Assembly: GCF_019049105.1 (NCBI RefSeq)
Contig: NZ_JAHQZR010000001.1
Coordinates: 62,001 to 126,000 of the forward strand
Length of the DNA stretch: 64,000 nucleotides
Direction of reading: 5' to 3'
Source: Leucobacter chinensis
GTDB taxonomy: Bacteria > Actinomycetota > Actinomycetes > Actinomycetales > Microbacteriaceae
The stretch's first letter is position 1. Each line of letters starts with the position of its first letter. Positions 1 through 64,000 of the stretch are shown here, piece by piece. The notes under the pieces were generated by a model. It searched no databases. It was given only the letters and a program-made list of their open reading frames with translations, and was not told the origin of the DNA. The position numbers and the translations under genes were made by a program.

Positions 1-1
1 C

Positions 2-241
2 CTCGTTGAGGAGCGTCAGGGCGGCTACACCCGCATCATCAAGACCGGCTACCGCAAGGGCGACAACGCTCCTATGGCGGTCATCGAGCTCGTTCTCGAG
101 CCCGTACAGCCCAAGGTGAAGGCGAAGAAGGCAGCTCCCGCTGAAGCAGCAGCTCCTGAGGTCGTCGAAGAGGCCGCAGTAGAAGAAGCACCCGCTGAAG
201 AGGTTCAGGTAGAGGAAGCAGCCGAAGAAAAGGCTGAGTAA
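2..241 (+). CDS. rplQ: 50S ribosomal protein L17, C-terminal part (5' truncated by window)
   Basis: The reading frame enters from the left edge and ends at a TAA. The first 40 or so codons read [20 protein letters not shown] followed by a VIEL strand, the conserved end of bacterial L17, a large-subunit protein near the exit tunnel. After this core comes a tail of about 40 residues made almost only of Ala, Glu, Val, Pro and Lys. Such low-complexity acidic tails occur in actinobacterial L17 proteins and are not needed for the fold. A strong hairpin terminator follows 21 bases after the stop, so this is the end of the alpha-operon type ribosomal transcript. The start and N-terminus lie outside the window. 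Confidence 0.95.
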
Positions 242-262
242 CTCTCTCGAACTCGAGCGTGA

Positions 263-292
263 GGGGCGGTAGCGAAAGCTACCGCCCCTTTT
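263..292 (+). terminator. Rho-independent terminator after rplQ
   Basis: A perfect 11-bp GC-rich stem closes a GAAA tetraloop and is followed by TTTT. It lies just past the rplQ stop codon and would end the ribosomal protein transcript. The 120 bases from here to the next gene show nothing else recognisable. Confidence 0.9.
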
Positions 293-415
293 GCATACCC
301 GGGGCAGAGTATCGCGCAGCTGCACCGTCACGACAGCGACGCCGTGAGGTGACGTGCTGCAGCGGGCCGGGCAGGCGGGAACGGTGCCAGGGCCGCGATC
401 CGCTTAGGTTGCCGG

Positions 416-2368
416 CTAACGCCGGGGAACTCCGAAGCCTACGCGTTCATCTTGAGCATTGAGTTCGTCGATTGCTTGGGCGATCGCGCTGGCGTAGACC
501 TCGCCACCTTCGGGGTGGGGGTGCACGAGGTCGCCCGCGAGCAACTCAGGGTGGGGTGCAATGCTGCCGTTCCAGTCGGCGACCACAACCCCACGGTGAT
601 CGTCGGCGAATGCGGTGAGTTGTTCGTTAACCTCGGGAACCCACCAGCGATCTGCGTAGGCGTTGACGAGAATGATGCGGCGCTTCTCGGCGATCTGGGC
701 GATGGCCGCGAGGTCGTCGTCAGAAATGGGGCCATTCGTGCCAAGGCCGATCACGAGTATGGGCCGCAGCGAGCCAGTGTGTGCGAGCTCTTCGACGTAT
801 GAGACGGCATAGCCGAGGCCACGTGAGACCTCAGCATCGATGTCGACGCCGGCGAAGGCATCGCTGAGTTCGGGCGCGCTCGCGAGCATGACCGAGTCAC
901 CGACGGCGGTAAGGTCAAGGCCATGGTTGAGCTGTTGAGGGGCAGCTTCTGCGTCAGCGTTACCGCCGCCGGTAGCATCATCGGCCGAGGGGCTCTTCTT
1001 GGCCTCTGGACCCGCTTGAAAAGCGTCTGCAGGGTCTGGCGTTTCACTATCTGGCTGTGCGCCTTCGGCACCTTGCGGGGCTGACTGGGTCGCTTCGCGA
1101 CCACGTTCGATCGCTGCTTCGCTACTCGTACGGTTTGGGGCGGTGAGGAGCGCGCCGCCGACGAGAGGTACGGCCAGGAAGGTGATGCTGAAGACCGTGA
1201 GAGCCCGACGTTTCGTGACCGGCCGTGACATGCGGCCTGCCAGGGCGCCCCAGAAGGCGTTCCACGAGGTGCGAAGGCCATGGCGGCGAATGGGGGTCTC
1301 GACGAAGCGGTACGAGAGGCCAGCGGCCGTCAGCGTGATGCCGAGGGTCACAACGCCGATGACCCAGACCGGCGTTGTGAGGCCAGCAGCGGGGCCAAGC
1401 GACTGCCGCACCAGCAACAACACAGGCCAGTGCCAGAGGTAGATGCCGTATGAGCGCTCACCGATGTATGCGAGAGGGCGAATATCGAGCGCTCTCGCGA
1501 GCGGGGCTCCGGGCCGCGTGACTGCACCGACAGTGACGAGTGCGGCGAGTGTCGCCAGCTGGAAGCCGCCTTCGAAGCTCTCGGTAGAGCCCTCGACGAG
1601 CGTGAGGCTGAGCCACATAAAGCAGCTGAGGCCGGCGACCACGATCACGGTGTTCACGATGGCCTGAGGCCTCGTGAGTGAGGTGATGGCTGCGGCGTTC
1701 TTGCGCGACGGGTGGAGCAGGGCAGCGAGGGCTACACCGAAGAGCAGGCCAAACACGTGCGAGTCTGAGCCGAAGTAGATGCGGGTCGCGTCGATGCCCG
1801 TGAGGCTGTAGTGCCACATAAGCCAGGCCGATCCGGTGCCGAGTAGCGCGAAGAGCGTAACGACGAGCGCCTTGCGTGACCGACGCAACAAAACGATGAG
1901 CACGAGGGGCAGCAGAAGGTAGAACTGCTCTTCAATCGCGAGCGACCAGGTATTGCGCAACAATTCAGGAGTGTCTTGTGCGAAGTAGTCGGTGCCAAAA
2001 GCAATAAAGACCCAGTTCGAAACGAACAACAAGGCGCCGATGACCTGTTGGCGTATGTGATAGAGCAGGTCGCCGCCCACGATGAAACTTGCAGCGGTGG
2101 TCACCGCTACGACGAGGCCAAGTGCCGGTAGAAGTCGCCTTGCCCGTCGACGCCAGAAATCGACGAGGTTGATGCGCCCTTTGCTCTCATGTTCTCGCAT
2201 GAGCAGGGTCGCGATGAGGAAACCTGAGATCGCGAAGAAAACGTCAACGCCGAGAAAACCGCCGGGCATGAGAGGCGGGAAGAGATGGTACACAAGCACG
2301 AGACCCACTGCGATAGCGCGAAGACCGTCGAGGCCACCGAGCCGCTGCTGGCGTTTGGTCTCGTGCAT
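416..2368 (-). CDS. Membrane acyltransferase with C-terminal SGNH hydrolase domain (OatA-like)
   Basis: About 650 residues. The N-terminal 330 or so form an acyltransferase-3 domain: the family opening GLDGLRAIAVGLVLVYH, then about ten hydrophobic helices. A Ser/Pro/Glu-rich linker leads to an extracellular SGNH domain with GDSV (nucleophile Ser near residue 490), a G-x-N block (GLGTNG) and DLVHPHPEG carrying the Asp/His pair near 611-614. This order matches OatA-type enzymes that carry acetyl groups across the membrane to peptidoglycan or other wall glycans; the acceptor here is not known. The frame is open up to 2467, but that start would overlap truA on the other strand. The Met at 2368 directly precedes the conserved domain and is preferred. 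Transcribed alone, divergent from truA. Confidence 0.85.
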   Translation of the reverse strand: MHETKRQQRLGGLDGLRAIAVGLVLVYHLFPPLMPGGFLGVDVFFAISGFLIATLLMREHESKGRINLVDFWRRRARRLLPALGLVVAVTTAASFIVGGDLLYHIRQQVIGALLFVSNWVFIAFGTDYFAQDTPELLRNTWSLAIEEQFYLLLPLVLIVLLRRSRKALVVTLFALLGTGSAWLMWHYSLTGIDATRIYFGSDSHVFGLLFGVALAALLHPSRKNAAAITSLTRPQAIVNTVIVVAGLSCFMWLSLTLVEGSTESFEGGFQLATLAALVTVGAVTRPGAPLARALDIRPLAYIGERSYGIYLWHWPVLLLVRQSLGPAAGLTTPVWVIGVVTLGITLTAAGLSYRFVETPIRRHGLRTSWNAFWGALAGRMSRPVTKRRALTVFSITFLAVPLVGGALLTAPNRTSSEAAIERGREATQSAPQGAEGAQPDSETPDPADAFQAGPEAKKSPSADDATGGGNADAEAAPQQLNHGLDLTAVGDSVMLASAPELSDAFAGVDIDAEVSRGLGYAVSYVEELAHTGSLRPILVIGLGTNGPISDDDLAAIAQIAEKRRIILVNAYADRWWVPEVNEQLTAFADDHRGVVVADWNGSIAPHPELLAGDLVHPHPEGGEVYASAIAQAIDELNAQDERVGFGVPRR

Positions 2369-2393
2369 TCTCAGGTGGATCCTTCGTGGCTCG

Positions 2394-2424
2394 GCCCCAC
2401 ACTTGCAGGTAGAGTGTGTGGGGC
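2394..2424. other. Inverted repeat between the divergent acyltransferase and truA genes
   Basis: Two perfect 9-bp arms (GCCCCACAC and its complement) are separated by 13 bases. The repeat lies in the roughly 100-bp region shared by the two divergent starts, so it may be an operator or an RNA hairpin in the truA leader. No T-run follows, so it does not look like a terminator. Confidence 0.4.
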
Positions 2425-2465
2425 TATTGTGCAACGATTCATCATACGCGAAAGAGGTGCGAAGC

Positions 2466-3344
2466 ATGCGGGCAGACGGTCAGGTTCGATTGAGAATTGA
2501 CCTCGCCTACGACGGCACGCACTTTTCGGGCTGGGCGAAGCAGCCTGCCCTGCGTACGGTGCAGGGTGAACTGGAACGGGCGATCGCTATGGTCGTGCGC
2601 AGAGAACCTGACGAGGTTACCGTGACAGTTGCGGGAAGAACCGATGCCGGGGTGCACGCAACAGGACAAACCTGTCATGTTGAGGTCACTGAGGCTGAGG
2701 TCGCAAAGCTCGCGGGTAGGCACGGCAGCATCGCGGGCGCTGCGCGCAAACTCAATGGCGCACTCAAGCGTCTTGACGCAGGTGATCTCATCATTCATGC
2801 CGTATGCATTGCGCCTGAGGGGTTCGACGCTCGGTTTGCCGCGCTGTCGCGAACCTATGAGTACCTGGTGTCGCCGAGGGGAGTGCCCGTAAACCCGCTC
2901 TTGCGTCACTGTGTTGTTTCGCTCGGCGACGAAATTGATCTCGATGCAACCCGCACAGCATCGCTCACGCTGCTCGGTCTGCGTGATTTCACGAGTTTCT
3001 GCAAAGCACGCGACGGCTCAACTGCGGTGCGTACGCTCATTGACTTCACGTGGGCCAAGCGCACCGACGGGGTGCTCGCTGCAACGATTCACGCTGATGC
3101 CTTCTGCCACTCGATGGTGCGCTCTCTCGTGGGTGGGGTGCTTGCGGTGGGGGCGGGCAAACTGACGGTGCAGCGGTTTCAAGAACTCACAGCCGAGCAG
3201 CGGCGCTCAAGCAGCATTCCGGTGATGCCTGCGCATGGCCTCACGCTCGTCGGCGTCGAGTACCCCGAAGATGCTGGGCTCGCGGCGCGGGCTGCGGTGA
3301 CGCGTGCGCGGCGCGATCCGCTTGCCCCTCAGGCTCTCGGCTGA
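2466..3344 (+). CDS. truA: tRNA pseudouridine(38-40) synthase
   Basis: 292 residues, the usual actinobacterial size. TruA converts uridines 38-40 of the tRNA anticodon arm to pseudouridine. The protein starts with the family pattern RIDLAYDGTHFSGWA and contains VAGRTDAGVHATGQ, where the Asp of RTDAGVHA is the catalytic nucleophile. The C-terminal part has the expected H-S-M-V-R-S-L-V-G element. The same frame is open far upstream, but the ATG at 2466 is preceded by an AGAGGTG ribosome site and by the family's N-terminal sequence. truA usually follows rplQ, as here, with the acyltransferase inserted between them on the other strand. Confidence 0.95.
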   Translation: MRADGQVRLRIDLAYDGTHFSGWAKQPALRTVQGELERAIAMVVRREPDEVTVTVAGRTDAGVHATGQTCHVEVTEAEVAKLAGRHGSIAGAARKLNGALKRLDAGDLIIHAVCIAPEGFDARFAALSRTYEYLVSPRGVPVNPLLRHCVVSLGDEIDLDATRTASLTLLGLRDFTSFCKARDGSTAVRTLIDFTWAKRTDGVLAATIHADAFCHSMVRSLVGGVLAVGAGKLTVQRFQELTAEQRRSSSIPVMPAHGLTLVGVEYPEDAGLAARAAVTRARRDPLAPQALG

Positions 3345-3408
3345 ACGCGCGGGGTGGCGGTTTCGGTCGCGCGCGGGGCGGGTGGCGGTTTCGGCTGCAC
3401 ACCGGGTC

Positions 3409-3462
3409 TACTTGACGAAAAGCAGGGTGTTGGTGCGAAAACACCCTGCTTTTCGTCAAGTA
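3409..3462. repeat. Palindromic repeat element, copy 1 (23-bp stem, 8-base loop)
   Basis: Left and right arms are exact complements over 23 bp (TACTTGACGAAAAGCAGGGT plus GTT and its reverse), with loop GGTGCGAA. A second copy with the same arms lies at 35830-35883 and differs only in three loop bases and the outermost pair. The element can fold identically on either strand. It could act as a bidirectional terminator or as a REP-like dispersed repeat. In this copy no long T-run follows on the plus strand. Confidence 0.85.
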
Positions 3463-3580
3463 AACGCGAAAACGGCGTGCAGCGGCGTGACCGTGACCGT
3501 GACCGCGACCCCGCCGTGACCGCGAACGCGACCGCGACCACGAGCGGGGCCGCGACAGCAACCAAAGCCGCCGCGCGCCA

Positions 3581-3616
3581 GCAACGAAGGCAGCAACGAA
3601 GCCAGCAACGAAGGCA
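3581..3616. repeat. Three tandem 12-bp direct repeats
   Basis: The unit GCAACGAAGGCA occurs three times head to tail, with one G-to-C difference in the middle copy. It lies in the low-complexity stretch upstream of rplM, and no function is evident. The array looks like recent slippage or unequal exchange. Confidence 0.7.
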
Positions 3617-3826
3617 GCCGCGTCCGCTCACCCGAGCAGCACGCGGCAGCTCACCGCGCCGAGCAGATCGCGGCCAAGGTGTCGGGTGTGCTAGAGTTAT
3701 TCGTTGGTATGCGTATCAATATGCATACTGTGAATGTTGAGACCTCCGCAGGTGCTTTTTCTCTCGAGAGAAATCGCCATGGAGTGGGATACACGAACAC
3801 CTCCATTCCGACAAGAAAGCAGTATT

Positions 3827-4273
3827 GTGACTACCACATACACGCCCAAAGCCGCAGACGTGACTCACGACTGGCTCGTGATTGACGCTACTGACGTTGT
3901 GCTCGGCCGCCTCGCTTCGCAGGCAGCAGCACTGCTGCGCGGCAAGCACAAGACCACCTTCGCACCTCACATGGACATGGGCGACCACGTCATCATTGTG
4001 AACGCTGAAAAGGTTGTGCTCACCAACAACAAGGCAGCTACCAAGCGCGCCTACCGTCACTCGGGTTACCCCGGTGGCCTGCGTTCGGTGACCTACACGC
4101 AGCTGCTCGACGAAAACCCGGAGCGCGCCATCGAGAAGGCGATCCGCGGCATGCTTCCTAAGAACAAGCTCGGTGCACAGATCATCAAGAAGCTGAAGGT
4201 GTACCAGGGTGCTGAGCACCCACACGCTGCTCAGCAACCGACCCAGTACACCATTTCTCAGGTCGCGCAGTAG
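3827..4273 (+). CDS. rplM: 50S ribosomal protein L13
   Basis: 148 residues, normal for L13, an early-assembly protein of the large subunit. The sequence starts [19 protein letters not shown] and continues with the strongly conserved DVVLGRLAS and [10 protein letters not shown] elements. The frame is open to an ATG at 3734, but those 31 extra codons have no counterpart in the family. The GTG at 3827 has an AGAAAG ribosome site about nine bases upstream and begins exactly where L13 proteins begin. It is followed after 35 bases by rpsI, the standard rplM-rpsI operon. Confidence 0.95.
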
Positions 4274-4308
4274 TCGCGCCGTCATCGATCAAGATTAAGG
4301 AAAACAAC

Positions 4309-4788
4309 GTGACTACCGAAGAAACCGTAGTAGCCGAGAGCTACACCACCGAGACGCCTGCTGAGGCAGCCGTCGCTTCAACCCCTCGCCCCGCGCTCAC
4401 CGTGGCTGGCGCAGGCGTTGGCCGTCGCAAGCAGGCTGTAGCCCGCGCGCGCGTTACCCCGGGTTCAGGCAGCATCACGGTCAACGGCCGTGAGCTCTCA
4501 GACTACTTCCCGAACAAGCTGCACCAGCAGCTCATCAACGACCCCTTCACCGTTCTCGAGCTCGCCGGCGCATACGACGTCGTTGCGATCATCGACGGTG
4601 GCGGCCCCTCGGGCCAGGCAGGCGCACTGCGTCTCGCCATTGCCCGCGCTCTGAACGAGATTGACGTTGAGCACAACCGCCCTTCACTCAAGAAGGCTGG
4701 CTTCCTCAGCCGCGACGCTCGTATCAAGGAACGCAAGAAGGCCGGCCTCAAGAAGGCTCGTAAGGCTCCACAGTACTCGAAGCGCTAA
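4309..4788 (+). CDS. rpsI: 30S ribosomal protein S9
   Basis: 159 residues with a GTG start and a TAAGGA ribosome site. After about 35 loosely conserved, Thr/Glu/Ala-rich residues the S9 fold begins ([19 protein letters not shown]). The C-terminus [12 protein letters not shown] is the classic basic tail that reaches toward the P-site tRNA anticodon loop. The acidic N-terminal extension is common in actinobacteria. It shares a transcript with rplM and is followed only 20 bases later by glmM, so glmM is probably co-transcribed. Confidence 0.95.
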
Positions 4789-4808
4789 CCACGCGTCGGA
4801 GTGCAATC

Positions 4809-6158
4809 ATGGTACGACTTTTTGGTACCGATGGTGTGAGGGGGCTAGCTGGCGTCGATGTGACCGCCGAGCTGGCCCTCCACCTCGCACACGCAGCGGC
4901 TCTCGTGCTCGGGCGGAATGCCCGGGCCGAGAGCCGTCGTGCTACTGCCGTCGTTGCGCGTGATCCTCGAGTCTCGGGCGAGTTTATTGCAGCGGCAGTC
5001 GCGTCAGGCCTTGCAGCAGCGGGCGTTGACGTGCTCGAAGCAGGAGTGATTCCGACGCCCGCAGCTGCTTACCTGGTGGCCGATACCGGAGCCGACTTCG
5101 GTGTCATGATCTCGGCGTCGCACAACCCTGCGCCCGACAACGGCATCAAGTTCTTCGCTGAGGGAGGAAAGAAGCTTCCTGATGATGTCGAAGATGAGAT
5201 CGAGGCGGCAATGGCGGGGCCACTCGTTGGCACGACTGGCCGCGAGGTCGGCCGCATTCGCCGCTTCGCTGATGCCGAAGATCGGTACCTCGTGCACCTG
5301 CTCGGCACCCTCGAAGGGCTGAGCCTCGAGGGTGTTCACGTCGCGCTCGACTGCGCCCATGGAGCCGCTGCGGGTATCTCACCCGACGTGTTTCACGCGG
5401 CTGGTGCCAAGGTGACCGTTATCGGCAACGATCCCGATGGCTTCAACATCAACGACGGTATCGGTTCGACGCACCTCGAGAAGCTCATCGAAACGGTGAA
5501 GCAGTCGGGGGCTGACCTCGGTATTGCGCACGATGGCGATGCAGACCGCTGCCTCGCGATTGATGGCGACGGTAACGTGGTCGATGGTGACAAGATCATG
5601 GCGATTCTCGCGCTCTCGATGTCGCAGCGCGGCAAGCTTGCTGAGAACACGCTCGTCGCGACCGTGATGAGCAACCTCGGTCTGAAGCTCGCGATGGCCG
5701 ATAACGGCATCGACGTCGTGCAAACGAACGTTGGTGACCGGTACGTACTTGAATCGATCAACGAGCACGGCTATACGCTCGGCGGTGAACAGTCGGGTCA
5801 CGTCATCATGAGCGACTACGCGACGACCGGCGACGGCATTCTCACAGGGCTGCACCTTGCAGCAGAGGTGGTTCGCTCTGGCAAGACGCTCGGGCAGCTC
5901 GCAGAATGCATGACCGTGTACCCGCAGGTGCTCGTGAACGTTCGCGGTGTCGACCGCACGCGTGTGCACGGTGATGAGCTGCTCGGCCAGGCCATCTACC
6001 AGGCAGAGGCTGCGCTCGCGGGGCAGGGGCGCGTGCTCCTGCGGCCCTCGGGAACAGAGCCCGTCGTGCGCGTCATGGTTGAGGCAGCGACCCAGGAAGT
6101 CGCGGAGCAACTCGCAAACGATCTCGCGCAGGTCGTGAAAGAGCGCCTCGCAATCTAG
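4809..6158 (+). CDS. glmM: Phosphoglucosamine mutase
   Basis: 449 residues, the usual length. GlmM interconverts glucosamine-6-phosphate and glucosamine-1-phosphate for UDP-GlcNAc and peptidoglycan synthesis. The start [12 protein letters not shown] is the family signature. The phosphoserine loop is [13 protein letters not shown] near residues 99-111. The metal site is [11 protein letters not shown], the sugar loop is GGEQSGHVI, and the C-terminal phosphate-binding loop is [16 protein letters not shown]. The gene sits directly behind rpsI, a conserved arrangement in this group, and ends at a strong terminator. Confidence 0.97.
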
Positions 6159-6172
6159 CATTCAACGACAAG

Positions 6173-6212
6173 AAAGCCCGCGATCACCGGTTTGGTGGCC
6201 GCGGGCTTTTTT
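6173..6212 (+). terminator. Rho-independent terminator after glmM
   Basis: An AAAGCCCGCG arm pairs with CGCGGGCTTT across an 18-base loop that can itself fold (CACC with GGTG), followed by a T-run. It lies 15 bases after the glmM stop and would end the rplM-rpsI-glmM transcript. On the other strand it could also serve the short hydrophobic frame that reads toward it. Confidence 0.9.
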
Positions 6213-6231
6213 GATGCGGATCGCGCCCGCT

Positions 6232-6480
6232 CTACGAGAGCATGCGCAGCACTGCGAGTTGCGCCGCGGTGAGCACCGCGAATATCACGAGCAGCAGTAC
6301 CACGCAGAGCGCTGGCCGGTCGCGCCAAAAGCGGTGCCTTCGGGCTCGCTTGAAGGCATACAGCGCGACGGCGAGTGCGAGCGCTAGTGTGCCGACAAAG
6401 GGGTTCTCGGGTATTCCGGTGCTTACGAAGTGCTGAAGGACGGTGTGCCCGAAGAAGTTAGGGGTCTCGCAGCGACCGGC
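6232..6480 (-). pseudogene. Hydrophobic frame of about 82 codons with no usual start codon
   Basis: Directly behind coaA on the minus strand is an open frame that reads like a small membrane protein. It begins with a short polar segment (TPNFFGHTVLQHFVSTG), then a hydrophobic helix (FVGTLALALAVALYAF), a basic loop, and a second helix (LCVVLLLVIFAVLTAAQLAV) before a TAG. The frame has no ATG, GTG or TTG ahead of the first helix, and a TGA stop lies upstream inside coaA. Either the start is unusual, or this is a decayed gene, or it is reached by frameshifting from coaA. I do not recognise the family. The rest of the 323-base gap holds only the glmM terminator. Confidence 0.4.
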
Positions 6481-6481
6481 A

Positions 6482-7447
6482 CTACAGCTTGCGCAGGAGC
6501 ACCTTGTTCACTCGGTGGTCTCGGCCTTTACGCAAGACCAATGAGGCCCGGGCCCTGGTTGGCCGAATGTTTTCGACGAGGTTCGGCTCGTTGATACCAC
6601 GCCAAAATTCCTTTGAGAGTGCGCGGGCCTCGTCACTGCTGAGGCCCGCAAAGCGTTTGAAGTGGGAGTTGGGGTCGCTAAACGCCTGTTCCTTGAGGTC
6701 CAAGAAACGCTCAGTGAACCAGTGCTCGATGTCAGCGGTTCGTGCGTCAACGTAAATCGAGAAGTCGAAGAGGTCACTCACCGAGATAGGGTGTTCGTTT
6801 GACGCTGGCTGCAAGACATTGAGGCCCTCGACGATGAGAATATCTGGCTGTTTCACGACGGTGTGCTCGCCAGGAACAATGTCATAGATGAGGTGGTCGT
6901 AGTGCGGCACCACGGCTTCGGCTGCGCCGCTCTTAACCTGCGTGACGAAGCGCAACAGGTTTTTGCGGTCATACGACTCTGGAAAGCCTTTGCGGTGCGC
7001 GATACCGCGGCGCTCGAGTTCGGCGTTCGAGTAGAGAAATCCATCGGTCGTGATGAGCTGCACGTTTGGTGTCTCGGGCCACCTCGCAAGGAGGTCACGA
7101 AGAATGCGGGCAACGGTTGACTTGCCGACGGCGACCGAACCAGCGATGCCAATCACGTAGGGGGTCTTCTTATCTTCGAGTTGCAGAAACTGGCGGGTGC
7201 GCTGGTGCATCTCGTAGGCACCGATCGCGTACTGATTGATGAGGCGTGAGATGGGGCGATAGATTTCAGTGACTTCGGTGAGGTCGAGGCTCACCCCGAG
7301 CCCTCTGAAGGCTTCGATCTCGCTTTCGGTGAGCGGCATCGGGGTTTCGCCAGCGAGCCGCGCCCATTCGTTGCGTTTAATTTCAATAAAAGGTGACACG
7401 TCACTGTGTTTGACAATGGCTGTGGTGTCAGTATTTAGCCCAGACAT
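6482..7447 (-). CDS. coaA: Pantothenate kinase, type I
   Basis: 321 residues, close to E. coli CoaA. It phosphorylates pantothenate in the first step of coenzyme A synthesis. The ATP-binding loop is [17 protein letters not shown], and the family segments [18 protein letters not shown] and DFSIYVDA are all present. The frame extends well upstream through acpS on the opposite strand, but that part is the complement of acpS. The Met at 7447 opens the conserved N-terminus and leaves a 67-bp divergent promoter region shared with acpS. Having CoA synthesis divergent from the acyl carrier protein synthase fits functionally, since AcpS uses CoA. Confidence 0.95.
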
Positions 7448-7514
7448 AGTGCTTCTATCGTGCCACATGCTTCCTGACATCGCGCACTCGTTACCGAGCC
7501 GATAAACTGTTGGC

Positions 7515-7919
7515 ATGCATGCCGAACCCTCGTCTTCTGCCGTGCCACACGCGGCTGTGGCAGGAATTGGGGTAGACACGGTCGATATTGAACGCTTTGA
7601 GAAACAACTGGCGCGAACCCCCGCTCTGCGCGAGCGGCTCTTCACACCAGACGAGCGTGAGATACCGACCCGTTCACTCGCGGCCCGTTTCGCCGCAAAA
7701 GAGGCGCTGATCAAAGCTCTGGGGGGCTCTGAGGGCATTAACTGGCACGACCTTGAGGTGCTCCGGGTACGCGGCGAGAAGCCTGTCTTCTCAGCGACCC
7801 CGGAACTCGTCGCAGTGCTGGGCGAGCGAGGTTATGCATGGCCGCACCTATCACTCACCCACGACGGTGGGGTGGCAACGGCCTTTGTGATTATTGAATA
7901 CGGTAGGAAAGAGAGATAG
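7515..7919 (+). CDS. acpS: Holo-[acyl carrier protein] synthase
   Basis: 134 residues. The enzyme moves 4'-phosphopantetheine from CoA to the acyl carrier protein. [12 protein letters not shown] carries the magnesium-binding Asp, and [14 protein letters not shown] holds the second conserved Glu/Lys block. About 15 residues precede the family core, so a slightly later start cannot be excluded. It is the first gene of a tight run of six. Its stop and the alr start are two bases apart, with an AAAGAGAG ribosome site inside the acpS end. Confidence 0.95.
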
Positions 7920-7921
7920 CC

Positions 7922-9061
7922 ATGACCGGCAGCGCACTGCGCACCGCAGAAGTTTCACTCGACGCGATTCGTCACAACGTGCAGTTCATTAAGAACCGCA
8001 CGGGGGGCAACGTGATCATCGTGGTGAAAGCCAACGCATATGGCCACGGCGCGGTTCCCGTTGGGCGAGCAGCCCTCGAAGCGGGCGCGACGATGCTCGG
8101 TGTAGCCGACCTCTCAGAGGCATACGCGTTGCGCGATGGCGGTATCACCGCCCCTGTGCTGTGCTGGATTCACGGGCCTTCGAGCGACTTCGACGAGGTC
8201 GTTGCCCGAGATATTACGCTCGCAATCGGCTTTGAATCACAGCTTGAGCGCCTCGCTGCAGCTGCGGGAAAGGCGGGCAAAGTCGCCGAGCTGCACCTCA
8301 AGCTTGACACGGGGCTCAGCCGCAACGGCGCTTCATCCGAAGACTGGCCATCACTCTTCGCGCGCGCGAAGCAGCTTGAGAACGAGGGCCTGGTGAAGGT
8401 GCGTGGCATGTTCACGCACATCTCGAACACCAACGACGATGAAGACCGCCTGCAGCAGGAGCAGTTCGAACGCGCGATCGTCGCGCTCCGTGAAGCTGGT
8501 ATCGAGCCCGAATACTTGCACATGGCTTCGAGCGCCGCGACGCTTACCTCGCCGCACCTCTACTACAACACTGTGCGCGTGGGGCTGCTCACCTACGGGC
8601 TGAGCCCCTTCGACGACCAGACCTCGGCAGAGATCGGGCTGCGGCCGGCGATGACCTTGCGGGCGCAGGTGGCGGCGATCCGCGATGTTGAAGCTGGCGC
8701 CGGCGTTTCATACAGCTATATCTATCGAGTGCCGAGCGCAACGCGTCTCGCGCTCGTTCCGGTCGGTTACGCCGATGGGCTTCGTCGCGCGCTGAGCGGT
8801 GCGGGGGCAAGCGCCGTGATTCGAGGCAAACGCTGCCCGATCGTGGGGCGCATCAGCATGGACCAGTTCTTGATGAACCTTGAACCGCTCGGTGACGAGG
8901 CCGCTGAGATCGATCTCGGCGAGCCGGTCACGCTGTTCGGCGACCCAGAGCAGGGAGCGCCCTCGATTGATGAGTGGGCAGCATTCGCCGACACGATCAA
9001 CTACGAGATCGCGACCGGCATTGGCGTTCGCGTGGCACGCGAGTGGGTTGAAGCCGAGTAA
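7922..9061 (+). CDS. alr: Alanine racemase
   Basis: 379 residues. This PLP enzyme makes D-alanine for peptidoglycan. The PLP lysine lies in VVKANAYGHGA near residue 39. The second catalytic residue, a Tyr, lies in the VSYSYIYR region near residue 263, and RISMDQF is also present. The stop and the tsaE start overlap as TAATG, so translation is probably coupled. The acpS-alr-tsaE order is common in Microbacteriaceae. Confidence 0.96.
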   Translation: MTGSALRTAEVSLDAIRHNVQFIKNRTGGNVIIVVKANAYGHGAVPVGRAALEAGATMLGVADLSEAYALRDGGITAPVLCWIHGPSSDFDEVVARDITLAIGFESQLERLAAAAGKAGKVAELHLKLDTGLSRNGASSEDWPSLFARAKQLENEGLVKVRGMFTHISNTNDDEDRLQQEQFERAIVALREAGIEPEYLHMASSAATLTSPHLYYNTVRVGLLTYGLSPFDDQTSAEIGLRPAMTLRAQVAAIRDVEAGAGVSYSYIYRVPSATRLALVPVGYADGLRRALSGAGASAVIRGKRCPIVGRISMDQFLMNLEPLGDEAAEIDLGEPVTLFGDPEQGAPSIDEWAAFADTINYEIATGIGVRVAREWVEAE

Positions 9062-9552
9062 TGCAACAGGCGACCTGGCGGCATGAAGCCGAGATCGCGA
9101 CCCCCGAGGCAATGCACGACCTCGGGGTCGCGATCGGCGAGACCCTCAAAGCGGGCGACGTGGTGATGCTCACCGGCGCGCTCGGCGCAGGCAAGACCAC
9201 CCTCACCCGAGGTATCGGCCAGGGAATGGGCGTGCGCGGTCAGGTCACGAGCCCGACGTTCGTGCTCGCGAGAACGCATCCGTCGCTCGTAGGCGGCCCT
9301 GAGCTCGTGCACGTTGATGCCTATCGGCTTGGTGGGCCCGAAGAGCTTGATGACCTCGACCTCGACTTCGAACACGCGGCCGTGGTCATTGAGTGGGGCA
9401 AGGGCATGATCGATGATCTGCCGAACCTGCTCGAGATCACGCTCACCCGGCAAACCGGCGCAGAGGTCGAGGCGGGCGAAGAAGCAATCGAAGCTCGTGG
9501 CGTACTCTTCGAGGGGTACGGCGAGCGGTGGAAAGAGGGAATCACGTGGTAG
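9061..9552 (+). CDS. tsaE: tRNA threonylcarbamoyladenosine biosynthesis ATPase TsaE
   Basis: 163 residues. TsaE is the ATPase that works with TsaB and TsaD in making the t6A base next to the anticodon of ANN-decoding tRNAs. The Walker A loop is TGALGAGKTTLTRG near residues 38-51. Further family marks are TSPTFVLARTH, HVDAYRLGGPEEL and VVIEWGKGM. The C-terminus overlaps the start of tsaB by a few bases. All three t6A proteins of this set are encoded in this operon. Confidence 0.95.
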   Translation: MQQATWRHEAEIATPEAMHDLGVAIGETLKAGDVVMLTGALGAGKTTLTRGIGQGMGVRGQVTSPTFVLARTHPSLVGGPELVHVDAYRLGGPEELDDLDLDFEHAAVVIEWGKGMIDDLPNLLEITLTRQTGAEVEAGEEAIEARGVLFEGYGERWKEGITW

Positions 9553-10196
9553 TCGAGATCGAAGCTCAAGAGACGAGCGGGCACGTGCTCGTTGCGTTCG
9601 ACTCGTCACTCGGCTCGAGCGTTGCTGTTTGCCGCGATGGGCGAGTCTGGCAAGCTTCGAGCGATGACCCAAGAGGGCACGCTGAGGTCATCGGCACGTT
9701 GCTCGATGAGAGCTTAAAGGCGGCCGGTGTGAACCCGAAAGATGTGACGGGTGTGGTCTCGGGCGTTGGTCCCGGGCCCTTCACCGGTCTGCGCGTCGGC
9801 ATTGCCGCGGCGCAGACGTTCGCTCTCGGTGTTGCGGCACCGCTTCTGCCCGTGAAGAGCCACGACGCGGCTGCACTCGAGGTGATCGAAACCGGGGCAG
9901 CGGCCTCGGTCAGGGTCGTGCAAGACGCGAAGCGTAGAGAATTGTTTGTGAGCGACTATGCCGCGCTCGACTGGGCCGGAGTTCCCGTGCTCACCGGCGG
10001 GCCACGTATTGAAGCCCGCGAGGGCTACGAGCCAGCCGATCATGAGGTGTGGCCCGAACGCGTTTCAGCGGCCAAGCTGCTCCAGGTTGCGGCTAGGCGC
10101 CTCGCGGCAGGAGCAACGTTCGAGGCTCCCGAAGCGCTCTACCTGCGCCAGCCAGACGTCAAGGCGCCCGCCGCGGTCAAACGGGTCTCTTCGTGA
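9546..10196 (+). CDS. tsaB: tRNA threonylcarbamoyladenosine biosynthesis protein TsaB
   Basis: About 216 residues. TsaB is an inactive relative and dimer partner of TsaD in t6A synthesis. The actin-like ATPase fold begins VLVAFDSSLGSSVAVC, and the diagnostic GVGPGPFTGLRVGIA follows near residue 78. The frame is open from an ATG at 9528, but the GTG at 9546 overlaps the tsaE stop and has AGAGGG at the proper distance, so it is preferred. The stop overlaps the next gene as GTGA. Confidence 0.93.
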   Translation: MVVEIEAQETSGHVLVAFDSSLGSSVAVCRDGRVWQASSDDPRGHAEVIGTLLDESLKAAGVNPKDVTGVVSGVGPGPFTGLRVGIAAAQTFALGVAAPLLPVKSHDAAALEVIETGAAASVRVVQDAKRRELFVSDYAALDWAGVPVLTGGPRIEAREGYEPADHEVWPERVSAAKLLQVAARRLAAGATFEAPEALYLRQPDVKAPAAVKRVSS

Positions 10197-10669
10197 CGAC
10201 CGACAGCACCGAGCTTGTGTGGCGTGACGCGAAGAGTGACGACGCCACGGCAATAGCGTTGCTCGAGCGTGAACTCTTCGGTTCGACGGCTTGGCCCGAA
10301 GAGGTGGTTCGTGAAGAACTCGAAGGGCCCTACCGGGCATACACTGTGATCGAGCACAAAGGAAGTATCGTCGCTTACGGCGGCGTGCTCTCGGTCGGTG
10401 GTGATGGTGACGTACAAACCATCGCGGTCACCGAATCATACCGAGGCCGCGGGCTCGGTAAACAACTGCTTCGCCGGCTGCTACGTGACGCGGTGGCGCT
10501 TGGGGCCACCCGCGTGTTTCTCGAGGTGCGAGCCGACAACCCCGTCGCGATCACCCTGTACGAACGTTCGGGTTTCGAACACATCGGGGTTCGGCGTGGG
10601 TACTATCAGCCAGACAACATTGACGCACTGATCATGTGCAACAGTACACTTCAGGAGGCGAGCGAGTGA
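10193..10669 (+). CDS. rimI: GNAT N-acetyltransferase, RimI-type
   Basis: 158 residues. RimI acetylates the N-terminal Ala of ribosomal protein S18; actinobacterial RimI proteins may have wider targets. The GNAT acetyl-CoA loop is [16 protein letters not shown], followed by the family [20 protein letters not shown] block. The GTG start overlaps the tsaB stop and the stop overlaps the tsaD start. The rimI position between tsaB and tsaD is conserved in many bacteria. Confidence 0.92.
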
Positions 10670-11727
10670 CTACTCAACCGCAGCAACCACTCATTCTCGG
10701 CATCGAGACGAGCTGTGATGAGACCGGTATCGGTATTGTTCGGGGCACGACACTGCTCGCCAACACGGTGGCCTCATCGATGGAGCAGCATGCACGATTC
10801 GGCGGCGTCGTTCCCGAGGTCGCTGCCCGCGCCCACCTCGAGGCGATGACTCCGACGATCGAACAGGCGCTCGCCGAAGCCGGCGTGACCCTCGACGAGC
10901 TCGACGGGATTGCGGTCACGGCAGGCCCAGGCCTCGCTGGAGCTCTCATGGTTGGCGTCTCGGCGGCGAAGGCACTCGCGCTCGCGACCGGCAAGCCGCT
11001 CTACGGCGTCAACCACCTCGTGGGGCACGTTGGCGCAGACCTCATCGACTCAGCCGAGACCCCGGCCGAGTTTCCCACCGTCGCGTTGCTCGTCTCCGGC
11101 GGGCACACCTCGCTGCTGCTCGTGCGTGATCTCGTGAGTGACGTCGAATTGCTTGGCGAAACGATTGACGATGCGGCTGGTGAGGCCTTCGATAAGGTTG
11201 CCAGATTGCTGGGGCTGCCGTACCCCGGCGGGCCGCACATCGACCGAGTAGCTGCCGAGGGCGACCCGACCGCGATCCGCTTTCCTCGCGGGCTCACGTT
11301 GCCCAAAGATCTCGAGCGCCATCGGTATGACTTCTCGTTTTCGGGGCTTAAGACCGCGGTTGCTCGTTGGGTCGAAAAGGCCACCGACGAGGGAACCGAG
11401 GTTCCCGTGGCCGACGTCGCCGCGAGTTTTCGAGAGGCGGTCGCCGACGTGCTCACGCAGAAGGCTATCGCCGCGTGCAAGGCGCATGGCGTGCCGCGGC
11501 TGCTGCTCGGAGGCGGCGTCGCTGCCAATGCTCGCGTACGTGAGCTCGCCGCTGAACGTGCCGAGGCAAACGGTATTGAACTGCGCGTGCCACCGCTCTC
11601 GCTCTGTACCGATAACGGTGCCATGATCGCGTTTCTCGGCGCTCAGCTTGTTGTGGCGGGCAAGGAGCCCTCGGGGCTTGAGTTTGGAGCCGACTCGACC
11701 CTGCCGGTGACCGACATTCAGGTCTAA
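10666..11727 (+). CDS. tsaD: tRNA N6-adenosine threonylcarbamoyltransferase
   Basis: About 353 residues. TsaD transfers the threonylcarbamoyl group to A37 of tRNA. The start [15 protein letters not shown] is the family hallmark. Metal ligands are in NHLVGHVGA (the H-x4-H pair) and the Asp of [10 protein letters not shown]. An earlier ATG at 10636 is open, but the GTG at 10666 overlaps the rimI stop and has a perfect CAGGAGG ribosome site eight bases before it. Last gene of the acpS-tsaD operon; no clear terminator hairpin separates it from the convergent methyltransferase gene seven bases on. Confidence 0.96.
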
Positions 11728-11734
11728 CGCGAGC

Positions 11735-12967
11735 CTAGTGTGCGGGCACGCGCTCGACAAGAAGGGTTACGTGCCGCTCGCCGATGCGCGTCATAACGAT
11801 CGTCGCGCTCTGCGACCCCTTGAGTTTCAGGCGCTTGCGCAGTTCGGCCGGATCGACTGCGACGCCGCGCTTCTTGATTTCGACCGTGCCGACATTGAGT
11901 TCGGTCAGGGCACGTTTCAACTGCTTTTCTTTCGAGGGAAGCTCGTCGACGACTCGAAACGCGCTCGCGAACGGGGTAGGGGTCAATCGATCTGCGGTCA
12001 TATACGCAATGTGCTCGTCGAGCATCGCGGCATCGAGCCGCTCTGCGAGCAGCCCGATGAGTCTTGCGCGGATCACGGCGCCGTCGGGTTCATAGAGATA
12101 CTCTCGCACCCCGCTTATTTCCGCGTCGAGTGAGTCAGCGGGGGCGCTCAGCTCGTTGCGTTCGATCGCTGCGCCACGATCTGAGAAGAGCAGGGCTGAG
12201 CGACGGCTCTCGCCAGAGCGGGTGGCTCCGAACCAGAGCGCCGTCTCGACGACGCTACCGTTCACCGAGACCCACTGCGCCTCGGCTTCTTCTGGAATGA
12301 GTTCCCGTTCGAAGCCAGGGCCGAGCTTGATGCCCGTGGGGAGTGAAGCGGCGACGCTAAACGCGTTCGTTAACGATGGTGAATAATCATCGGGCGATGC
12401 GATTCGTCGCGTGTCGCGGTGGCCGGCGGTGCGGCGGGCGGGATCGAAGAAAACCGCCTCGGCGTTGCCTGGCCCGAGTAGCTCTGCATCTCCCGTGATG
12501 ACCTCGTGTGCAGTTTCAAGGCCCGCAGTCGAAAGGTTGTGTGCTGCGAGTTCGGCGGTGAACGGGTCAATCTCGACGGCCCGCACTCTCATGCCGGCGT
12601 TGAGAAAAGCGAGGGATTCTGCACCGAGCCCGCAGCCGAGGTCGCTTACGCTCGTGGCCCCGGCCCGAACGAAGCGCTCGGCGTGTTCACGGGCGACAAT
12701 GTCGCGACTTGCCTGCTCGAGGCCGGCCTGGGTGAACAGCATATTCTTGGCTGCGTCACCAAACTTGGCGACCGCTTTTTCGCGCAACTGCACCTGTGTG
12801 AGGGCGGCTGCGACGGCATCACCCGAGTGCCCGTCTTTGCGCAGGGCTAGACCGATGCGTTCGAGGCTCTCACCGCGGGCATGCATTGCGGTTGCCTCGG
12901 TGATAAGAGAGCGCCCGGCCCCGGAAAGGAGATTCTCCCATCCGGGGTCGGGCGTTGAAATGCGCAC
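11735..12967 (-). CDS. Class I SAM-dependent methyltransferase with THUMP-like domain
   Basis: 410 residues from a GTG start. An N-terminal helical part is followed by a Rossmann methyltransferase domain: SAM motif DLGCGLGAESLA near residue 109, acidic motif VRAVEID, and a VFFDPARR catalytic-type motif. The last 80 or so residues match the pattern of the THUMP-like domain seen on actinobacterial relatives. The FDPARR motif and the THUMP-like end suggest an RNA or nucleic-acid substrate, but no substrate is established for this family as far as I know. It lies nine bases after the DUF4190 gene and is probably co-transcribed with it. Confidence 0.8.
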   Translation of the reverse strand: MRISTPDPGWENLLSGAGRSLITEATAMHARGESLERIGLALRKDGHSGDAVAAALTQVQLREKAVAKFGDAAKNMLFTQAGLEQASRDIVAREHAERFVRAGATSVSDLGCGLGAESLAFLNAGMRVRAVEIDPFTAELAAHNLSTAGLETAHEVITGDAELLGPGNAEAVFFDPARRTAGHRDTRRIASPDDYSPSLTNAFSVAASLPTGIKLGPGFERELIPEEAEAQWVSVNGSVVETALWFGATRSGESRRSALLFSDRGAAIERNELSAPADSLDAEISGVREYLYEPDGAVIRARLIGLLAERLDAAMLDEHIAYMTADRLTPTPFASAFRVVDELPSKEKQLKRALTELNVGTVEIKKRGVAVDPAELRKRLKLKGSQSATIVMTRIGERHVTLLVERVPAH

Positions 12968-12976
12968 GTCGAGTGC

Positions 12977-13630
12977 TTAGTAGTAGTAGCCGCTGGGTTC
13001 TGAGGCGATGAACGCCGCGACGACCAGTACCCAGATGATGACGGCGATGATGCTGAGAGCAAACAGTGTATAACCGATGATGAGGCCGGCAATTGCGAGG
13101 CCGCGGCCTTCTTCACCGGTCTTTTTGATCTGGCTGAGGGCGACATGCCCGAGTACGATACCCGCTATTTGGAAGACAAACGCGAATACGAGTGAGAGAA
13201 TTGCGCACACGTTCGTCTTGGCGCTCTGCGGTGCATCTTCGGCGCCCGTGCTGTATGCAGGCGCGGTAGCGATAGGAGCACCGTACGCTGGCGGGGCCGC
13301 GGGGGCTGCGCCGTATGTCGGTACCGTGGTGGGCTCAGGAGTTGCTGCTGGTGCTGGCGGCGTCAGTGGGGCTGCGTAGGTGGGTGCTGCAGGCTCTTCA
13401 GAGACAGGAGCGCCTGTGGCCTGGGCCGAAGGGAAGACGGGAGGTGCGTACGTCGGCGCAGCCGATGGTGTGAGCGGGTCACTTGACTGGCTGGCAGACG
13501 GGATGACCGGAGGAGTGTAACCGGGGGCATCGGTTGCCGCGGGAGTCGTTGCGGGAGCCTCCGGAGTCTGCGCCTCTCCCGCGGGATTCTCCTCGGGCGC
13601 GTTCTGCTGTGGGAACTCGTCGTTTGTCAT
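12977..13630 (-). CDS. DUF4190 membrane protein with Pro/Ala-rich N-terminus
   Basis: 217 residues. The first 140 or so are disordered-looking, rich in Pro, Ala and Thr, with repeated PTYAPP/PTYAAP/PTYGAA-like units. The C-terminal 75 residues hold two hydrophobic helices joined by GHVALSQIKKTGEEGRGLA, the signature region of DUF4190. The function of the domain is unknown. The ATG at 13630 has an AAAGGA site about ten bases upstream and is preferred over an upstream start. It heads a two-gene minus-strand unit with the methyltransferase and is divergent from groES. Confidence 0.85.
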   Translation of the reverse strand: MTNDEFPQQNAPEENPAGEAQTPEAPATTPAATDAPGYTPPVIPSASQSSDPLTPSAAPTYAPPVFPSAQATGAPVSEEPAAPTYAAPLTPPAPAATPEPTTVPTYGAAPAAPPAYGAPIATAPAYSTGAEDAPQSAKTNVCAILSLVFAFVFQIAGIVLGHVALSQIKKTGEEGRGLAIAGLIIGYTLFALSIIAVIIWVLVVAAFIASEPSGYYY

Positions 13631-13744
13631 CGAGTCTTGGTCCTTTCGGGGTGGGAGCGCGGCCAGAATGCTGGCGCGCCGGCGACCATTTTCCCACACA
13701 TCCTGAGTGTGTGGGGTGAGAAGTGCTAAAAACTGTCACTCTGT

Positions 13745-13773
13745 TTGCGTGAGTGCTAACGTGTCACTAGACT
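13745..13773 (+). promoter_or_regulatory. Sigma-A type promoter of groES
   Basis: TTGCGT and TAGACT are separated by 17 bases, a good vegetative promoter. The predicted start of transcription falls about seven bases later, at the left arm of the CIRCE operator, which is the usual geometry for HrcA repression. An extra half-site GAGTGCTAA (13751-13759) lies between the two hexamers. Confidence 0.7.
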
Positions 13774-13779
13774 TGAGCA

Positions 13780-13806
13780 TTAGCACTCGCACTATGAGAG
13801 TGCTTA
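13780..13806 (+). promoter_or_regulatory. CIRCE operator (HrcA binding site) before groES
   Basis: TTAGCACTC, nine bases, then GAGTGCTTA. This is the classic CIRCE layout of two 9-bp arms with a 9-bp spacer and one mismatch in the right arm. HrcA bound here would block groES transcription until heat or misfolded proteins draw HrcA away. It lies 64 bases before the groES start. Confidence 0.9.
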
Positions 13807-13869
13807 CTTGATCTGAACTGCGTCGGGGTTTCGACGTAGCCCCTGTTACTGTGAAGAAAAGAGGACATC

Positions 13870-14163
13870 GTGTCGGTCGCTATTCAGCCGCTCGAAGATC
13901 GTATTGTCATTCAGCAGACTGCAGCTGAGCAGACCACTGCATCGGGCCTTGTTATCCCTGACAGTGCGAAAGAAAAGCCCCAGGAGGGTGAAGTTGTTGC
14001 CGTAGGCCCAGGTCGCGTTGCTGACAACGGTACCCGTATTCCCCTTGACATCACCGTCGGTGATCGCGTGATCTACTCGAAGTTCGGCGGCACCGAGGTG
14101 AAGCACCAGGGTGAAGAGTACCTCGTGCTTTCGGCTCGCGACGTTCTCGCTGTCGTAAAGTAA
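13870..14163 (+). CDS. groES: Co-chaperonin GroES (Hsp10)
   Basis: 97 residues, typical. GroES caps the GroEL barrel. The sequence opens [14 protein letters not shown], has a mobile loop of [21 protein letters not shown], and a [13 protein letters not shown] roof loop. Start is GTG with an AAGAGGA site. A terminator follows at once and no groEL lies behind it in this window, so groEL must be elsewhere, as in many actinobacteria. Confidence 0.97.
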
Positions 14164-14194
14164 CGCGCTCAACGCTTTCGGCATAACGCCGTTC

Positions 14195-14226
14195 AAGGGC
14201 CGCACCGTATTCGGTGCGGCCCTTTT
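14195..14226 (+). terminator. Rho-independent terminator after groES
   Basis: A perfect 12-bp stem (AAGGGCCGCACC and its complement) closes a six-base loop and runs into TTTTG. It ends the single-gene groES transcript. Confidence 0.9.
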
Positions 14227-14260
14227 GCATCGTTGGGCTAAGGTGCCGAGCGAAGTCGCA

Positions 14261-14331
14261 AATGGTGCCAATTCCACTCGAAAAATGGTCGAATGCGCCA
14301 TGGTGGTTTTACTGAAGACGCAAATGCGCCA
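14261..14331. promoter_or_regulatory. Triple AATGCGCCA repeat at 31-bp intervals before the double-Lrp gene
   Basis: The words AATGGTGCCA (14261), AATGCGCCA (14292) and AATGCGCCA (14323) start exactly 31 bases apart, about three helical turns, so they lie on the same face of DNA. The last ends about 55 bases before the regulator gene. Lrp/AsnC proteins bind phased arrays and often control their own genes, so an autoregulatory operator is likely but not shown. Confidence 0.55.
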
Positions 14332-14386
14332 CTCGCAACGCGCGGTGCTCACCTGTTTGGGGCCTGTGTGCATTACTGTTAGATAA

Positions 14387-15457
14387 ATGACCGTTTTGAG
14401 TTGGAAGGGTGAGGCGCTTCGCGTGCACGAGCAAACAATCGACGAAACTGACCAACTCATTGCTGCCGCTCTCCAAATCAATGGGCGAGCCTCCTGGGGC
14501 GAGGTTGCGAGGGCCCTCGAACTGCCAGAGAGAACGGTGGCCAGGCGAGGCCAGCAGCTTTTTGACCGTGGCCTTGTGCGAGTTTCGACCTACGTCGATG
14601 TCAGTCGCGTGTTGCACGCGAGGGCCGTTGTGTTGAGGGTTACGACAACTCCGGGCGACCTCTGGGGCGTAGCGCGTGAGCTGGCGAGCAAGAGCATTGC
14701 CTCGTCGGTTTCAGTGTTGGAGGGCAGTAACGATGTGGCGTGCATGATGCTGCCGCGCAGCGAAGAAGCGGTGCGGGAACTGCTCTATAGCGAGATCCCC
14801 GAGATGAGTGGCATTACTTCAATCAACGCCGTAACGGTGTTGAAGTTCTTTCGTTCGGGTCATGACTGGGAGCCTGGCATCTTGACGAGTGTGCAACAGC
14901 AGGCGCTCAAGAAGACTGCAGCAGTCGACGCTGACTTGGCGGGTGAAATTTCTGAAGAAGAAGACGCCCTCATCGACCTGTTGCTCCATGACGGCAGAAT
15001 GCCGGTTGCCCAGCTTGCGAGCCAATTGGGCGTGAGCTCGGCCACGGTGCGTCGACGTATGGAATCGCTCACGGCCAGGGGGCTTATGCACCCGCGCACC
15101 GAGGTGGTTCCGGCGGTCTTCGGCCTTCGAATGGAGGCTCTCGTGTGGTTCAAGGCGCCAATGGATAAGGTTGAAGCCTTTGGCCAGGCGCTTGCTCATG
15201 CGAGCGAGATTAAATTTATTGTTGCTACTACCGGGGCTTCACAGTTGCTCGCCAATGTGATCGTTGCCGATGAGACGGCGCTCTATGAGTTTGTGACCGG
15301 TGAACAAGTGACGTGCCACGAAGGCCTCGAGGTGCTCGACATGCTCGTCGTGCTCACTCCGCTGCTGCGTGGTTCGTTGCGGGTCGATGAGGGGCCTGAA
15401 GCAAGCACGGGTATTGTGCCGGTCGTGCGCCCATCTGCTGGGGCCATAGGCTCGTAG
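14387..15457 (+). CDS. Lrp/AsnC-type regulator, tandem duplication of the whole unit
   Basis: 356 residues, about twice the usual Lrp length. An N-terminal winged helix (ETDQLIAAALQINGRASWGEVA) is followed by a ligand-binding-type alpha/beta domain. After a linker comes a second helix-turn-helix (DALIDLLLHDGRMPVAQLAS, SSATVRRRMESL) and a second alpha/beta domain. Such doubled Lrp proteins occur in actinobacteria and may bind as pseudo-dimers. The ligand is unknown. The gene ends five bases from the convergent IclR gene. Its place beside the MatC-CaiB-crotonase operon makes a link possible, but that is inference. The first Met is used; a start a few codons later is possible. Confidence 0.85.
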   Translation: MTVLSWKGEALRVHEQTIDETDQLIAAALQINGRASWGEVARALELPERTVARRGQQLFDRGLVRVSTYVDVSRVLHARAVVLRVTTTPGDLWGVARELASKSIASSVSVLEGSNDVACMMLPRSEEAVRELLYSEIPEMSGITSINAVTVLKFFRSGHDWEPGILTSVQQQALKKTAAVDADLAGEISEEEDALIDLLLHDGRMPVAQLASQLGVSSATVRRRMESLTARGLMHPRTEVVPAVFGLRMEALVWFKAPMDKVEAFGQALAHASEIKFIVATTGASQLLANVIVADETALYEFVTGEQVTCHEGLEVLDMLVVLTPLLRGSLRVDEGPEASTGIVPVVRPSAGAIGS

Positions 15458-15462
15458 ACCTC

Positions 15463-16212
15463 TTAGAGGTCTGGGTATTGCGATCCAATGCGAAGGGCTG
15501 TTTCTTGAACAAGGGCCCCCATCGCGCCGAAGCGGTCGGGGGTGATTCGGCTCGACGGCCCCGATATTGAGACGCTACCGATGGGTCGACCGTTGAGTGA
15601 ACGAATGGGTGCGCCAAGAGAGGTAATGCCATCACTGAGACCGCCCACGTTGATTGAGTATCCTCGGTTGCGGATCGCGGTGATCTCGGCGAGAATCTTG
15701 GCCGGGTTGGTGAGCGTTTGCGTGGTCACTGGATCGAGTGTGCGGCTGAGCGCTGTTTCAATCTCAGCATCGCTGCACGCGCTGAGAAAGGCGAGGCCTG
15801 TTCCTGAAGCGTGAAGTGGAATTCGGCTTCCCAGCGCGAGGAACGCGCGAAGCGCGTGTGGGGTATCGATGCGTTCGGCGAGAATGAGTACCTCGCCATC
15901 GGGAATTGCGAGGTGTATCGTCTCGGTGCTTTCGAGCTGTAGCTGGTGCATGGGGCCCAGTGCGGCTTCTCGGAGCGTTCCCATGGCCCCACCTCGCACG
16001 CCGACTGCGTATGCGTGTGAGGTGAGCAGCCAGTCGGTGCCTGTTGGCCCGCCCTGTTGGAGCCAGCGCATCTCGGCGAGTGTTGTCAGGGTGCGCAGTG
16101 TTGTGGCTTTTGACGCGTCGAGATGCCGGGCAAGGTCAGAGAGGCCGATGGGCTGGAGTTCTGACACTGCTTCTATCACCTTGATCGCGGTGACAACGCT
16201 GTGAGTGCTCAT
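15463..16212 (-). CDS. IclR-family transcriptional regulator
   Basis: 249 residues. An N-terminal winged helix (SVVTAIKVIEAVSELQPIGLSDLARHLDASKATTL spans it) precedes the IclR effector domain, with the family segment ALGSRIPLHASGTGLAFLSA near residue 125 and SVSISGPSSRITPDR near the end. IclR proteins usually sense small organic acids and control adjacent catabolic genes. This gene is divergent from the MatC-type carrier operon, with about 150 bases between the starts, so it very likely regulates that operon and itself. Confidence 0.92.
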   Translation of the reverse strand: MSTHSVVTAIKVIEAVSELQPIGLSDLARHLDASKATTLRTLTTLAEMRWLQQGGPTGTDWLLTSHAYAVGVRGGAMGTLREAALGPMHQLQLESTETIHLAIPDGEVLILAERIDTPHALRAFLALGSRIPLHASGTGLAFLSACSDAEIETALSRTLDPVTTQTLTNPAKILAEITAIRNRGYSINVGGLSDGITSLGAPIRSLNGRPIGSVSISGPSSRITPDRFGAMGALVQETALRIGSQYPDL

Positions 16213-16295
16213 GACACCATCATTGCGCGTGTGGGTGAATATTCAATGGTTGACGCGGTGAGTCGGGGGCGATACTTTAGATGAAGATTTAAAAA

Positions 16296-16310
16296 TGAAC
16301 CGCTGGTTCA
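16296..16310. promoter_or_regulatory. Candidate IclR operator, TGAACC-gct-GGTTCA
   Basis: A perfect palindrome with 6-bp arms and a 3-bp spacer in the divergent region between the IclR gene and the carrier operon. Size and symmetry suit an IclR dimer half-operator. No footprint is known to me for this sequence. Confidence 0.55.
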
Positions 16311-16363
16311 CACAGTAAACCAATGAGGGTTGTGTGGGTCGGCTTTCTCGGAAAGGGGGGCCA

Positions 16364-17746
16364 ATGGCGGCCCAAATACTCGCCTTGCTGATCTTTGTTG
16401 CGGTCTTCGTGATCGCGACACTGCGTAAGGTGCATCTCGGAGTGATTATGTTCGCGGTGGCCGGCGGCGTCGGCATCTGGCTCGGGGGCATGTCGCTTCC
16501 CGAAGTCGTTAACGGGTTTCCCGTCTCGATTCTGGTGTTGCTCGTAGGCGTTACATACTTTTTCGGTATTGCGCAGGCAAATGGGACGGTCGACCGGCTG
16601 ATACAGGGCGCGATTCGGCTCGTTGGCGATCGGGCTGCGGTGCTGCCGCTTGCGTTCTTCGGGCTCACTGCAGGGGTTTCCGCGATGGGCTCGCCGCTCG
16701 CAGGTCTCGTTATGGCGCCCGTCGGCATGCCGCTTGCAAAAAAATACGGCATTGATCGCATGCTCATGGGGCTCGCTATCGGGTGCGGGTTGAGCGCCGG
16801 TGCCTTTGCGCCGACGAGCCTCTTTGGCATCGTGACATATGGCACTGCGCACTCGGTCAATATTGATCTCGACCCACTCGTTCTTTTTGCGGTTGCTCTC
16901 GCCACGAACTTGGTGCTGCTTGCGGTCGCATACGTGCTTTTTGGCGGCCTGCGACTCTTGACCCGTCGTGGCACTGAGATTCCAGGTGATGGGGTTGTTC
17001 GCATGAGTGCCCGTACCCCTGCTCCGGCACACCCGTTTGAGCGAGAAGGTCTTGCAGCGGCTAGTCGGCATGCCGTGACCTCGGGCATCGCAACGCTTGA
17101 GGACCCCTCGGCTCCCGGCGTCGTCAATGAGCGCATGACCGTAACCCAGCTCGCCACGGTGACTTGCATGATCGGTCTGGTTATCAGTGTCGTCGCGATG
17201 TCGATTCTTGATTTGAACCCTGATATCGGCGTGCTTTGCTTCGCGTTCGGCGCGGTGTTGACCTTGATTGACCCGGTCACTGGAAAAACTGCGGTGGGAA
17301 AGATTGACTGGTCGACGGTGCTCATGGTCGGCGGAATTATTACGTTTGTTGGCGTTCTTGAAGCAATGGGTGCGGTCGAAATGCTTGGTGAAGCCGCCAG
17401 CAAGGTTGGTAACCCGTTACTCGCCGCCTTCATTATCTGTCTACTGGGCGGCCTGATCTCAGCATTTGCGTCAACGACGGGAATGCTCGCTGCACTCGTG
17501 CCTCTCGCGATTCCGCTGGTGGCTTCGGGTGATATCGCCGGGTGGGCTGTGATCGCTGCGCTCGGGGTGTGCTCGTCGATTGTTGACGTATCACCGTTCT
17601 CAACGGTTGGTGCGACGCTCGTGGCAACCGTCGATGAAGACGAGCGGCCGCGTATGAACCGACTGCTCACGCAGTGGGGTCTCTCGATGGTGATTGTCGG
17701 GCCCGTGCTGCTTGTTGGGCTGCTTGTCATTCCGAGTTCGATGTGA
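16364..17746 (+). CDS. MatC-type dicarboxylate carrier
   Basis: 460 residues with about 12 hydrophobic segments. The N-terminal 140 residues resemble the MatC N-terminal domain (start ILALLIFVAVFVIATLRKVH, then GGMSLPEVVNGFP). MatC of Rhizobium is a malonate carrier; relatives move other C3-C4 dicarboxylates. A central polar loop near residues 215-255 separates two membrane halves. The second half has GLISAFASTTGMLAALVP, which is similar to ion-transporter superfamily re-entrant segments. The ATG at 16364 has a strong GGAAAGGGGGG site and is preferred over one ten codons earlier. It is first of a three-gene unit with a CoA-transferase and a crotonase. Confidence 0.82.
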   Translation: MAAQILALLIFVAVFVIATLRKVHLGVIMFAVAGGVGIWLGGMSLPEVVNGFPVSILVLLVGVTYFFGIAQANGTVDRLIQGAIRLVGDRAAVLPLAFFGLTAGVSAMGSPLAGLVMAPVGMPLAKKYGIDRMLMGLAIGCGLSAGAFAPTSLFGIVTYGTAHSVNIDLDPLVLFAVALATNLVLLAVAYVLFGGLRLLTRRGTEIPGDGVVRMSARTPAPAHPFEREGLAAASRHAVTSGIATLEDPSAPGVVNERMTVTQLATVTCMIGLVISVVAMSILDLNPDIGVLCFAFGAVLTLIDPVTGKTAVGKIDWSTVLMVGGIITFVGVLEAMGAVEMLGEAASKVGNPLLAAFIICLLGGLISAFASTTGMLAALVPLAIPLVASGDIAGWAVIAALGVCSSIVDVSPFSTVGATLVATVDEDERPRMNRLLTQWGLSMVIVGPVLLVGLLVIPSSM

Positions 17747-17788
17747 GCCCTGCTGACGAAATGAAGGCTTCTGATGAAAGGAAATGCC

Positions 17789-19018
17789 ATGCATCATGCT
17801 GAAACGCGAGCGAAAGATTCGGCTGCGCCGTTACCGCTCACGGGTGTCAAGATTGTTGATCTTAGCCGTGCGCTTGCGGGCCCGCACTGCACAGCGCTGC
17901 TCGCTGATCTCGGTGCTGACGTCGTGAAATTTGAATCGAAGGCAAGCGGTGACCCTTCTCGGTCATGGCCTCCGTTCGATGCTGAGCACAGCCTCTACTT
18001 CGACTCTGTCAATCGCAATAAGCGATCGGTTGCTCTCGATTTTTATAGTGACGAGGGAAGGGCTGTGCTCGACCGGGCCATAGCCAACGCTGATGCGCTT
18101 GTTGAAAATTTTAAACCCGGCACGCTCGAAAAGATGGGGTACCCAGCCGATCGTCTCGCTTCGTTGAACCCTGATCTCGTTGTCGCTTCAGTGAGCGGTT
18201 ATGGTGAGAATGGCCCACTCAGCGACAGGCCAGGGCTTGACCAGGTGTTGCAGGCGGTTACGGGCATCACCTCGGTTACTGGACCAGTAGGTTCGGCGGG
18301 TTACCGCACAGGATTGTCGATCGTTGATCTTAGTAGTGGCCTCACGGCTGCTGTGGGGCTGCTAGCTGCCCTTGTTGGGCGTTCGCGGGGCAATGGCTCC
18401 GCGCGCGTATCGACGTCGCTGTTTGAGACGGCTTTGAGCCTTTCTGCGTACCAAGGGCAAGGGGCGCTTTCGCATCAAAAGGCTCCACGCCCGCAGGGAA
18501 ATGACCACCCGACGATTGCTCCGTATGGTGCCTTCGCGACTGCGAGTGATCCGATTGTGTTGGCGGTCACAACCGAGGCCCATTGGCGAGCATGCTGCGA
18601 GGTTTTGGGCGCTGCGAACCTCGCAAGTGATCCTCGCTTTTGCAGTGGCCGTTTGCGGGCAGAACACCGCGAGGAGCTTGTCGATGAGCTTACCCAATTG
18701 CTCGCGAAAGCAGATGCAGAGAGGTGGATCGAAGCGCTCAACAGTGCGGGAATTCCATGTGGTCCAGTACTCACGTACCCACAGGTGTTTGAGCTCGAAC
18801 ACACTGCGGCTCTCGGCATGATTCACAGGGCCGAGCGCGCTGATGGCACCACGTTGCCACTCCTGCGAGGGCCGTTAAACGTTGCTGGTAGCCCGACGGG
18901 TGTGCACCGCGCACCGCCGCTGCTGGGTGAACATACCCGTGAAGTACTTCTCGAACTCGGGTACACCGGCGCTGAGGTTGACGCGTTGGTGGGCGCCGGT
19001 AAGGTGGCGTCGCTGTGA
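17789..19018 (+). CDS. CaiB/BaiF-family CoA-transferase
   Basis: 409 residues. The family moves CoA from an acyl-CoA donor to a carboxylic acid. The opening LTGVKIVDLSRALAGPHCTALLADLGADVVKFE is the family N-terminus in shortened quotation: LSRALAGPHC and GADVVKFE are the main blocks. The catalytic Asp is in RPGLDQVLQA at about residue 151. The ATG at 17789 follows GAAAGGA by six bases; an ATG five codons upstream is also open. Beside a dicarboxylate carrier, the natural reading is activation of the imported acid to its CoA ester. The stop overlaps the crotonase start. Confidence 0.88.
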   Translation: MHHAETRAKDSAAPLPLTGVKIVDLSRALAGPHCTALLADLGADVVKFESKASGDPSRSWPPFDAEHSLYFDSVNRNKRSVALDFYSDEGRAVLDRAIANADALVENFKPGTLEKMGYPADRLASLNPDLVVASVSGYGENGPLSDRPGLDQVLQAVTGITSVTGPVGSAGYRTGLSIVDLSSGLTAAVGLLAALVGRSRGNGSARVSTSLFETALSLSAYQGQGALSHQKAPRPQGNDHPTIAPYGAFATASDPIVLAVTTEAHWRACCEVLGAANLASDPRFCSGRLRAEHREELVDELTQLLAKADAERWIEALNSAGIPCGPVLTYPQVFELEHTAALGMIHRAERADGTTLPLLRGPLNVAGSPTGVHRAPPLLGEHTREVLLELGYTGAEVDALVGAGKVASL

Positions 19019-19875
19019 CAGGAACATTTCGTAGCTTGCGAGGTAGTGACACCCAGTTCAGTGAGACGCGTGACTGGGCAGTGCATGTTGATGTGGATGA
19101 GGGGCTTGGGGTCGTTCGTATCGACAGGGTTGCGAAGCGAAACTCGCTCACGCCCGAGCTCTGTGATGCGCTCACAGACGCAGTGCGTGCTCTCGACGCT
19201 GACCCGTTGGTTCGTGTGATCGCGCTCACTGGCGAGGGTGCTGACTTCTCGGCAGGGGCAGACATTACGCGGCTTGATGATGTGCTCTTTGATGAGCGTG
19301 GGGCGAGCGAAGAGGCGCCTGCGGGTCTTGACCATTTAAGTCGCCTTGACGCGGCAATTGGTTCCTGTGAGAAACCCACGGTTGCACTCGTCAAGGGGGT
19401 ATGTATGGGGGGCGGGTGGCAGCTTGCCTCGGCGTGTGACATCGTGATCTGTTCTGATGATGCCCGTATCGCGATCACTCCTGCGTTGCTCGGGCTTGTG
19501 TATCCGCGCACCGGGGTTGAGCGGCTTGTGCGGCTCGTGGGTGAAAGCCGGGCAAAGCACCTGCTCTTCAGCGCAGACAGGGTGAGTCCCGTTGACGCCG
19601 AGCGGTGGGGGCTTGTTACTCTTCTCGTGCCGAGCGAAGCTTTTGAGGTCGAAGCCTACGCCTACCTTGAACGGCTTGTGAGTCGGTCGGCATACGCAAT
19701 TCGACGGACCAAAGCGCTCATTGATCTCGGGGTGCGAGACGCGCAGGCAGCCGAAGTGGCTTGGCGTTCTGAGTGGGCTGTTGTTGCAAGGAACCCAGAC
19801 CTGGCAGAGGGGCGCGCCGCTTTCGTCGAGGGGCGCAAGCCAAACTTTACCTGGCCTGAAGCGGCAAGCCGCTAA
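19015..19875 (+). CDS. Crotonase-family enzyme, possibly an acyl-CoA decarboxylase
   Basis: 286 residues with a GTG start overlapping the CoA-transferase stop. Oxyanion-hole elements FSAGADITRL and CMGGGWQLASACD mark the crotonase fold. The two glutamates used by enoyl-CoA hydratases are missing: GGGCE is GGGWQ (Gln136) and the second, usually in a PE pair, is Ala157 (TPALLG). The local pattern TP-x-x-LG-x-x-Y, with Tyr163, is like E. coli methylmalonyl-CoA decarboxylase YgfG. With a MatC-type carrier and CoA-transferase upstream, decarboxylation of a malonyl-type CoA ester is a fair guess. Generic annotation would be enoyl-CoA hydratase/isomerase family. Confidence 0.8.
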   Translation: MTGTFRSLRGSDTQFSETRDWAVHVDVDEGLGVVRIDRVAKRNSLTPELCDALTDAVRALDADPLVRVIALTGEGADFSAGADITRLDDVLFDERGASEEAPAGLDHLSRLDAAIGSCEKPTVALVKGVCMGGGWQLASACDIVICSDDARIAITPALLGLVYPRTGVERLVRLVGESRAKHLLFSADRVSPVDAERWGLVTLLVPSEAFEVEAYAYLERLVSRSAYAIRRTKALIDLGVRDAQAAEVAWRSEWAVVARNPDLAEGRAAFVEGRKPNFTWPEAASR

Positions 19876-19893
19876 GCGATATCGGTATCACTG

Positions 19894-19946
19894 AAACCCG
19901 CTGCGTTGGGGTGAAATCTTCACCCCAACGCAGCGGGTTTTGTTGT
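19894..19946 (+). terminator. Strong Rho-independent terminator after the crotonase gene
   Basis: A perfect 22-bp stem with a three-base loop (ATC), followed by TGTTGTT. The stem is unusually long and exact. It closes the carrier/CoA-transferase/crotonase operon and separates it from the polyamine operon. Confidence 0.88.
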
Positions 19947-20063
19947 TCCCTTCGAGAAAACGGCAGCGGTGCGCTCGTTGGCCTTGAGAACTGCGGGGGC
20001 GACCGGGTTTCGTTCGGCTGAAATGGTGAGATATTCGACCAGAGTGGCCGAAATGAATCATAA

Positions 20064-20076
20064 AGTTTGCAAAACT
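20064..20076. promoter_or_regulatory. Palindrome AGTTT-gca-AAACT before puuC
   Basis: A 13-bp inverted repeat in the 220-bp stretch between the terminator and puuC, the only place for the promoter of the polyamine operon. It may bind the operon's regulator, for which there is no candidate gene next to it. Confidence 0.35.
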
Positions 20077-20161
20077 GGCGAGGTGCGTGCATACTGGGGT
20101 AAGTTTTACAGCCGCCTAAGCGCGGCGTTCTTACCGCCACTCTCAATGAGGAGGAAAACCA

Positions 20162-21652
20162 GTGTTTACAGCGACCACCGTTTCGTGGGATCGCGTTCGA
20201 TCTGATCTCACGCTTCGCAACGAGTTGTTCATCGACGGGGCTTGGGTACGCGGTTCTGGCGAGGAGTTGACACTCGTGAGCCCCCGCGATGGCCAAGAGC
20301 TCACTCGCATCGCCTCTGCTTCTGTTGAAGACGTTGATCGCGCCGTGGCTTCGGCTCGAAGTGCCTTCGACTCAGGCGTATGGTCTGGTCTCGCCCCTCG
20401 TGACCGCGGTCAGCGGCTTATCGCTTTCGCGCAGCACATTGCCGATCACGCTGAAGAGCTCGCGCTCACGATCACCCTTGAAATGGGCAAGCCGCTTCGT
20501 CAGGCCTACGAGACCGAACTGCGCGCCGTCGTGAACTCGTTTCGCTGGTATGGCGAGGCGATCGATAAGGTGCTCGACGAAACGCCGAGCACCGCGCCAG
20601 ACTCGCTCGCACTCGTGACTCGCGAGCCGGCCGGTGTTGTCGGCGCGGTCGTGCCCTGGAATTTTCCGCTCACCATGGCGGCTTGGAAACTCGCCCCGGC
20701 ACTTGCCGCGGGCAACAGTGTGGTGCTGAAGCCCGATGAGCACACGAGTGCTTCAGCACTGCGTCTTGCAGAGCTCGCCTTCGAAGCGGGCATTCCTGCC
20801 GGCGTTTTCAACGTCGTGCCTGGCTTTGGTGCTGTTGCTGGGCAAGCCCTTGGCTTGCACCCCGACGTCGACGTCATCACCTTCACCGGTTCGACCGCGG
20901 TTGGGCGTAAGTTTCTCGAGTACGCCGCGCAGTCGAACGGTAAGCGGGTATGGCCTGAGCTCGGCGGTAAGACCGCGAGCCTCGTGCTTGATGACGCTGA
21001 CTTCGTCAAGGCGGTCGAAGCGAGCGCGCACGGCTGCTTCTACAACCAGGGGCAGATGTGCACGGCAGCGTCGCGCTTACTTGTGCCGCGCCACCGGCTT
21101 GACGAGGCGCTTGAGATCGCGGGCCGCATCGCTGCGTTGCAGCGCCCGGCCGATCCACTCGACCTGGATGCTCCGATGGGGTCACTCGTGAGCAGCCAGC
21201 ACCTCGACAGGGTCGCTGGCTTCGTGGAGCGGGCTGCAGCCAGCGGGAGCGACCTCATCGCAGGTGGTTCAGAAGCGAACGCCGTGATCGAAGGCGGATC
21301 GTACTTTGCTCCCGTTGTCGTGAACGCGGCACGCGAGAGTGAAATCGCGAGGCAGGAAGTCTTTGGGCCGGTGCTGAGCGTCATCGCTTTCGACAGTCTC
21401 GACGAGGCCATCGAGATCGCGAATGAGACCGAGTTCGGCCTCGCTGCGACGCTCTGGACGACCGATCTGAAGAACGCGCACCTTGTCTCGCGCAGGCTGC
21501 GAGCCGGCATTGTCTGGGTCAACTGCTTCGAAGAGGGCGACATGACCGTTCCCTTTGGCGGGGTCAAGAGCTCGGGCTTTGGCCGCGACAAGAGCCTGCA
21601 TGCCATCGACAAATTCACCGACCTCAAAACGACCTGGATTGATCTCTCATGA
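20162..21652 (+). CDS. puuC: Gamma-glutamyl-gamma-aminobutyraldehyde dehydrogenase (PuuC-like)
   Basis: 496 residues, as E. coli PuuC. The NAD(P) enzyme oxidises gamma-glutamyl-gamma-aminobutyraldehyde (or aminobutyraldehyde) in putrescine breakdown. The general base Glu266 is in ELGGKTASLV and the nucleophile Cys300 in NQGQMCTAASR. The C-terminus, NCFEEGDMTVPFGGVKSSG and GRDKSLHAIDKFTDLKT, follows PuuC closely. GTG start with a GAGGAGGAAAA site. The next gene, puuD, overlaps its stop by four bases, which supports the assignment. Confidence 0.9.
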   Translation: MFTATTVSWDRVRSDLTLRNELFIDGAWVRGSGEELTLVSPRDGQELTRIASASVEDVDRAVASARSAFDSGVWSGLAPRDRGQRLIAFAQHIADHAEELALTITLEMGKPLRQAYETELRAVVNSFRWYGEAIDKVLDETPSTAPDSLALVTREPAGVVGAVVPWNFPLTMAAWKLAPALAAGNSVVLKPDEHTSASALRLAELAFEAGIPAGVFNVVPGFGAVAGQALGLHPDVDVITFTGSTAVGRKFLEYAAQSNGKRVWPELGGKTASLVLDDADFVKAVEASAHGCFYNQGQMCTAASRLLVPRHRLDEALEIAGRIAALQRPADPLDLDAPMGSLVSSQHLDRVAGFVERAAASGSDLIAGGSEANAVIEGGSYFAPVVVNAARESEIARQEVFGPVLSVIAFDSLDEAIEIANETEFGLAATLWTTDLKNAHLVSRRLRAGIVWVNCFEEGDMTVPFGGVKSSGFGRDKSLHAIDKFTDLKTTWIDLS

Positions 21653-22377
21653 CCGCACCGCTTATTGGCATTACGACCTGGCAGCGTGATATCGCGACGC
21701 ACCTTGGCGCAGGCCGCCCGACGCACACCGTTGGCGTCGAGTACGTCGATCTCGTGCAGCGTGCGGGTGGCATTCCCGTGCTGCTCGTACCCGACACGAA
21801 TGTCGAGCGTATTCTCGGTCGTCTCGATGCGCTCGTGATGACGGGTGGACAAGACGTGCACCCGAGCCGTTATGGGGCGCAGGCCGATCCTGAGCAAGAG
21901 TACAGCGAGGCCCGCGACGAATTTGAGTTTGCGCTCGCACTCGCCGCGCGTGAGATGCGCTTGCCAACCCTCGCGATTTGCCGAGGTCTTCAGGTGGCAA
22001 ACGTCGCCTTCGGCGGCACCCTCATCGAAGACATCGAACCGACGGCCTGGCATGAGCGCGTTGTCTCGACTGCCGAGCAACTCGACCGGCGCCACCCGGT
22101 GACGCTCGACGCGACCTCGGCGCTCGCCGCAGCGTACGGCGTGACCGAGCGAGAGATCAACACGATCCACCATCAATCGGTCGGAATGCCTGCCCGTGGC
22201 CTGCGCGTCACCGGCATGGCCCCAGACGGGGTCGTCGAGGCGGTTGAATCGACCGACCCCGAATGGCAGTTCTGGGGCGTGCAATGGCACCCCGAAAAGA
22301 TGCAGACGAAGGATGAGGTCGCCGTTGAAGACCGCATGCTCGCCGCTTTTGTTCGCACACTGACCACCGGTGCATAG
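21649..22377 (+). CDS. puuD: Gamma-glutamyl-gamma-aminobutyrate hydrolase (PuuD-like)
   Basis: 242 residues of class I glutamine amidotransferase fold (peptidase C26). It releases GABA from gamma-glutamyl-GABA. The nucleophile Cys111 is in LAICRGLQVANVAFGG and the His/Glu pair is in GVQWHPEKM near residue 208. The ATGA overlap with puuC shows tight coupling. The genes for the first two steps of this route (puuA, puuB) are not in the window. Confidence 0.9.
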   Translation: MTAPLIGITTWQRDIATHLGAGRPTHTVGVEYVDLVQRAGGIPVLLVPDTNVERILGRLDALVMTGGQDVHPSRYGAQADPEQEYSEARDEFEFALALAAREMRLPTLAICRGLQVANVAFGGTLIEDIEPTAWHERVVSTAEQLDRRHPVTLDATSALAAAYGVTEREINTIHHQSVGMPARGLRVTGMAPDGVVEAVESTDPEWQFWGVQWHPEKMQTKDEVAVEDRMLAAFVRTLTTGA

Positions 22378-22409
22378 CACCACAACTCAACAGAAAGAAG
22401 ACCACGACT

Positions 22410-22883
22410 ATGGCTAAGAAGATTTACATCGAGTACGAAAACGGCACCCGCGCGATCGCGACGCTGCTTGAAGACCTCGCACCCGAGACCTGCAAGGTCA
22501 TGTGGGGCGCGCTCGAAGAGCCCCGCACGATGCAGACAATGCACGCAATGTACGCCGGCCCAGAGGTTATGATGGGTCTGCCCGAAGAGGCGCAGAACTT
22601 CGACCCCGCCACGGTGCCCTTCGAGAACCAGCAGGTTGTTCCGGCTCCGGGCGATCTGCAGTGGTACTGGCAGCAGCCGATGCAGATGGGCGGCCTGCCG
22701 TTCGAGTGGTGGGAAATTGGCATTTTCTACGACCGCGGCGCACGTACCCTCGGCCCTCTCGGCTGGACCCCCGTGAACATCTGGGCAACGATCACCGAGG
22801 GTCTCGAGGCCTTTGCGAAGGAATCGGCTGCTATTCGTGTCGACGGCGCAAAAATGATTACTATCGGACGTCTCGAAGACTAA
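22410..22883 (+). CDS. DUF3830 family protein
   Basis: 157 residues, soluble, with no signal peptide. It starts KKIYIEYENGTRAIATLLEDLAPETC, a pattern of the DUF3830 family, which is thought to have a cyclophilin-like barrel. The middle has Trp/Met-rich segments (WYWQQPMQMGG, EWWEIGIFYD). The function is unknown. DUF3830 genes often accompany transporters, and here the gene lies between puuD and the solute-binding protein, 32 bases after puuD and 39 bases before potD, inside one operon. A role in handling the polyamine or a glutamylated intermediate is possible but not shown. Confidence 0.75.
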   Translation: MAKKIYIEYENGTRAIATLLEDLAPETCKVMWGALEEPRTMQTMHAMYAGPEVMMGLPEEAQNFDPATVPFENQQVVPAPGDLQWYWQQPMQMGGLPFEWWEIGIFYDRGARTLGPLGWTPVNIWATITEGLEAFAKESAAIRVDGAKMITIGRLED

Positions 22884-22922
22884 ACACCTCCCGCTTTCAT
22901 CGACGTTCAAAGGAGAAGACTC

Positions 22923-24011
22923 ATGAAGATGAAGAAACTGATGCTGAGTGGCGTAGCTGCCCTCAGCGTGCTCACGCTTGCCGCGTGCAGCCAGACCGCC
23001 TCGGGCGGTAAGGGCGACGCAGGTTCAGAAGGAAAGCCCCACGCGGGCGAGACCCTCGTGGTCACCACCTTTGGTGGCGATTGGGAAGCGGCGTTCGTTG
23101 ACGCCGTCGTGAAACCGTTCGAAGAAGAAACCGGCGCGAAGGTTGAGATGATCACCCTGTACAGCGCCGATGCACTCGCACAGGTTTCGGCCCAGGCCTC
23201 GAGCCCACAGATCGATGTGGTGCACTTCTCAGGCGGGCAGGAATTCACCGCGGCGCAGGAGGGGCTCATCGAGGCTATCGAACCGAGCGAACTCTCGAAC
23301 TACGACGATCTCGTCGAGGTCGCCGTCGCGGGCCTTGAGCGCGGGGAAGGGCCGGCCATGCAGATGGCTCCCATCGGCCTCGTCTTCAATACCGAGTCTG
23401 GCGCTCCGCGCCCCACGTCGTGGCTTGACGTCTTTGACGATGCGTACGCCGAGCACCTTGCCATCACCGACTTCACGAACACCTTTGGGCTGATCGCGAT
23501 GCTCCGCATGGCAGAGACGCAGGGCAACTCGCTCGAGAAGCCTGACGCGACCATCTCAGAACTCGCAAAGCTCGTCTCGTCGGGCGATGCGATCGCCGTG
23601 CCGACCTCTCCTGATGTGCAGTCGGCGTTTGCACAGCGCAACGTCTGGCTTGCTCCGTACGCGATGGACTACGCGGGAACGCTGAAGGACGCGGGCCTGC
23701 CCGTCGAATTTATCGTGCCGAAGGAGGGTGCGGGAGCATCGATCCACACGACCAACGTCGTCTCGGGTCGTGACAACATCGAGCTCTCGAAGCTCTTTGT
23801 CGACTACGAGCTGCGCCCCGAGGCGCAGCAGGTCTTCGCTGAGCGCATGCGCTACTCTCCCGTCAACGTCAAAACCGAGCTCTCAGGCGATATCGCCGAT
23901 GAGGTGCTCACCGGCGACGAACTCGACGACGTCATCACTTATGCACCAGGAGAGATCGCGACGAAGCGCGCAGCGTGGACCGATCTCTGGAACAGCCTCG
24001 TAACCCAGTAA
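22923..24011 (+). CDS. potD: ABC transporter solute-binding lipoprotein, PotD-like
   Basis: 362 residues. A lipoprotein signal ends LTLAACSQT with Cys22 as the lipid site. The mature part begins a periplasmic-binding type II fold (ETLVVTTFGGDWEAAFVDAVV). Family members bind spermidine or putrescine. The exact ligand cannot be read from sequence, but the puuC-puuD neighbours favour a polyamine. The next three genes encode two permeases and the ATPase in the classic order. Confidence 0.85.
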   Translation: MKMKKLMLSGVAALSVLTLAACSQTASGGKGDAGSEGKPHAGETLVVTTFGGDWEAAFVDAVVKPFEEETGAKVEMITLYSADALAQVSAQASSPQIDVVHFSGGQEFTAAQEGLIEAIEPSELSNYDDLVEVAVAGLERGEGPAMQMAPIGLVFNTESGAPRPTSWLDVFDDAYAEHLAITDFTNTFGLIAMLRMAETQGNSLEKPDATISELAKLVSSGDAIAVPTSPDVQSAFAQRNVWLAPYAMDYAGTLKDAGLPVEFIVPKEGAGASIHTTNVVSGRDNIELSKLFVDYELRPEAQQVFAERMRYSPVNVKTELSGDIADEVLTGDELDDVITYAPGEIATKRAAWTDLWNSLVTQ

Positions 24012-24020
24012 AGTCACACC

Positions 24021-24845
24021 ATGAAGAGTACCCGTAGGGAACCACTGTTCCTCTTACTGCCGGCAATTGCATTGCTCGTTGTCGGTTTTGTCGCCCCCGT
24101 CTCGGGCATGCTTCTCATGAGCGTGCAATCGCCGGCAGGCGGGTTCACTCTCGAGCAGTTCACCAAGCTGTTCGACTCGGGCTACCACCTGCAAGCAGCG
24201 TGGCGCTCGCTGCGCCTTGGCCTCATGCAAACACTCGTGACCATCGCGATCGCGTTGCCGATCTCGTACATCATGGTGAGGGCCAAGGCGTGGCTGCGCT
24301 CGTTCCTGCTCATCGTCATTATTCTGCCGCTCATGACGAGTGTCGTTGTGCGTACCTTTGGTTGGCTCGTGCTTATGGGCCCGAACGGCCTGCTCATGCA
24401 GATTCCCGGCATGCAGTGGCTCGTGAAAGGGTCGCAAGGCTTCCTCGGTACCGAGGTTGGCATTGTGGTCGCGATGGTGCAGGTGCTCCTGCCCTTTGCC
24501 GTACTGACCATTCTCGGTGTCATGTCGGGCATCTCGCCGCGTCTCGAGGAAGCATCACGAACCATGGGAGCAGGCTTTTGGCGCACGCTCTGGTTCGTCA
24601 TTCTGCCGCTCACGAAGCCCGGCATTATCGGCGCGGCTTCACTGGTGTTCGTGCTCTCGGTGAGCTCGTTCATCACGCCACGATTCATCGGCGGCACCCA
24701 GATTCCCGTGTTCGCCCAGACGATCTACGTCGACGCGACCACGAACTTTAACTGGCCCTTCGCGGCGGCGCAGGCCGTCGTGCTCTTCGCGGGCGTCATG
24801 CTCGTGCTCGTTGCCACCGCACGCATCGGGAAGGTGAAGAAGTAA
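24021..24845 (+). CDS. potB: ABC transporter permease, PotB-like
   Basis: 274 residues with six membrane segments. The cytoplasmic EAA loop, EEASRTMGAGFWRTLWFVILP, lies near residues 175-195 and contacts the ATPase. It follows the binding protein by nine bases. PotB and PotC form the channel of the importer as a heterodimer. Confidence 0.85.
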   Translation: MKSTRREPLFLLLPAIALLVVGFVAPVSGMLLMSVQSPAGGFTLEQFTKLFDSGYHLQAAWRSLRLGLMQTLVTIAIALPISYIMVRAKAWLRSFLLIVIILPLMTSVVVRTFGWLVLMGPNGLLMQIPGMQWLVKGSQGFLGTEVGIVVAMVQVLLPFAVLTILGVMSGISPRLEEASRTMGAGFWRTLWFVILPLTKPGIIGAASLVFVLSVSSFITPRFIGGTQIPVFAQTIYVDATTNFNWPFAAAQAVVLFAGVMLVLVATARIGKVKK

Positions 24846-24848
24846 CCC

Positions 24849-25652
24849 ATGGTCAAATCAATTCCCACTATTGCGAAGGTGCTCGGTGTGCTGCTCATCG
24901 TCGCCACCGCACTGTACATGCTCGTGCCGCTCATCGTGGTGGCCGGCGCCTCGGTGAACACGAGTCGCTTCTTGTCGTTCCCACCCGAGGGCTTCACCCT
25001 GCAGTGGTATGTTGAGGCGCTCACGAAAGACACCTACATTGAGCCATTCAAACTGAGTCTTGTGATCGCGGTCACAACGGCCATTCTTGCGGCGGTGCTC
25101 GGAACGCTCGCCGCGCTCGCGCTCACTCGGTTCACGATTCCCGGCGCCGGGTTCATCCAGGGCCTGCTCATGTCGCCGCTCACACTGCCCACCATTATTC
25201 TCGCGATCGGCGCGCTGTCGCTCGTCTCACTCACCTTTGGTGCCCCAAGCGCCTGGGTACTCGTGGTCGTGCACACGGTCATCACGATTCCGTACGTGAT
25301 GCGCACCGTCACGGGTGTCATGGCACGGCGAGACCCCTTTATTGAAGAGGCCTCGCGCACCTTGGGGGCAAACACCTGGAACCGCTACCGTTTCGTGGTG
25401 TTGCCCGCGGCTCGCCCCGGCATCATGGCGGGAGCCTTCTTTGCTTTCAACATCTCGTTCGATGACGCGGTGATCGCGCTCTTCCTGCGCACCCCGTCGA
25501 CCGAGACCCTGCCGATCGCAATCTACAGCCAGCTCGAGTTCAGCACTTCTCCGACCGTCGCGGCGGTCTCAACGCTCATGGTGCTGCTCACCGTGGTGCT
25601 CACCCTCATTCTTGAAAAAATTATTGGACTCGGAAGGTTGTTTGTTTCATGA
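24849..25652 (+). CDS. potC: ABC transporter permease, PotC-like
   Basis: 267 residues, six membrane segments, with the EAA loop EEASRTLGANTWNRYRFVVLP near residues 164-184. Three bases separate it from the PotB gene, and its stop overlaps the ATPase start as ATGA, so the stoichiometry of the complex is probably set by coupled translation. Confidence 0.85.
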   Translation: MVKSIPTIAKVLGVLLIVATALYMLVPLIVVAGASVNTSRFLSFPPEGFTLQWYVEALTKDTYIEPFKLSLVIAVTTAILAAVLGTLAALALTRFTIPGAGFIQGLLMSPLTLPTIILAIGALSLVSLTFGAPSAWVLVVVHTVITIPYVMRTVTGVMARRDPFIEEASRTLGANTWNRYRFVVLPAARPGIMAGAFFAFNISFDDAVIALFLRTPSTETLPIAIYSQLEFSTSPTVAAVSTLMVLLTVVLTLILEKIIGLGRLFVS

Positions 25653-26686
25653 GTACCCTCACCCTCGACTCCCTCGTCAAAAACTTTAAGAGCACGCAGG
25701 TACTTCGCGGCATTGATCTCTCGGTTGAATCGGGCGAATTCATCTCGTTGCTCGGCCCCTCAGGCTGCGGCAAGACCACCCTGCTGCGGTGCATTGCGGG
25801 TCTTGAGACCGTGACGAGCGGCAGCATTCTCATCGGCGACGAGAACGTCACTAATCTGCCCCCTGAAAAGCGCAAGCTCGGCATGATGTTCCAGTCGTAC
25901 GCCCTGTTTCCGCACATGTCTGTACTCGAGAACGTTCGTTTCGGTCTGCGTATGGAACAACAGCACTCGAAAAAAGAACAGCTTGATATCGCACAGAACG
26001 CGCTCGAACGCGTGCAGATGGGGCACCTCGCAAAGCGCATGCCAACCGAGCTTTCGGGAGGTCAGCAGCAGCGTGTTGCGCTCGCCCGAGCCATCGCGAC
26101 CGAGCCTCGGCTTTTGTTGCTCGACGAGCCCCTCTCAAACCTCGATGCCCGTCTTCGCGAAGACATGCAGATCGAGTTGAAAGAGCTGCATCAATCGCTC
26201 GGTGTGACGACCATTTTCGTGACGCACGATCAAGAAGAAGCTCTGAGCCTCTCAGACCGCATCGTGCTGATGAACGCGGGCGTGATCGAACAGGTCGCAG
26301 CCCCGGCAGAGATTTACTCGTCTCCCGCGACGGCCTTTGCGGCCGACTTCATTGGCGCGGCAAACCTCTTAGAGGGCACGAAAGATGGTGCCACTGTGCG
26401 CTTGGCCGGGACCGAGATTATGCTCATGGTGCCGGGCTCTGGTGAAGGATCAGGCAACATCATGTTGCGACAAGAAGACATTCGACTCGCCGCTGCTGCA
26501 TCGCCCGAGACCCCTCACTCGGCAACTCTTTTGACGAGTGTGTACCGTGGCGCCGATGCTGTGCACGTTGTTGAGATGGGCGGTCACCGCCTCAAGGTGG
26601 TCACCCCGAGGGCCCAGTTTGCCCTGAATCCTGGCCCAGTGTGTATCGGCTGGGCAGCCGATACCCCGGTGTGGATCGCGGGCTAG
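25649..26686 (+). CDS. potA: ABC transporter ATP-binding protein, PotA-like
   Basis: 345 residues. Walker A is GPSGCGKTTLLRC near residue 36, the Q-loop is MMFQSYALFPHM, the signature is LSGGQQQRVALARAIA and Walker B is LLLLDEPLSNLD. A C-terminal TOBE-like domain follows (IMLRQEDIRLA). It powers the polyamine-type importer. The stop codon overlaps the stop of the convergent minus-strand gene by four bases, so there is no room for a separate terminator. Confidence 0.88.
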   Translation: MSTLTLDSLVKNFKSTQVLRGIDLSVESGEFISLLGPSGCGKTTLLRCIAGLETVTSGSILIGDENVTNLPPEKRKLGMMFQSYALFPHMSVLENVRFGLRMEQQHSKKEQLDIAQNALERVQMGHLAKRMPTELSGGQQQRVALARAIATEPRLLLLDEPLSNLDARLREDMQIELKELHQSLGVTTIFVTHDQEEALSLSDRIVLMNAGVIEQVAAPAEIYSSPATAFAADFIGAANLLEGTKDGATVRLAGTEIMLMVPGSGEGSGNIMLRQEDIRLAAAASPETPHSATLLTSVYRGADAVHVVEMGGHRLKVVTPRAQFALNPGPVCIGWAADTPVWIAG

Positions 26687-27267
26687 CGCGCGGCGTGCGC
26701 GTAGCTTCGCAACAACGCTGTTGCCTCCTGTTTTCCGATCAGGCTCTTCGTGAGCATTGATCCGCTCATGATGATCGAGCGGTGCTGATCGGGAACAGGC
26801 AGGCAACGCCACACGTATTCGAGGAGGGCCTCGTCGCGCGCATTGGTGCGTGGGGTGTGGCCGAAGCCGTCGACTTGGATCTCGACGATGCCCGAAGCAA
26901 AGACGAGGGTGAGCATGCGCGCGGTTCCTGGAAACGTTCGTGTCGTCTCGATGAGTGACTGAAGCTGCGCAGCAGAGTGGGTGACGCCACCGGCTGTGAT
27001 CGTGCCGTGGGCATAATCAATGACGAGCGCGGCTCGGAGCCTGATAATCGTCAGCGGTACGAAGATTGCGTTGAGCACGGCAAAGAGCACGAAGCTCATC
27101 ATGATGCCGGGAGCCAGCGAGTAGCCGATGGGGCGCAAGAGAAAGCAGATAGTCAAGACAACTGCTGCCGCGTTGACACCGCCGAGTACCCACCACCACT
27201 GGCGGTCGTTGTGCAAGAAGACCCTTCGAACCGTCGCGGGAGCTTGACCGTGTGGCTGCATATTCAT
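26683..27267 (-). CDS. Hypothetical protein with two membrane helices
   Basis: About 194 residues. Two hydrophobic helices (WVLGGVNAAAVVLTICFLL and MMSFVLFAVLNAIFVPLTIIR) lie in the first 85 residues. The remainder is soluble and starts with a strand-rich part (ALVIDYAHGTITAGG), like the PH-like domains of some bacterial membrane proteins. No family is recognised with confidence. The start is uncertain; ATGs at 27267 and 27261 are best placed, and neither has a clear ribosome site. It is divergent from the rarD-like gene with about 60 bases between. Confidence 0.6.
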   Translation of the reverse strand: MNMQPHGQAPATVRRVFLHNDRQWWWVLGGVNAAAVVLTICFLLRPIGYSLAPGIMMSFVLFAVLNAIFVPLTIIRLRAALVIDYAHGTITAGGVTHSAAQLQSLIETTRTFPGTARMLTLVFASGIVEIQVDGFGHTPRTNARDEALLEYVWRCLPVPDQHRSIIMSGSMLTKSLIGKQEATALLRSYAHAAR

Positions 27268-27330
27268 GGGGTCGAGATTAGCACGTGTCAAAGTCGCACC
27301 CTTGGGCAATGGGGCAGTACAGTACATATC

Positions 27331-28263
27331 GTGCGAGAGAGTAGAGCGGGGTTTGCTTACGGGGTAGGGGCGTACGCCCTATGGGGCCTCTTGCCGGTGT
27401 ACTTCGGGCTCATTATGCAGGTGGGGCCGTTTGAGATCGTGCCGTGGCGAGTGCTGTTCACGCTTGTGTTTTGCGGCATCGCGATTTCGCTCGTGCGGCG
27501 CTGGGGCGACGTGGCGAGGGTGCTGCGCAATCGCCGGCTGACGCTTACACTGCTGCTCTCGGCCCTGCTGCTGTACGGCAACTGGCAAATCTTTGTTGTC
27601 GGTGTCATGAGCGAACGAGTGCTCGAGACTTCCCTCGGCTACTTCATGAACCCCTTCGTGACGGTGCTTATTGGTGTGTTCGTTCGCAAAGAAAAGCTCT
27701 CAAGACTGCAGTGGATCGCGGTGTGTGTAGCCGGAGCCGGAGTGCTCGCGGTTACCCTCGGCTATGGCCGCTTTCCGACGATCGCCATCGGCCTCGCGCT
27801 GACCTTTGGCGTCTACGGCGCGGTCCATAAGGAGCTTGGTTCGCAGGTGTCGGGTCTCACCGGTCTCACCGTTGAGACGGTGCTTACCGCTCCCTTCGCG
27901 CTCGTGCAGGCGGTCGTGTTGCAGCTCACGGTGGGCCTCAGCGCCTTTTCGGTGAGCCCAACGGTGAGCGTGCTCGTCATGCTCGGCGGTGTGATGACCG
28001 CGGTGCCACTCATTCTCTTTGGCGAGGCCGCCGCAAGGCTCAAGCTCTCAACGCTCGGGTTCTTGCAGTTCATCACGCCCATCATGAGCTTTCTGTACGG
28101 CTACTTCATTGCGGGCGAGGAGATGAGTCAGGCACGCTGGTTCGGATTCATTGCGGTGTGGCTTGCGCTCACGCTGCTCGTGACCGAACTCGTGCGGCAA
28201 GTGCGCAAAGCACCGCCTGAGCAGCCCCCGGGATTACACACGGGGCCTATCCCGTTAGACTAG
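27331..28263 (+). CDS. rarD: EamA/RarD-family transporter
   Basis: 310 residues with ten hydrophobic segments. The opening GVGAYALWGLLPVYFGLI and the middle LLYGNWQIFVVGVMSERVLETSLGYFMNP (in part) follow the RarD pattern, a branch of the drug/metabolite transporter superfamily. The substrate of RarD is not settled. The frame is open far upstream, but the GTG at 27331 begins just before the first helix. A TACAGT hexamer ends eight bases before it and no ribosome site is visible, so the mRNA may be leaderless. Confidence 0.85.
   Translation: MRESRAGFAYGVGAYALWGLLPVYFGLIMQVGPFEIVPWRVLFTLVFCGIAISLVRRWGDVARVLRNRRLTLTLLLSALLLYGNWQIFVVGVMSERVLETSLGYFMNPFVTVLIGVFVRKEKLSRLQWIAVCVAGAGVLAVTLGYGRFPTIAIGLALTFGVYGAVHKELGSQVSGLTGLTVETVLTAPFALVQAVVLQLTVGLSAFSVSPTVSVLVMLGGVMTAVPLILFGEAAARLKLSTLGFLQFITPIMSFLYGYFIAGEEMSQARWFGFIAVWLALTLLVTELVRQVRKAPPEQPPGLHTGPIPLD
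28234..28261 (+). promoter_or_regulatory. Candidate promoter of guaB
   Basis: TTACAC and TAGACT are spaced by 16 bases at the very end of the rarD-like gene, about 60 bases before guaB. The leader in between has no obvious purine riboswitch. Confidence 0.45.
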
Positions 28264-28276
28264 AGACAACGCATGA

Positions 28277-29827
<1,551 letters not shown>

Positions 29828-29842
29828 CCAGAAAGGCTTTTC

Positions 29843-30964
29843 GTGAGCACTGAGATCGAGATCGGGCGAGGCAAACGTGCACGCCGTGTCTACACCTTTG
29901 ACGAGATCGGTATTGTTCCTACCCGACGCACGCGCGACACCGAGCTCGTGTCGACGTCGTGGTCAATCGACGCCTTTCAGTTCGACATTCCGGTGCTTGG
30001 CGCCCCCATGGACTCGGTGATGTCGCCGGCAACGGCAATTCAGCTCGGCAAGCTCGGCGGCCTCGGCGTGCTGAACCTCGAGGGCCTCTGGACCAGGTAC
30101 GAAAATCCTGAACTGGTACTCGAAGAACTCGCCCAGATCACCGACCCGACCGAGGCGCTCCGCAAGATGCGCGAGGTCTACGCGCAGCCGATCCGCGGCG
30201 AACTCATTCAGGAGCGCCTCGCGGAAATTCGCGAGGCCGGCGTTGTCGTCGCTGGCGCGCTGTCGCCACATCGCACCCAAGAGCACTACGAGACGGTCGT
30301 GAAGGCGGGCGTCGATCTCTTCGTCATTCGCGGCAACACGGTCTCGGCCGAGCACGTCTCGCACGAAGACCGGGCGCCGCTCAACCTCAAGGAGTTCATC
30401 TACGAGCTCGACGTGCCCGTCATCGTGGGCGGTGCGGCAACGTACAAGACCGCGCTGCACCTCATGCGCACCGGCGCAGCCGGCGTGCTCGTGGGGTTTG
30501 GCGGCGGCGCATCGTCGACCACCAGGGCGACGCTCGGTATTCGCGCCCCCATGGCATCAGCGATCGCTGACGTCGCGGGCGCACGCGCCGACTACCTCGA
30601 CGAGTCGGGCGGGCGCTACGTGCACGTCATCGCCGATGGGGGCCTCGGCACCTCGGGTGACCTCATTAAAGCGATGGCCTGCGGCGCCGACGCGGTCATG
30701 CTCGGTGCGGCACTCGCCCGAGCGAGCGACGCACCGGGACGCGGCTGGCACTGGGGCCAAGAGGCCTACCACGACGAGCTGCCACGAGGCGCTCGCATGA
30801 ACGCGGGGGCAGTTGCTCCCTTCGAACAGATCATCAATGGGCCCGCTGACTCGGCCGACGGCACCTCGAACCTCATCGGGGCGCTGCGACGGGCGATGGC
30901 AACCACGGGCTACTCAGACCTGAAGGAATTCCAGAGGGTCGACATTGTTCACGTAGAACGGTAA
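29843..30964 (+). CDS. guaB3: GuaB3-family IMP dehydrogenase-related protein
   Basis: 373 residues, an IMPDH-like barrel without CBS domains. GuaB3 proteins are widespread in actinobacteria directly after guaB. The loop that carries the catalytic Cys in GuaB reads GGGASSTTR here, with Ser225 in the Cys position. True IMPDH activity is therefore unlikely. GuaB3 of cyanobacteria has been reported as a GMP reductase; whether that holds for actinobacterial forms is uncertain. The family end NLIGALRRAMATTGYSDLKE is intact. GTG start. Confidence 0.9.
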   Translation: MSTEIEIGRGKRARRVYTFDEIGIVPTRRTRDTELVSTSWSIDAFQFDIPVLGAPMDSVMSPATAIQLGKLGGLGVLNLEGLWTRYENPELVLEELAQITDPTEALRKMREVYAQPIRGELIQERLAEIREAGVVVAGALSPHRTQEHYETVVKAGVDLFVIRGNTVSAEHVSHEDRAPLNLKEFIYELDVPVIVGGAATYKTALHLMRTGAAGVLVGFGGGASSTTRATLGIRAPMASAIADVAGARADYLDESGGRYVHVIADGGLGTSGDLIKAMACGADAVMLGAALARASDAPGRGWHWGQEAYHDELPRGARMNAGAVAPFEQIINGPADSADGTSNLIGALRRAMATTGYSDLKEFQRVDIVHVER

Positions 30965-30969
30965 CCGCC

Positions 30970-32622
30970 ATGAACCGGTCACGAGCACTCACTTCACTTC
31001 ACACCGAAGAGGTAGACGTGCTCGTGATCGGTGGCGGCATCACCGGGGCGGGGGCCGCTCTTGACGCAGCAACCCGCGGCCTCAAAACTGGGCTCATCGA
31101 GGCCCGCGACTGGGCATCTGGTACTTCGTCGCGCTCATCGAAACTCGTTCACGGTGGCATTCGCTACCTCGAACAGCTCAACTTCTCGCTCGTGCACGAA
31201 GCGCTGAGCGAACGCGGGCTCCTCTTGCAACGCCTGGCCCCGCACCTCGTGACCCCCATCAAACTGCTGTACCCGCTCGAAACGCCCGTCATTGAACGTT
31301 GCTACGTCGGGGCGGGCATGCTGCTCTACGACCTCTTCGCGAGGGCCTCCCGCACGAAAGCCGGCATGCGCTTTCACCGCCACTTCTCGCGGCGGCAGCT
31401 GAAGCGCGTGGCACCCGGTCTCAAACACGATGCCTTTGTTGGTGGTCTCGGCTACTGGGACGGCCAGGTTGACGATGCGAGGCTTGTGGTCTCGGTCGTG
31501 CGTAGCGCCGTCGATCACGGCGCAGCCGCCGCAAGCCGCGTTCGGGCCGAGGGCTTCGTGCACGAGAGCGGTCGCGTTGTTGGGGTGGTGGCAAGAGACC
31601 TTGAGCGCGACGAGACCTTCACGATTCGCGCAAGAGAGATCGTCATTGCGGCGGGCGTGTGGACCGACGACGTACTTGGCCTCGCAGAAACCGAGATCCG
31701 CCCCCGCGTGCGTGCCTCCAAAGGCGTGCACATTGTCGTGCCACGCGACTGTTTTGACTCGCACGCAGGCCTACTCTTGCGCACCGCGACGAGCGTGCTC
31801 TTTGTGCTGCCCTGGGGCAGGCACTGGATCATTGGCACGACCGATACCGATTGGAACCTCGACAAAGCCCACCCCGCCGCGACGGAGGCCGACATCGACT
31901 ACCTGCTTGATCAGGTCAACCGCGTCGTTGAGCACCCCATCACCCGTGACGACGTGCTCGGGGTGTACGCGGGCCTCAGGCCGCTGCTGAGTGGTCAAGA
32001 CGAGAACACCTCGACGCTCTCGCGAGAGCACACGGTTGCGACGGTCGAACCGGGACTCACGATGATCGCGGGCGGAAAGCTCACGACCTATCGGGTCATG
32101 GCTTCCGACGTCATTGATCACGTGGCCCCGCACACGACCTCGGTCACCGACACGGTGGTGCTGCGCGGCGGCGAATCGTTTGCCGCCCACTGGAACCGAC
32201 GCTCCATTTTTGCCGAGCAGCACGGGCTCACGCTTCGCCAATCAGAGCGCCTGCTGCGTCGATACGGTTCAGACGTGCGGGCGATTGGTGAGCTCCTCGC
32301 GGCCAAGCCTGAGCTCTCGGCAACGCTCCCTGGCGCCGATGACACGCTTCTCGCCGAGATCGTCTACGCCTGCGAAGCAGAGGGCGCGCTGCACCTCGAT
32401 GACGTGCTCACGAGGCGCACGCGCGTCTCGATTGAGGCCGAAGATCGTGGACTCGCTGCCGCCCCCGTCGCTGCTGACCTTATGGCGGCTGCACTCGACT
32501 GGAGCGAGCAGCAGCGCGACACCGAGGTGCAGCGCTACCTCGAGCGCGTCGCCGCCGAGATCGAGAGCCAGCTGCAGCTCACCGACGAGGCTGCTGATCG
32601 GGTGCGCAATAATCGCCCGTAG
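30970..32622 (+). CDS. glpD: Glycerol-3-phosphate dehydrogenase/oxidase
   Basis: 550 residues. This membrane-associated flavoprotein converts glycerol-3-phosphate to dihydroxyacetone phosphate and feeds electrons to the respiratory chain. The FAD loop is VLVIGGGITGAGAALDA near residue 17, followed by GTSSRSSKLVHGGIRYLEQ, the family signature. The second signature, IIGTTDTDW, is near residue 290. The start is five bases after guaB3, so they may share a transcript. Another glycerol-3-phosphate gene, the phosphodiesterase, lies 4 kb downstream. Confidence 0.94.
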   Translation: MNRSRALTSLHTEEVDVLVIGGGITGAGAALDAATRGLKTGLIEARDWASGTSSRSSKLVHGGIRYLEQLNFSLVHEALSERGLLLQRLAPHLVTPIKLLYPLETPVIERCYVGAGMLLYDLFARASRTKAGMRFHRHFSRRQLKRVAPGLKHDAFVGGLGYWDGQVDDARLVVSVVRSAVDHGAAAASRVRAEGFVHESGRVVGVVARDLERDETFTIRAREIVIAAGVWTDDVLGLAETEIRPRVRASKGVHIVVPRDCFDSHAGLLLRTATSVLFVLPWGRHWIIGTTDTDWNLDKAHPAATEADIDYLLDQVNRVVEHPITRDDVLGVYAGLRPLLSGQDENTSTLSREHTVATVEPGLTMIAGGKLTTYRVMASDVIDHVAPHTTSVTDTVVLRGGESFAAHWNRRSIFAEQHGLTLRQSERLLRRYGSDVRAIGELLAAKPELSATLPGADDTLLAEIVYACEAEGALHLDDVLTRRTRVSIEAEDRGLAAAPVAADLMAAALDWSEQQRDTEVQRYLERVAAEIESQLQLTDEAADRVRNNRP

Positions 32623-32744
32623 CGCCAGACTTCGAAGGTGTGAGATGCCAGCGAGTAGCACGCCTCCCGTGCGTTTGCGCACGGCAATTCTCAGCCACAC
32701 CTGGGTAGGCTCAAGGGGTAGGTTCTGCGAGTAACAGGAGTCAC

Positions 32745-33566
32745 ATGAGCAAGCGCCCCCACTACGAAGGCGACCCCACACTGCTTCGAGTGATGATGCG
32801 GCCGAGGTGGATCCTCGCGCTCATTCTCTCGCTCGCCGTCGGCGCGGGATTCGCTGGTCTTGCGCAGTGGCAGATGGGCACGGCGGTGAAGCTCACCGAG
32901 ACGACACTCGACTCTGAGACGAGTTACGAGATTCACGAGCTCACGAAGACTGGCCAGCCGGTGAACGAAGACATGGGCGGCCGCATGGTGACCGACGAGA
33001 TGCGTCTCGTTCCCGGCGACTCGTACATCGTTGGCTCGCGCATGAATCAGAACGAAAAGGGCTACTGGGTCGTGAGCCACTTCGAGAATGAGGCGGCCGA
33101 CGAGCACCTCACCGTTGCGGTCGGGTGGGCCGAGAGCGAAGCTGAGGCCCAGGAGGCCCTTGAAGCCCTCGACACCGATCCTGCGTTCACCACCGTTCAC
33201 GAGGTTGAAGGCCGTTACATGCCTTCAGAGGGTGCGGTTCTTCCTAGCCCGGGCGAACCCCTCGACGTGTATGAGGCGCTCGCGACAGGGCAGTCGATCA
33301 ACCTCTGGGAGCCTTGGCAGGGCACCGCGTTTGCCGGTTATCTCGTCTCAGAGAATGCCCCAGACGGCCTCGACAAGATCGACTCTTTTCCACCGCTGCC
33401 CGAAGAGAAAATTAACTGGCTCAACCTCTTCTACGCGATTGAGTGGATCGTGTTCGCCGGCTTTGCCATCTTCTTCTGGTACCGCCTCACGAGAGACGCC
33501 TGGGAGAAGGAACACGAGTTGATGCAACTCCAGGCTGAATCATCAGGTGAGGCACGCGTAGAATAG
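32745..33566 (+). CDS. SURF1-family protein
   Basis: 273 residues. SURF1 proteins help assemble cytochrome c oxidase. One membrane helix lies near residues 21-41 (RWILALILSLAVGAGFAG) followed by the diagnostic LAQWQMG, and a second helix is near residue 230 (LFYAIEWIVFAGFAIFFWY), leaving the central domain outside the membrane. The ATG has a CAGGAG site. DUF3817 follows in four bases, a frequent actinobacterial pair. Confidence 0.87.
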   Translation: MSKRPHYEGDPTLLRVMMRPRWILALILSLAVGAGFAGLAQWQMGTAVKLTETTLDSETSYEIHELTKTGQPVNEDMGGRMVTDEMRLVPGDSYIVGSRMNQNEKGYWVVSHFENEAADEHLTVAVGWAESEAEAQEALEALDTDPAFTTVHEVEGRYMPSEGAVLPSPGEPLDVYEALATGQSINLWEPWQGTAFAGYLVSENAPDGLDKIDSFPPLPEEKINWLNLFYAIEWIVFAGFAIFFWYRLTRDAWEKEHELMQLQAESSGEARVE

Positions 33567-33570
33567 AGCT

Positions 33571-34020
33571 ATGGCTGTGCTTGAACCCAAGATTGAAGAT
33601 TTCCCTCGCATTCGCAAAGCTCTGAAGGCCTACATGGTCACCTCGGTTGTGACCGGCATCATGCTCTTGCTCCTGTGCGCGGTCATGGTGATGAAGTACG
33701 CTTTTGGCGTCGAGCTCTTTGTGAACACACCCCAGGGTGCGTTCCACTTTTACCCCACGATTCCGCTGGGGCAGGAAGAAGAGTTCGTGCGCGAAGGCTT
33801 CAACCTCTTCAAAGCGATTCTTATCGCTCACGGCTGGTTCTACGTGGTCTACCTCATCTCAAACTTCATGCTGTGGAGCCCGATGAGGTGGCCATTCTGG
33901 CGTTTCCTGCTTCTCGCGCTTGGCGGGGTCATTCCCTTCCTCTCCTTCTTCCTTGAAGGGCGCACCGCGAAGCAGGTAAACGCTTACCTCGAAAAACGAG
34001 AAGCCGCAGTTGCGGCATAA
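33571..34020 (+). CDS. DUF3817 integral membrane protein
   Basis: 149 residues with three or four membrane helices. The opening [23 protein letters not shown] and the middle [12 protein letters not shown] follow DUF3817, of unknown function. It lies four bases after SURF1 and 19 bases before guaA, so it is likely co-transcribed with both. Confidence 0.85.
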
Positions 34021-34039
34021 CCACGAAGGAGATCGCGTC

Positions 34040-35611
34040 ATGAGTGAGACGCCGACCCAGGGCCCTGTGCTCGTTGTAGATTTTGGTGCGCAAGATGCGC
34101 AGCTCGTTGCACGCCGCGTGCGTGAAACCGGAGCGTTTTCTGAACTCGTTCCTCACTCGATCACCGCGAACGAAGTGCGCAAGCGAGGGGCGAGCGCCCT
34201 GATTTTCACCACCGGACCAAACCTCGTGAGCGACCCCAATGCTCCGAGCTTTGATGCAGACCTTCTTAACCTCGGTATTCCTGTTCTCGGCATTGGCTAC
34301 GGGATGCAGGCGATTGTCGCGAAACTTGGCGGCAAGGTCGAGAACGTTGGCGCGGCCGAGCACGGTGTGTTCACCATCACCGCCAAGGCCTCACCGCTCT
34401 TTGCCGGGGCAGAAGGCGACGCAAAGGTACAGCTTGGCCACGAAGAAACCGTTACCGGGCTGCCCGAGGGCTTCACTGCGATCGCTTCGAGTGACGCAGC
34501 ACCCATCGCTGCATTCGGCAACGACGAGCGCCGTGTTTACGGTGTCCAGTGGCTTCCCGAGCTGCGCACCTCAGAGCGCGGCACCGAACTGTTTACGAAC
34601 TTCGTGCGCGGCATCGCCGGCCTCGAAGGCACCTGGACCGCTGCATCGATTGTCGAAGACCAGATCGCGAAGATTCGCGAGCAGGTCGGAACCGGCCGTG
34701 TCATCTGTGCACTTTCTGGTGGCGTTGACTCTGCCGTCTCGGCTGCCCTTGTGCAGAAGGCCGTGGGCGACCAGCTCACCTGTGTCTTCGTGAACCACGG
34801 GCTGCTTCGCGAGGGTGAGCAGGAGCAGGTTGAGGTTGACTTCGTGAAGTCAACCGGCGTGCGCCTCATCACCGTCGACGCGCGGGCACAGTTCCTCGGC
34901 GAACTCGCCGGCGTCAACGACCCTGAGCAGAAGCGCAAGATCATTGGCCGCGAGTTCATTCGCGTCTTCGAGCAGACTCAGCGTGAGCTGATCGCTGAAG
35001 CGAAAGAAGCGAACGACCCGATCCGCTTTCTTGTGCAGGGAACGATCTACCCCGACCTCGTCGAGTCGGGCGTGGGCGACGGCACGAAGAACATCAAGAG
35101 CCACCACAACGTTGGCGGCCTCCCAGAAGACCTCACCTTCGAACTCGTTGAGCCGCTCGCGGCCCTGTTCAAGGATGAGGTTCGTGCGGTCGGTCGCGAG
35201 CTCGGCCTTCCTGAGAAGATCGTTGCGCGCCAGCCCTTCCCAGGCCCGGGCCTCGGCATTCGCGTCGTAGGCGAGGTCACCGAGGAGCGCCTCAAGGTGC
35301 TTCGCGCTGCAGACCTCATCGTGCGCGAGGAGCTCACCCGAGCCGGCCTTGACGACCAGATCTGGCAGTGCCCCGTGGTACTGCTCGCAGACGTACGCTC
35401 GGTTGGCGTCACGAACGACGAGCGCACCTACGGTCACCCGATCGTGCTGCGCCCCGTCATGACCGAAGACGCGATGACGGCCGACTGGGTACGCATTCCT
35501 TACGAGGTGCTCGCGCACATCTCGCACCAGATCACGAGCCAGGTGGCCGAGGTGAACCGCGTCGTGCTTGACGTGACCCCGAAGCCCCCGGGAACCATCG
35601 AGTGGGAGTAA
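34040..35611 (+). CDS. guaA: GMP synthase with degenerate glutaminase domain
   Basis: 523 residues, full length. GuaA makes GMP from XMP, ATP and ammonia. The ATP-pyrophosphatase half is intact: P-loop [14 protein letters not shown], then the dimer domain with [14 protein letters not shown] and the C-terminus KPPGTIEWE. The N-terminal amidotransferase half is not. E. coli GuaA uses Cys86, His181 and Glu183. Here the nucleophile position is Gly86 (GIGYGMQ, codon GGC), the histidine position is Leu172 (VQWLPEL, codon CTT) and only Glu174 remains. The SGGP loop is also TTGP and FGAQY is FGAQD. The enzyme should not hydrolyse glutamine and may depend on free ammonia. The ATG at 34040 has AAGGAGA upstream. 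Confidence 0.95.
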
Positions 35612-36001
35612 CCCCTCCCGCATAGACTCTGGGCCCTCGTCGCGCGTGTTGCGGCGGGGGCCCTTTGTAGTCTTTGGGCGGGGGTCTCGGCCTTCGGGCG
35701 CTGCCTTCGGCCGGAGCCCTGGCGTTGCTTCGGCAGGCATCGCTTCGGCCTCTGGGTGTTGCTTCTGCCCCGGGCATCGCTTCGGCCCCCGGGCGTCGCT
35801 TCGGCCGGCCTGTTTGCGATTTGGCCGTCTACTTGACGAAAAGCAGGGTGTTCACGCGAAAACACCCTGCTTTTCGTCAAGTGGACCAGGAAAAGCCGAG
35901 CAGCGCATGCCGGTGACCGAGCTAGCGCCAACAACGGCCCCGAGCTTCGACCCGGGTACCGCTGAGGGCGGGGCAGGGTGAGACGACAGCTGAGGATCAA
36001 C
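35612..36001. other. Low-complexity intergenic DNA after guaA
   Basis: No gene is supported. From about 35680 to 35820 the sequence is built of imperfect repeats of GCTTCGGC / CCTTCGGG words (TTGCTTCGGCA, TCGCTTCGGCC and similar). The second copy of the 22-bp-stem palindrome follows, then about 120 bases of unremarkable sequence and the terminator of the convergent minus-strand gene. Frames on both strands translate to Arg/Gly/Pro-rich runs and the repeat-encoded segment, and look spurious. Confidence 0.75.
35830..35883. repeat. Palindromic repeat element, copy 2
   Basis: The same arms as the copy after truA: 22 exact base pairs plus an outer T-G wobble, with loop CACGCGAA. Outside about 55 bp the two surroundings do not match, although both are low-complexity and both lie behind the stop of a housekeeping gene. 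Transcription from guaA would cross it after about 220 bases. Confidence 0.85.
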
Positions 36002-36035
36002 AAAAAAGTGCCCTCCCGCCGAAGCGGGAAGGCAC
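36002..36035 (-). terminator. Terminator of the Bax inhibitor-like gene
   Basis: On the minus strand, a 12-bp stem with one mismatch closes a TTCG-type loop (GCGGGA arms) and is followed by six T residues. It starts about 20 bases after the gene's stop codon. Confidence 0.88.
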
Positions 36036-36056
36036 CTGAGGCAACGACCTTGGTGG

Positions 36057-36872
36057 CTAGTCGCGGAAGATCGCGAGGAGGCGCAGGATCTCCATGTACA
36101 GCCAGATGAGGGTCACGGTGAGGCCGTACGCGGCCATCCAGCCGTAGCGGCGGGGTACGCGTGACTCAACACCGTTCTTGACGAACTCGAAGTCCATGAC
36201 GAGCGAGTACGACGCGAGCAGAATGGCAAGAATGCCGATCACCACGCCGAGGGGAATGCCGAAGATCTCAACGCCGGTGCGCAGGCCCCAAGCGTCGGTG
36301 GTGACGCCGGTCAGCATCAGAACAAAGTTGACCATCGAAAAGACGAAGTAGCCGAGCATTGCGCCGAGCACGATCTTCGTCATCTTGGGACTCGTGCGAA
36401 CCTTGCCCGAGCGGAAGAGCAGCAGCATGACACCAAACACCGAGAGGGTGCCGATGAGTGCCTGCGAGACAATGCCAGGGTAGGAGGCATTGAGGATGCC
36501 CGAGATCGCGCCGAGCGCGACGCCCTGAAGAACGGCGTAGCCAAAGATGAGGAAGAGGTTCGGCTCGCGCTTGAAAGCCTGGATGAGGCCAAAGACGAGA
36601 CCGCCGATGACGCCCACGAGGAGCAGGCCGGGCATGATCCACCCCACCGCAGCCGCGGCGATGGTCGTGCCAAGAAGCGCTGCCGTCTTGTGAATCGTGT
36701 CTTCGTAGGTCATAGGGTCATCAGAAGCGCCCTCGACGGGCATGTTCTTCTGAATCTCAGCCTTTTGCGCTGGCGGAGCGGCGGCAGAAGCATCGTACAT
36801 CTGACGAAGCTCTTCTGCCGACATGGTTTTACCACTGAAGGCGGGGTTATTGCGGAGTGCCGGATTGCTCAT
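36057..36872 (-). CDS. Bax inhibitor-1/YccA-like membrane protein
   Basis: 271 residues. About 65 polar residues at the N-terminus (including AEELRQMYDASAAAPP) precede seven hydrophobic helices. The pattern matches the actinobacterial branch of the Bax inhibitor-1 / YbhL family, whose members are proposed ion or calcium leak channels; the role here is not known. It is a single-gene unit with its own terminator, divergent from the glycerophosphodiesterase gene with 120 bases between. Confidence 0.88.
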   Translation of the reverse strand: MSNPALRNNPAFSGKTMSAEELRQMYDASAAAPPAQKAEIQKNMPVEGASDDPMTYEDTIHKTAALLGTTIAAAAVGWIMPGLLLVGVIGGLVFGLIQAFKREPNLFLIFGYAVLQGVALGAISGILNASYPGIVSQALIGTLSVFGVMLLLFRSGKVRTSPKMTKIVLGAMLGYFVFSMVNFVLMLTGVTTDAWGLRTGVEIFGIPLGVVIGILAILLASYSLVMDFEFVKNGVESRVPRRYGWMAAYGLTVTLIWLYMEILRLLAIFRD

Positions 36873-36887
36873 GAAGCGGCGTCCCTT

Positions 36888-36947
36888 TCGATAATGAGAG
36901 AAGTGGGCGTCGTTGCGTTATGTGGTCAGTCTAATTGTCATTATCGA
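36888..36947. promoter_or_regulatory. Widely spaced inverted repeat TCGATAATGA in a divergent promoter region
   Basis: Two exact 10-bp arms, TCGATAATGA and TCATTATCGA, are 40 bases apart between the Bax inhibitor-like gene and the glycerophosphodiesterase gene. Two operators for one regulator acting on both promoters would give this layout. Confidence 0.45.
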
Positions 36948-36954
36948 TAGTTGC

Positions 36955-36967
36955 CTGAATCATTCAG
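36955..36967. promoter_or_regulatory. Palindrome CTGAAT-c-ATTCAG
   Basis: A 13-bp perfect dyad eight bases past the right arm of the wider repeat and about 30 bases before the phosphodiesterase start. It is a candidate operator; no regulator is identified. Confidence 0.35.
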
Positions 36968-36995
36968 ATGTTTCAGGTGACGCACACTACGCTCA

Positions 36996-38039
36996 ATGAG
37001 TATGAGTTCCTTATCGTCTTCGACCCCCATCGTGATTGGCCACCGCGGTGCTCCCGGCTACCGTCCCGAGCACACCGCTTCGTCGTACCGGCTCTCCTTC
37101 GAGCTTGGTGCCGACGCGGTCGAACCGGATGTCGTGGCAACCCGCGATGGGGTGCTCGTGGTGAGGCATGAGAACGAGATTTCAGGCACGACCGATGTCG
37201 CCGATCATCCGAAGTTTCGCGACCGCAAAACGACCCGCGTCATCGACGGGGTCTCACACACCGGCTGGTTCACCGAAGACTTCACCTGGGCCGAGTTGCA
37301 AACGTTGCGTGCGACTGAGCGGCTTCGCAAGGTGCGCAGCGACAATCTCGCCTACGAGGGGCAGGAGCCGATGCTGCGGCTTGCCGAGGTACTCGCGATC
37401 GTCGACGAAGTGGCAGATCAGCGGGAGACCGCGCCGGGCGTTGTGATCGAGGTGAAGCACGCGACCTATTTCGCGTCGATTGGTATTTCGATCGCCGAAC
37501 TCTTGCACCGTGAACTACGCCTCGCTGGCTGGCAGGACAGGTCGAGCCAGCTCACGATCGAGTGCTTTGAGCTCGAAATACTCGAACAACTGCAGCGTGA
37601 TGGGCTCGAAGCGACGTACATCTTCTTGCTTGAGACGCGTGGCGCACCAGCCGACGAGGTGAGTGCGCTCGGCGAAGAACACGCCAAAACGTTTGAGTGG
37701 TACCGCAGCGATGAGGGGCTCGACAGCTTGCGCGGGCGCGTGCACGGTATCAGCGTGGCCAAGCGCGACCTCTTCATTTACGGGGTGCTCGGCATCGCCA
37801 AGGGCATTAACGACCTCGTGCAGCGCGCGCACGCGAGAGACCTGCTCGTGTACACCTGGACGCTGCGGCCAGAGAATAGCTTTCTGATGCAGCGCTTTCG
37901 TATTGGGGCGCACCCTGCGGCATGGGGCGACTGGATGGGCGAGATGCAAGAAGTGCTCTTGACCGGGGTTGACGGCATCTTTGTTGACCACCCCGATCTC
38001 GGAGTGTCAGCGGTGCGCAATAGACTTGAGACGCCATGA
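36996..38039 (+). CDS. glpQ: Glycerophosphodiester phosphodiesterase
   Basis: 347 residues. It releases glycerol-3-phosphate from glycerophosphodiesters. IGHRGAPGYRPEHT holds the first catalytic His and Arg. AVEPDVVATRDGVLVVRHENEI (quoted in parts: VEPDVV, DGVLVVRHE) gives the metal-binding Glu/Asp and the second His. There is no signal peptide, so a cytoplasmic form is likely. Either of two close ATGs could start it. Its stop overlaps the pcrA start. Product use by the glpD enzyme upstream is plausible. Confidence 0.9.
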   Translation: MSMSSLSSSTPIVIGHRGAPGYRPEHTASSYRLSFELGADAVEPDVVATRDGVLVVRHENEISGTTDVADHPKFRDRKTTRVIDGVSHTGWFTEDFTWAELQTLRATERLRKVRSDNLAYEGQEPMLRLAEVLAIVDEVADQRETAPGVVIEVKHATYFASIGISIAELLHRELRLAGWQDRSSQLTIECFELEILEQLQRDGLEATYIFLLETRGAPADEVSALGEEHAKTFEWYRSDEGLDSLRGRVHGISVAKRDLFIYGVLGIAKGINDLVQRAHARDLLVYTWTLRPENSFLMQRFRIGAHPAAWGDWMGEMQEVLLTGVDGIFVDHPDLGVSAVRNRLETP

Positions 38040-40513
38040 CGAGCTATGAACTGATTTCTCCCGACCAGACCCCGAGCGAACCTCAAGGGGCACTCGAGCG
38101 ACTCCTTGTGGGGCTGAACCCCGAGCAAGCGAAGGCCGTTGCCTACCGAGGCCCGGCACTGCTCATCGTCGCAGGGGCAGGGTCGGGTAAGACGCGAGTG
38201 CTCACGCACCGCATTGCCGGGCTTATTCAGACGAAAGAGGCCTGGCCGAGCCAGATTCTCGCGATCACCTTTACCAATAAGGCCGCGAGCGAGATGCGCG
38301 AGCGCGTTGAAGGGCTGCTGGGCGCCTCGGCAGAGGGCATGTGGATCTCAACGTTCCACTCCGCCTGCGTTCGCATCTTGCGTCGCGAGGCCGACCGCTT
38401 CGGCTACGTCTCGGGCTTCACGATTTATGACTCGAGTGACTCGAGGGCGCTCCTCAAAGGCATCATTAAAGACCTCGACGCTGACGCCTATGGCTTTACC
38501 CCCGCAAACACGAGTGGCAAAATCTCGCGTCTCAAGAACGAGCTCACCGACGCTGATTCGTACGCCTCGACCGCGAGCATGAGCGACCCGCGAGAGCGCA
38601 TCTTCACCGAAATCTTTCGTCAGTACGAACAGGAGCTGCGCAAAGCGAGAGCGTTTGACTTTGACGACCTCATTGGGCAAACGGTGCACCTCTTCCGTGC
38701 GTTTCCCGATGTGGCCGCGGTATACCGCGAACGCTTTCGTCACCTGCTCGTTGACGAGTACCAGGACACGAACCACGCGCAGTACTCGCTCATTAAAGAG
38801 CTCACTCGGCCGGTGCCTGCCGAGCTGAGCCGCAACGGGCAGCCTGTCGCGGGTGCGACGATCACCGTTGTTGGCGACTCAGACCAGTCGATCTATGCGT
38901 TCCGCGGCGCCGACATTCGCAACATCGAGGGCTTCGAACGGGACTTTGGCGGCGCTGAGGTCATTAAGCTCGAGCAGAACTATCGCTCGACCCAGACGAT
39001 TCTGAGCGCGGCGAACGCCGTGATTGGCAATAACTTTGACCGGCAAGACAAGAAGCTCTGGACCGACATGGGCGAGGGTGAGAAAATTACCGGCTTCACC
39101 GGGTACTCGCAGCACGACGAGGCCCGCTTTATTGCCGAAGAGATCGCCGAACAGTACGTGAAGGGCACGGCCTACAGCGACATGGCCGTGTTCTACCGCA
39201 CGAACGCCCAAACCCGTGCGCTTGAAGAGTTGCTCATTCGTGAGGCCGTTCCGTACCGTGTGCTCGGCGGCACGAAGTTCTACGAGCGCGCCGAGATTAA
39301 AGATGCGATGGCCTACCTCGTGTCGATCGCGAACCCGTATGATCCGCTCGCGTGGTCGAGGCTACTCGGGGCGCCAAAGCGAGGCATCGGCCCCATGGCC
39401 GAAGCCCAGCTCGCGGTGTTTGCCGACGAACAAGAGATTTCGTATCACGACGCGATGAACCGCGCGGCCGAGCTGTCGTTCGGGCCCAAGGTGCTCGGCA
39501 CGATCACCCAGCTGGGCGCAACGCTCACGCAGGCAGCTGAGCTGGCCTCTGCCGAAACGCCCGCGCGAGTGTTCGACATCTTGAAGCTTGTGCTCGAAGA
39601 GTCGCAGATGATTGAGAAGTTGCGCGCCAAGCGTGACGCGCAAGACGAGGCCCGCGCCGAGAACCTCGAAGAGCTCTTGCAGGTCGCCAAAGAGTTTGAC
39701 ACGCGAAACCCCGGGGCAGGGCTCATCGAGTTCCTGACCGAGGTGAGTCTCGTTGCCGCAGCCGATGAGCTTGATGACGAGAGTGGCACCGTTTCGCTCA
39801 TGACCTTGCACACGGCGAAGGGCCTCGAGTACGACGTGGTCTTCTTGACCGGCCTCGAAGAGGGGCTCATGCCTCACCAGATGTCGATTGACGAAGTCGG
39901 CGGCATTTCTGAAGAGCGAAGGCTCATGTACGTGGGCATCACGAGAGCGCGCAAGAAGCTGTTCATTTCGCTCGCTTCGTCACGCGCCCAGTTTGGTGAC
40001 GTCAAGGTCGCGATGCCGTCGAGATTCTTGCAAGAAATCCCGCCCGAGCTTATTGAGTGGCGGCAGTCGCCTGGCGAGGTCACCTCGCAGGGCGGCACCG
40101 AGTCACGCGCGCTGAACGCGAGGCAGGCCCCGGGTCAGGGTTGGTCACGGCGCTCCACGAACGCTACGCAGTCGAGTGTCGGCTTCGGGGGCTTCGGCGG
40201 CGGTGGGGGCGCGAGCGATGCGCCGCAGCGCGAGGGCGAGAATATGAAGTCAGCCCTCGAGCTCTGGCGCGAGCGCAAGAAGCAGGCGAAAGAGGCCGGG
40301 GGGTCTGGGTTCCCGAACCAGATCGGGGCCATGATCAGAGACAACGGCGAGCTCGAGCTTGAATCGGGCGACCGCATTCAGCATGACGATTACGGCGAGG
40401 GGCGCGTTGACCGGGTCACGGGAACCGGCTCGAAGAAAATCGCCCACGTGATTTTTGACTCGGTCGGTGAACGAAAACTGCTCATTAAGCTGGCGCCAAT
40501 CACGAAACTCTGA
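38036..40513 (+). CDS. pcrA: ATP-dependent DNA helicase PcrA/UvrD
   Basis: 825 residues, full length for the family. This superfamily 1 3'-5' helicase acts in repair and clears protein roadblocks. Motif I is AGAGSGKTRVLTHRIA, motif II VDEYQDTNHAQY, motif III GDSDQSIYAFRGAD, motif IV QNYRSTQTIL, motif V TLHTAKGLEYDVVF and motif VI VGITRARKKLFIS. The C-terminus has a Gly-rich linker (FGGFGGGGGA) and the small domain with GDRIQHDDYGEGRV that in PcrA contacts RNA polymerase. It overlaps glpQ by four bases. Confidence 0.95.
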   Translation: MTSYELISPDQTPSEPQGALERLLVGLNPEQAKAVAYRGPALLIVAGAGSGKTRVLTHRIAGLIQTKEAWPSQILAITFTNKAASEMRERVEGLLGASAEGMWISTFHSACVRILRREADRFGYVSGFTIYDSSDSRALLKGIIKDLDADAYGFTPANTSGKISRLKNELTDADSYASTASMSDPRERIFTEIFRQYEQELRKARAFDFDDLIGQTVHLFRAFPDVAAVYRERFRHLLVDEYQDTNHAQYSLIKELTRPVPAELSRNGQPVAGATITVVGDSDQSIYAFRGADIRNIEGFERDFGGAEVIKLEQNYRSTQTILSAANAVIGNNFDRQDKKLWTDMGEGEKITGFTGYSQHDEARFIAEEIAEQYVKGTAYSDMAVFYRTNAQTRALEELLIREAVPYRVLGGTKFYERAEIKDAMAYLVSIANPYDPLAWSRLLGAPKRGIGPMAEAQLAVFADEQEISYHDAMNRAAELSFGPKVLGTITQLGATLTQAAELASAETPARVFDILKLVLEESQMIEKLRAKRDAQDEARAENLEELLQVAKEFDTRNPGAGLIEFLTEVSLVAAADELDDESGTVSLMTLHTAKGLEYDVVFLTGLEEGLMPHQMSIDEVGGISEERRLMYVGITRARKKLFISLASSRAQFGDVKVAMPSRFLQEIPPELIEWRQSPGEVTSQGGTESRALNARQAPGQGWSRRSTNATQSSVGFGGFGGGGGASDAPQREGENMKSALELWRERKKQAKEAGGSGFPNQIGAMIRDNGELELESGDRIQHDDYGEGRVDRVTGTGSKKIAHVIFDSVGERKLLIKLAPITKL

Positions 40514-40558
40514 TCTGCGACACAAGGCAGCGGTGGTAGGCTGGTGCATTGGTTGGAT

Positions 40559-40574
40559 ATCTCGATATCGAGAT
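40559..40574. promoter_or_regulatory. 16-bp perfect palindrome before sucC
   Basis: ATCTCGATATCGAGAT lies 48 bases before the sucC start. It sits inside further nested arms (GGTTG/CAACC and CATTGG/CCAATG), so the whole 40547-40600 stretch is symmetric. An operator for a dimeric repressor controlling the TCA-cycle pair is the simplest reading. Confidence 0.55.
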
Positions 40575-40621
40575 TTATTGCACAACCGACGACACCAATG
40601 TTGATCAGCTAAGGAAGTCAC

Positions 40622-41788
40622 GTGGATCTTTACGAGTACCAGGCGCGAGATCTCTTTGAACAGTACGGTGTACCGGTTCTTGCCGGTGCGATTGCCGATA
40701 CGCCCGAAGAGGCAAAAGCTGCGGCCGAGAAGATGGGCGGCGTTGTCGTCGTCAAGGCGCAGGTTAAGACCGGAGGCCGCGGCAAAGCCGGCGGTGTGAA
40801 GGTCGCAAAGAACCCTGAAGAGGCATACGAGGCGGCCAAGGCCATTCTCGGTCTCGACATCAAGGGACACGTTGTAAAGCGCGTCATGATTGCGCAGGGC
40901 GCGAACATCGACCAGGAGTTCTACTTCTCGGTCCTGCTCGACCGCGCAAACCGTTCACTCCTCTCGCTCTGCAGCGTTGAGGGTGGCATGGAAATCGAGC
41001 AGCTCGCGGTTGAGAAGCCCGAAGCACTCGCACGCGTTGAGGTCAACGCACTCACCGGCATCGACGAGGCAAAGGCGCTCGAGATTGCCAAGGCAGCAAA
41101 CTTCCCCGACGAGCTCGTTGCCAAGGTCGCTAACGTCTTCGTGAAGCTCTACGACGTGTACAAGGGCGAAGACGCCACCCTCGTCGAGGTCAACCCCCTC
41201 GTACTCACCGCTGAGGGCGACGTTGTCGCACTCGATGGCAAGGTCTCACTCGACGAGAACGCCGAGTTCCGTCAGCCAGCACACGCAGATCTCGCTGACG
41301 AGTCGGCCGAAGATCCGCTTGAGCTCAAGGCCAAGGCCCTCGACCTCAACTACGTCAAGCTTGACGGTGAAGTTGGCGTTATCGGTAACGGCGCTGGCCT
41401 CGTGATGTCGACCCTCGACGTCGTTGCTTACGCAGGCGAGAATCACGGCAACGTGAAGCCCGCGAACTTCCTCGACATTGGCGGCGGCGCATCAGCCGAG
41501 GTCATGGCTAACGGCCTCGACGTCATTCTCGGTGACGAGCAGGTCAAGAGCGTGTTCGTGAACGTGTTCGGTGGCATTACCGCGTGTGACGCGGTTGCAA
41601 ACGGCATCGTTGGCGCGCTCAACAAGCTCGGTGAAGCGGCAAACAAGCCGCTCGTCGTGCGCCTCGACGGCAACAACGTTGAAGAGGGTCGCCGCATTCT
41701 CGAAGAGGCTGCGCACCCGCTCGTAACGCTCGCTGCAACCATGGACGAGGGTGCAGATAAAGCTGCCCAGCTCGCCAACGAGCGCTAG
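40622..41788 (+). CDS. sucC: Succinyl-CoA synthetase, beta subunit (ADP-forming)
   Basis: 388 residues, as in E. coli. It joins with SucD to make succinate and ATP from succinyl-CoA. The opening [19 protein letters not shown] and the ATP-grasp elements [17 protein letters not shown] and [10 protein letters not shown] are conserved, and the C-terminal [17 protein letters not shown] contributes to the CoA-ligase side. GTG start with AAGGAAG upstream. sucD follows after 33 bases. Confidence 0.97.
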
Positions 41789-41821
41789 TCGCACCCGAAC
41801 CAAGAATTGTAAGGAAACAAC

Positions 41822-42724
41822 ATGTCAATCTTCTTGACCAAGGATTCAAAGGTCATCGTTCAGGGCATCACCGGCGGCGAGGGTACGAAGCACACCGCGC
41901 GCATGCTCGCAGCAGGCACGAACATTGTTGGCGGCGTTAACGCGCGCAAGGCTGGCACCACCGTCTCGCACACCGATGCTTCGGGTAACGCCGTTGAGCT
42001 TCCCGTGTTCGCAACGGTTGCTGAGGCAATGGAGCAGACCGGGGCTGACGTCTCGGTTGCCTTCGTGCCGCCGGCATTCACCAAAGATGCCGTCATCGAG
42101 GCGATCGACGCTGAGATCGGTCTGCTCGTGGTGATCACTGAGGGCGTGCCCGTCAAGGACACTGCCGAGTTCTGGGCATACGCTCAGCAGAAGGGCAACA
42201 AGACCCGCATGATCGGGCCAAACTGCCCAGGTATCATCACTCCTGACGAGGCGCTCGCTGGCATCACCCCGGCAACGATTACGGGCAAGGGCCCCATCGG
42301 CCTCGTCTCGAAGTCGGGAACCCTGACCTACCAGATGATGTACGAGCTGCGCGATCTTGGTTTCTCGACCGCGATCGGTATCGGCGGCGACCCCATCATC
42401 GGCACCACCCACATCGATGCGCTCGCTGCGTTTGAGGCTGACCCCGAGACGAAGGCGATCGTCATGATCGGTGAGATCGGTGGCGACGCTGAGGAGCGCG
42501 CGGCAGAGTTCATCAAGAGCAACGTGACGAAGCCAGTCGTTGGCTACGTTGCTGGCTTCACCGCGCCTGAGGGCAAGACCATGGGCCACGCAGGCGCTAT
42601 CGTCTCAGGTTCGGCAGGCACCGCTCAGGCGAAGAAGGAAGCTCTTGAGGCTGCTGGCGTCAAGGTAGGCAAGACCCCTTCAGAGACCGCAACGCTGCTG
42701 CGTGAGGTTTACGCAGCCCTGTAA
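41822..42724 (+). CDS. sucD: Succinyl-CoA synthetase, alpha subunit
   Basis: 300 residues. The opening [19 protein letters not shown] binds CoA, and the phosphorylated active-site His is in [12 protein letters not shown] near residue 255. The family segment [10 protein letters not shown] is present. Together with SucC it forms the complete enzyme. It ends at a terminator. Confidence 0.97.
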
Positions 42725-42740
42725 GTCTTTACGTGAGCGA

Positions 42741-42782
42741 GAACGCCGGCCTCCTGAGAATGGGGAGCCGGCGTTCTTGTTT
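42741..42782 (+). terminator. Terminator after sucD
   Basis: GAACGCCGGC pairs exactly with its complement, with four further inner pairs after a one-base bulge, and TTGTTTT follows. It starts 16 bases after the sucD stop. Confidence 0.88.
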
Positions 42783-42819
42783 TCGGCGCCCGTTGATCGC
42801 TTGCGGCGCCTGGTTCCGT

Positions 42820-43800
42820 CTACCGCTTGTGTGTCTTGGCACCGAGCGTCGCCGCGACCGCATCTTCGAGGTGCGGGTAGCGAAACTCGTAACCTGCATC
42901 GAGCAGGGTCTCAGGCAACACCCACCGGCTTTTGAGCGTGAGCTCGGTCTCGGTGCGAATGGCGATGGCGCCGATCTCCTGCATCCACCGCGGCATCGGG
43001 AAATGGATTTTGGCGCCCACGGCATCGCGAATGACCCGCATAAAACTCCGATTGTCGACGGGGTAGGGCGATGCCACGTTGATGGGGCCTGAGAGCTCTT
43101 CGTGGGCTTCAACGAAGTCGATCACACGGGCAATCTCGTCGAGGTGCACCCAGCTAAAGCGCTGCTTGCCCCCGCGAGCTCCGGGCCAGTGGGCGGTGCC
43201 GGCACGGCGTCGCGCGTACGTGACCGGCCAGCGCCCGTCGAGCTGTGTTCCACCGAGGCCAAGTTTCGCGAGACGGGTGAGCAGCGTGAGCACCGAGCCT
43301 TCGCCGAGCACGATCGTGGCCCGAAGAGCGACCCTTCGGGTGTTCGGGAGTTCTTCAGCGAAGATCGCCCGCTCCCACGCCTTTACAACATCGACTGAGA
43401 AGCCGTTGCCGATATCGCCCGTGCTCTCGGTCATGGGGCGGTCTTCGGCGTGCCGGTAGATGGTTGCCGATGAGGCGTTGACCCAGAGGGGCGGCGGGTT
43501 CTTTGCATCGCGGATCGCACGGCTGAGTGCCCCGGTGGTTTCTTCGCGTGAGCGAAAGATCTCGGCACGGTTGGCCCGGGTGTACCGGCAGTTGACGCTT
43601 TTGCCTGAGAGTCCAATGACGAGAGAAGCTCCGTCGACCGCGCGGGCGATCGCTGCTGGGTCGTTCCATGAGATGTCGGCACCGCTTCGGCCAATGGTTA
43701 CCACCTCGCGCCCTTGCTCACGGTAATGTTCGGTGAGCGCTTGACCCATGAATCCCGAGGCGCCGCCGATGACGACTCGCCCTGTGCTGTCTACCTTCAT
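42820..43800 (-). CDS. TIGR01777-family epimerase/oxidoreductase
   Basis: 326 residues. An extended short-chain dehydrogenase fold begins VVIGGASGFMGQALTEHY with the NAD(P)-binding G-x-x-G-x-x-G. VNASSATIYRHAEDRP lies near the catalytic region, and the C-terminal segment VLPETLLDAGYEFRYPHLEDA is the DUF1731 tail typical of this family. Members include cell-division inhibitor SulA-like YfcH; the substrate is unknown. The frame is open upstream, but the ATG at 43800 has TGAGGG before it and starts at the family N-terminus. Divergent from the MetE-like gene. Confidence 0.88.
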   Translation of the reverse strand: MKVDSTGRVVIGGASGFMGQALTEHYREQGREVVTIGRSGADISWNDPAAIARAVDGASLVIGLSGKSVNCRYTRANRAEIFRSREETTGALSRAIRDAKNPPPLWVNASSATIYRHAEDRPMTESTGDIGNGFSVDVVKAWERAIFAEELPNTRRVALRATIVLGEGSVLTLLTRLAKLGLGGTQLDGRWPVTYARRRAGTAHWPGARGGKQRFSWVHLDEIARVIDFVEAHEELSGPINVASPYPVDNRSFMRVIRDAVGAKIHFPMPRWMQEIGAIAIRTETELTLKSRWVLPETLLDAGYEFRYPHLEDAVAATLGAKTHKR

Positions 43801-43868
43801 GCCCTCACTGTACGTCATACTCAGCAACACTCGCCACGGCATCGCTCGAGAGGGGCCATACTGGCTGT

Positions 43869-43878
43869 GAAACGTTTC
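43869..43878. promoter_or_regulatory. Palindrome GAAACGTTTC before the MetE-like gene
   Basis: A 10-bp perfect dyad 22 bases before the ATG, in the 100-bp divergent region. Its centre CG and A/T flanks resemble LacI-family operators, though it is short. Confidence 0.35.
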
Positions 43879-43900
43879 GCGAACGAAAGGACCCCTCACG

Positions 43901-44950
43901 ATGAGCGCACCGCAGGGCGTACACCTGGTTGGATCAATCAATCTTGACACCGCCGATGAGACGATGCGACTCGCGGCCGCCGAGCTTGGCGGGCACTTGA
44001 AGCGCATTCCTGACGGCGAAGTGGGGGAGCGCTTTCACTGGATTGCGTTTCAGGCGCAGCGGCTGGCAGCCACCGATGGTATTCATCACGTGGGCGATGA
44101 GCCGCGTATTCTTCGCGGTGTTGACTTTCGCCCGGTCGCGCTCGATGAGGGGGCTCGCGCCGAGACGCTCGACCTGCAGCCGCTTGGCTATGCCGAGGCC
44201 GCGCTCGCATCGTACGCCGTCTTCGAGGGCCTGCAGCGGGACGGCGTGATTGCGCCTGGCACTCGCTTTCAGGTTTCGCTGCCAACGCCGCTCGGGGTAG
44301 TCGGAAGCTTTGTCGTGCAGCCGAACCGAGCCGAGTTTGAACCGGTATACGAGGCTGCGCTCGCCCGTGAGCTTGAAGCGGTTCTCGACGCTATTCCTGC
44401 CGACCGCCTTGCGATTCAGTGGGATGCCGCGCTCGAGTTCGCACACCTCGAGGGAGCTGGGTACGGCGCTCCCTCTGAGACCTGGTATGACGAAGATGCT
44501 TGGCAGGCGACGACTGACCGCCTTGCGCGACAGATCAGCAGGGTTCCCGAGAGCGTCGAGGTTGGCGTGCACCTGTGCTACGGAGATGTTGGCGAGAAAC
44601 ACTTTGTCGAGCCGAAAGACGCGGCGAACCTCGTGCGCTTTGCCAACCTCGTCGCCGCGAAAGCGACGAGGCAGCTCAGCTGGGTGCACCTGCCGGTTCC
44701 GATTGAGCGCGACGATGCCGCATATTTTGCTCCGCTTGTCGGTCTTGAGCTGCCGCACGAGACCGAGCTGTATCTGGGGCTCGTGCACCGTGAAGACGGT
44801 GTCGAAGGGGCAAAGCGTCGGGCCGCGGCAGCCGAAGCCACGCTTACACGGCCCTGGGGCATTGGCACCGAGTGCGGCTTCGGTCGGGCCCCCGAGGGCA
44901 CGACTGCTGAACTCTTTGCGACGCACCGCGACGTGGCGAGTTCCTGGTAA
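43901..44950 (+). CDS. MetE-like zinc-dependent methyltransferase-fold protein
   Basis: 349 residues, much shorter than full MetE (about 750). It looks like the C-terminal catalytic barrel of the cobalamin-independent methionine synthase / uroporphyrinogen decarboxylase superfamily. GVHLCYGD places His224 and Cys226 as an HxC zinc pair, and GIGTECGFG places Cys325 as the third ligand. These are the MetE zinc-site spacing features. The substrate is not known; one-domain relatives transfer methyl groups to various thiols or act on unidentified compounds. The ATG has GAAAGGA upstream. It is not clearly in an operon; DUF6350 follows after 28 bases. Confidence 0.65.
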   Translation: MSAPQGVHLVGSINLDTADETMRLAAAELGGHLKRIPDGEVGERFHWIAFQAQRLAATDGIHHVGDEPRILRGVDFRPVALDEGARAETLDLQPLGYAEAALASYAVFEGLQRDGVIAPGTRFQVSLPTPLGVVGSFVVQPNRAEFEPVYEAALARELEAVLDAIPADRLAIQWDAALEFAHLEGAGYGAPSETWYDEDAWQATTDRLARQISRVPESVEVGVHLCYGDVGEKHFVEPKDAANLVRFANLVAAKATRQLSWVHLPVPIERDDAAYFAPLVGLELPHETELYLGLVHREDGVEGAKRRAAAAEATLTRPWGIGTECGFGRAPEGTTAELFATHRDVASSW

Positions 44951-44978
44951 ACGTCGGGCTTTGGGTCGTTACACTTGA

Positions 44979-46700
44979 GTGAGCATGCGACACCTACTTA
45001 CAGCCCTCGTTGCCGCCGTTGAGGCGGCCTTAATCGCGCTCGCCGGCATCGCGTTTATTGCGGTTCCGACGCTCCTTATCGGCGCGGTCACGCTCTCGCT
45101 CGGAGTCGACCTGACGACGCTCACCGAGACGATGGCGGGGGTGTGGATGCTGGGGCACGGTGGCGGCCTGAGTATCGCCGTGAGTGACGCGCAGGCGGTA
45201 AGCCTCGGCCTCGGGCCCGATCCGCTTGCCTTCGATATCACACTTGCGCCGCTGCTCATCGCCATTGTGACAGCTACGCTCGCGTGGCGCATGGGGTACC
45301 GCTTCTCAAGCGATATGACGACCGGCGCGGCTGCGATTACCGGGGGATCTCTCGGTTTCATCGGTGCTTCAGCGCTCATCGCGGTCATGGCTGGGAGCTT
45401 GCTCGCCGCACCGATCTGGGCAGCGACGGCGCTCGCTTCGCTCTGGTTCATTATTCCTGCGTGGGGCGGATTCATGATGCACCACGGCGACGTGGTGAGC
45501 ACCGCCTGGTTTAAGTTCAAGGTTGCGCTCGAGCAGGCCGGCGCGCCGAAGCTCGGGTGGGGCGCTGAACGCTACCTTGCACGCACGCTCAAGCTCGTTG
45601 CGATGCTGCTCCTCGGGCTCACAGCGCTGGGCGCGATCGGGGTGAGCTTTTCACTGCTGCTCGGGTTCGTTGACATCATTTCGCTCACGCAGTCGATGCA
45701 CCTTGACTTTATCGGGAGCCTGACCTTCTTCTTGGGGCAACTCGCGTTCTTACCGACGGCCATGATCTGGGCCGTGTCATGGTTCGCAGGGCCCGGCTTC
45801 GTTGTGGGCTCTGGATCGAGCGTGACTCCGTACGAGACGCTGCTTGGCCCCCTACCGAGCATTCCACTGCTCGCCGCGATTCCCGATTCTTGGGGAAGCT
45901 GGGGCATGTTGGCGATGCTGTTTGTGGTGCTCGTGGGCGTCGTTATCGGCACGCTCGCGGCAAAGCTGCCCGAGTTTCGACGTCTGACGATCCTGCGTCT
46001 CACGGTGATCTCAGCCGCGGCGGTCGTGATCACGGGCCTTGTGCTCGCACTCGCATTTGCGCTCTCGAGCGGATCGTTGGGCCCGGGGCGTCTCGAAGCC
46101 GTCGGCCCGCTCGTGTGGCCTGCAGCAGCGGCCGCATCCCTTGAACTTGCGCTCGGTCTCATTGCGGGGTTTGCGCTCGTGCGTCGTGGGAGCGACGGGG
46201 CCGACGAAGCGCGAACGGCGGAACCGGCGTATGTCGACGAAAACGAGCTCGTCGAACTCGATGTTGACGCTGATCGCTATGTTACGCAGCCAGTGGCTCG
46301 AATACCCTGGGGCGAAGAAAACCTTGAGCCAGGTGAGGGTGAATTCACTGCTGAGAAGCAACGCCTGTCAGTCCCGATTGAGAGCGGTGAAGGTCGGAGC
46401 GTCGAATTCGGCGTCGAGGGCACGGCAGACGATGTCACACGTGAACAAGAGGGTGTGGCTTGGGGCGAGCCTAACGGCGGCGCCGACCCCGACGACGGTG
46501 CCGACCCCGACCAAGAAACCGCTGAGGTTTCACGAATCGCAGACCCGGTTGCCGAAGAGACCGCAGAACCTTGGTACCGCAAGGCGGCAAAACCGAGGCG
46601 TCATCGAAAGCGACCGGTGTTTGATCCAGAAAAGCTCGAAGAAGAGTTTTCTTGGGAGTCGAAGAGCGATGATGAGGGGTCTTCGCGCCGGGACGAATGA
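44979..46700 (+). CDS. DUF6350 membrane protein (PerM-like)
   Basis: 573 residues. About ten hydrophobic helices fill residues 1-400, starting with LLTALVAAVEAALIALAGIAFIAVPTLL (only the type of sequence is diagnostic), followed by an acidic cytoplasmic tail of 170 residues rich in Glu, Asp and Pro with a basic patch (KPRRHRKRP). DUF6350 includes mycobacterial PerM, linked to cell division. In many Microbacteriaceae the gene lies just before purN, here with the thiamine operon inserted between. GTG at 44979 or ATG at 44985 could be the start; a TACACT hexamer just upstream suggests a leaderless message. Confidence 0.8.
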   Translation: MSMRHLLTALVAAVEAALIALAGIAFIAVPTLLIGAVTLSLGVDLTTLTETMAGVWMLGHGGGLSIAVSDAQAVSLGLGPDPLAFDITLAPLLIAIVTATLAWRMGYRFSSDMTTGAAAITGGSLGFIGASALIAVMAGSLLAAPIWAATALASLWFIIPAWGGFMMHHGDVVSTAWFKFKVALEQAGAPKLGWGAERYLARTLKLVAMLLLGLTALGAIGVSFSLLLGFVDIISLTQSMHLDFIGSLTFFLGQLAFLPTAMIWAVSWFAGPGFVVGSGSSVTPYETLLGPLPSIPLLAAIPDSWGSWGMLAMLFVVLVGVVIGTLAAKLPEFRRLTILRLTVISAAAVVITGLVLALAFALSSGSLGPGRLEAVGPLVWPAAAAASLELALGLIAGFALVRRGSDGADEARTAEPAYVDENELVELDVDADRYVTQPVARIPWGEENLEPGEGEFTAEKQRLSVPIESGEGRSVEFGVEGTADDVTREQEGVAWGEPNGGADPDDGADPDQETAEVSRIADPVAEETAEPWYRKAAKPRRHRKRPVFDPEKLEEEFSWESKSDDEGSSRRDE

Positions 46701-46720
46701 GTGTAGAGTGGGTTCTGCAA

Positions 46721-46808
46721 TCCACGGGAGTTCGTACGCGACGAACTGAGACTGGGCACGCGTGCTCGTACCGTTCAACCTGATCTGGGTCATGCCAGCG
46801 GAGGAAGG
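46721..46808 (+). ncRNA. TPP riboswitch (THI element)
   Basis: The plus strand shows the conserved parts in order: CACGGGAG, a small hairpin (TTCGT/ACGAA), CTGAGA, a variable stem, ACCTGATCTGGGTCATGCC, and AGCGGAGGAAGG. The 3' end GGAGGAAGGA is also the ribosome site of thiB. Binding of thiamine pyrophosphate would pair this strand in stem P1 and switch off translation of the transporter. Confidence 0.95.
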
Positions 46809-46816
46809 AATCTATT

Positions 46817-47908
46817 GTGGTGTACTCACCAAACCCTCGCGTAACACGTCACGCACTCGTCATCTCGGGCCTTGCACTCACGGGGGCGCTGCTCGTTGGC
46901 TGTTCACAGCCAGCAGACACGGGTGATGCCTCGGGTGAAAGCGGCAAAGCGGGCGATACTGTGACGCTCATCGTGCACGACAGTTTTGTGCCAGAAGAAG
47001 AGTTCGAGAAAGCTGCGAGCGAAGCGACGGGCTTTGACGTTAAGGTCATCACCGCCGGCGACGGGGGCGAACTCACGAATCAGCTGGTGCTTACGAAGGG
47101 CGAGCCACTCGCTGACGCGTTCTTTGGCGTCGATCACATCTTTGCCTCACGGCTCGTCGAACACGAGGTGACTGAGGCATACCTGCCCGAGAATCTTCCC
47201 GAGCGTGCGAAGCAATACTCGGTCACCGACGAGGGGGCGCTCACCCCGATTGATGTCGCGGCCACCTGCATCAACGTCGATACCGTCTGGTTTGATGAGG
47301 CCGGCAAGAAAGCCCCAGAGACGTATGAAGACCTCGTGAAGCCCGAATACCGTGACCTCACGGTGCTGCTCGACCCCACATCATCGTCGACCGGCGCTTC
47401 GTTCCTCATTGGAACGATCGCTCACTTCGGTGAGGAAGACTACCTCGATTACTGGTCATCGCTCGTTGACAACGGCGCCCGTGTTGAACAGGGGTGGAAT
47501 GATGCGTACTACACGCACTTCACGGGCGGTAATGCCGATGGAACCTACCCGATCGTGGTTTCGTACAGCTCATCACCCGGCTACACGTTGACCGAAGATG
47601 GCAAGGGATCAACGACGAGCGCACCGCTCGAGACCTGCTCGAGCCAGGTTGAGTACGCCGGCGTGCTCGCCGGAGCAAAGAACAGCGCGGGGGCGAAGGC
47701 CGTCATCGATTACCTGCTCTCGCCAGACTTTCAGAACACCATTGCCGAGACGATGTACGTGTACCCGATCGACGAGAACGCTCACGTTCCCGAAGAGTGG
47801 CAAGAGTTTGCTCCGTTGCCTGACGAGCCCAACGACCTCACCGCAACGCAGATTGGCGAGGGGCGCGACGGCTGGCTGAAGGCACTCAGCGAGACCATCG
47901 GTCTATGA
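46817..47908 (+). CDS. thiB: Thiamine ABC transporter, solute-binding lipoprotein
   Basis: 363 residues from a GTG directly behind the riboswitch. The signal ends LLVGCSQPA with Cys29 as the lipid site. The mature part is a type II binding protein (GDTVTLIVHDSFVPEEEFEKA in short form: LIVHDSF) with IDVAATCINVDTVWF and the YPIVVSYSSSPGY ligand-side block seen in ThiB. It captures thiamine or its phosphates outside the membrane. The stop overlaps thiP by four bases. Confidence 0.92.
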   Translation: MVYSPNPRVTRHALVISGLALTGALLVGCSQPADTGDASGESGKAGDTVTLIVHDSFVPEEEFEKAASEATGFDVKVITAGDGGELTNQLVLTKGEPLADAFFGVDHIFASRLVEHEVTEAYLPENLPERAKQYSVTDEGALTPIDVAATCINVDTVWFDEAGKKAPETYEDLVKPEYRDLTVLLDPTSSSTGASFLIGTIAHFGEEDYLDYWSSLVDNGARVEQGWNDAYYTHFTGGNADGTYPIVVSYSSSPGYTLTEDGKGSTTSAPLETCSSQVEYAGVLAGAKNSAGAKAVIDYLLSPDFQNTIAETMYVYPIDENAHVPEEWQEFAPLPDEPNDLTATQIGEGRDGWLKALSETIGL

Positions 47909-49566
47909 GGCTTTGGCGGGGAGCGCTCGGGGTCGCCGCCGCGATTCCGTTCGCGTTTCTTGCCCTGTTCTTCCTGTGGCCGGTCGCTTCGCTCGTTGCG
48001 ACCGGCCTCGGAGGGGGCATCGTGACCCCCGAGGGCGGTATCTTCAGCGTGCTCTCGAACCCGCGCACGGGGCGGGTGATCGGCCAGACGCTCGCCCAAG
48101 CGGGAGCGGGAACACTGCTCTCGGTCGTGCTCGGCTTACCCGCGGCTTTCGCGCTCTACCGCATTCGCTTTGCGGGGCAGACCGTTATTCGGGGCCTGCT
48201 CACCGTACCCTTCGTGCTGCCGACCGTCGTCGTTGGTGTTGCCTTTCAATCGCTTTTTGGGCCGGGCGGCATGCTCTTTGGGCTCGGGTTTGACCAGTCA
48301 TTCATCGCGATCGTGCTGGCGCTCGCATTCTTTAACGTCACGCTTGTCGCTCGTATCGTTGGCGGCTTCTGGCAGTCACTCGACGAACGGCCCGAGCAGG
48401 CCGCACGGATGCTTGGGGCCTCACCTTTGCGCGCCTGGGTGAGTGTGACCCTGCCAAGACTGCTGCCCGCGATCGGATCGGCAGCGGCGCTCGTCTTTCT
48501 CTTCTGTGCGACAGCATTCGGCGTCGTCCTTGTGCTGGGCGGGAAGCAATTCTCGAACATTGAGACCGAGATCTACGGTCTTACCATGCAGTTTCTCGAC
48601 TTGCAGGGAGCTGCCGTGCTCTCCCTCGTGCAGGCCGTGATCGTGATCATCACGCTCATGGTCTCGGCACGACTGCGAACGAAATACTCAGCTGGTGAGC
48701 GCCGCACCTCGGGGGCCGCGAGGCTTGAGAAAGCAGGGCGCAAGCACGCGACCGTGCTCATCGTCTTTGCCGTCACGGTGCTCACGCTGCACGTGCTCCC
48801 GATATTCTCGCTCGGGCTGCGCTCACTCAGACGCCCAGATGGGTCACTGACGTTCGACCACTACCGATTTCTTGTCGATCCGCCAGAAGAATCTCCGCTT
48901 GCCACCACGGTGCCCCAGGCACTCTGGGTGTCGGTTCGGTTTGCGCTCCTCGCGGCGCTTATCGCGATGGTACTGGGTACGCTCATCGCACTGGTGCTCT
49001 CGCGAAGGCCGCGCAGTAAGCCTGCAAAGCGGGCCCAGGGCGCCTACGAGATGTTTGTCATGATGCCGCTCGGGGTTTCGGCCGTGACCCTGGGGCTCGG
49101 GCTCTTGCTCACGATGCACAACCCACTCGGCCTCGGTATTGACTTGCGGAGTAGCACCGCGCTCATTCCGGTCGCGCAAACGCTCGTCGCCCTCCCGCTC
49201 GTCATTCGCACGATGTTGCCGGTGCTGCATTCGGTGAGCCCCAGGCAGCTCGACGCGGCGACGCTGCTCGGGGCATCGCCCGCACGCGTGTTTCGAACGA
49301 TCGAGCTGCCCGCGCTCAGCCGTGCTTTCGGGCTCTCAATCGGCTTTGCCTTTGCGACCTCGCTTGGTGAGTTTGGGGCGACTTCGTTTCTCGTGCGCAG
49401 CGGCTCAGAAACGCTTCCGGTGGTCATCTCGCAGCTCGTCTCACACCAGGCAGCCTCGAGTTACGGCACAGGGCTCGCCGCGGCAGTGGTGCTCGGTCTC
49501 GCAACGAGTGTCGTGATGCTCTTGGCCGAGGGTTGGCGTGTGACCGAACACGCGGGAGGATGGTAA
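47905..49566 (+). CDS. thiP: Thiamine ABC transporter, fused permease
   Basis: 553 residues with two permease domains joined in one chain, as in E. coli ThiP. Each half has six hydrophobic segments and an EAA loop: ERPEQAARMLGASPLRAWVSV near residue 158 and RQLDAATLLGASPARVFRTIEL near residue 443. The gene overlaps thiB and lies two bases before thiQ. Confidence 0.92.
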   Translation: MRLWRGALGVAAAIPFAFLALFFLWPVASLVATGLGGGIVTPEGGIFSVLSNPRTGRVIGQTLAQAGAGTLLSVVLGLPAAFALYRIRFAGQTVIRGLLTVPFVLPTVVVGVAFQSLFGPGGMLFGLGFDQSFIAIVLALAFFNVTLVARIVGGFWQSLDERPEQAARMLGASPLRAWVSVTLPRLLPAIGSAAALVFLFCATAFGVVLVLGGKQFSNIETEIYGLTMQFLDLQGAAVLSLVQAVIVIITLMVSARLRTKYSAGERRTSGAARLEKAGRKHATVLIVFAVTVLTLHVLPIFSLGLRSLRRPDGSLTFDHYRFLVDPPEESPLATTVPQALWVSVRFALLAALIAMVLGTLIALVLSRRPRSKPAKRAQGAYEMFVMMPLGVSAVTLGLGLLLTMHNPLGLGIDLRSSTALIPVAQTLVALPLVIRTMLPVLHSVSPRQLDAATLLGASPARVFRTIELPALSRAFGLSIGFAFATSLGEFGATSFLVRSGSETLPVVISQLVSHQAASSYGTGLAAAVVLGLATSVVMLLAEGWRVTEHAGGW

Positions 49567-49568
49567 CA

Positions 49569-50222
49569 ATGACAGCCAAAACCGGCCTCGAAGTGATGGG
49601 GGCAACCGTAACGTTTGACGCAGAAGTGGTCGTGCACGATCTGAGCCTCAGCCTTGCCGAGGGCGAGGTCGTGGCGATTCTCGGGCCATCGGGCTGCGGC
49701 AAGTCGACACTGCTGCGTGCGATCGCTGGGCTCGAGCCGCTCGCAGGGGGCAAAATACTGTGGGGTGGCGAAGACCTTGCACGGGTCGCACCACACCGAC
49801 GCGGCTTTGGGCTCATGTTTCAAGACGGTCAACTCTTCTCTCACCTGAGCGTCGCCGAGAACGTCGCCTACGGGCTGCGGGTCAAAGGCATGGGGCGAGA
49901 GCATCGTGCCGCGCGCGTTGCTGAGATGCTCGGCCTCGTGGGCCTCGCCGACGCCGCCGAGCGGCCTGTCACCGAGCTCTCCGGTGGGCAGCAGCAGCGC
50001 GTCGCGCTCGCGAGGTCGCTCGCGCCATCGCCCAAATTGCTCATGCTTGACGAACCCCTCTCGGCGCTCGACCGTGAACTGCGTGAGCAGCTTGCGGGCG
50101 ATCTCGCCACGGTACTGAGGCAAACCCGAACCACGGCCATTCTCGTGACCCACGACGAGGCTGAAGCCACCCGCATCGCCGACCGGGTGTTGCGCATGGC
50201 CGGGGGAGAGCTGGTCGCGTGA
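49569..50222 (+). CDS. thiQ: Thiamine ABC transporter, ATP-binding protein
   Basis: 217 residues. Walker A is ILGPSGCGKSTLLRAIAG, the signature LSGGQQQRVALARSLAP, and Walker B LLMLDEPLSALD. The short length and lack of a C-terminal regulatory domain agree with ThiQ. ATG at 49569 follows GGGAGGATGG. Its stop overlaps the GTG start of the next small kinase gene. Confidence 0.92.
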   Translation: MTAKTGLEVMGATVTFDAEVVVHDLSLSLAEGEVVAILGPSGCGKSTLLRAIAGLEPLAGGKILWGGEDLARVAPHRRGFGLMFQDGQLFSHLSVAENVAYGLRVKGMGREHRAARVAEMLGLVGLADAAERPVTELSGGQQQRVALARSLAPSPKLLMLDEPLSALDRELREQLAGDLATVLRQTRTTAILVTHDEAEATRIADRVLRMAGGELVA

Positions 50223-50755
50223 ACCCTCTGCTGCACGCCGAACAGGCGTGGCAAACCCTTGGCAAGCCACGCGCCGGAGTCGTCATCATCGACGGCCGAT
50301 CGGGGTCGGGCAAGACCTCGCTCGCCGCGTCGCTCGCCCCGCTCATGGGTGCTGCGATACTGCATATGGACGACCTGTACGAGGGGTGGCATGGCTTTCT
50401 CGCTGCTCCCGATACGCTCGTTCGAGCGCTTGAAACCGGTCGCTACCGCCGGTACGACTGGCACCTCGGGGCGCTCGCTGAGACACGCGAGCTCGACCGC
50501 GATACTCCGCTCATTATCGAGGGGTGCGGATCGCTGACCCGTACGACCCTCGACGCCGCGGCGGTGTTCGGCGGCCAGGTGTTGAGCGTCTGGCTCGAGT
50601 GCCCACTCGCCGTGCGCAAGAGTCGAGCCATTGCCCGTGATGGCCAGGTGTTTGCGCCGTACTGGGAAGATTGGGCGCAACAGGAGGCCGCGCATATGAT
50701 GCGTGAGGCGCCAGAGAAGATTGCCGGTTACCGGTTTTCGACCGCACCCACGTGA
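50219..50755 (+). CDS. Uridine kinase-like P-loop NTPase, last gene of the thiamine operon
   Basis: 178 residues. The P-loop is IIDGRSGSGKTSLAASLA near residues 24-41. HMDDLYEGWHGF follows, the DDLY/DDFY motif of uridine kinase-type small-molecule kinases, with IIEGCGSL as the next acidic block. The substrate is unknown. Close relatives are widespread in actinobacteria as ATP-binding proteins. The GTG start overlaps the thiQ stop, so it is translated with the thiamine importer, which raises the possibility of a thiamine-related substrate; this is inference. Confidence 0.75.
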   Translation: MNPLLHAEQAWQTLGKPRAGVVIIDGRSGSGKTSLAASLAPLMGAAILHMDDLYEGWHGFLAAPDTLVRALETGRYRRYDWHLGALAETRELDRDTPLIIEGCGSLTRTTLDAAAVFGGQVLSVWLECPLAVRKSRAIARDGQVFAPYWEDWAQQEAAHMMREAPEKIAGYRFSTAPT

Positions 50756-50810
50756 TAAACGTTATGGCCCAGGCTGTGCATAACGGCAACCCTCGCAGCA
50801 TAGCTTCGAC

Positions 50811-50816
50811 TAGAAT
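50811..50816 (+). promoter_or_regulatory. -10 element of purN, likely leaderless transcript
   Basis: TAGAAT ends six bases before the GTG of purN, so transcription should begin at or next to the start codon. No good -35 hexamer or ribosome site is visible. Confidence 0.45.
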
Positions 50817-50822
50817 AGGCGG

Positions 50823-51404
50823 GTGCTTAAGATCGTGGTACTCATCTCTGGTGGTGGATCGAACCTCAAGGCTCTGCTCGAAGCGGCCGATGCCGGTGGT
50901 GAACCCTTTGAGGTGGTCGCCGTGGGAGCCGATGGCGACGCGGCAGGTCTCGCCCACGCGACATCGCGCGGTATCAAAACCTTCGTGACGAGGCCTAAAG
51001 ATTATGATGGAAGGCAAGCCTGGGGTGAGGCCTTCCTCACCGAGATCGAACGCTTCTCTCCCGATCTTGTGGTGAGCGCCGGCCTTATGCGTATTTTGCC
51101 CGAGCGTGTCGTCTCTGCGCTTAGCCCAAACCTCATCAATACCCACCCGGCCCTCTTGCCGCTTTACCCGGGTGCCCACGCCGTGCGAGATGCGCTCGCA
51201 GCGGGGGCAACCGAGACTGGGGTGACGGTGCACGTGATCGACGCAGGTGTCGACACCGGGCCCGTCATTAACCAGCGGTCTGTTCAGGTATTCCCGAACG
51301 AGACCGAAGAAGAACTTCACGAACGGATCAAAGAGGTGGAGCGACCGCTCCTGCTGCAAACCGTTCGTGACATCGCAAGCGGCGCTGTGACGCTTGGCGA
51401 GTGA
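50823..51404 (+). CDS. purN: Phosphoribosylglycinamide formyltransferase
   Basis: 193 residues. It adds the formyl group from 10-formyl-tetrahydrofolate to GAR in purine synthesis. VLISGGGSNLKALLEA opens the family, and NTHPALLPLYPGAHAVRDAL carries the catalytic Asn/His pair, while VHVIDAGVDTGPVINQ holds the catalytic Asp. GTG start. purH follows after about 40 bases. Confidence 0.96.
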   Translation: MLKIVVLISGGGSNLKALLEAADAGGEPFEVVAVGADGDAAGLAHATSRGIKTFVTRPKDYDGRQAWGEAFLTEIERFSPDLVVSAGLMRILPERVVSALSPNLINTHPALLPLYPGAHAVRDALAAGATETGVTVHVIDAGVDTGPVINQRSVQVFPNETEEELHERIKEVERPLLLQTVRDIASGAVTLGE

Positions 51405-51445
51405 ACGAGGAATGACCAACGCCTGAATGTGTGAGGAGAAACACC

Positions 51446-53110
51446 ATGGCAGTTCAGAGTAAAGACGCGTCGCTCTACGAGCATCGCGACACCATTGCGG
51501 TGCGGCGCGCGCTCATCTCGGTGAGTGACAAGAGCGGGCTCGAGGAGCTTGCACGTGGGCTCGGTGCAGCCGGCGTCGAGATTGTTTCAACCGGATCGAC
51601 GGCGCAGCTCATTCGTGATCTCGGCGTTGCCGTGACCGATGTCGCCGACGTGACCGGTTTCCAGGAGGCCCTCGACGGGCGCGTGAAGACGCTGCATCCT
51701 GCGGTGCATGCGGGTTTGCTCGCTGATCTTCGCCTTGCCGATCACCGCGAGCAGCTCAAGGCACTTGATATTGAGCCCTTTGAACTCGTGATCGTAAACC
51801 TGTACCCCTTCGACGAGACCGTTGCCGCAGGCAAGCCTGCCGCCGACATCATCGAAAACGTCGATATCGGGGGGCCTGCGATGGTTCGCGCTACCGCGAA
51901 GAACCACGCGAACACCGCAATTGTCGTTTCTCCCTCTCGATACCCGCAGGTACTCGAAGCGGTCGCCGCTGGCGGCACGGGCCTTGAGCTGCGCCGTTCG
52001 CTCGCAACCGAGGCTTTTGTGCACACGGCGCAGTACGACGCATCGGTCGCAAACTGGTTCCTCGAGCAGGAGGAGCTCGGCTGGGCTCCTGCCGATGCGA
52101 GCGAGCTTGCCGCAGACGAGGGCGACTCGATTGATCGCATTTTTGAAGATCCCGACGCCTTTGTTGGCTACGAGATCTTCGGGCTGCGTGACTCGGTGCT
52201 GCGTTACGGCGAGAACAGCCACCAGCGCGGAGCGCTCTTCACCGAGACTGAGGGCTCGGGCATCGCCCAGGCAACCCAGTTGAGCGGCAAAGAGATGTCG
52301 TACAACAACTACGTTGACGCCGATGCGGCGCTGCGCGCGGCGTTCGACCACGAGCGCCCCGCCGTCGCGATCATCAAGCACGCGAACCCCTGCGGCGTTG
52401 CCGTCGCTCCTGAATCGAGCACTTCGCCAATCGCCGATGCGCACCGACTCGCGCACGAGTGCGACCCGGTTTCGGCGTTCGGTGGGGTCATTGCGGCAAA
52501 CCGCGTCGTGACGAAAGACATGGCAGAAACCGTCTCGGCGATCTTCACCGAGGTCATCGTGGCCCCTGGCTTTGAGCCCGAGGCACTCGCGATCTTGCAG
52601 CAGAAGAAGAATCTGCGCCTGCTTGTGCTGCCAGAGAACTTCGCACAAAACCCCGTCGAGATTCGTCAGGTTTCTGGCGGCTTCTTACTGCAGGAAGCAG
52701 ACCGTCACTTCGCTCCCGCTGCCGAGTGGCAGCTCGCCGCGGGCGAACCGGCCGACCAGGCGACGCTTCTCGAGCTCGAGTTCGCATGGCGCGCTTCGCG
52801 TGCGGTGAAGTCAAACGGCATCATCCTCACGAAAGACGGCGCTTCGGTTGGCGTTGGCATGGGGCAGGTCAACCGAGTTGACTCGTGCCGCCTCGCGGTC
52901 GAGCGCGCCGGCGAAGAGCGCGCTCGTGGCGCGGTCGCCGCTTCTGACGCGTTCTTCCCGTTCGCCGACGGCCTGCAGGTGCTGCTCGATGCCGGTGTGC
53001 GCGCGGTCGTGCAGCCTGGCGGTTCGGTGCGTGACGAAGAGGTCATCGCTGCTGCGAAGGAGGCGGGCGTGACCATGTACTTCACGGGTGAGCGCCACTT
53101 CTTCCACTAG
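51446..53110 (+). CDS. purH: Bifunctional AICAR formyltransferase / IMP cyclohydrolase
   Basis: 554 residues. It carries out the last two steps of IMP synthesis. The N-terminal MGS-like cyclohydrolase domain has [20 protein letters not shown] and [21 protein letters not shown]. The C-terminal transformylase has [12 protein letters not shown]-type [26 protein letters not shown] and [10 protein letters not shown]. The ATG at 51446 has a TGAGGAGA site; a GTG five codons earlier is part of that site. A hairpin follows the stop. Confidence 0.97.
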
Positions 53111-53119
53111 GAACCCACC

Positions 53120-53160
53120 AAAGCGGCTGGCAACGCGAAAGCGCTGTTGCCAGCCGCTTT
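53120..53160 (+). terminator. Hairpin terminator after purH
   Basis: A 15-bp perfect stem (AAAGCGGCTGGCAAC and complement) with an 11-base loop, nine bases after the purH stop. The T-run is short (TTTG), so termination may be partial. Confidence 0.75.
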
Positions 53161-53171
53161 GTACTGTCACG

Positions 53172-53205
53172 GGGCGCCAGCACGGTGTCCTTCGGTGAGG
53201 CGCCC
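53172..53205 (+). other. Hairpin upstream of the permease leader
   Basis: GGGCGCC and GGCGCCC form a 7-bp stem around about 20 bases that can fold again (CAC with GTG). It lies between the purH terminator and the structured leader of the next gene. It may be part of the leader RNA or a DNA operator. Confidence 0.4.
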
Positions 53206-53232
53206 GGGTGAAGTGAGCGTGTTTGCTTGCGC

Positions 53233-53343
53233 TTCTTGCGTCGGAGGTAGAAGATAGAAAACTGTGCGGGCCTCAGAACCCGCCGGCTACACAGCGCGAA
53301 GGGGCGATGAACAAGCCCGGTCGCGATACCTCAAGCGTAAGGA
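53233..53343 (+). ncRNA. Candidate structured leader RNA (three-way junction) of the PuuP-like permease
   Basis: By hand-folding, the outer stem pairs 53233-53240 with 53336-53343 (TTCTTGCG with CGTAAGGA, including two G-U pairs), and after a small internal loop GAGGTA (53244-53249) pairs with TACCTC (53327-53332). Inside are two hairpins: CTGTG/CACAG (53262-53266 with 53290-53294) continuing into CGGG/CCCG, and CGCGA/TCGCG (53295-53299 with 53321-53325) continuing into GGGC/GCCC. The joining strand GAAGATAGAAAA is purine-rich. The last arm contains AAGGA, the ribosome site of the permease. It has the build of a translation-controlling riboswitch. I could not match it to TPP, lysine, glycine, guanidine, fluoride, ZTP or c-di-AMP classes. 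Confidence 0.55.
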
Positions 53344-53349
53344 CCATCA

Positions 53350-54765
53350 ATGCTGAAATCTGGGCCAGGGCTTGCCAAAGGCGCCACTCTCAAACGTAGT
53401 CTTGGCCTGTGGGCTATCGTGGGGCTTGGCCTCGGGTACATGACCCCAACGGTTGTTTTCGATACCTTCGGCATGGTCGCCCGCGACACGAACAACGTTG
53501 TTCCTCTCGCATACCTGGTCGCCCTGATCGTCATGATCTTCACCGCCGTGAGCTACGGCAAAATGTCGGGCGCGATTCCCAGCGCCGGCTCGGCATACAC
53601 TTACGTGCGCGAATCGATGCACCCGAACGTCGGGTTCATGGTGGGCTGGACGTCGCTGATCGACTACATGCTGCTGCCCATGGTCAACTGCCTTATCATT
53701 CGCAGCTATCTCGAGGCCATCTTCCCAGCGGTTCCGGGGTGGATCTGGGTGGTGCTGTACTGTTTGTTCGTCACCACGATCATCTACCTGACCATGCAGG
53801 GAACCTCGAACGTGAACATGATTCTGCTCGTGTTCTCGATCATCGTCATGATCGTCTTCGTCTTCATGGTCATCGTGCAGCTGCGCGGTGGTGAGGGCAT
53901 CGGCACGCTCGCGTCGGCTCAGCCCTTCTTCCACGACGGCGTCACCATGAGCGCAGTGCTCATGGGATCGACGGTCGTGTGCTTCTCGTTCATTGGCTTT
54001 GACGCTGTGACGATGTACGCCGAAGAGGCAAAAACCCCGAAGATTATGCCGCGAGCCATTCTGCTGACGGTCGTCATCGGCGGTGCGATCTTCCTCATCG
54101 CCGGCTACTTCTCGCAGCTGCGCTTTCCCGACTGGAACGTGTTCGCTCCCGGCGGCGACATGCAGTACGTCGAAGACAGCACCCTGCCGCTCATCGGCCA
54201 GGAAGTGGGCGGCAATGTGCTGCAGGCCGTGCTCACCGCCGCCGGCTTTGCTGCGACCCTCGCCTCGGGCCTGGCATCGCACGCTTCGGTATCGCGCATG
54301 CTGCTCGTCATGGGCCGCAACAACGTGCTGCCGAAGAAAGTTTTTGGGTACATCAACCCCAAGACCCACACCCCGACCTTCAACATCGTGCTCACGGGCC
54401 TCATCAGCATGCTGGCCATTGCCTTCACCCTCGAGATGATCGCTGCCTTCATTAACTACGGAGCGCTCATCGCTTTCACCGCGGTAAACCTCTCGGTCAT
54501 CGCGTGGTTTGCGGTGCGGCAGGGCCGACGCAAGACCCCGAAAGACATCTTCAAGTACATCGTCATGCCTGGTATTGGCATGGTACTCACGGGCGTGCTC
54601 TGGGCGCACCTGCACCTTGATGCACTCATCGGCGGCGTCATTTGGACGGTTCTCGGCTTCATCTACCTCCTGTACATCACCCGCTTCTTCAAGCGCAAGG
54701 TTGCTGGATTCGATGAGATTCAGCCAGTGACGGGCTACAACAAGGTTCCTATCGACACCGAATAA
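53350..54765 (+). CDS. APC-family permease, putrescine importer PuuP-like
   Basis: 471 residues with 12 hydrophobic segments. The chain follows E. coli PuuP closely: LKRSLGLWAIVGLGLGYMTP, TVVFDTFGMV, AISYGK-type AVSYGKMSGAIPSAGSAYTY, NVGFMVGWTSLIDYMLLPM, and LASGLASHASVSRMLLVMG. PuuP imports putrescine with protons. The exact substrate could be another amine or amino acid. The ATG follows TAAGGA by six bases, and that site is part of the closing stem of the leader RNA. It is a single-gene unit and a second possible polyamine uptake route beside the ABC importer at 23-27 kb. Confidence 0.85.
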   Translation: MLKSGPGLAKGATLKRSLGLWAIVGLGLGYMTPTVVFDTFGMVARDTNNVVPLAYLVALIVMIFTAVSYGKMSGAIPSAGSAYTYVRESMHPNVGFMVGWTSLIDYMLLPMVNCLIIRSYLEAIFPAVPGWIWVVLYCLFVTTIIYLTMQGTSNVNMILLVFSIIVMIVFVFMVIVQLRGGEGIGTLASAQPFFHDGVTMSAVLMGSTVVCFSFIGFDAVTMYAEEAKTPKIMPRAILLTVVIGGAIFLIAGYFSQLRFPDWNVFAPGGDMQYVEDSTLPLIGQEVGGNVLQAVLTAAGFAATLASGLASHASVSRMLLVMGRNNVLPKKVFGYINPKTHTPTFNIVLTGLISMLAIAFTLEMIAAFINYGALIAFTAVNLSVIAWFAVRQGRRKTPKDIFKYIVMPGIGMVLTGVLWAHLHLDALIGGVIWTVLGFIYLLYITRFFKRKVAGFDEIQPVTGYNKVPIDTE

Positions 54766-54788
54766 GCGCGACCCTCTCGCAGTACCTG

Positions 54789-54822
54789 GCCCCGGCTTGA
54801 ACGTTCAAGCCGGGGCTTTGTC
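54789..54822 (+). terminator. Terminator after the PuuP-like permease
   Basis: A fully self-complementary 28-base dyad centred on AACGTT (GCCCCGGCTTGAAC and complement) followed by TTTGTCGTT, 24 bases after the stop. Confidence 0.85.
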
Positions 54823-55012
54823 GTTCACGTGAGTGGGGTGATCCGCAGCAATTCTCAGCGCCTTTACAGCACTTCATGTCGAGCCTTTCAGACAACAGCA
54901 AACTACCAGCGCGGTGCCCGAAATGGGGAGTAGTGTGGCAAACGCCGCGCAGGGGCGTGGCCCGCGGCGCCAGGTGCGCAGCTGATTTCGCCCAAGCCGA
55001 AAGGATCGACCG

Positions 55013-56854
55013 ATGCCCACACCGCGGCCCCGCGTCGTCACCGTGCTCTGGCACATTCCAGAAAATATCGGTGGCATGACCTCTGCGGCGCTCACTCGTT
55101 CATCGTTGCTCGCCGAGCAGGGCTTCGACTGCGAATTCATCGTGTGCGCGCCGTTGCGAGACGCAGCGGCCGACCTCGCACGGCTTGCGGCCCACGAAGC
55201 GTTTCCTGCGGGAAGCCGCATCGTGCACCTCTGGGATATCGTTGCCGACACCCCGTGGAAGGGCGCGACGCCTGTCTCTTTCGACGAGCCTTTGCCCGCT
55301 GGGGCGACCGGTGTCGAAGAGTGGCATATTGGCGGATCAGTGCGGGTGCGAACGCGCTACGTTCCCGAGAGTTCGACGGTGCTCCAGCGGGATCACATGA
55401 GGGCCGATGGGACGGTCGCCGTGATCGACCGGCACGATACCCGCAGCCCTGGAACCCCGGGCGGCCGCAGAGTAACGCTGTGCGGGGATAACGGGAAGCC
55501 GGTGAAAAGCTGGAAGAGTATTTGGCCGCTCTATGCCGCCGCACTCGACGAATATCTTGGCGATGAACCAGCCGTGCTCTTTTTTGACAGCAAGGTGACT
55601 GCTCAGTTCGGGCAGCGCTATCGCAGGTCGAATGTTGCAACCGTGCACGTCGTGCACAACCTACACCTGGCTCCTGGCAAACGCCCACCGCTCGCCGCGT
55701 TGAACCCCAGTCGTGCGCCCATGATGCGCGAGCTCTTTCGATTCGACCGGGTGGTGTGCTCGACCGAGCAGCAACGTGATGATATTGCGGCGCTCGTGAG
55801 CCCGAGCCCGACGATTACGGTGATTCCGCCGGCGATTGGCGCTGCGGCTGAGGCGCACGCCGAGAGACGCCCAGGGCACGGGGTAGTGCTCGCGTCACTT
55901 GGCGGGCGAAAGCGCCTCGACCACCTCATTCACGCGGTGGCTCGTGCCCGAGACATCGCTCCCGAAGCCGAGATTACGCTCGATATTTTTGGTTCGGGCG
56001 ACGCCGAGGCCTCGTTGCGTGAGTGCATCAAAGCCGCAGGGCTCGATGAGGCGGTGCGCTTGCGCGGTCACCTCGCAGGGGGCAAAAGCGGGTTTGCCGA
56101 GGCGTCGTGGACGGGGCTCACGAGCACGCACGAGGGCTTCGGAATGGCTGTCGCTGAGGCAATGTCTGCCGGTTGCGTGCCTTTCGCTTACGAGGTTCCA
56201 TACGGCCCCGCTGATCTGCTCGAGTGCTTGCCCGAGAACCTCATTGCTGACGGAGACATTGATGCGCTGGCGCATCGCATCGCGAGTTTTGCCTCTGCAT
56301 CAGAACCTGAGCGCGAGGCTGCCAGAGAAGCGGTGGTGCGTGCGTCAATGGCGTACCGGCCCGTGCAACTTTCAGAGCGTTGGGCGCATCTCGTCGCGGA
56401 TCTCGCGAGCGAGCTCCCGCTGGAAGTCCCGAAGAGCGCGTCGAAGCCGGCCCCGATGCCTGCGTCGTTGAGGCTCAAGCGCAGCGACTCGAGCCTCGAT
56501 ATTCGGGCCGAGTACTGGTGGCCCAAACGGAGAGCACTGCCGGGTGTGTGTCTGGGAGTGACCGCAGCGAAGCCAGCTCTCGAGTGGCGTATGCCTGCCG
56601 AGGTGCGACGCTTACCGGGCAACCGCATTTCAGCAAGGGCAACGCTCCCTGTAAGGGGGTTTGCGGGCGGGCTCACCGCTCACGAAGCGAGCATTGTTGA
56701 AGTGTTTGGCGAGGGCCGTGCCGCTCGTCGTGAGATCGTGCACGAGGGAGTCGACCTTGCTAGTTGCGGCGCGACCGAGACGGGGGTGCGTGGCGTGCGC
56801 CGCTGGGTGAAGGCTCTCAAACGAACGCTCACTGCAGGCGTGAGGCGCGTCTAG
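55013..56854 (+). CDS. Glycosyltransferase, TagE/TarM-like (GT4)
   Basis: 613 residues. A GT-B fold covers about residues 1-470. The donor site is in TSTHEGFGMAVAEAMSAGCV, then PFAYEVPYGPADLL. The YGP segment is typical of poly(glycerol or ribitol phosphate) glucosyltransferases such as TagE and TarM, which decorate wall teichoic acid. The last 140 residues form an extra domain I cannot name, with LKRSDSSLDIRAEYWWPKRR at its start. No signal peptide or membrane helix is seen, so it is cytoplasmic. ATG preceded by AAAGGA. No other teichoic acid genes lie next to it. Confidence 0.75.
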   Translation: MPTPRPRVVTVLWHIPENIGGMTSAALTRSSLLAEQGFDCEFIVCAPLRDAAADLARLAAHEAFPAGSRIVHLWDIVADTPWKGATPVSFDEPLPAGATGVEEWHIGGSVRVRTRYVPESSTVLQRDHMRADGTVAVIDRHDTRSPGTPGGRRVTLCGDNGKPVKSWKSIWPLYAAALDEYLGDEPAVLFFDSKVTAQFGQRYRRSNVATVHVVHNLHLAPGKRPPLAALNPSRAPMMRELFRFDRVVCSTEQQRDDIAALVSPSPTITVIPPAIGAAAEAHAERRPGHGVVLASLGGRKRLDHLIHAVARARDIAPEAEITLDIFGSGDAEASLRECIKAAGLDEAVRLRGHLAGGKSGFAEASWTGLTSTHEGFGMAVAEAMSAGCVPFAYEVPYGPADLLECLPENLIADGDIDALAHRIASFASASEPEREAAREAVVRASMAYRPVQLSERWAHLVADLASELPLEVPKSASKPAPMPASLRLKRSDSSLDIRAEYWWPKRRALPGVCLGVTAAKPALEWRMPAEVRRLPGNRISARATLPVRGFAGGLTAHEASIVEVFGEGRAARREIVHEGVDLASCGATETGVRGVRRWVKALKRTLTAGVRRV

Positions 56855-57061
56855 ATTATAAACAGCAGCCGCCGGGTAGCTCGGTTAAGGTGAAGCGATG
56901 TGCGCGACGCGCGCGTACGTATCTCACCTGACCTTCAACAGCACATACGTAAATGGCCGCGAAGAACACGTAATCATCGACATCCCTACTCACGCATGAT
57001 CTGCGATGTTGCACCCTTGAAATGGCGCTTTTGCGTCAGCAGGTTTTCGATGAAAGGGAGA
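56855..57061. other. Intergenic leader before the LRR protein gene
   Basis: About 200 bases with lower GC than the surroundings and no repeat or hairpin I can support. The LRR gene's frame is open through most of it (from 56900), but the translation there is Arg/His-rich and unlike a protein start, so I treat it as untranslated. Confidence 0.5.
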
Positions 57062-58876
57062 ATGCGCGGAGTGTTAGATAGGCAGCTTTCGAAATGGCAG
57101 CGATTCCGGGGTGGACGTGCGGTCGCAGCGGCCGCGGCGGTTACTATTGCGCTGAGTGGGATGGCAGGACTTGGCGTGTCTGCCGCTTCCGCTGCTCCCA
57201 TGCTGAGCGTGGAGAACATAGGACTTGATGCCGATACCGGGCTGAATGGCCAGTTGCAGGCCGAGGCCCTGCCGCCGCTCCCCGAGGCGCGTGTAGAACG
57301 GCCAGATGACTCTGAAGTGGTCAATATGCCTGACGCGGCGCTGCGCAAGGCTGTTGCGGCGGAGGTCACTGGTGCGAACGCGAGCGGGATCACCTACCGA
57401 GATATCAGGCGTCTTCGCTCGCTCGACAGTAAGAAGTCTGGGATCTCAGACCTCACGGGACTTGAGCATGCCGAAAACTTGGCCCTGCTGAGTATTGACA
57501 ACAATAATGTCAGCTCACTCGCTCCCTTGAGTCAACTTCCTCTGCTTCGGCAACTCACCGCAAGTAGCAACCCGATCTCAGATATCACGCCGCTTGCGAC
57601 GCTGCCTCAGATCGACCTGCTCCAACTGAACTTTACCCAGGTGAGTTCGTTAGAACCTCTTCGGAACAACAAGAAGCTGCAGTGGTTGCAGGTGGCTTAC
57701 ACTGATATCGATTCCCTCGAGCCCCTCACCAACCTCACCACGATTCACACGATTTACTTCCAGAATACTGAGGTGTCTGATGTGACGCCCCTGGCGAATT
57801 TGAAGCGACTTGATACCATCAGTGCCCCGAGCACTCAGATCGCCGACATTTCTCCGCTTGCAGGACTCGAGCGACTCAGGATTTGTAACGTAAATTCCAG
57901 CCACGTCTCAGATATTACGGTTCTCGAGACATGGCCTCGGATCGCTCAGGTGGGCTTCGCGGAACAGACGATCGTTGGTGAGCCGGTTCTGGTGCCGGAG
58001 GGAGCGACGACGTTCACGAAATCTAATATCACCTCGATGTTCGGGATGCCATACGGCGAGAAACAGGTTGTTGTTGGAGGCGCAACGCCCACCGCAGACG
58101 GCGAAGGCGGTATTTGGCAAGACATAGACGATTCAACGCAAACCCTAGAAGCGAAAGTCTCCAAGCGTGTTGGGCCGACTTCGGCGCTGTTCTCGGCAAC
58201 GGTCTCGCACCGTGTAGAGCGGGCCGTCTTTACGAATGGTGACCCGGCAGATGCATACGTGGACGAACCATACGAATTTACGTTTCAGACTACTGACGGG
58301 TTTATCGGCGCACCGATGGGTGCGAGTGCAGAGCCGAACTCCTACGCACTGGTTTCTGATCTGATCCCAGGAATGACCTTCGATGCCGCTGGCGTGCTTT
58401 CTGGCACCCCGCAAACTGAGGGAGCTTTCGAGTTGGAGGTCGTTGCCACTGACCGTCACGGCAACACGCTCTCACATGTCTACGATCTCAACGTGCTCGC
58501 CGCGAAGAAAACATTTACGGTCACCTTTGACTCAACTGGCGGCACTCCGGTTGAGCCGATCATGGTTCGCGAGGGGGAACCTGTCGCAGCTCCCGCTGAG
58601 CCGACCCGGGCTGGATTCACCTTCGCTGGGTGGAGTACCGTGAAGGGGGAGGAGAACTCATACGACTTCTCTACTCCCGTGCTTGCAGATCTCGAACTGT
58701 ACGCAGTGTGGAACGCAGACGACGTCGCCCCGAATCCTGAAGACACTGACGATGCAGAGACCGAAACTCCTCACGAGCTTGTGGTAACCGGCGGTCAATT
58801 ACCGTGGCTGCCCCTGGCTGGTGGCCTGCTCGCTGCTGCTACGGGAGTCGTGTTGCTGACCCGCAAGCGGGCCTGA
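57062..58876 (+). CDS. Internalin-like leucine-rich repeat surface protein with sorting signal
   Basis: About 604 residues. A signal peptide (FRGGRAVAAAAAVTIALSGM, then ASAAP) precedes seven or eight 22-residue leucine-rich repeats of the internalin type (units such as ISDLTGLEHAENLALLSID, ISDITPLATLPQIDLLQL). An Ig/cadherin-like He_PIG domain (ISDL to GMTFDAAGVLSGTPQTEG) and an InlB B-repeat / flg_new domain (FTVTFDSTGGTPVEPIMV) follow. The C-terminus has LVVTG, a hydrophobic helix and RKRA, a sortase signal of the LxxTG type used by class E sortases. It should be anchored to the wall. The start is uncertain: ATG 57062, ATG 57050 or GTG 57071. Codon use is more AT-rich than in neighbours. 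Confidence 0.82.
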   Translation: MRGVLDRQLSKWQRFRGGRAVAAAAAVTIALSGMAGLGVSAASAAPMLSVENIGLDADTGLNGQLQAEALPPLPEARVERPDDSEVVNMPDAALRKAVAAEVTGANASGITYRDIRRLRSLDSKKSGISDLTGLEHAENLALLSIDNNNVSSLAPLSQLPLLRQLTASSNPISDITPLATLPQIDLLQLNFTQVSSLEPLRNNKKLQWLQVAYTDIDSLEPLTNLTTIHTIYFQNTEVSDVTPLANLKRLDTISAPSTQIADISPLAGLERLRICNVNSSHVSDITVLETWPRIAQVGFAEQTIVGEPVLVPEGATTFTKSNITSMFGMPYGEKQVVVGGATPTADGEGGIWQDIDDSTQTLEAKVSKRVGPTSALFSATVSHRVERAVFTNGDPADAYVDEPYEFTFQTTDGFIGAPMGASAEPNSYALVSDLIPGMTFDAAGVLSGTPQTEGAFELEVVATDRHGNTLSHVYDLNVLAAKKTFTVTFDSTGGTPVEPIMVREGEPVAAPAEPTRAGFTFAGWSTVKGEENSYDFSTPVLADLELYAVWNADDVAPNPEDTDDAETETPHELVVTGGQLPWLPLAGGLLAAATGVVLLTRKRA

Positions 58877-58963
58877 GCGCGACAGTAGCAACGCTCTGCG
58901 GCTGATAAGCCGAGCTTGGCAGGCCCTCTACGAGATGACCTCAGTACTGGCCCTGTGACCAAC

Positions 58964-59009
58964 CAGCATGAAGCCCCGGGCCACAATTGTGAACCGGGGC
59001 TTCATGCTG
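58964..59009. terminator. Bidirectional terminator between convergent genes
   Basis: A 16-bp perfect stem (CAGCATGAAGCCCCGG and complement) closes a 14-base loop that itself contains CACAATTGTG. It lies between the ends of the LRR gene and the aldehyde dehydrogenase gene and could end both. The T-run is weak on each side. Confidence 0.65.
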
Positions 59010-59098
59010 TCACGTTGCCCAACGAGATACCGGCATCCTATGTTGGGGCCTTGGCGACGTCGCTCGTGTTGAATCGAGCGCTAGAGCCTCTAGGGGCC

Positions 59099-60619
59099 CT
59101 AGCGCCAGCGCGATCCCCAGTTCTGCGATTTGCCTGCCGGCGAGATGCGCTGAGCGACACCGCGGGGGTTATCATCGCGCAGCTCTGCTGGCAGGAAGGC
59201 CGCCGCCGCATTCTGGTAGGTCACCGGGCGTTGAAAGCGGCTGATTGCGGCAGTGCCTACCGACGTGCTCGTGTCGAGCGTTGTCGCGGGCCAGGGGCCG
59301 CCGTGCGTTTGCGCCGGTGAAACAGCGACGCCGGTTGGCCAGCCGTCAAAGAGCACTCGGCCCGCCTGCAGCGTGATCGCTTCGACGAGCTCGGCTAGAG
59401 CATCGCGGTTGGCCGTTGACCCTGCTTTCTCATCGACCGAAAGATGCACGGTTCCGGTGAGATTGCCCTCGAAGAGTTCGCTCATAAGTGGGGCATAGGC
59501 CGTGCCCTCTGCTACTTCGATGAGTAGCGACATAGGGCCAAACACCTCGTGCGTGAGAGTTGCAGCGTGTTCGCGCAGCGTATCAAGTGACATTGCGACG
59601 ATGGTGGGTGTCGCCCAGCCCTGGCCCTCATCATCAAAGCGAATGCCGCCCTCGTGCACGGCGCGCACGCCCGGAGTGCTCATGATGAGCTCACGACGCT
59701 CGGCGTAGCCCTGCGCGATGCGCGGGTTGAGCAGCCGGTGTTCAGCGACCGGCGTCGCGGCGGTATTGAGCGCGGTGTCGAGACCGTGAGACTCGGGAAC
59801 AAAGACGAACCCTGGCTTGGTGCACAGCTGACCGGCCGAGCCAGACACGCTCGTGACGTAGCCCTCAGCGATGGCATCGCGGCGTTCGTTGAGCGCGGCC
59901 TGGGTGACAAATACGGGGTTGACACTGCCGAGCTCGCCGTAGAACGGAATGGGGGCGGGGCGTGACTGCGCGATATCAGCGAGGGCTCTGCCGCCAGCGA
60001 TTGAGCCGGTAAAGGCGCCACCCTTAATACGGGGATCGGTGAGCACAGCGATGCCCTCATCGAAACCGTGCACCACCTGCATGACGTGCTCGGGCATGCC
60101 GGCAGCAGCGAGCGCCTCGATCATGACCGCTGCGGTCGCATCAGAGAGTTCTGGGTGCCCCGGGTGTGCCTTCACGATGAGTGGGCAGCCGGCCGCGAGA
60201 ATCGCCGCCGAGTCGCCACCGGGAACCGAGAAGGCGAAGGGAAAGTTTGACGCTGCAAAGTTCACGACGGGGCCGAGTGGAATGTGGGTGCGGCGCAGGT
60301 CCGGGCGCACCCCGAGAGCGAAGTGCTCATCGAGCGGATCGACGCGAGCATCAAGGTATGCGCCGTCGACGACCGCGTCGGCAAACATGCGAATCTGTAC
60401 CGCCGAGCGGGTCACTTCACCACTGAGCCTTGCCTCCGAGAGTCCCGTCTCGCGCATCGCGATGGGGACGAGATCTGCGCTTGCTTCCTCGAGCGCATCG
60501 GCCACCCTGACAAGCGCCTTGGCCCTGGCTTCGGGCGTCGTGCGAGCGAAGGGAGTCGCGGCCGCTGCAGCGCGAGCGACGATCTCTTCGAGTGCGGTTG
60601 GCAGGGGCGACTGGGCCAT
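59099..60619 (-). CDS. NADP-dependent aldehyde dehydrogenase, 2,5-dioxovalerate dehydrogenase-type
   Basis: 506 residues. The sequence follows the alpha-ketoglutaric semialdehyde dehydrogenase branch: FAASNFPFAFSVPGGDSAAI near residue 125, the base Glu in PFYGELGSVNPVF near residue 230, and the nucleophile Cys in SGSAGQLCTKPGFVFVP near residue 265. Such enzymes oxidise 2,5-dioxopentanoate from sugar acid, hydroxyproline or glucarate breakdown; which route applies here is not visible, since no partner genes are adjacent. The C-terminal part EVFGPMSLLIEV is intact. It is transcribed alone. Confidence 0.85.
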   Translation of the reverse strand: MAQSPLPTALEEIVARAAAAATPFARTTPEARAKALVRVADALEEASADLVPIAMRETGLSEARLSGEVTRSAVQIRMFADAVVDGAYLDARVDPLDEHFALGVRPDLRRTHIPLGPVVNFAASNFPFAFSVPGGDSAAILAAGCPLIVKAHPGHPELSDATAAVMIEALAAAGMPEHVMQVVHGFDEGIAVLTDPRIKGGAFTGSIAGGRALADIAQSRPAPIPFYGELGSVNPVFVTQAALNERRDAIAEGYVTSVSGSAGQLCTKPGFVFVPESHGLDTALNTAATPVAEHRLLNPRIAQGYAERRELIMSTPGVRAVHEGGIRFDDEGQGWATPTIVAMSLDTLREHAATLTHEVFGPMSLLIEVAEGTAYAPLMSELFEGNLTGTVHLSVDEKAGSTANRDALAELVEAITLQAGRVLFDGWPTGVAVSPAQTHGGPWPATTLDTSTSVGTAAISRFQRPVTYQNAAAAFLPAELRDDNPRGVAQRISPAGKSQNWGSRWR

Positions 60620-60738
60620 GTGAAACTCCTTCGAAAACGGGTATCTCTATTCAACCACTTCGGTGGCTTGAACGCTCGCAAACCGCCGCTGGAGAGGCCT
60701 TGCGGTACCTGCTCGGTGAGCTTCGATACCATGGGGGT

Positions 60739-61089
60739 ATGGACATCTTGAAGGATATTTTGGTTGTACTGCATATCATCTGTTTTGCAGTGGTCTTCGG
60801 AACGACGCTTGCGCAGCTCACGAACCTGAAAAAGGGCACCGCACAGATCACGAAGGGTGCCTTCCACGGTGCCCTCGGCTTGCTCGTGACGGGGCTCGCC
60901 CTCGTCGGTATGGTCTATGCGACCGGCGGTGCGCCGAACAACGCAAAGATCGGCGCGAAGACGCTGGTGCTGCTGCTCCTCATCGTGGTCATCATGGTGA
61001 ACCGCAAGAAGGAGCGCGTCTCAGGCGGCACTCTCGGCATCATTGCTGGCCTGAGCGCCCTGAACGTCGCACTCGCCGTTATCTGGTAG
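60739..61089 (+). CDS. Small membrane protein, function unknown
   Basis: 116 residues with four hydrophobic helices (ILVVLHIICFAVVFGTTLAQL, GALGLLVTGLALVGMVYA, TLVLLLLIVVIMVNRKK, LGIIAGLSALNVALAVIW). There is no signal peptide and no motif that I recognise; homologues are annotated as hypothetical in actinobacteria. The frame extends upstream, but ATG 60739 has GGGGGT before it and begins the first helix. Its end overlaps that of the convergent cutinase-like gene by 11 bases. Confidence 0.75.
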   Translation: MDILKDILVVLHIICFAVVFGTTLAQLTNLKKGTAQITKGAFHGALGLLVTGLALVGMVYATGGAPNNAKIGAKTLVLLLLIVVIMVNRKKERVSGGTLGIIAGLSALNVALAVIW

Positions 61090-61981
61090 ACCCGTTCTTG
61101 CTCTCGTTCGGAGCTTTCGGTAACACCGATAGAACGAAGGCCGCGCCGTCTTGCTGCATCCCATTGGAGTAGTAGGCGACGTGGCCTTCTTCGTTAAGGC
61201 TCCGTTGCGACTGACAGATGAAGTCATCGGCGACGCAGAAGCTCTTTGCCCTCGTGGCGTAGTCGTCGAGCGAGCCTTCGGCGCGAGCGAGAAGACCGCT
61301 CACCTCGGGTGAGTAGTCGCCCTCACCGAAGGGATCGCTACCCACGAAGCGCGGATCAGCGTAGAGAACGATGGCGCTAATGCGCTCGCTCGCACGTTCG
61401 TCAACGACGCCGACGGTCTCGCCGATGAGCCGCCCCTCGGGCTCCTGCAAAGCCTCTCCGACCACGAGCGCACCCTGCGAATAGCCGAGTAGCACCGTCT
61501 GTTGCTCTGGGCAGAGGTCAGCTTGTTGGTTGAGTGTATCGACGAGCATGCGTACACCGACGGTCGCGCTCTCTTTAATGTTCCCGTCTGCCGGGTAATC
61601 GAGGTCGACGCGCTCAACCTCGCCCTTACGGTCACTGGCAATCTTCTTTGCGACGGGCGAGAGAAGCTGGCGTGACGATGGTTCTCCCGTGCCACGCACG
61701 GTCAGCACGAGCGAAGCAGAACAGCCAATCGGATCAACGACCGGCTCTGGCTCGACCTCGACATCGAGTTCTTCTGCCGCTTCGGCAGGTGTCGGGTCTT
61801 CGGCGACCTCGGCGAGTTGCTCTGCTGACACCTCTGGCGTCGGGGGAGTACTGCACCCAGCGACAAGAACGGCTACAGCGCCGGCAAGGCTGAGTGCGGT
61901 GGCCCGAGTACGTCGTCGCTTGGAGCTACGGCCCCGGGGATGATCAGCCGCTCGGGGGAATACTGTCGACGCTTGCGGCAT
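61079..61981 (-). CDS. Cutinase-family lipoprotein (serine esterase)
   Basis: 300 residues. A signal with basic start (SSKRRRTR) ends VLVAGCSTP, with Cys43 as the lipid site. An acidic, Pro/Glu-rich linker leads to a cutinase-type alpha/beta hydrolase. The nucleophile is in LLGYSQGALVVGEAL. The Asp is probably in SFCVADDFIC, and the His in EGHVAYYSNG. Four Cys could form two disulfides. In mycobacteria such proteins hydrolyse lipids or esters at the cell surface. The ATG overlaps the stop of the META-domain gene upstream (TAATG), so both are co-translated. Confidence 0.82.
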   Translation of the reverse strand: MPQASTVFPRAADHPRGRSSKRRRTRATALSLAGAVAVLVAGCSTPPTPEVSAEQLAEVAEDPTPAEAAEELDVEVEPEPVVDPIGCSASLVLTVRGTGEPSSRQLLSPVAKKIASDRKGEVERVDLDYPADGNIKESATVGVRMLVDTLNQQADLCPEQQTVLLGYSQGALVVGEALQEPEGRLIGETVGVVDERASERISAIVLYADPRFVGSDPFGEGDYSPEVSGLLARAEGSLDDYATRAKSFCVADDFICQSQRSLNEEGHVAYYSNGMQQDGAAFVLSVLPKAPNESKNGSTR

Positions 61982-62352
61982 TAGTTGACGATGCGGGCGA
62001 GCTTGCCAATTTCTTTATCGGCCTCGTTGAAGACGGTGAGAATCTCGCCGTCGATCGTTGCCGATTCACCCTTGGAAAGCCAATCGTCGACGCCCTCACA
62101 AAACATCATCGTTGAAGCTAGCCCGCCAAACACAATCTTGCCGCCTTCTTCGGTGTAGCTGCCCATGAGGTTGTTGCAGCCGTCGGTGCCGTGCATTGAG
62201 CCGTCGTCTTCAAAAACCAACGCCGGGCCCGTGGCATCATCTGGGGTGCCCCAGTTACCGACCACCGACTGCTCTTTGCTTCCTGCGCACGAGACGAGAG
62301 CAAAAGAGGCGAGACACAGGGCCCCTGCTGCGAGAATACGTTGTACCTTCAT
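61981..62352 (-). CDS. META domain lipoprotein
   Basis: 123 residues. The signal ends LVSCAGS with Cys22 as the lipid site. The rest is a META/HslJ-like domain: VGNWGTPDD, FEDDGSMHGTDGCNNLMGSY and LASTMMFCEG are the usual blocks. HslJ-type proteins are linked to stress or antibiotic resistance in other bacteria, but the function here is unknown. It forms a two-gene unit with the cutinase-like gene. Confidence 0.85.
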   Translation of the reverse strand: MKVQRILAAGALCLASFALVSCAGSKEQSVVGNWGTPDDATGPALVFEDDGSMHGTDGCNNLMGSYTEEGGKIVFGGLASTMMFCEGVDDWLSKGESATIDGEILTVFNEADKEIGKLARIVN

Positions 62353-62401
62353 GATCTTTACGATACTCCCTTATCTTGAATGCCCCTCGGGAGCGACTCA
62401 T

Positions 62402-62443
62402 AAAAAGGTGAGGGCCGGGGCAAAGATGCCCCGGCCCTCACCT
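62402..62443 (-). terminator. Terminator after kgd
   Basis: On the minus strand, a 17-bp perfect stem (AGGTGAGGGCCGGGGCA and complement) with a four-base loop is followed by five T residues. It begins 15 bases after the kgd stop codon. Confidence 0.92.
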
Positions 62444-62458
62444 GCCTATCGCGTGGTA

Positions 62459-64000
62459 CTAGATATCAAGTGCCCTGCGAATAAGGTCTTCTTGCTCGAC
62501 CGCGTGGACCTTGGCGAGACCCGTTGAAGGGGCAGCCGAGGCAGGGCGTGAAATGAGGCGAACGCCTCGGGTGCCCTGGTACTTCACGAACTCGAGCGAG
62601 ACAAACGGCCATGCGCCCTGGTTCTCTGGCTCGTCCTGAACCCAAACGAACTCTGCCGAGCGCGGGTAGGTTGAGAGGATCGTGCGAATCGCATCGACCG
62701 GGGTCGGGTAGTACTGCTCGACGCGAACAAGCGCGACCCGGGGGTCTGGCTGCTTCTCGAGCGCCGCCCGGAGGTCGTAGTACGTCTTGCCTGAGACCAT
62801 GATGACGCGCTCGACCTGGCTCTTGTCAGTGATTTGCGCGTCGTCGATGACCTCTTGGAACGTACCCTGTGTGAAGTCTTCAACCGACGAGGTCGCACTG
62901 CGCAGTCGCAGCATTGACTTCGGGGTGAAGACGATGAGCGGCTTGCGGGGGCGCTGGTAGGCCTGGCGACGCAACAGGTGGAAGTAGTTTGCCGGTGTCG
63001 AGGGGCGTGCCACAATCATGTTGTCTTCGGCGCACAGCTGCAGGTAGCGTTCGATGCGGGCCGATGAGTGGTCAGGGCCCTGACCCTCGTAGCCGTGAGG
63101 CAGCAGCATGACGACCGACGAACTCTGGCCCCACTTCTGCTCGGCCGACGAGATGAACTCGTCGATGACCGTCTGAGCGCCGTTGGCGAAGTCACCAAAC
63201 TGTGCCTCCCACACGACGAGAGCGTCTTCACGCTGCAACGAGTAACCGTACTCGTACGCAAGCGCTGCGTACTCTGAGAGCAGCGAGTCATAGATCCAGA
63301 AGCGAGCCTGCTGCTCGCTGAGGTTCATGAGGGGCAGCCATTCCTGACCGTTCTTACGGTCGTGGAACACCGCGTGACGCTGCGCAAAGGTACCGCGACG
63401 GGCATCCTGACCGGCGAAGCGCACCGCGGTGCCCTCGACGAGCAGTGAACCGAGCGCGAGTAGCTCGCCGAAGCCCCAGTCGATGTTGCCCGAGCGGCTC
63501 ATTTCGACGCGCTTGTTGAGCAGCTGCTGCAGCTTCGTGTGCACGGTAAAGCCGGTTGGCTTATTGGCGTGTGCATCGCCGACGAGTTCGACAACGCTGC
63601 GGTCGACCGCTGTCGGCACCTGGCTCACCGGAATGGTCGAGGTCACGGGAGCGTTGCCATCGATGACGGGGATCGAAGCGGTTTCGGCCGCGTGCGTCTC
63701 CATAAACGCCTGCTCGAGGCGGTTCTGGAAGTCGTCCTGCGCTCCCTGGTATTCCTCTTCGGTGATATCGCCACGGGCAACCAGCGTCGACGAGTAAATC
63801 TTTCGCGAGCTACGCTTCGCGTCGATCAGGTCGTACATGAGCGGCTGGGTCATCGAGGGGTCGTCGCCCTCGTTGTGGCCGCGGAGACGGTAGCTGATGA
63901 GATCGATGATGACGTCAACGTGGAACTTCTGGCGGAACTCGTATGCGAGCTTCGCCACGCGCACGACTGACTCGGGGTCATCGCCATTCACGTGGAAGAT
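62459..64000 (-). CDS. kgd: Multifunctional 2-oxoglutarate metabolism enzyme, C-terminal part
   Basis: At least 510 residues; the N-terminal part runs out of the right edge. This is the E1 component of 2-oxoglutarate dehydrogenase in the actinobacterial Kgd/OdhA/SucA form. The thiamine diphosphate region ends in VNGDDPESVVRVAKLAYEF and IDLISYRLRGHNEGDDP. The transketolase-like pyrimidine-binding domain (FAGQDARRGTFAQRHAV, EAQFGDFANGAQTVIDEF) and the C-terminal SGKTYYDL / YYPTP segment follow. In full-length Kgd an N-terminal acyltransferase domain is fused on; this cannot be seen here. SucCD, in the same window, act on its product. Confidence 0.95.
   Translation of the reverse strand: MFHVNGDDPESVVRVAKLAYEFRQKFHVDVIIDLISYRLRGHNEGDDPSMTQPLMYDLIDAKRSSRKIYSSTLVARGDITEEEYQGAQDDFQNRLEQAFMETHAAETASIPVIDGNAPVTSTIPVSQVPTAVDRSVVELVGDAHANKPTGFTVHTKLQQLLNKRVEMSRSGNIDWGFGELLALGSLLVEGTAVRFAGQDARRGTFAQRHAVFHDRKNGQEWLPLMNLSEQQARFWIYDSLLSEYAALAYEYGYSLQREDALVVWEAQFGDFANGAQTVIDEFISSAEQKWGQSSSVVMLLPHGYEGQGPDHSSARIERYLQLCAEDNMIVARPSTPANYFHLLRRQAYQRPRKPLIVFTPKSMLRLRSATSSVEDFTQGTFQEVIDDAQITDKSQVERVIMVSGKTYYDLRAALEKQPDPRVALVRVEQYYPTPVDAIRTILSTYPRSAEFVWVQDEPENQGAWPFVSLEFVKYQGTRGVRLISRPASAAPSTGLAKVHAVEQEDLIRRALDI

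Follow-up and report, generated by a model that had tools for sequence, protein, structure and literature searches.

What lies between the predicted promoter and the start codon of the permease gene in a 64,000-nucleotide stretch of Leucobacter chinensis DNA (the window), and does it act as RNA? The first-pass annotation had proposed a structured leader with a closing stem around two interrupted hairpins. The hairpins and the ribosome site were found as it had described them. Comparison with related genomes supported the two hairpins, which are common to relatives; the closing stem found no such support, as its 5' strand coincides with the spacer of a promoter.

The permease served as query to fetch 68 loci, all from named genomes and many from Leucobacter; the upstream regions of 36 were read. 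A number of the Leucobacter regions shared one layout: TTTTGCG(T/C), 17–18 bases, nAnnAT, hairpin A, hairpin B and the ribosome site. The leader was recognised at 24 loci, namely those of the window, its sister genome and 22 Leucobacter-genus genomes. TTG stood 16–18 bases before nAnnAT in 24/24 of them, compared with 6 of 57 background nAnnAT sites in 5040 positions of the same sequences, and exactly 17 bases before it in 18/24, compared with 0/57. The 24 leaders are related to each other and so do not count as 24 independent cases; the position of the -10 box in this control was taken from the structure-blind alignment A5. The -35 box of the window matches TTGACA at 3 of 6 positions, and a generic promoter scan reported no promoter, both boxes being weak against the E. 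coli consensus. Because of these two boxes, the permease transcript of the window is predicted to start near 53262 (Table 1). A purine-rich joining strand noted earlier, GAAGATAGAAAAC, is indeed present, but it begins with the -10 box. Just 5' of the -35 box, the 14 bases at 53213–53226 were the same in both sister genomes, while 16 of the 50 preceding bases differed; this block is possibly an activator site.

Table 1. Features at the permease locus, in positions of the window
Feature	Position	Strand	Detail
Long inverted repeat 3' of purH, which it probably terminates	53118..53162	+	AAAGCGGCTGGCAAC...GTTGCCAGCCGCTTT; context, outside the element
-35 box TTGCGC	53227..53232	+	TTG 16–18 bases before the -10 box in 24/24 leader loci
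Promoter spacer, 17 bases	53233..53249	+	Drawn earlier as the closing stem's 5' strand; untranscribed if the predicted start is right
-10 box GAAGAT	53250..53255	+	nAnnAT in 24/24 leaders
Predicted 5' UTR, 88 nt	53262..53349	+	Start taken as the seventh base after the -10 box
Hairpin A	53262..53286	+	GCGGG 53266–53270 / CCCGC 53279–53283, 8-nt loop, CUG/CGG at the base
Hairpin B	53295..53325	+	Outer CGCGA/UCGCG; inner GGGC 53302–53305 / GCCC 53315–53318; conserved GGRGCG on the 5' side
Ribosome site AAGGA	53339..53343	+	Six bases before ATG 53350
Permease of the APC family, probably importing polyamines	53350..54765	+	PF00324 / PF13520 matches; orthologues adjoin PotA/B/C-like genes

In the leaders compared, hairpin A begins at the predicted 5' end and is followed by a linker of 7–10 bases and hairpin B; in the window, hairpin B ends 13 nt before the ribosome site. 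The loop of hairpin A varied in length across leaders while its stem was kept. Outside the conserved GGRGCG stretch of hairpin B, the leaders showed no unpaired core with strong conservation. Pairing of loop A with the linker into a pseudoknot, inspected by eye, failed to hold across them.

We regard both hairpins, with moderate confidence, as real RNA structure, taking together pairing and covariation on a fitted alignment, minimum-energy folds and the changes between the window and its sister. In the fitted alignment A7 (23 sequences, leaving out L177, which has no model match), which was made to the model and thus favours the structure, 87.8% of the cells held standard pairs, compared with 35–52% when the partners were slid. 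A tree-aware null was made by replaying the substitutions of each branch on random columns, with 22 sequences (L153, whose permease frame is broken, was left out of the tree tests) and after a manual one-position shift of the window and sister rows in hairpin A. The covariation sum over the 17 pairs was 53.4, and no simulation came up to it in either of two null sets of 300, whose maxima were 42.9 and 33.0; pairing was 0.889, compared with null maxima of 0.70 and 0.76. A single pair was significant, one in hairpin A with E of about 0.01 among the 17 pairs tested. The covariance check on relatives' leaders proposed in the first-pass annotation thus gave covariation in sum on the fitted alignment only; with the structure-blind alignment A5, also of 23 sequences, E<0.5 was reached by no pair.

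Minimum-energy folds of the predicted transcripts contained hairpin A together with the outer part of hairpin B in 16 of 23 leaders, including the window and its sister; the other seven, which lacked one or both, were L158, L172, L174, L175, L176, L182 and L191, and this count slightly lowered our confidence in the RNA reading. The comparison of the window with its sister is independent of alignments A5 and A7. Only 4 of the 88 leader sites differed, three in the 8-nt loop of hairpin A, one after the ribosome site and none in the stems (Fisher p 0.002), compared with 16 of 50 sites at 53163–53212 and 28 of the gene's 268 fourfold sites.

Folding energy by itself is no evidence for the leader of the window, being within chance: the 110-nt fold had a z of -1.59, with 16 of 200 shuffles at least as stable, and the 161-nt fold a z of -1.23, with 20 of 200. 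Across 24 leaders the mean z of -1.78 (12 with p≤0.05) was no better than that of the controls, namely sequence preceding the promoter (-1.77, 24 sequences) and leaderless orthologues (-2.07, 11 sequences). With an alternative leader cut, which had no control, the mean z was -2.24 and 23/23 values were negative. Two leaderless Leucobacter-type orthologues, L179 and L193, carry instead one very long, near-perfect 5' hairpin (z of -6.8 and -6.9); judged by these folds, structured leaders of differing design appear to recur on the permease gene. Upstream of the permease in L045 and L056, two hairpins of like layout and other sequence (GGCGA/UCGCC and GCUGC/GCAGC) were seen by eye and missed by the model; they are possibly diverged leaders.

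The genus of the window is represented in the collection by two genomes, the window's own and its sister's, and the leader is present in both; among 60 family genomes, these two alone matched at the DNA level. A covariance model, R1, was built from ten leaders, including those of the window and its sister. Over 73 sources it found its ten leaders at 51 bits or more and next L039, at the position of its leader, at 18.8 bits, with chance-level matches from 17.0 bits down. R1 matched 23/23 given loci at E≤0.1, ten of which had built it; L177, the 24th leader, was joined by eye without a model match. In the Leucobacter genus (the genus of G204, which holds the L. chromiireducens locus L038), a close permease orthologue was found in 45 of 54 genomes, and a leader was recognised in only 22 of these 45, 21 by the model and L177 by eye. 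Reading covered the upstream sequence of 33 of these orthologues; for the remaining 12 the model search listed no hit at the permease. Two of the leaders recognised by the model, L174 and L182, are weak, scoring 18.8 and 17.3 bits, not far above chance matches of the same search at 16.6. In G047, a permease orthologue (82%) had no leader. At L153, the permease is broken by a frame change (two pieces in tblastn; 350 aa to the first stop), and its leader still matches the model.

R1 was searched over 199 relatives, G047, the 15 genomes behind the studied loci and the 54 Leucobacter-genus genomes, and a second model, R2, over 398 family genomes; filters were stricter whenever a search spanned more than 40 genomes. 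No occurrence was found before any gene but this permease among 52 checked off-permease loci, none of which had a permease within the locus. An open frame of at least 150 aa ran through the middle of 51 of the 52, which is no proof of coding in GC-rich DNA; the sole locus without one was L140 (25.5 bits).

The permease itself reached no NCBIfam cut-off, and its nearest solved relatives bear the name amino acid transporter (E of about 1e-20). A PotC-like sequence lay upstream of the permease in 21 of the 24 leader loci, though not in those of L182 and the two sister genomes; among 11 leaderless loci it was present in 5 (L185, L189, L192, L193 and L195; the upstream sequence of L179 was too short to tell). 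In the window, the upstream neighbour is a gene at 51431–53110 that we take, from its sequence, to be purH-like, and the best PotC match of the genome (81%) is on another contig. Because PotC precedes the permease in most leader loci and purH does so in the window, promoter, leader and permease have stayed together while their neighbours changed. As for the Pot assignments, the PotA-like protein of L039 passed the cut-off of the polyamine transporter family TIGR01187, and the PotB- and PotC-like proteins of L039, L041 and L033 had polyamine permeases as best matches, below the equivalog cut-offs. A frame of L207 taken for PotD matched no NCBIfam family at E≤1e-30, leaving PotD unconfirmed. Beside the cluster of L207, on the opposite strand, lies a class III aminotransferase (NF005102, above cut-off). 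An aldehyde dehydrogenase adjoins the permease in L188 and L196, both leaderless, and that of L046, identical to that of L196 over the aligned part, passed the aminobutyraldehyde dehydrogenase cut-off NF010000. Since the permease in Leucobacter mostly follows a pot-type polyamine transporter, its substrate is likely to be a polyamine, and the amine link suggested in the first-pass annotation agrees with these neighbours. In some Leucobacter loci (L039 5068–6543, and L005), the permease is followed by a frame that resembles a MocR-type regulator; it is absent beside the permease of the window.

On balance, we favour the reading that the leader is a clade-restricted cis-acting RNA of the permease mRNA, the hairpins of which are kept by selection as RNA. 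The mRNA would start at about 53262 with the tandem hairpins, A and then B, and these would most likely set the stability or the translation of the permease message, either by binding some small molecule or trans-acting factor tied to the supply of polyamines, or as a plain 5'-terminal protective structure. A post-transcriptional role is what we infer from this arrangement. The leader seems to be a modest new candidate regulatory RNA rather than an established riboswitch, and a small literature search found no published leader of this kind. A more ambitious version, in which the two 5'-terminal hairpins form a small undescribed ligand- or protein-sensing RNA class controlling polyamine uptake in Leucobacter-like Microbacteriaceae, is rather doubtful. 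Further polyamine-linked leader RNAs would be worth having, because earlier evidence for polyamine riboswitches was called unconvincing by the authors of PMC10853860. With its link to a single importer in a single clade, the leader offers a compact, testable case.

One special case of this cis-acting RNA is a ligand-binding RNA without a closing stem, in which hairpins A and B would make up the aptamer and the bases that precede the ribosome site would act as the switch. The conserved GGRGCG of hairpin B and the polyamine gene context are in keeping with it, and a covered ribosome site was predicted in some leaders, for example L171, L173, L175, L190 and L158. However, the site was open in L170, L172, L191 and the window, where the unpaired probability was 0.77–0.81 for 53340–53345 in the predicted transcript. 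Over the 24 predicted leader transcripts this probability ranged from 0.00 to 0.98, and in 23 leaders its mean was 0.48, compared with 0.54 with shuffled tails, so that pairing of the site was not significantly above that with shuffled tails (Wilcoxon p 0.09). No conserved alternative hairpin over the ribosome site was found in the leaders, and no terminator-like site was found on the + strand at 53080–53360 of the window. The ribosome site was unpaired in the 110-nt window fold; in the 161-nt fold, which includes the promoter, it was paired in part in the minimum-energy fold and entirely in the centroid. In these predictions, hiding of the ribosome site does not emerge as a feature conserved across leaders, and the site is probably mostly open in the window. 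As the element was also not found before another gene and had no Rfam match, we consider the aptamer unlikely.

Alternatively, the two inverted repeats, lying just past the transcript start, might be DNA operators, that is, repressor sites rather than RNA. Their place just downstream of the promoter and the conserved words GTCGCA and GGGGCG would suit such sites, and in L210 a palindrome resembling hairpin A, with 4 mismatches, is present before the promoter as well and is perhaps a terminator. On the other hand, the spacing of the arms varied, and their sequence varied while complementarity stayed; furthermore, when the pot region was searched in 4 Leucobacter genomes, the core of hairpin B had no match at ≤2 mismatches outside the leaders. 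RNA suits the hairpins better than an operator does because the loop of hairpin A changes in length and its stem is kept. We therefore hold operators to be quite improbable.

The riboswitch originally proposed, a three-way junction whose closing stem would mask the ribosome site in the absence of ligand, is very unlikely. The complementarity claimed for this stem does exist in the window, with a perfect GAGGUA/UACCUC complement (GAGGTA 53244–53249, TACCTC 53327–53332) next to CUUGCGU/GCGUAAG (CTTGCGT 53235–53241, GCGTAAG 53335–53341), and the sole change in it between the sister genomes, 53241 T to C, keeps the pair. Nevertheless, the stem scarcely varies between these two genomes, which therefore cannot test it, and inspection of the other leaders by eye showed no general counterpart, with partial ones in L168 and L170. 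Its 5' strand is the spacer between promoter boxes present in 24/24 leader loci. If the transcript starts near 53262, downstream of 53250 as the conserved promoter predicts, both 5' strands of the stem would be promoter DNA; such a start is the observation that the annotation itself had named as counting against its model. The closing stem is thus most likely promoter DNA and not RNA, and the correction matters: drawn by hand, the stem had looked like a ribosome switch. A leader peptide with two Cys codons at 53213–53257 had been attractive, since the stem that pairs with AAGGA shares bases with its codons, but comparison of the 24 leaders identifies these bases as promoter, and the peptide was rejected. 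A second upstream frame, opening with xTGTCGCA, was noticed by eye in several Leucobacter leaders; others carry it broken or lack it, and the window has none.

In agreement with the earlier remark that the leader lacks the hallmark motifs of familiar riboswitch classes, a search of the whole window with Rfam 15 at curated thresholds gave one TPP riboswitch and no match to the leader. At E≤10, three sub-threshold microRNA matches were obtained for 53100–53450, all on the repeat at 53109–53168 and none in the leader, and the 11 Leucobacter loci searched gave 0 matches. The potC RNA motif is likewise a putative leader RNA of polyamine transport, but it is known from marine sequence, and the present leader has no match to any Rfam family. 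The spermidine riboswitch is also a cis-acting leader RNA tied to polyamine genes; as outlined in PMC10853860, it is a SAM-I variant ending transcription before biosynthesis genes, whereas the present leader lacks an Rfam match and precedes an importer. ANTAR-target RNAs of Actinobacteria resemble the leader in having two tandem stem-loops in a 5' leader, but the account in PMC8164766 gives them two hexaloops with A1 and G4, which the present leader does not have as a pair. That the leader is the target of an ANTAR RNA-binding regulator, another special case of the cis-acting RNA that we favour, is hardly credible: two stem-loops with a 7–10 base linker do stand near the start of an amine-related gene, and each of the 18/18 genomes searched had one ANTAR match, but loops as delimited by the model were hexaloops in 3/23 leaders for hairpin A and 15/23 for hairpin B, with A1 and G4 in either in 0/23, a mismatch that is not absolute, as conservation of A1/G4 in actinobacteria is put at a little over 50% in PMC8164766. 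The TPP riboswitch of the window, at 46714–46823, scored 61.5 bits and lies ~1 kb upstream of an ABC-permease-like frame (47905–49566).
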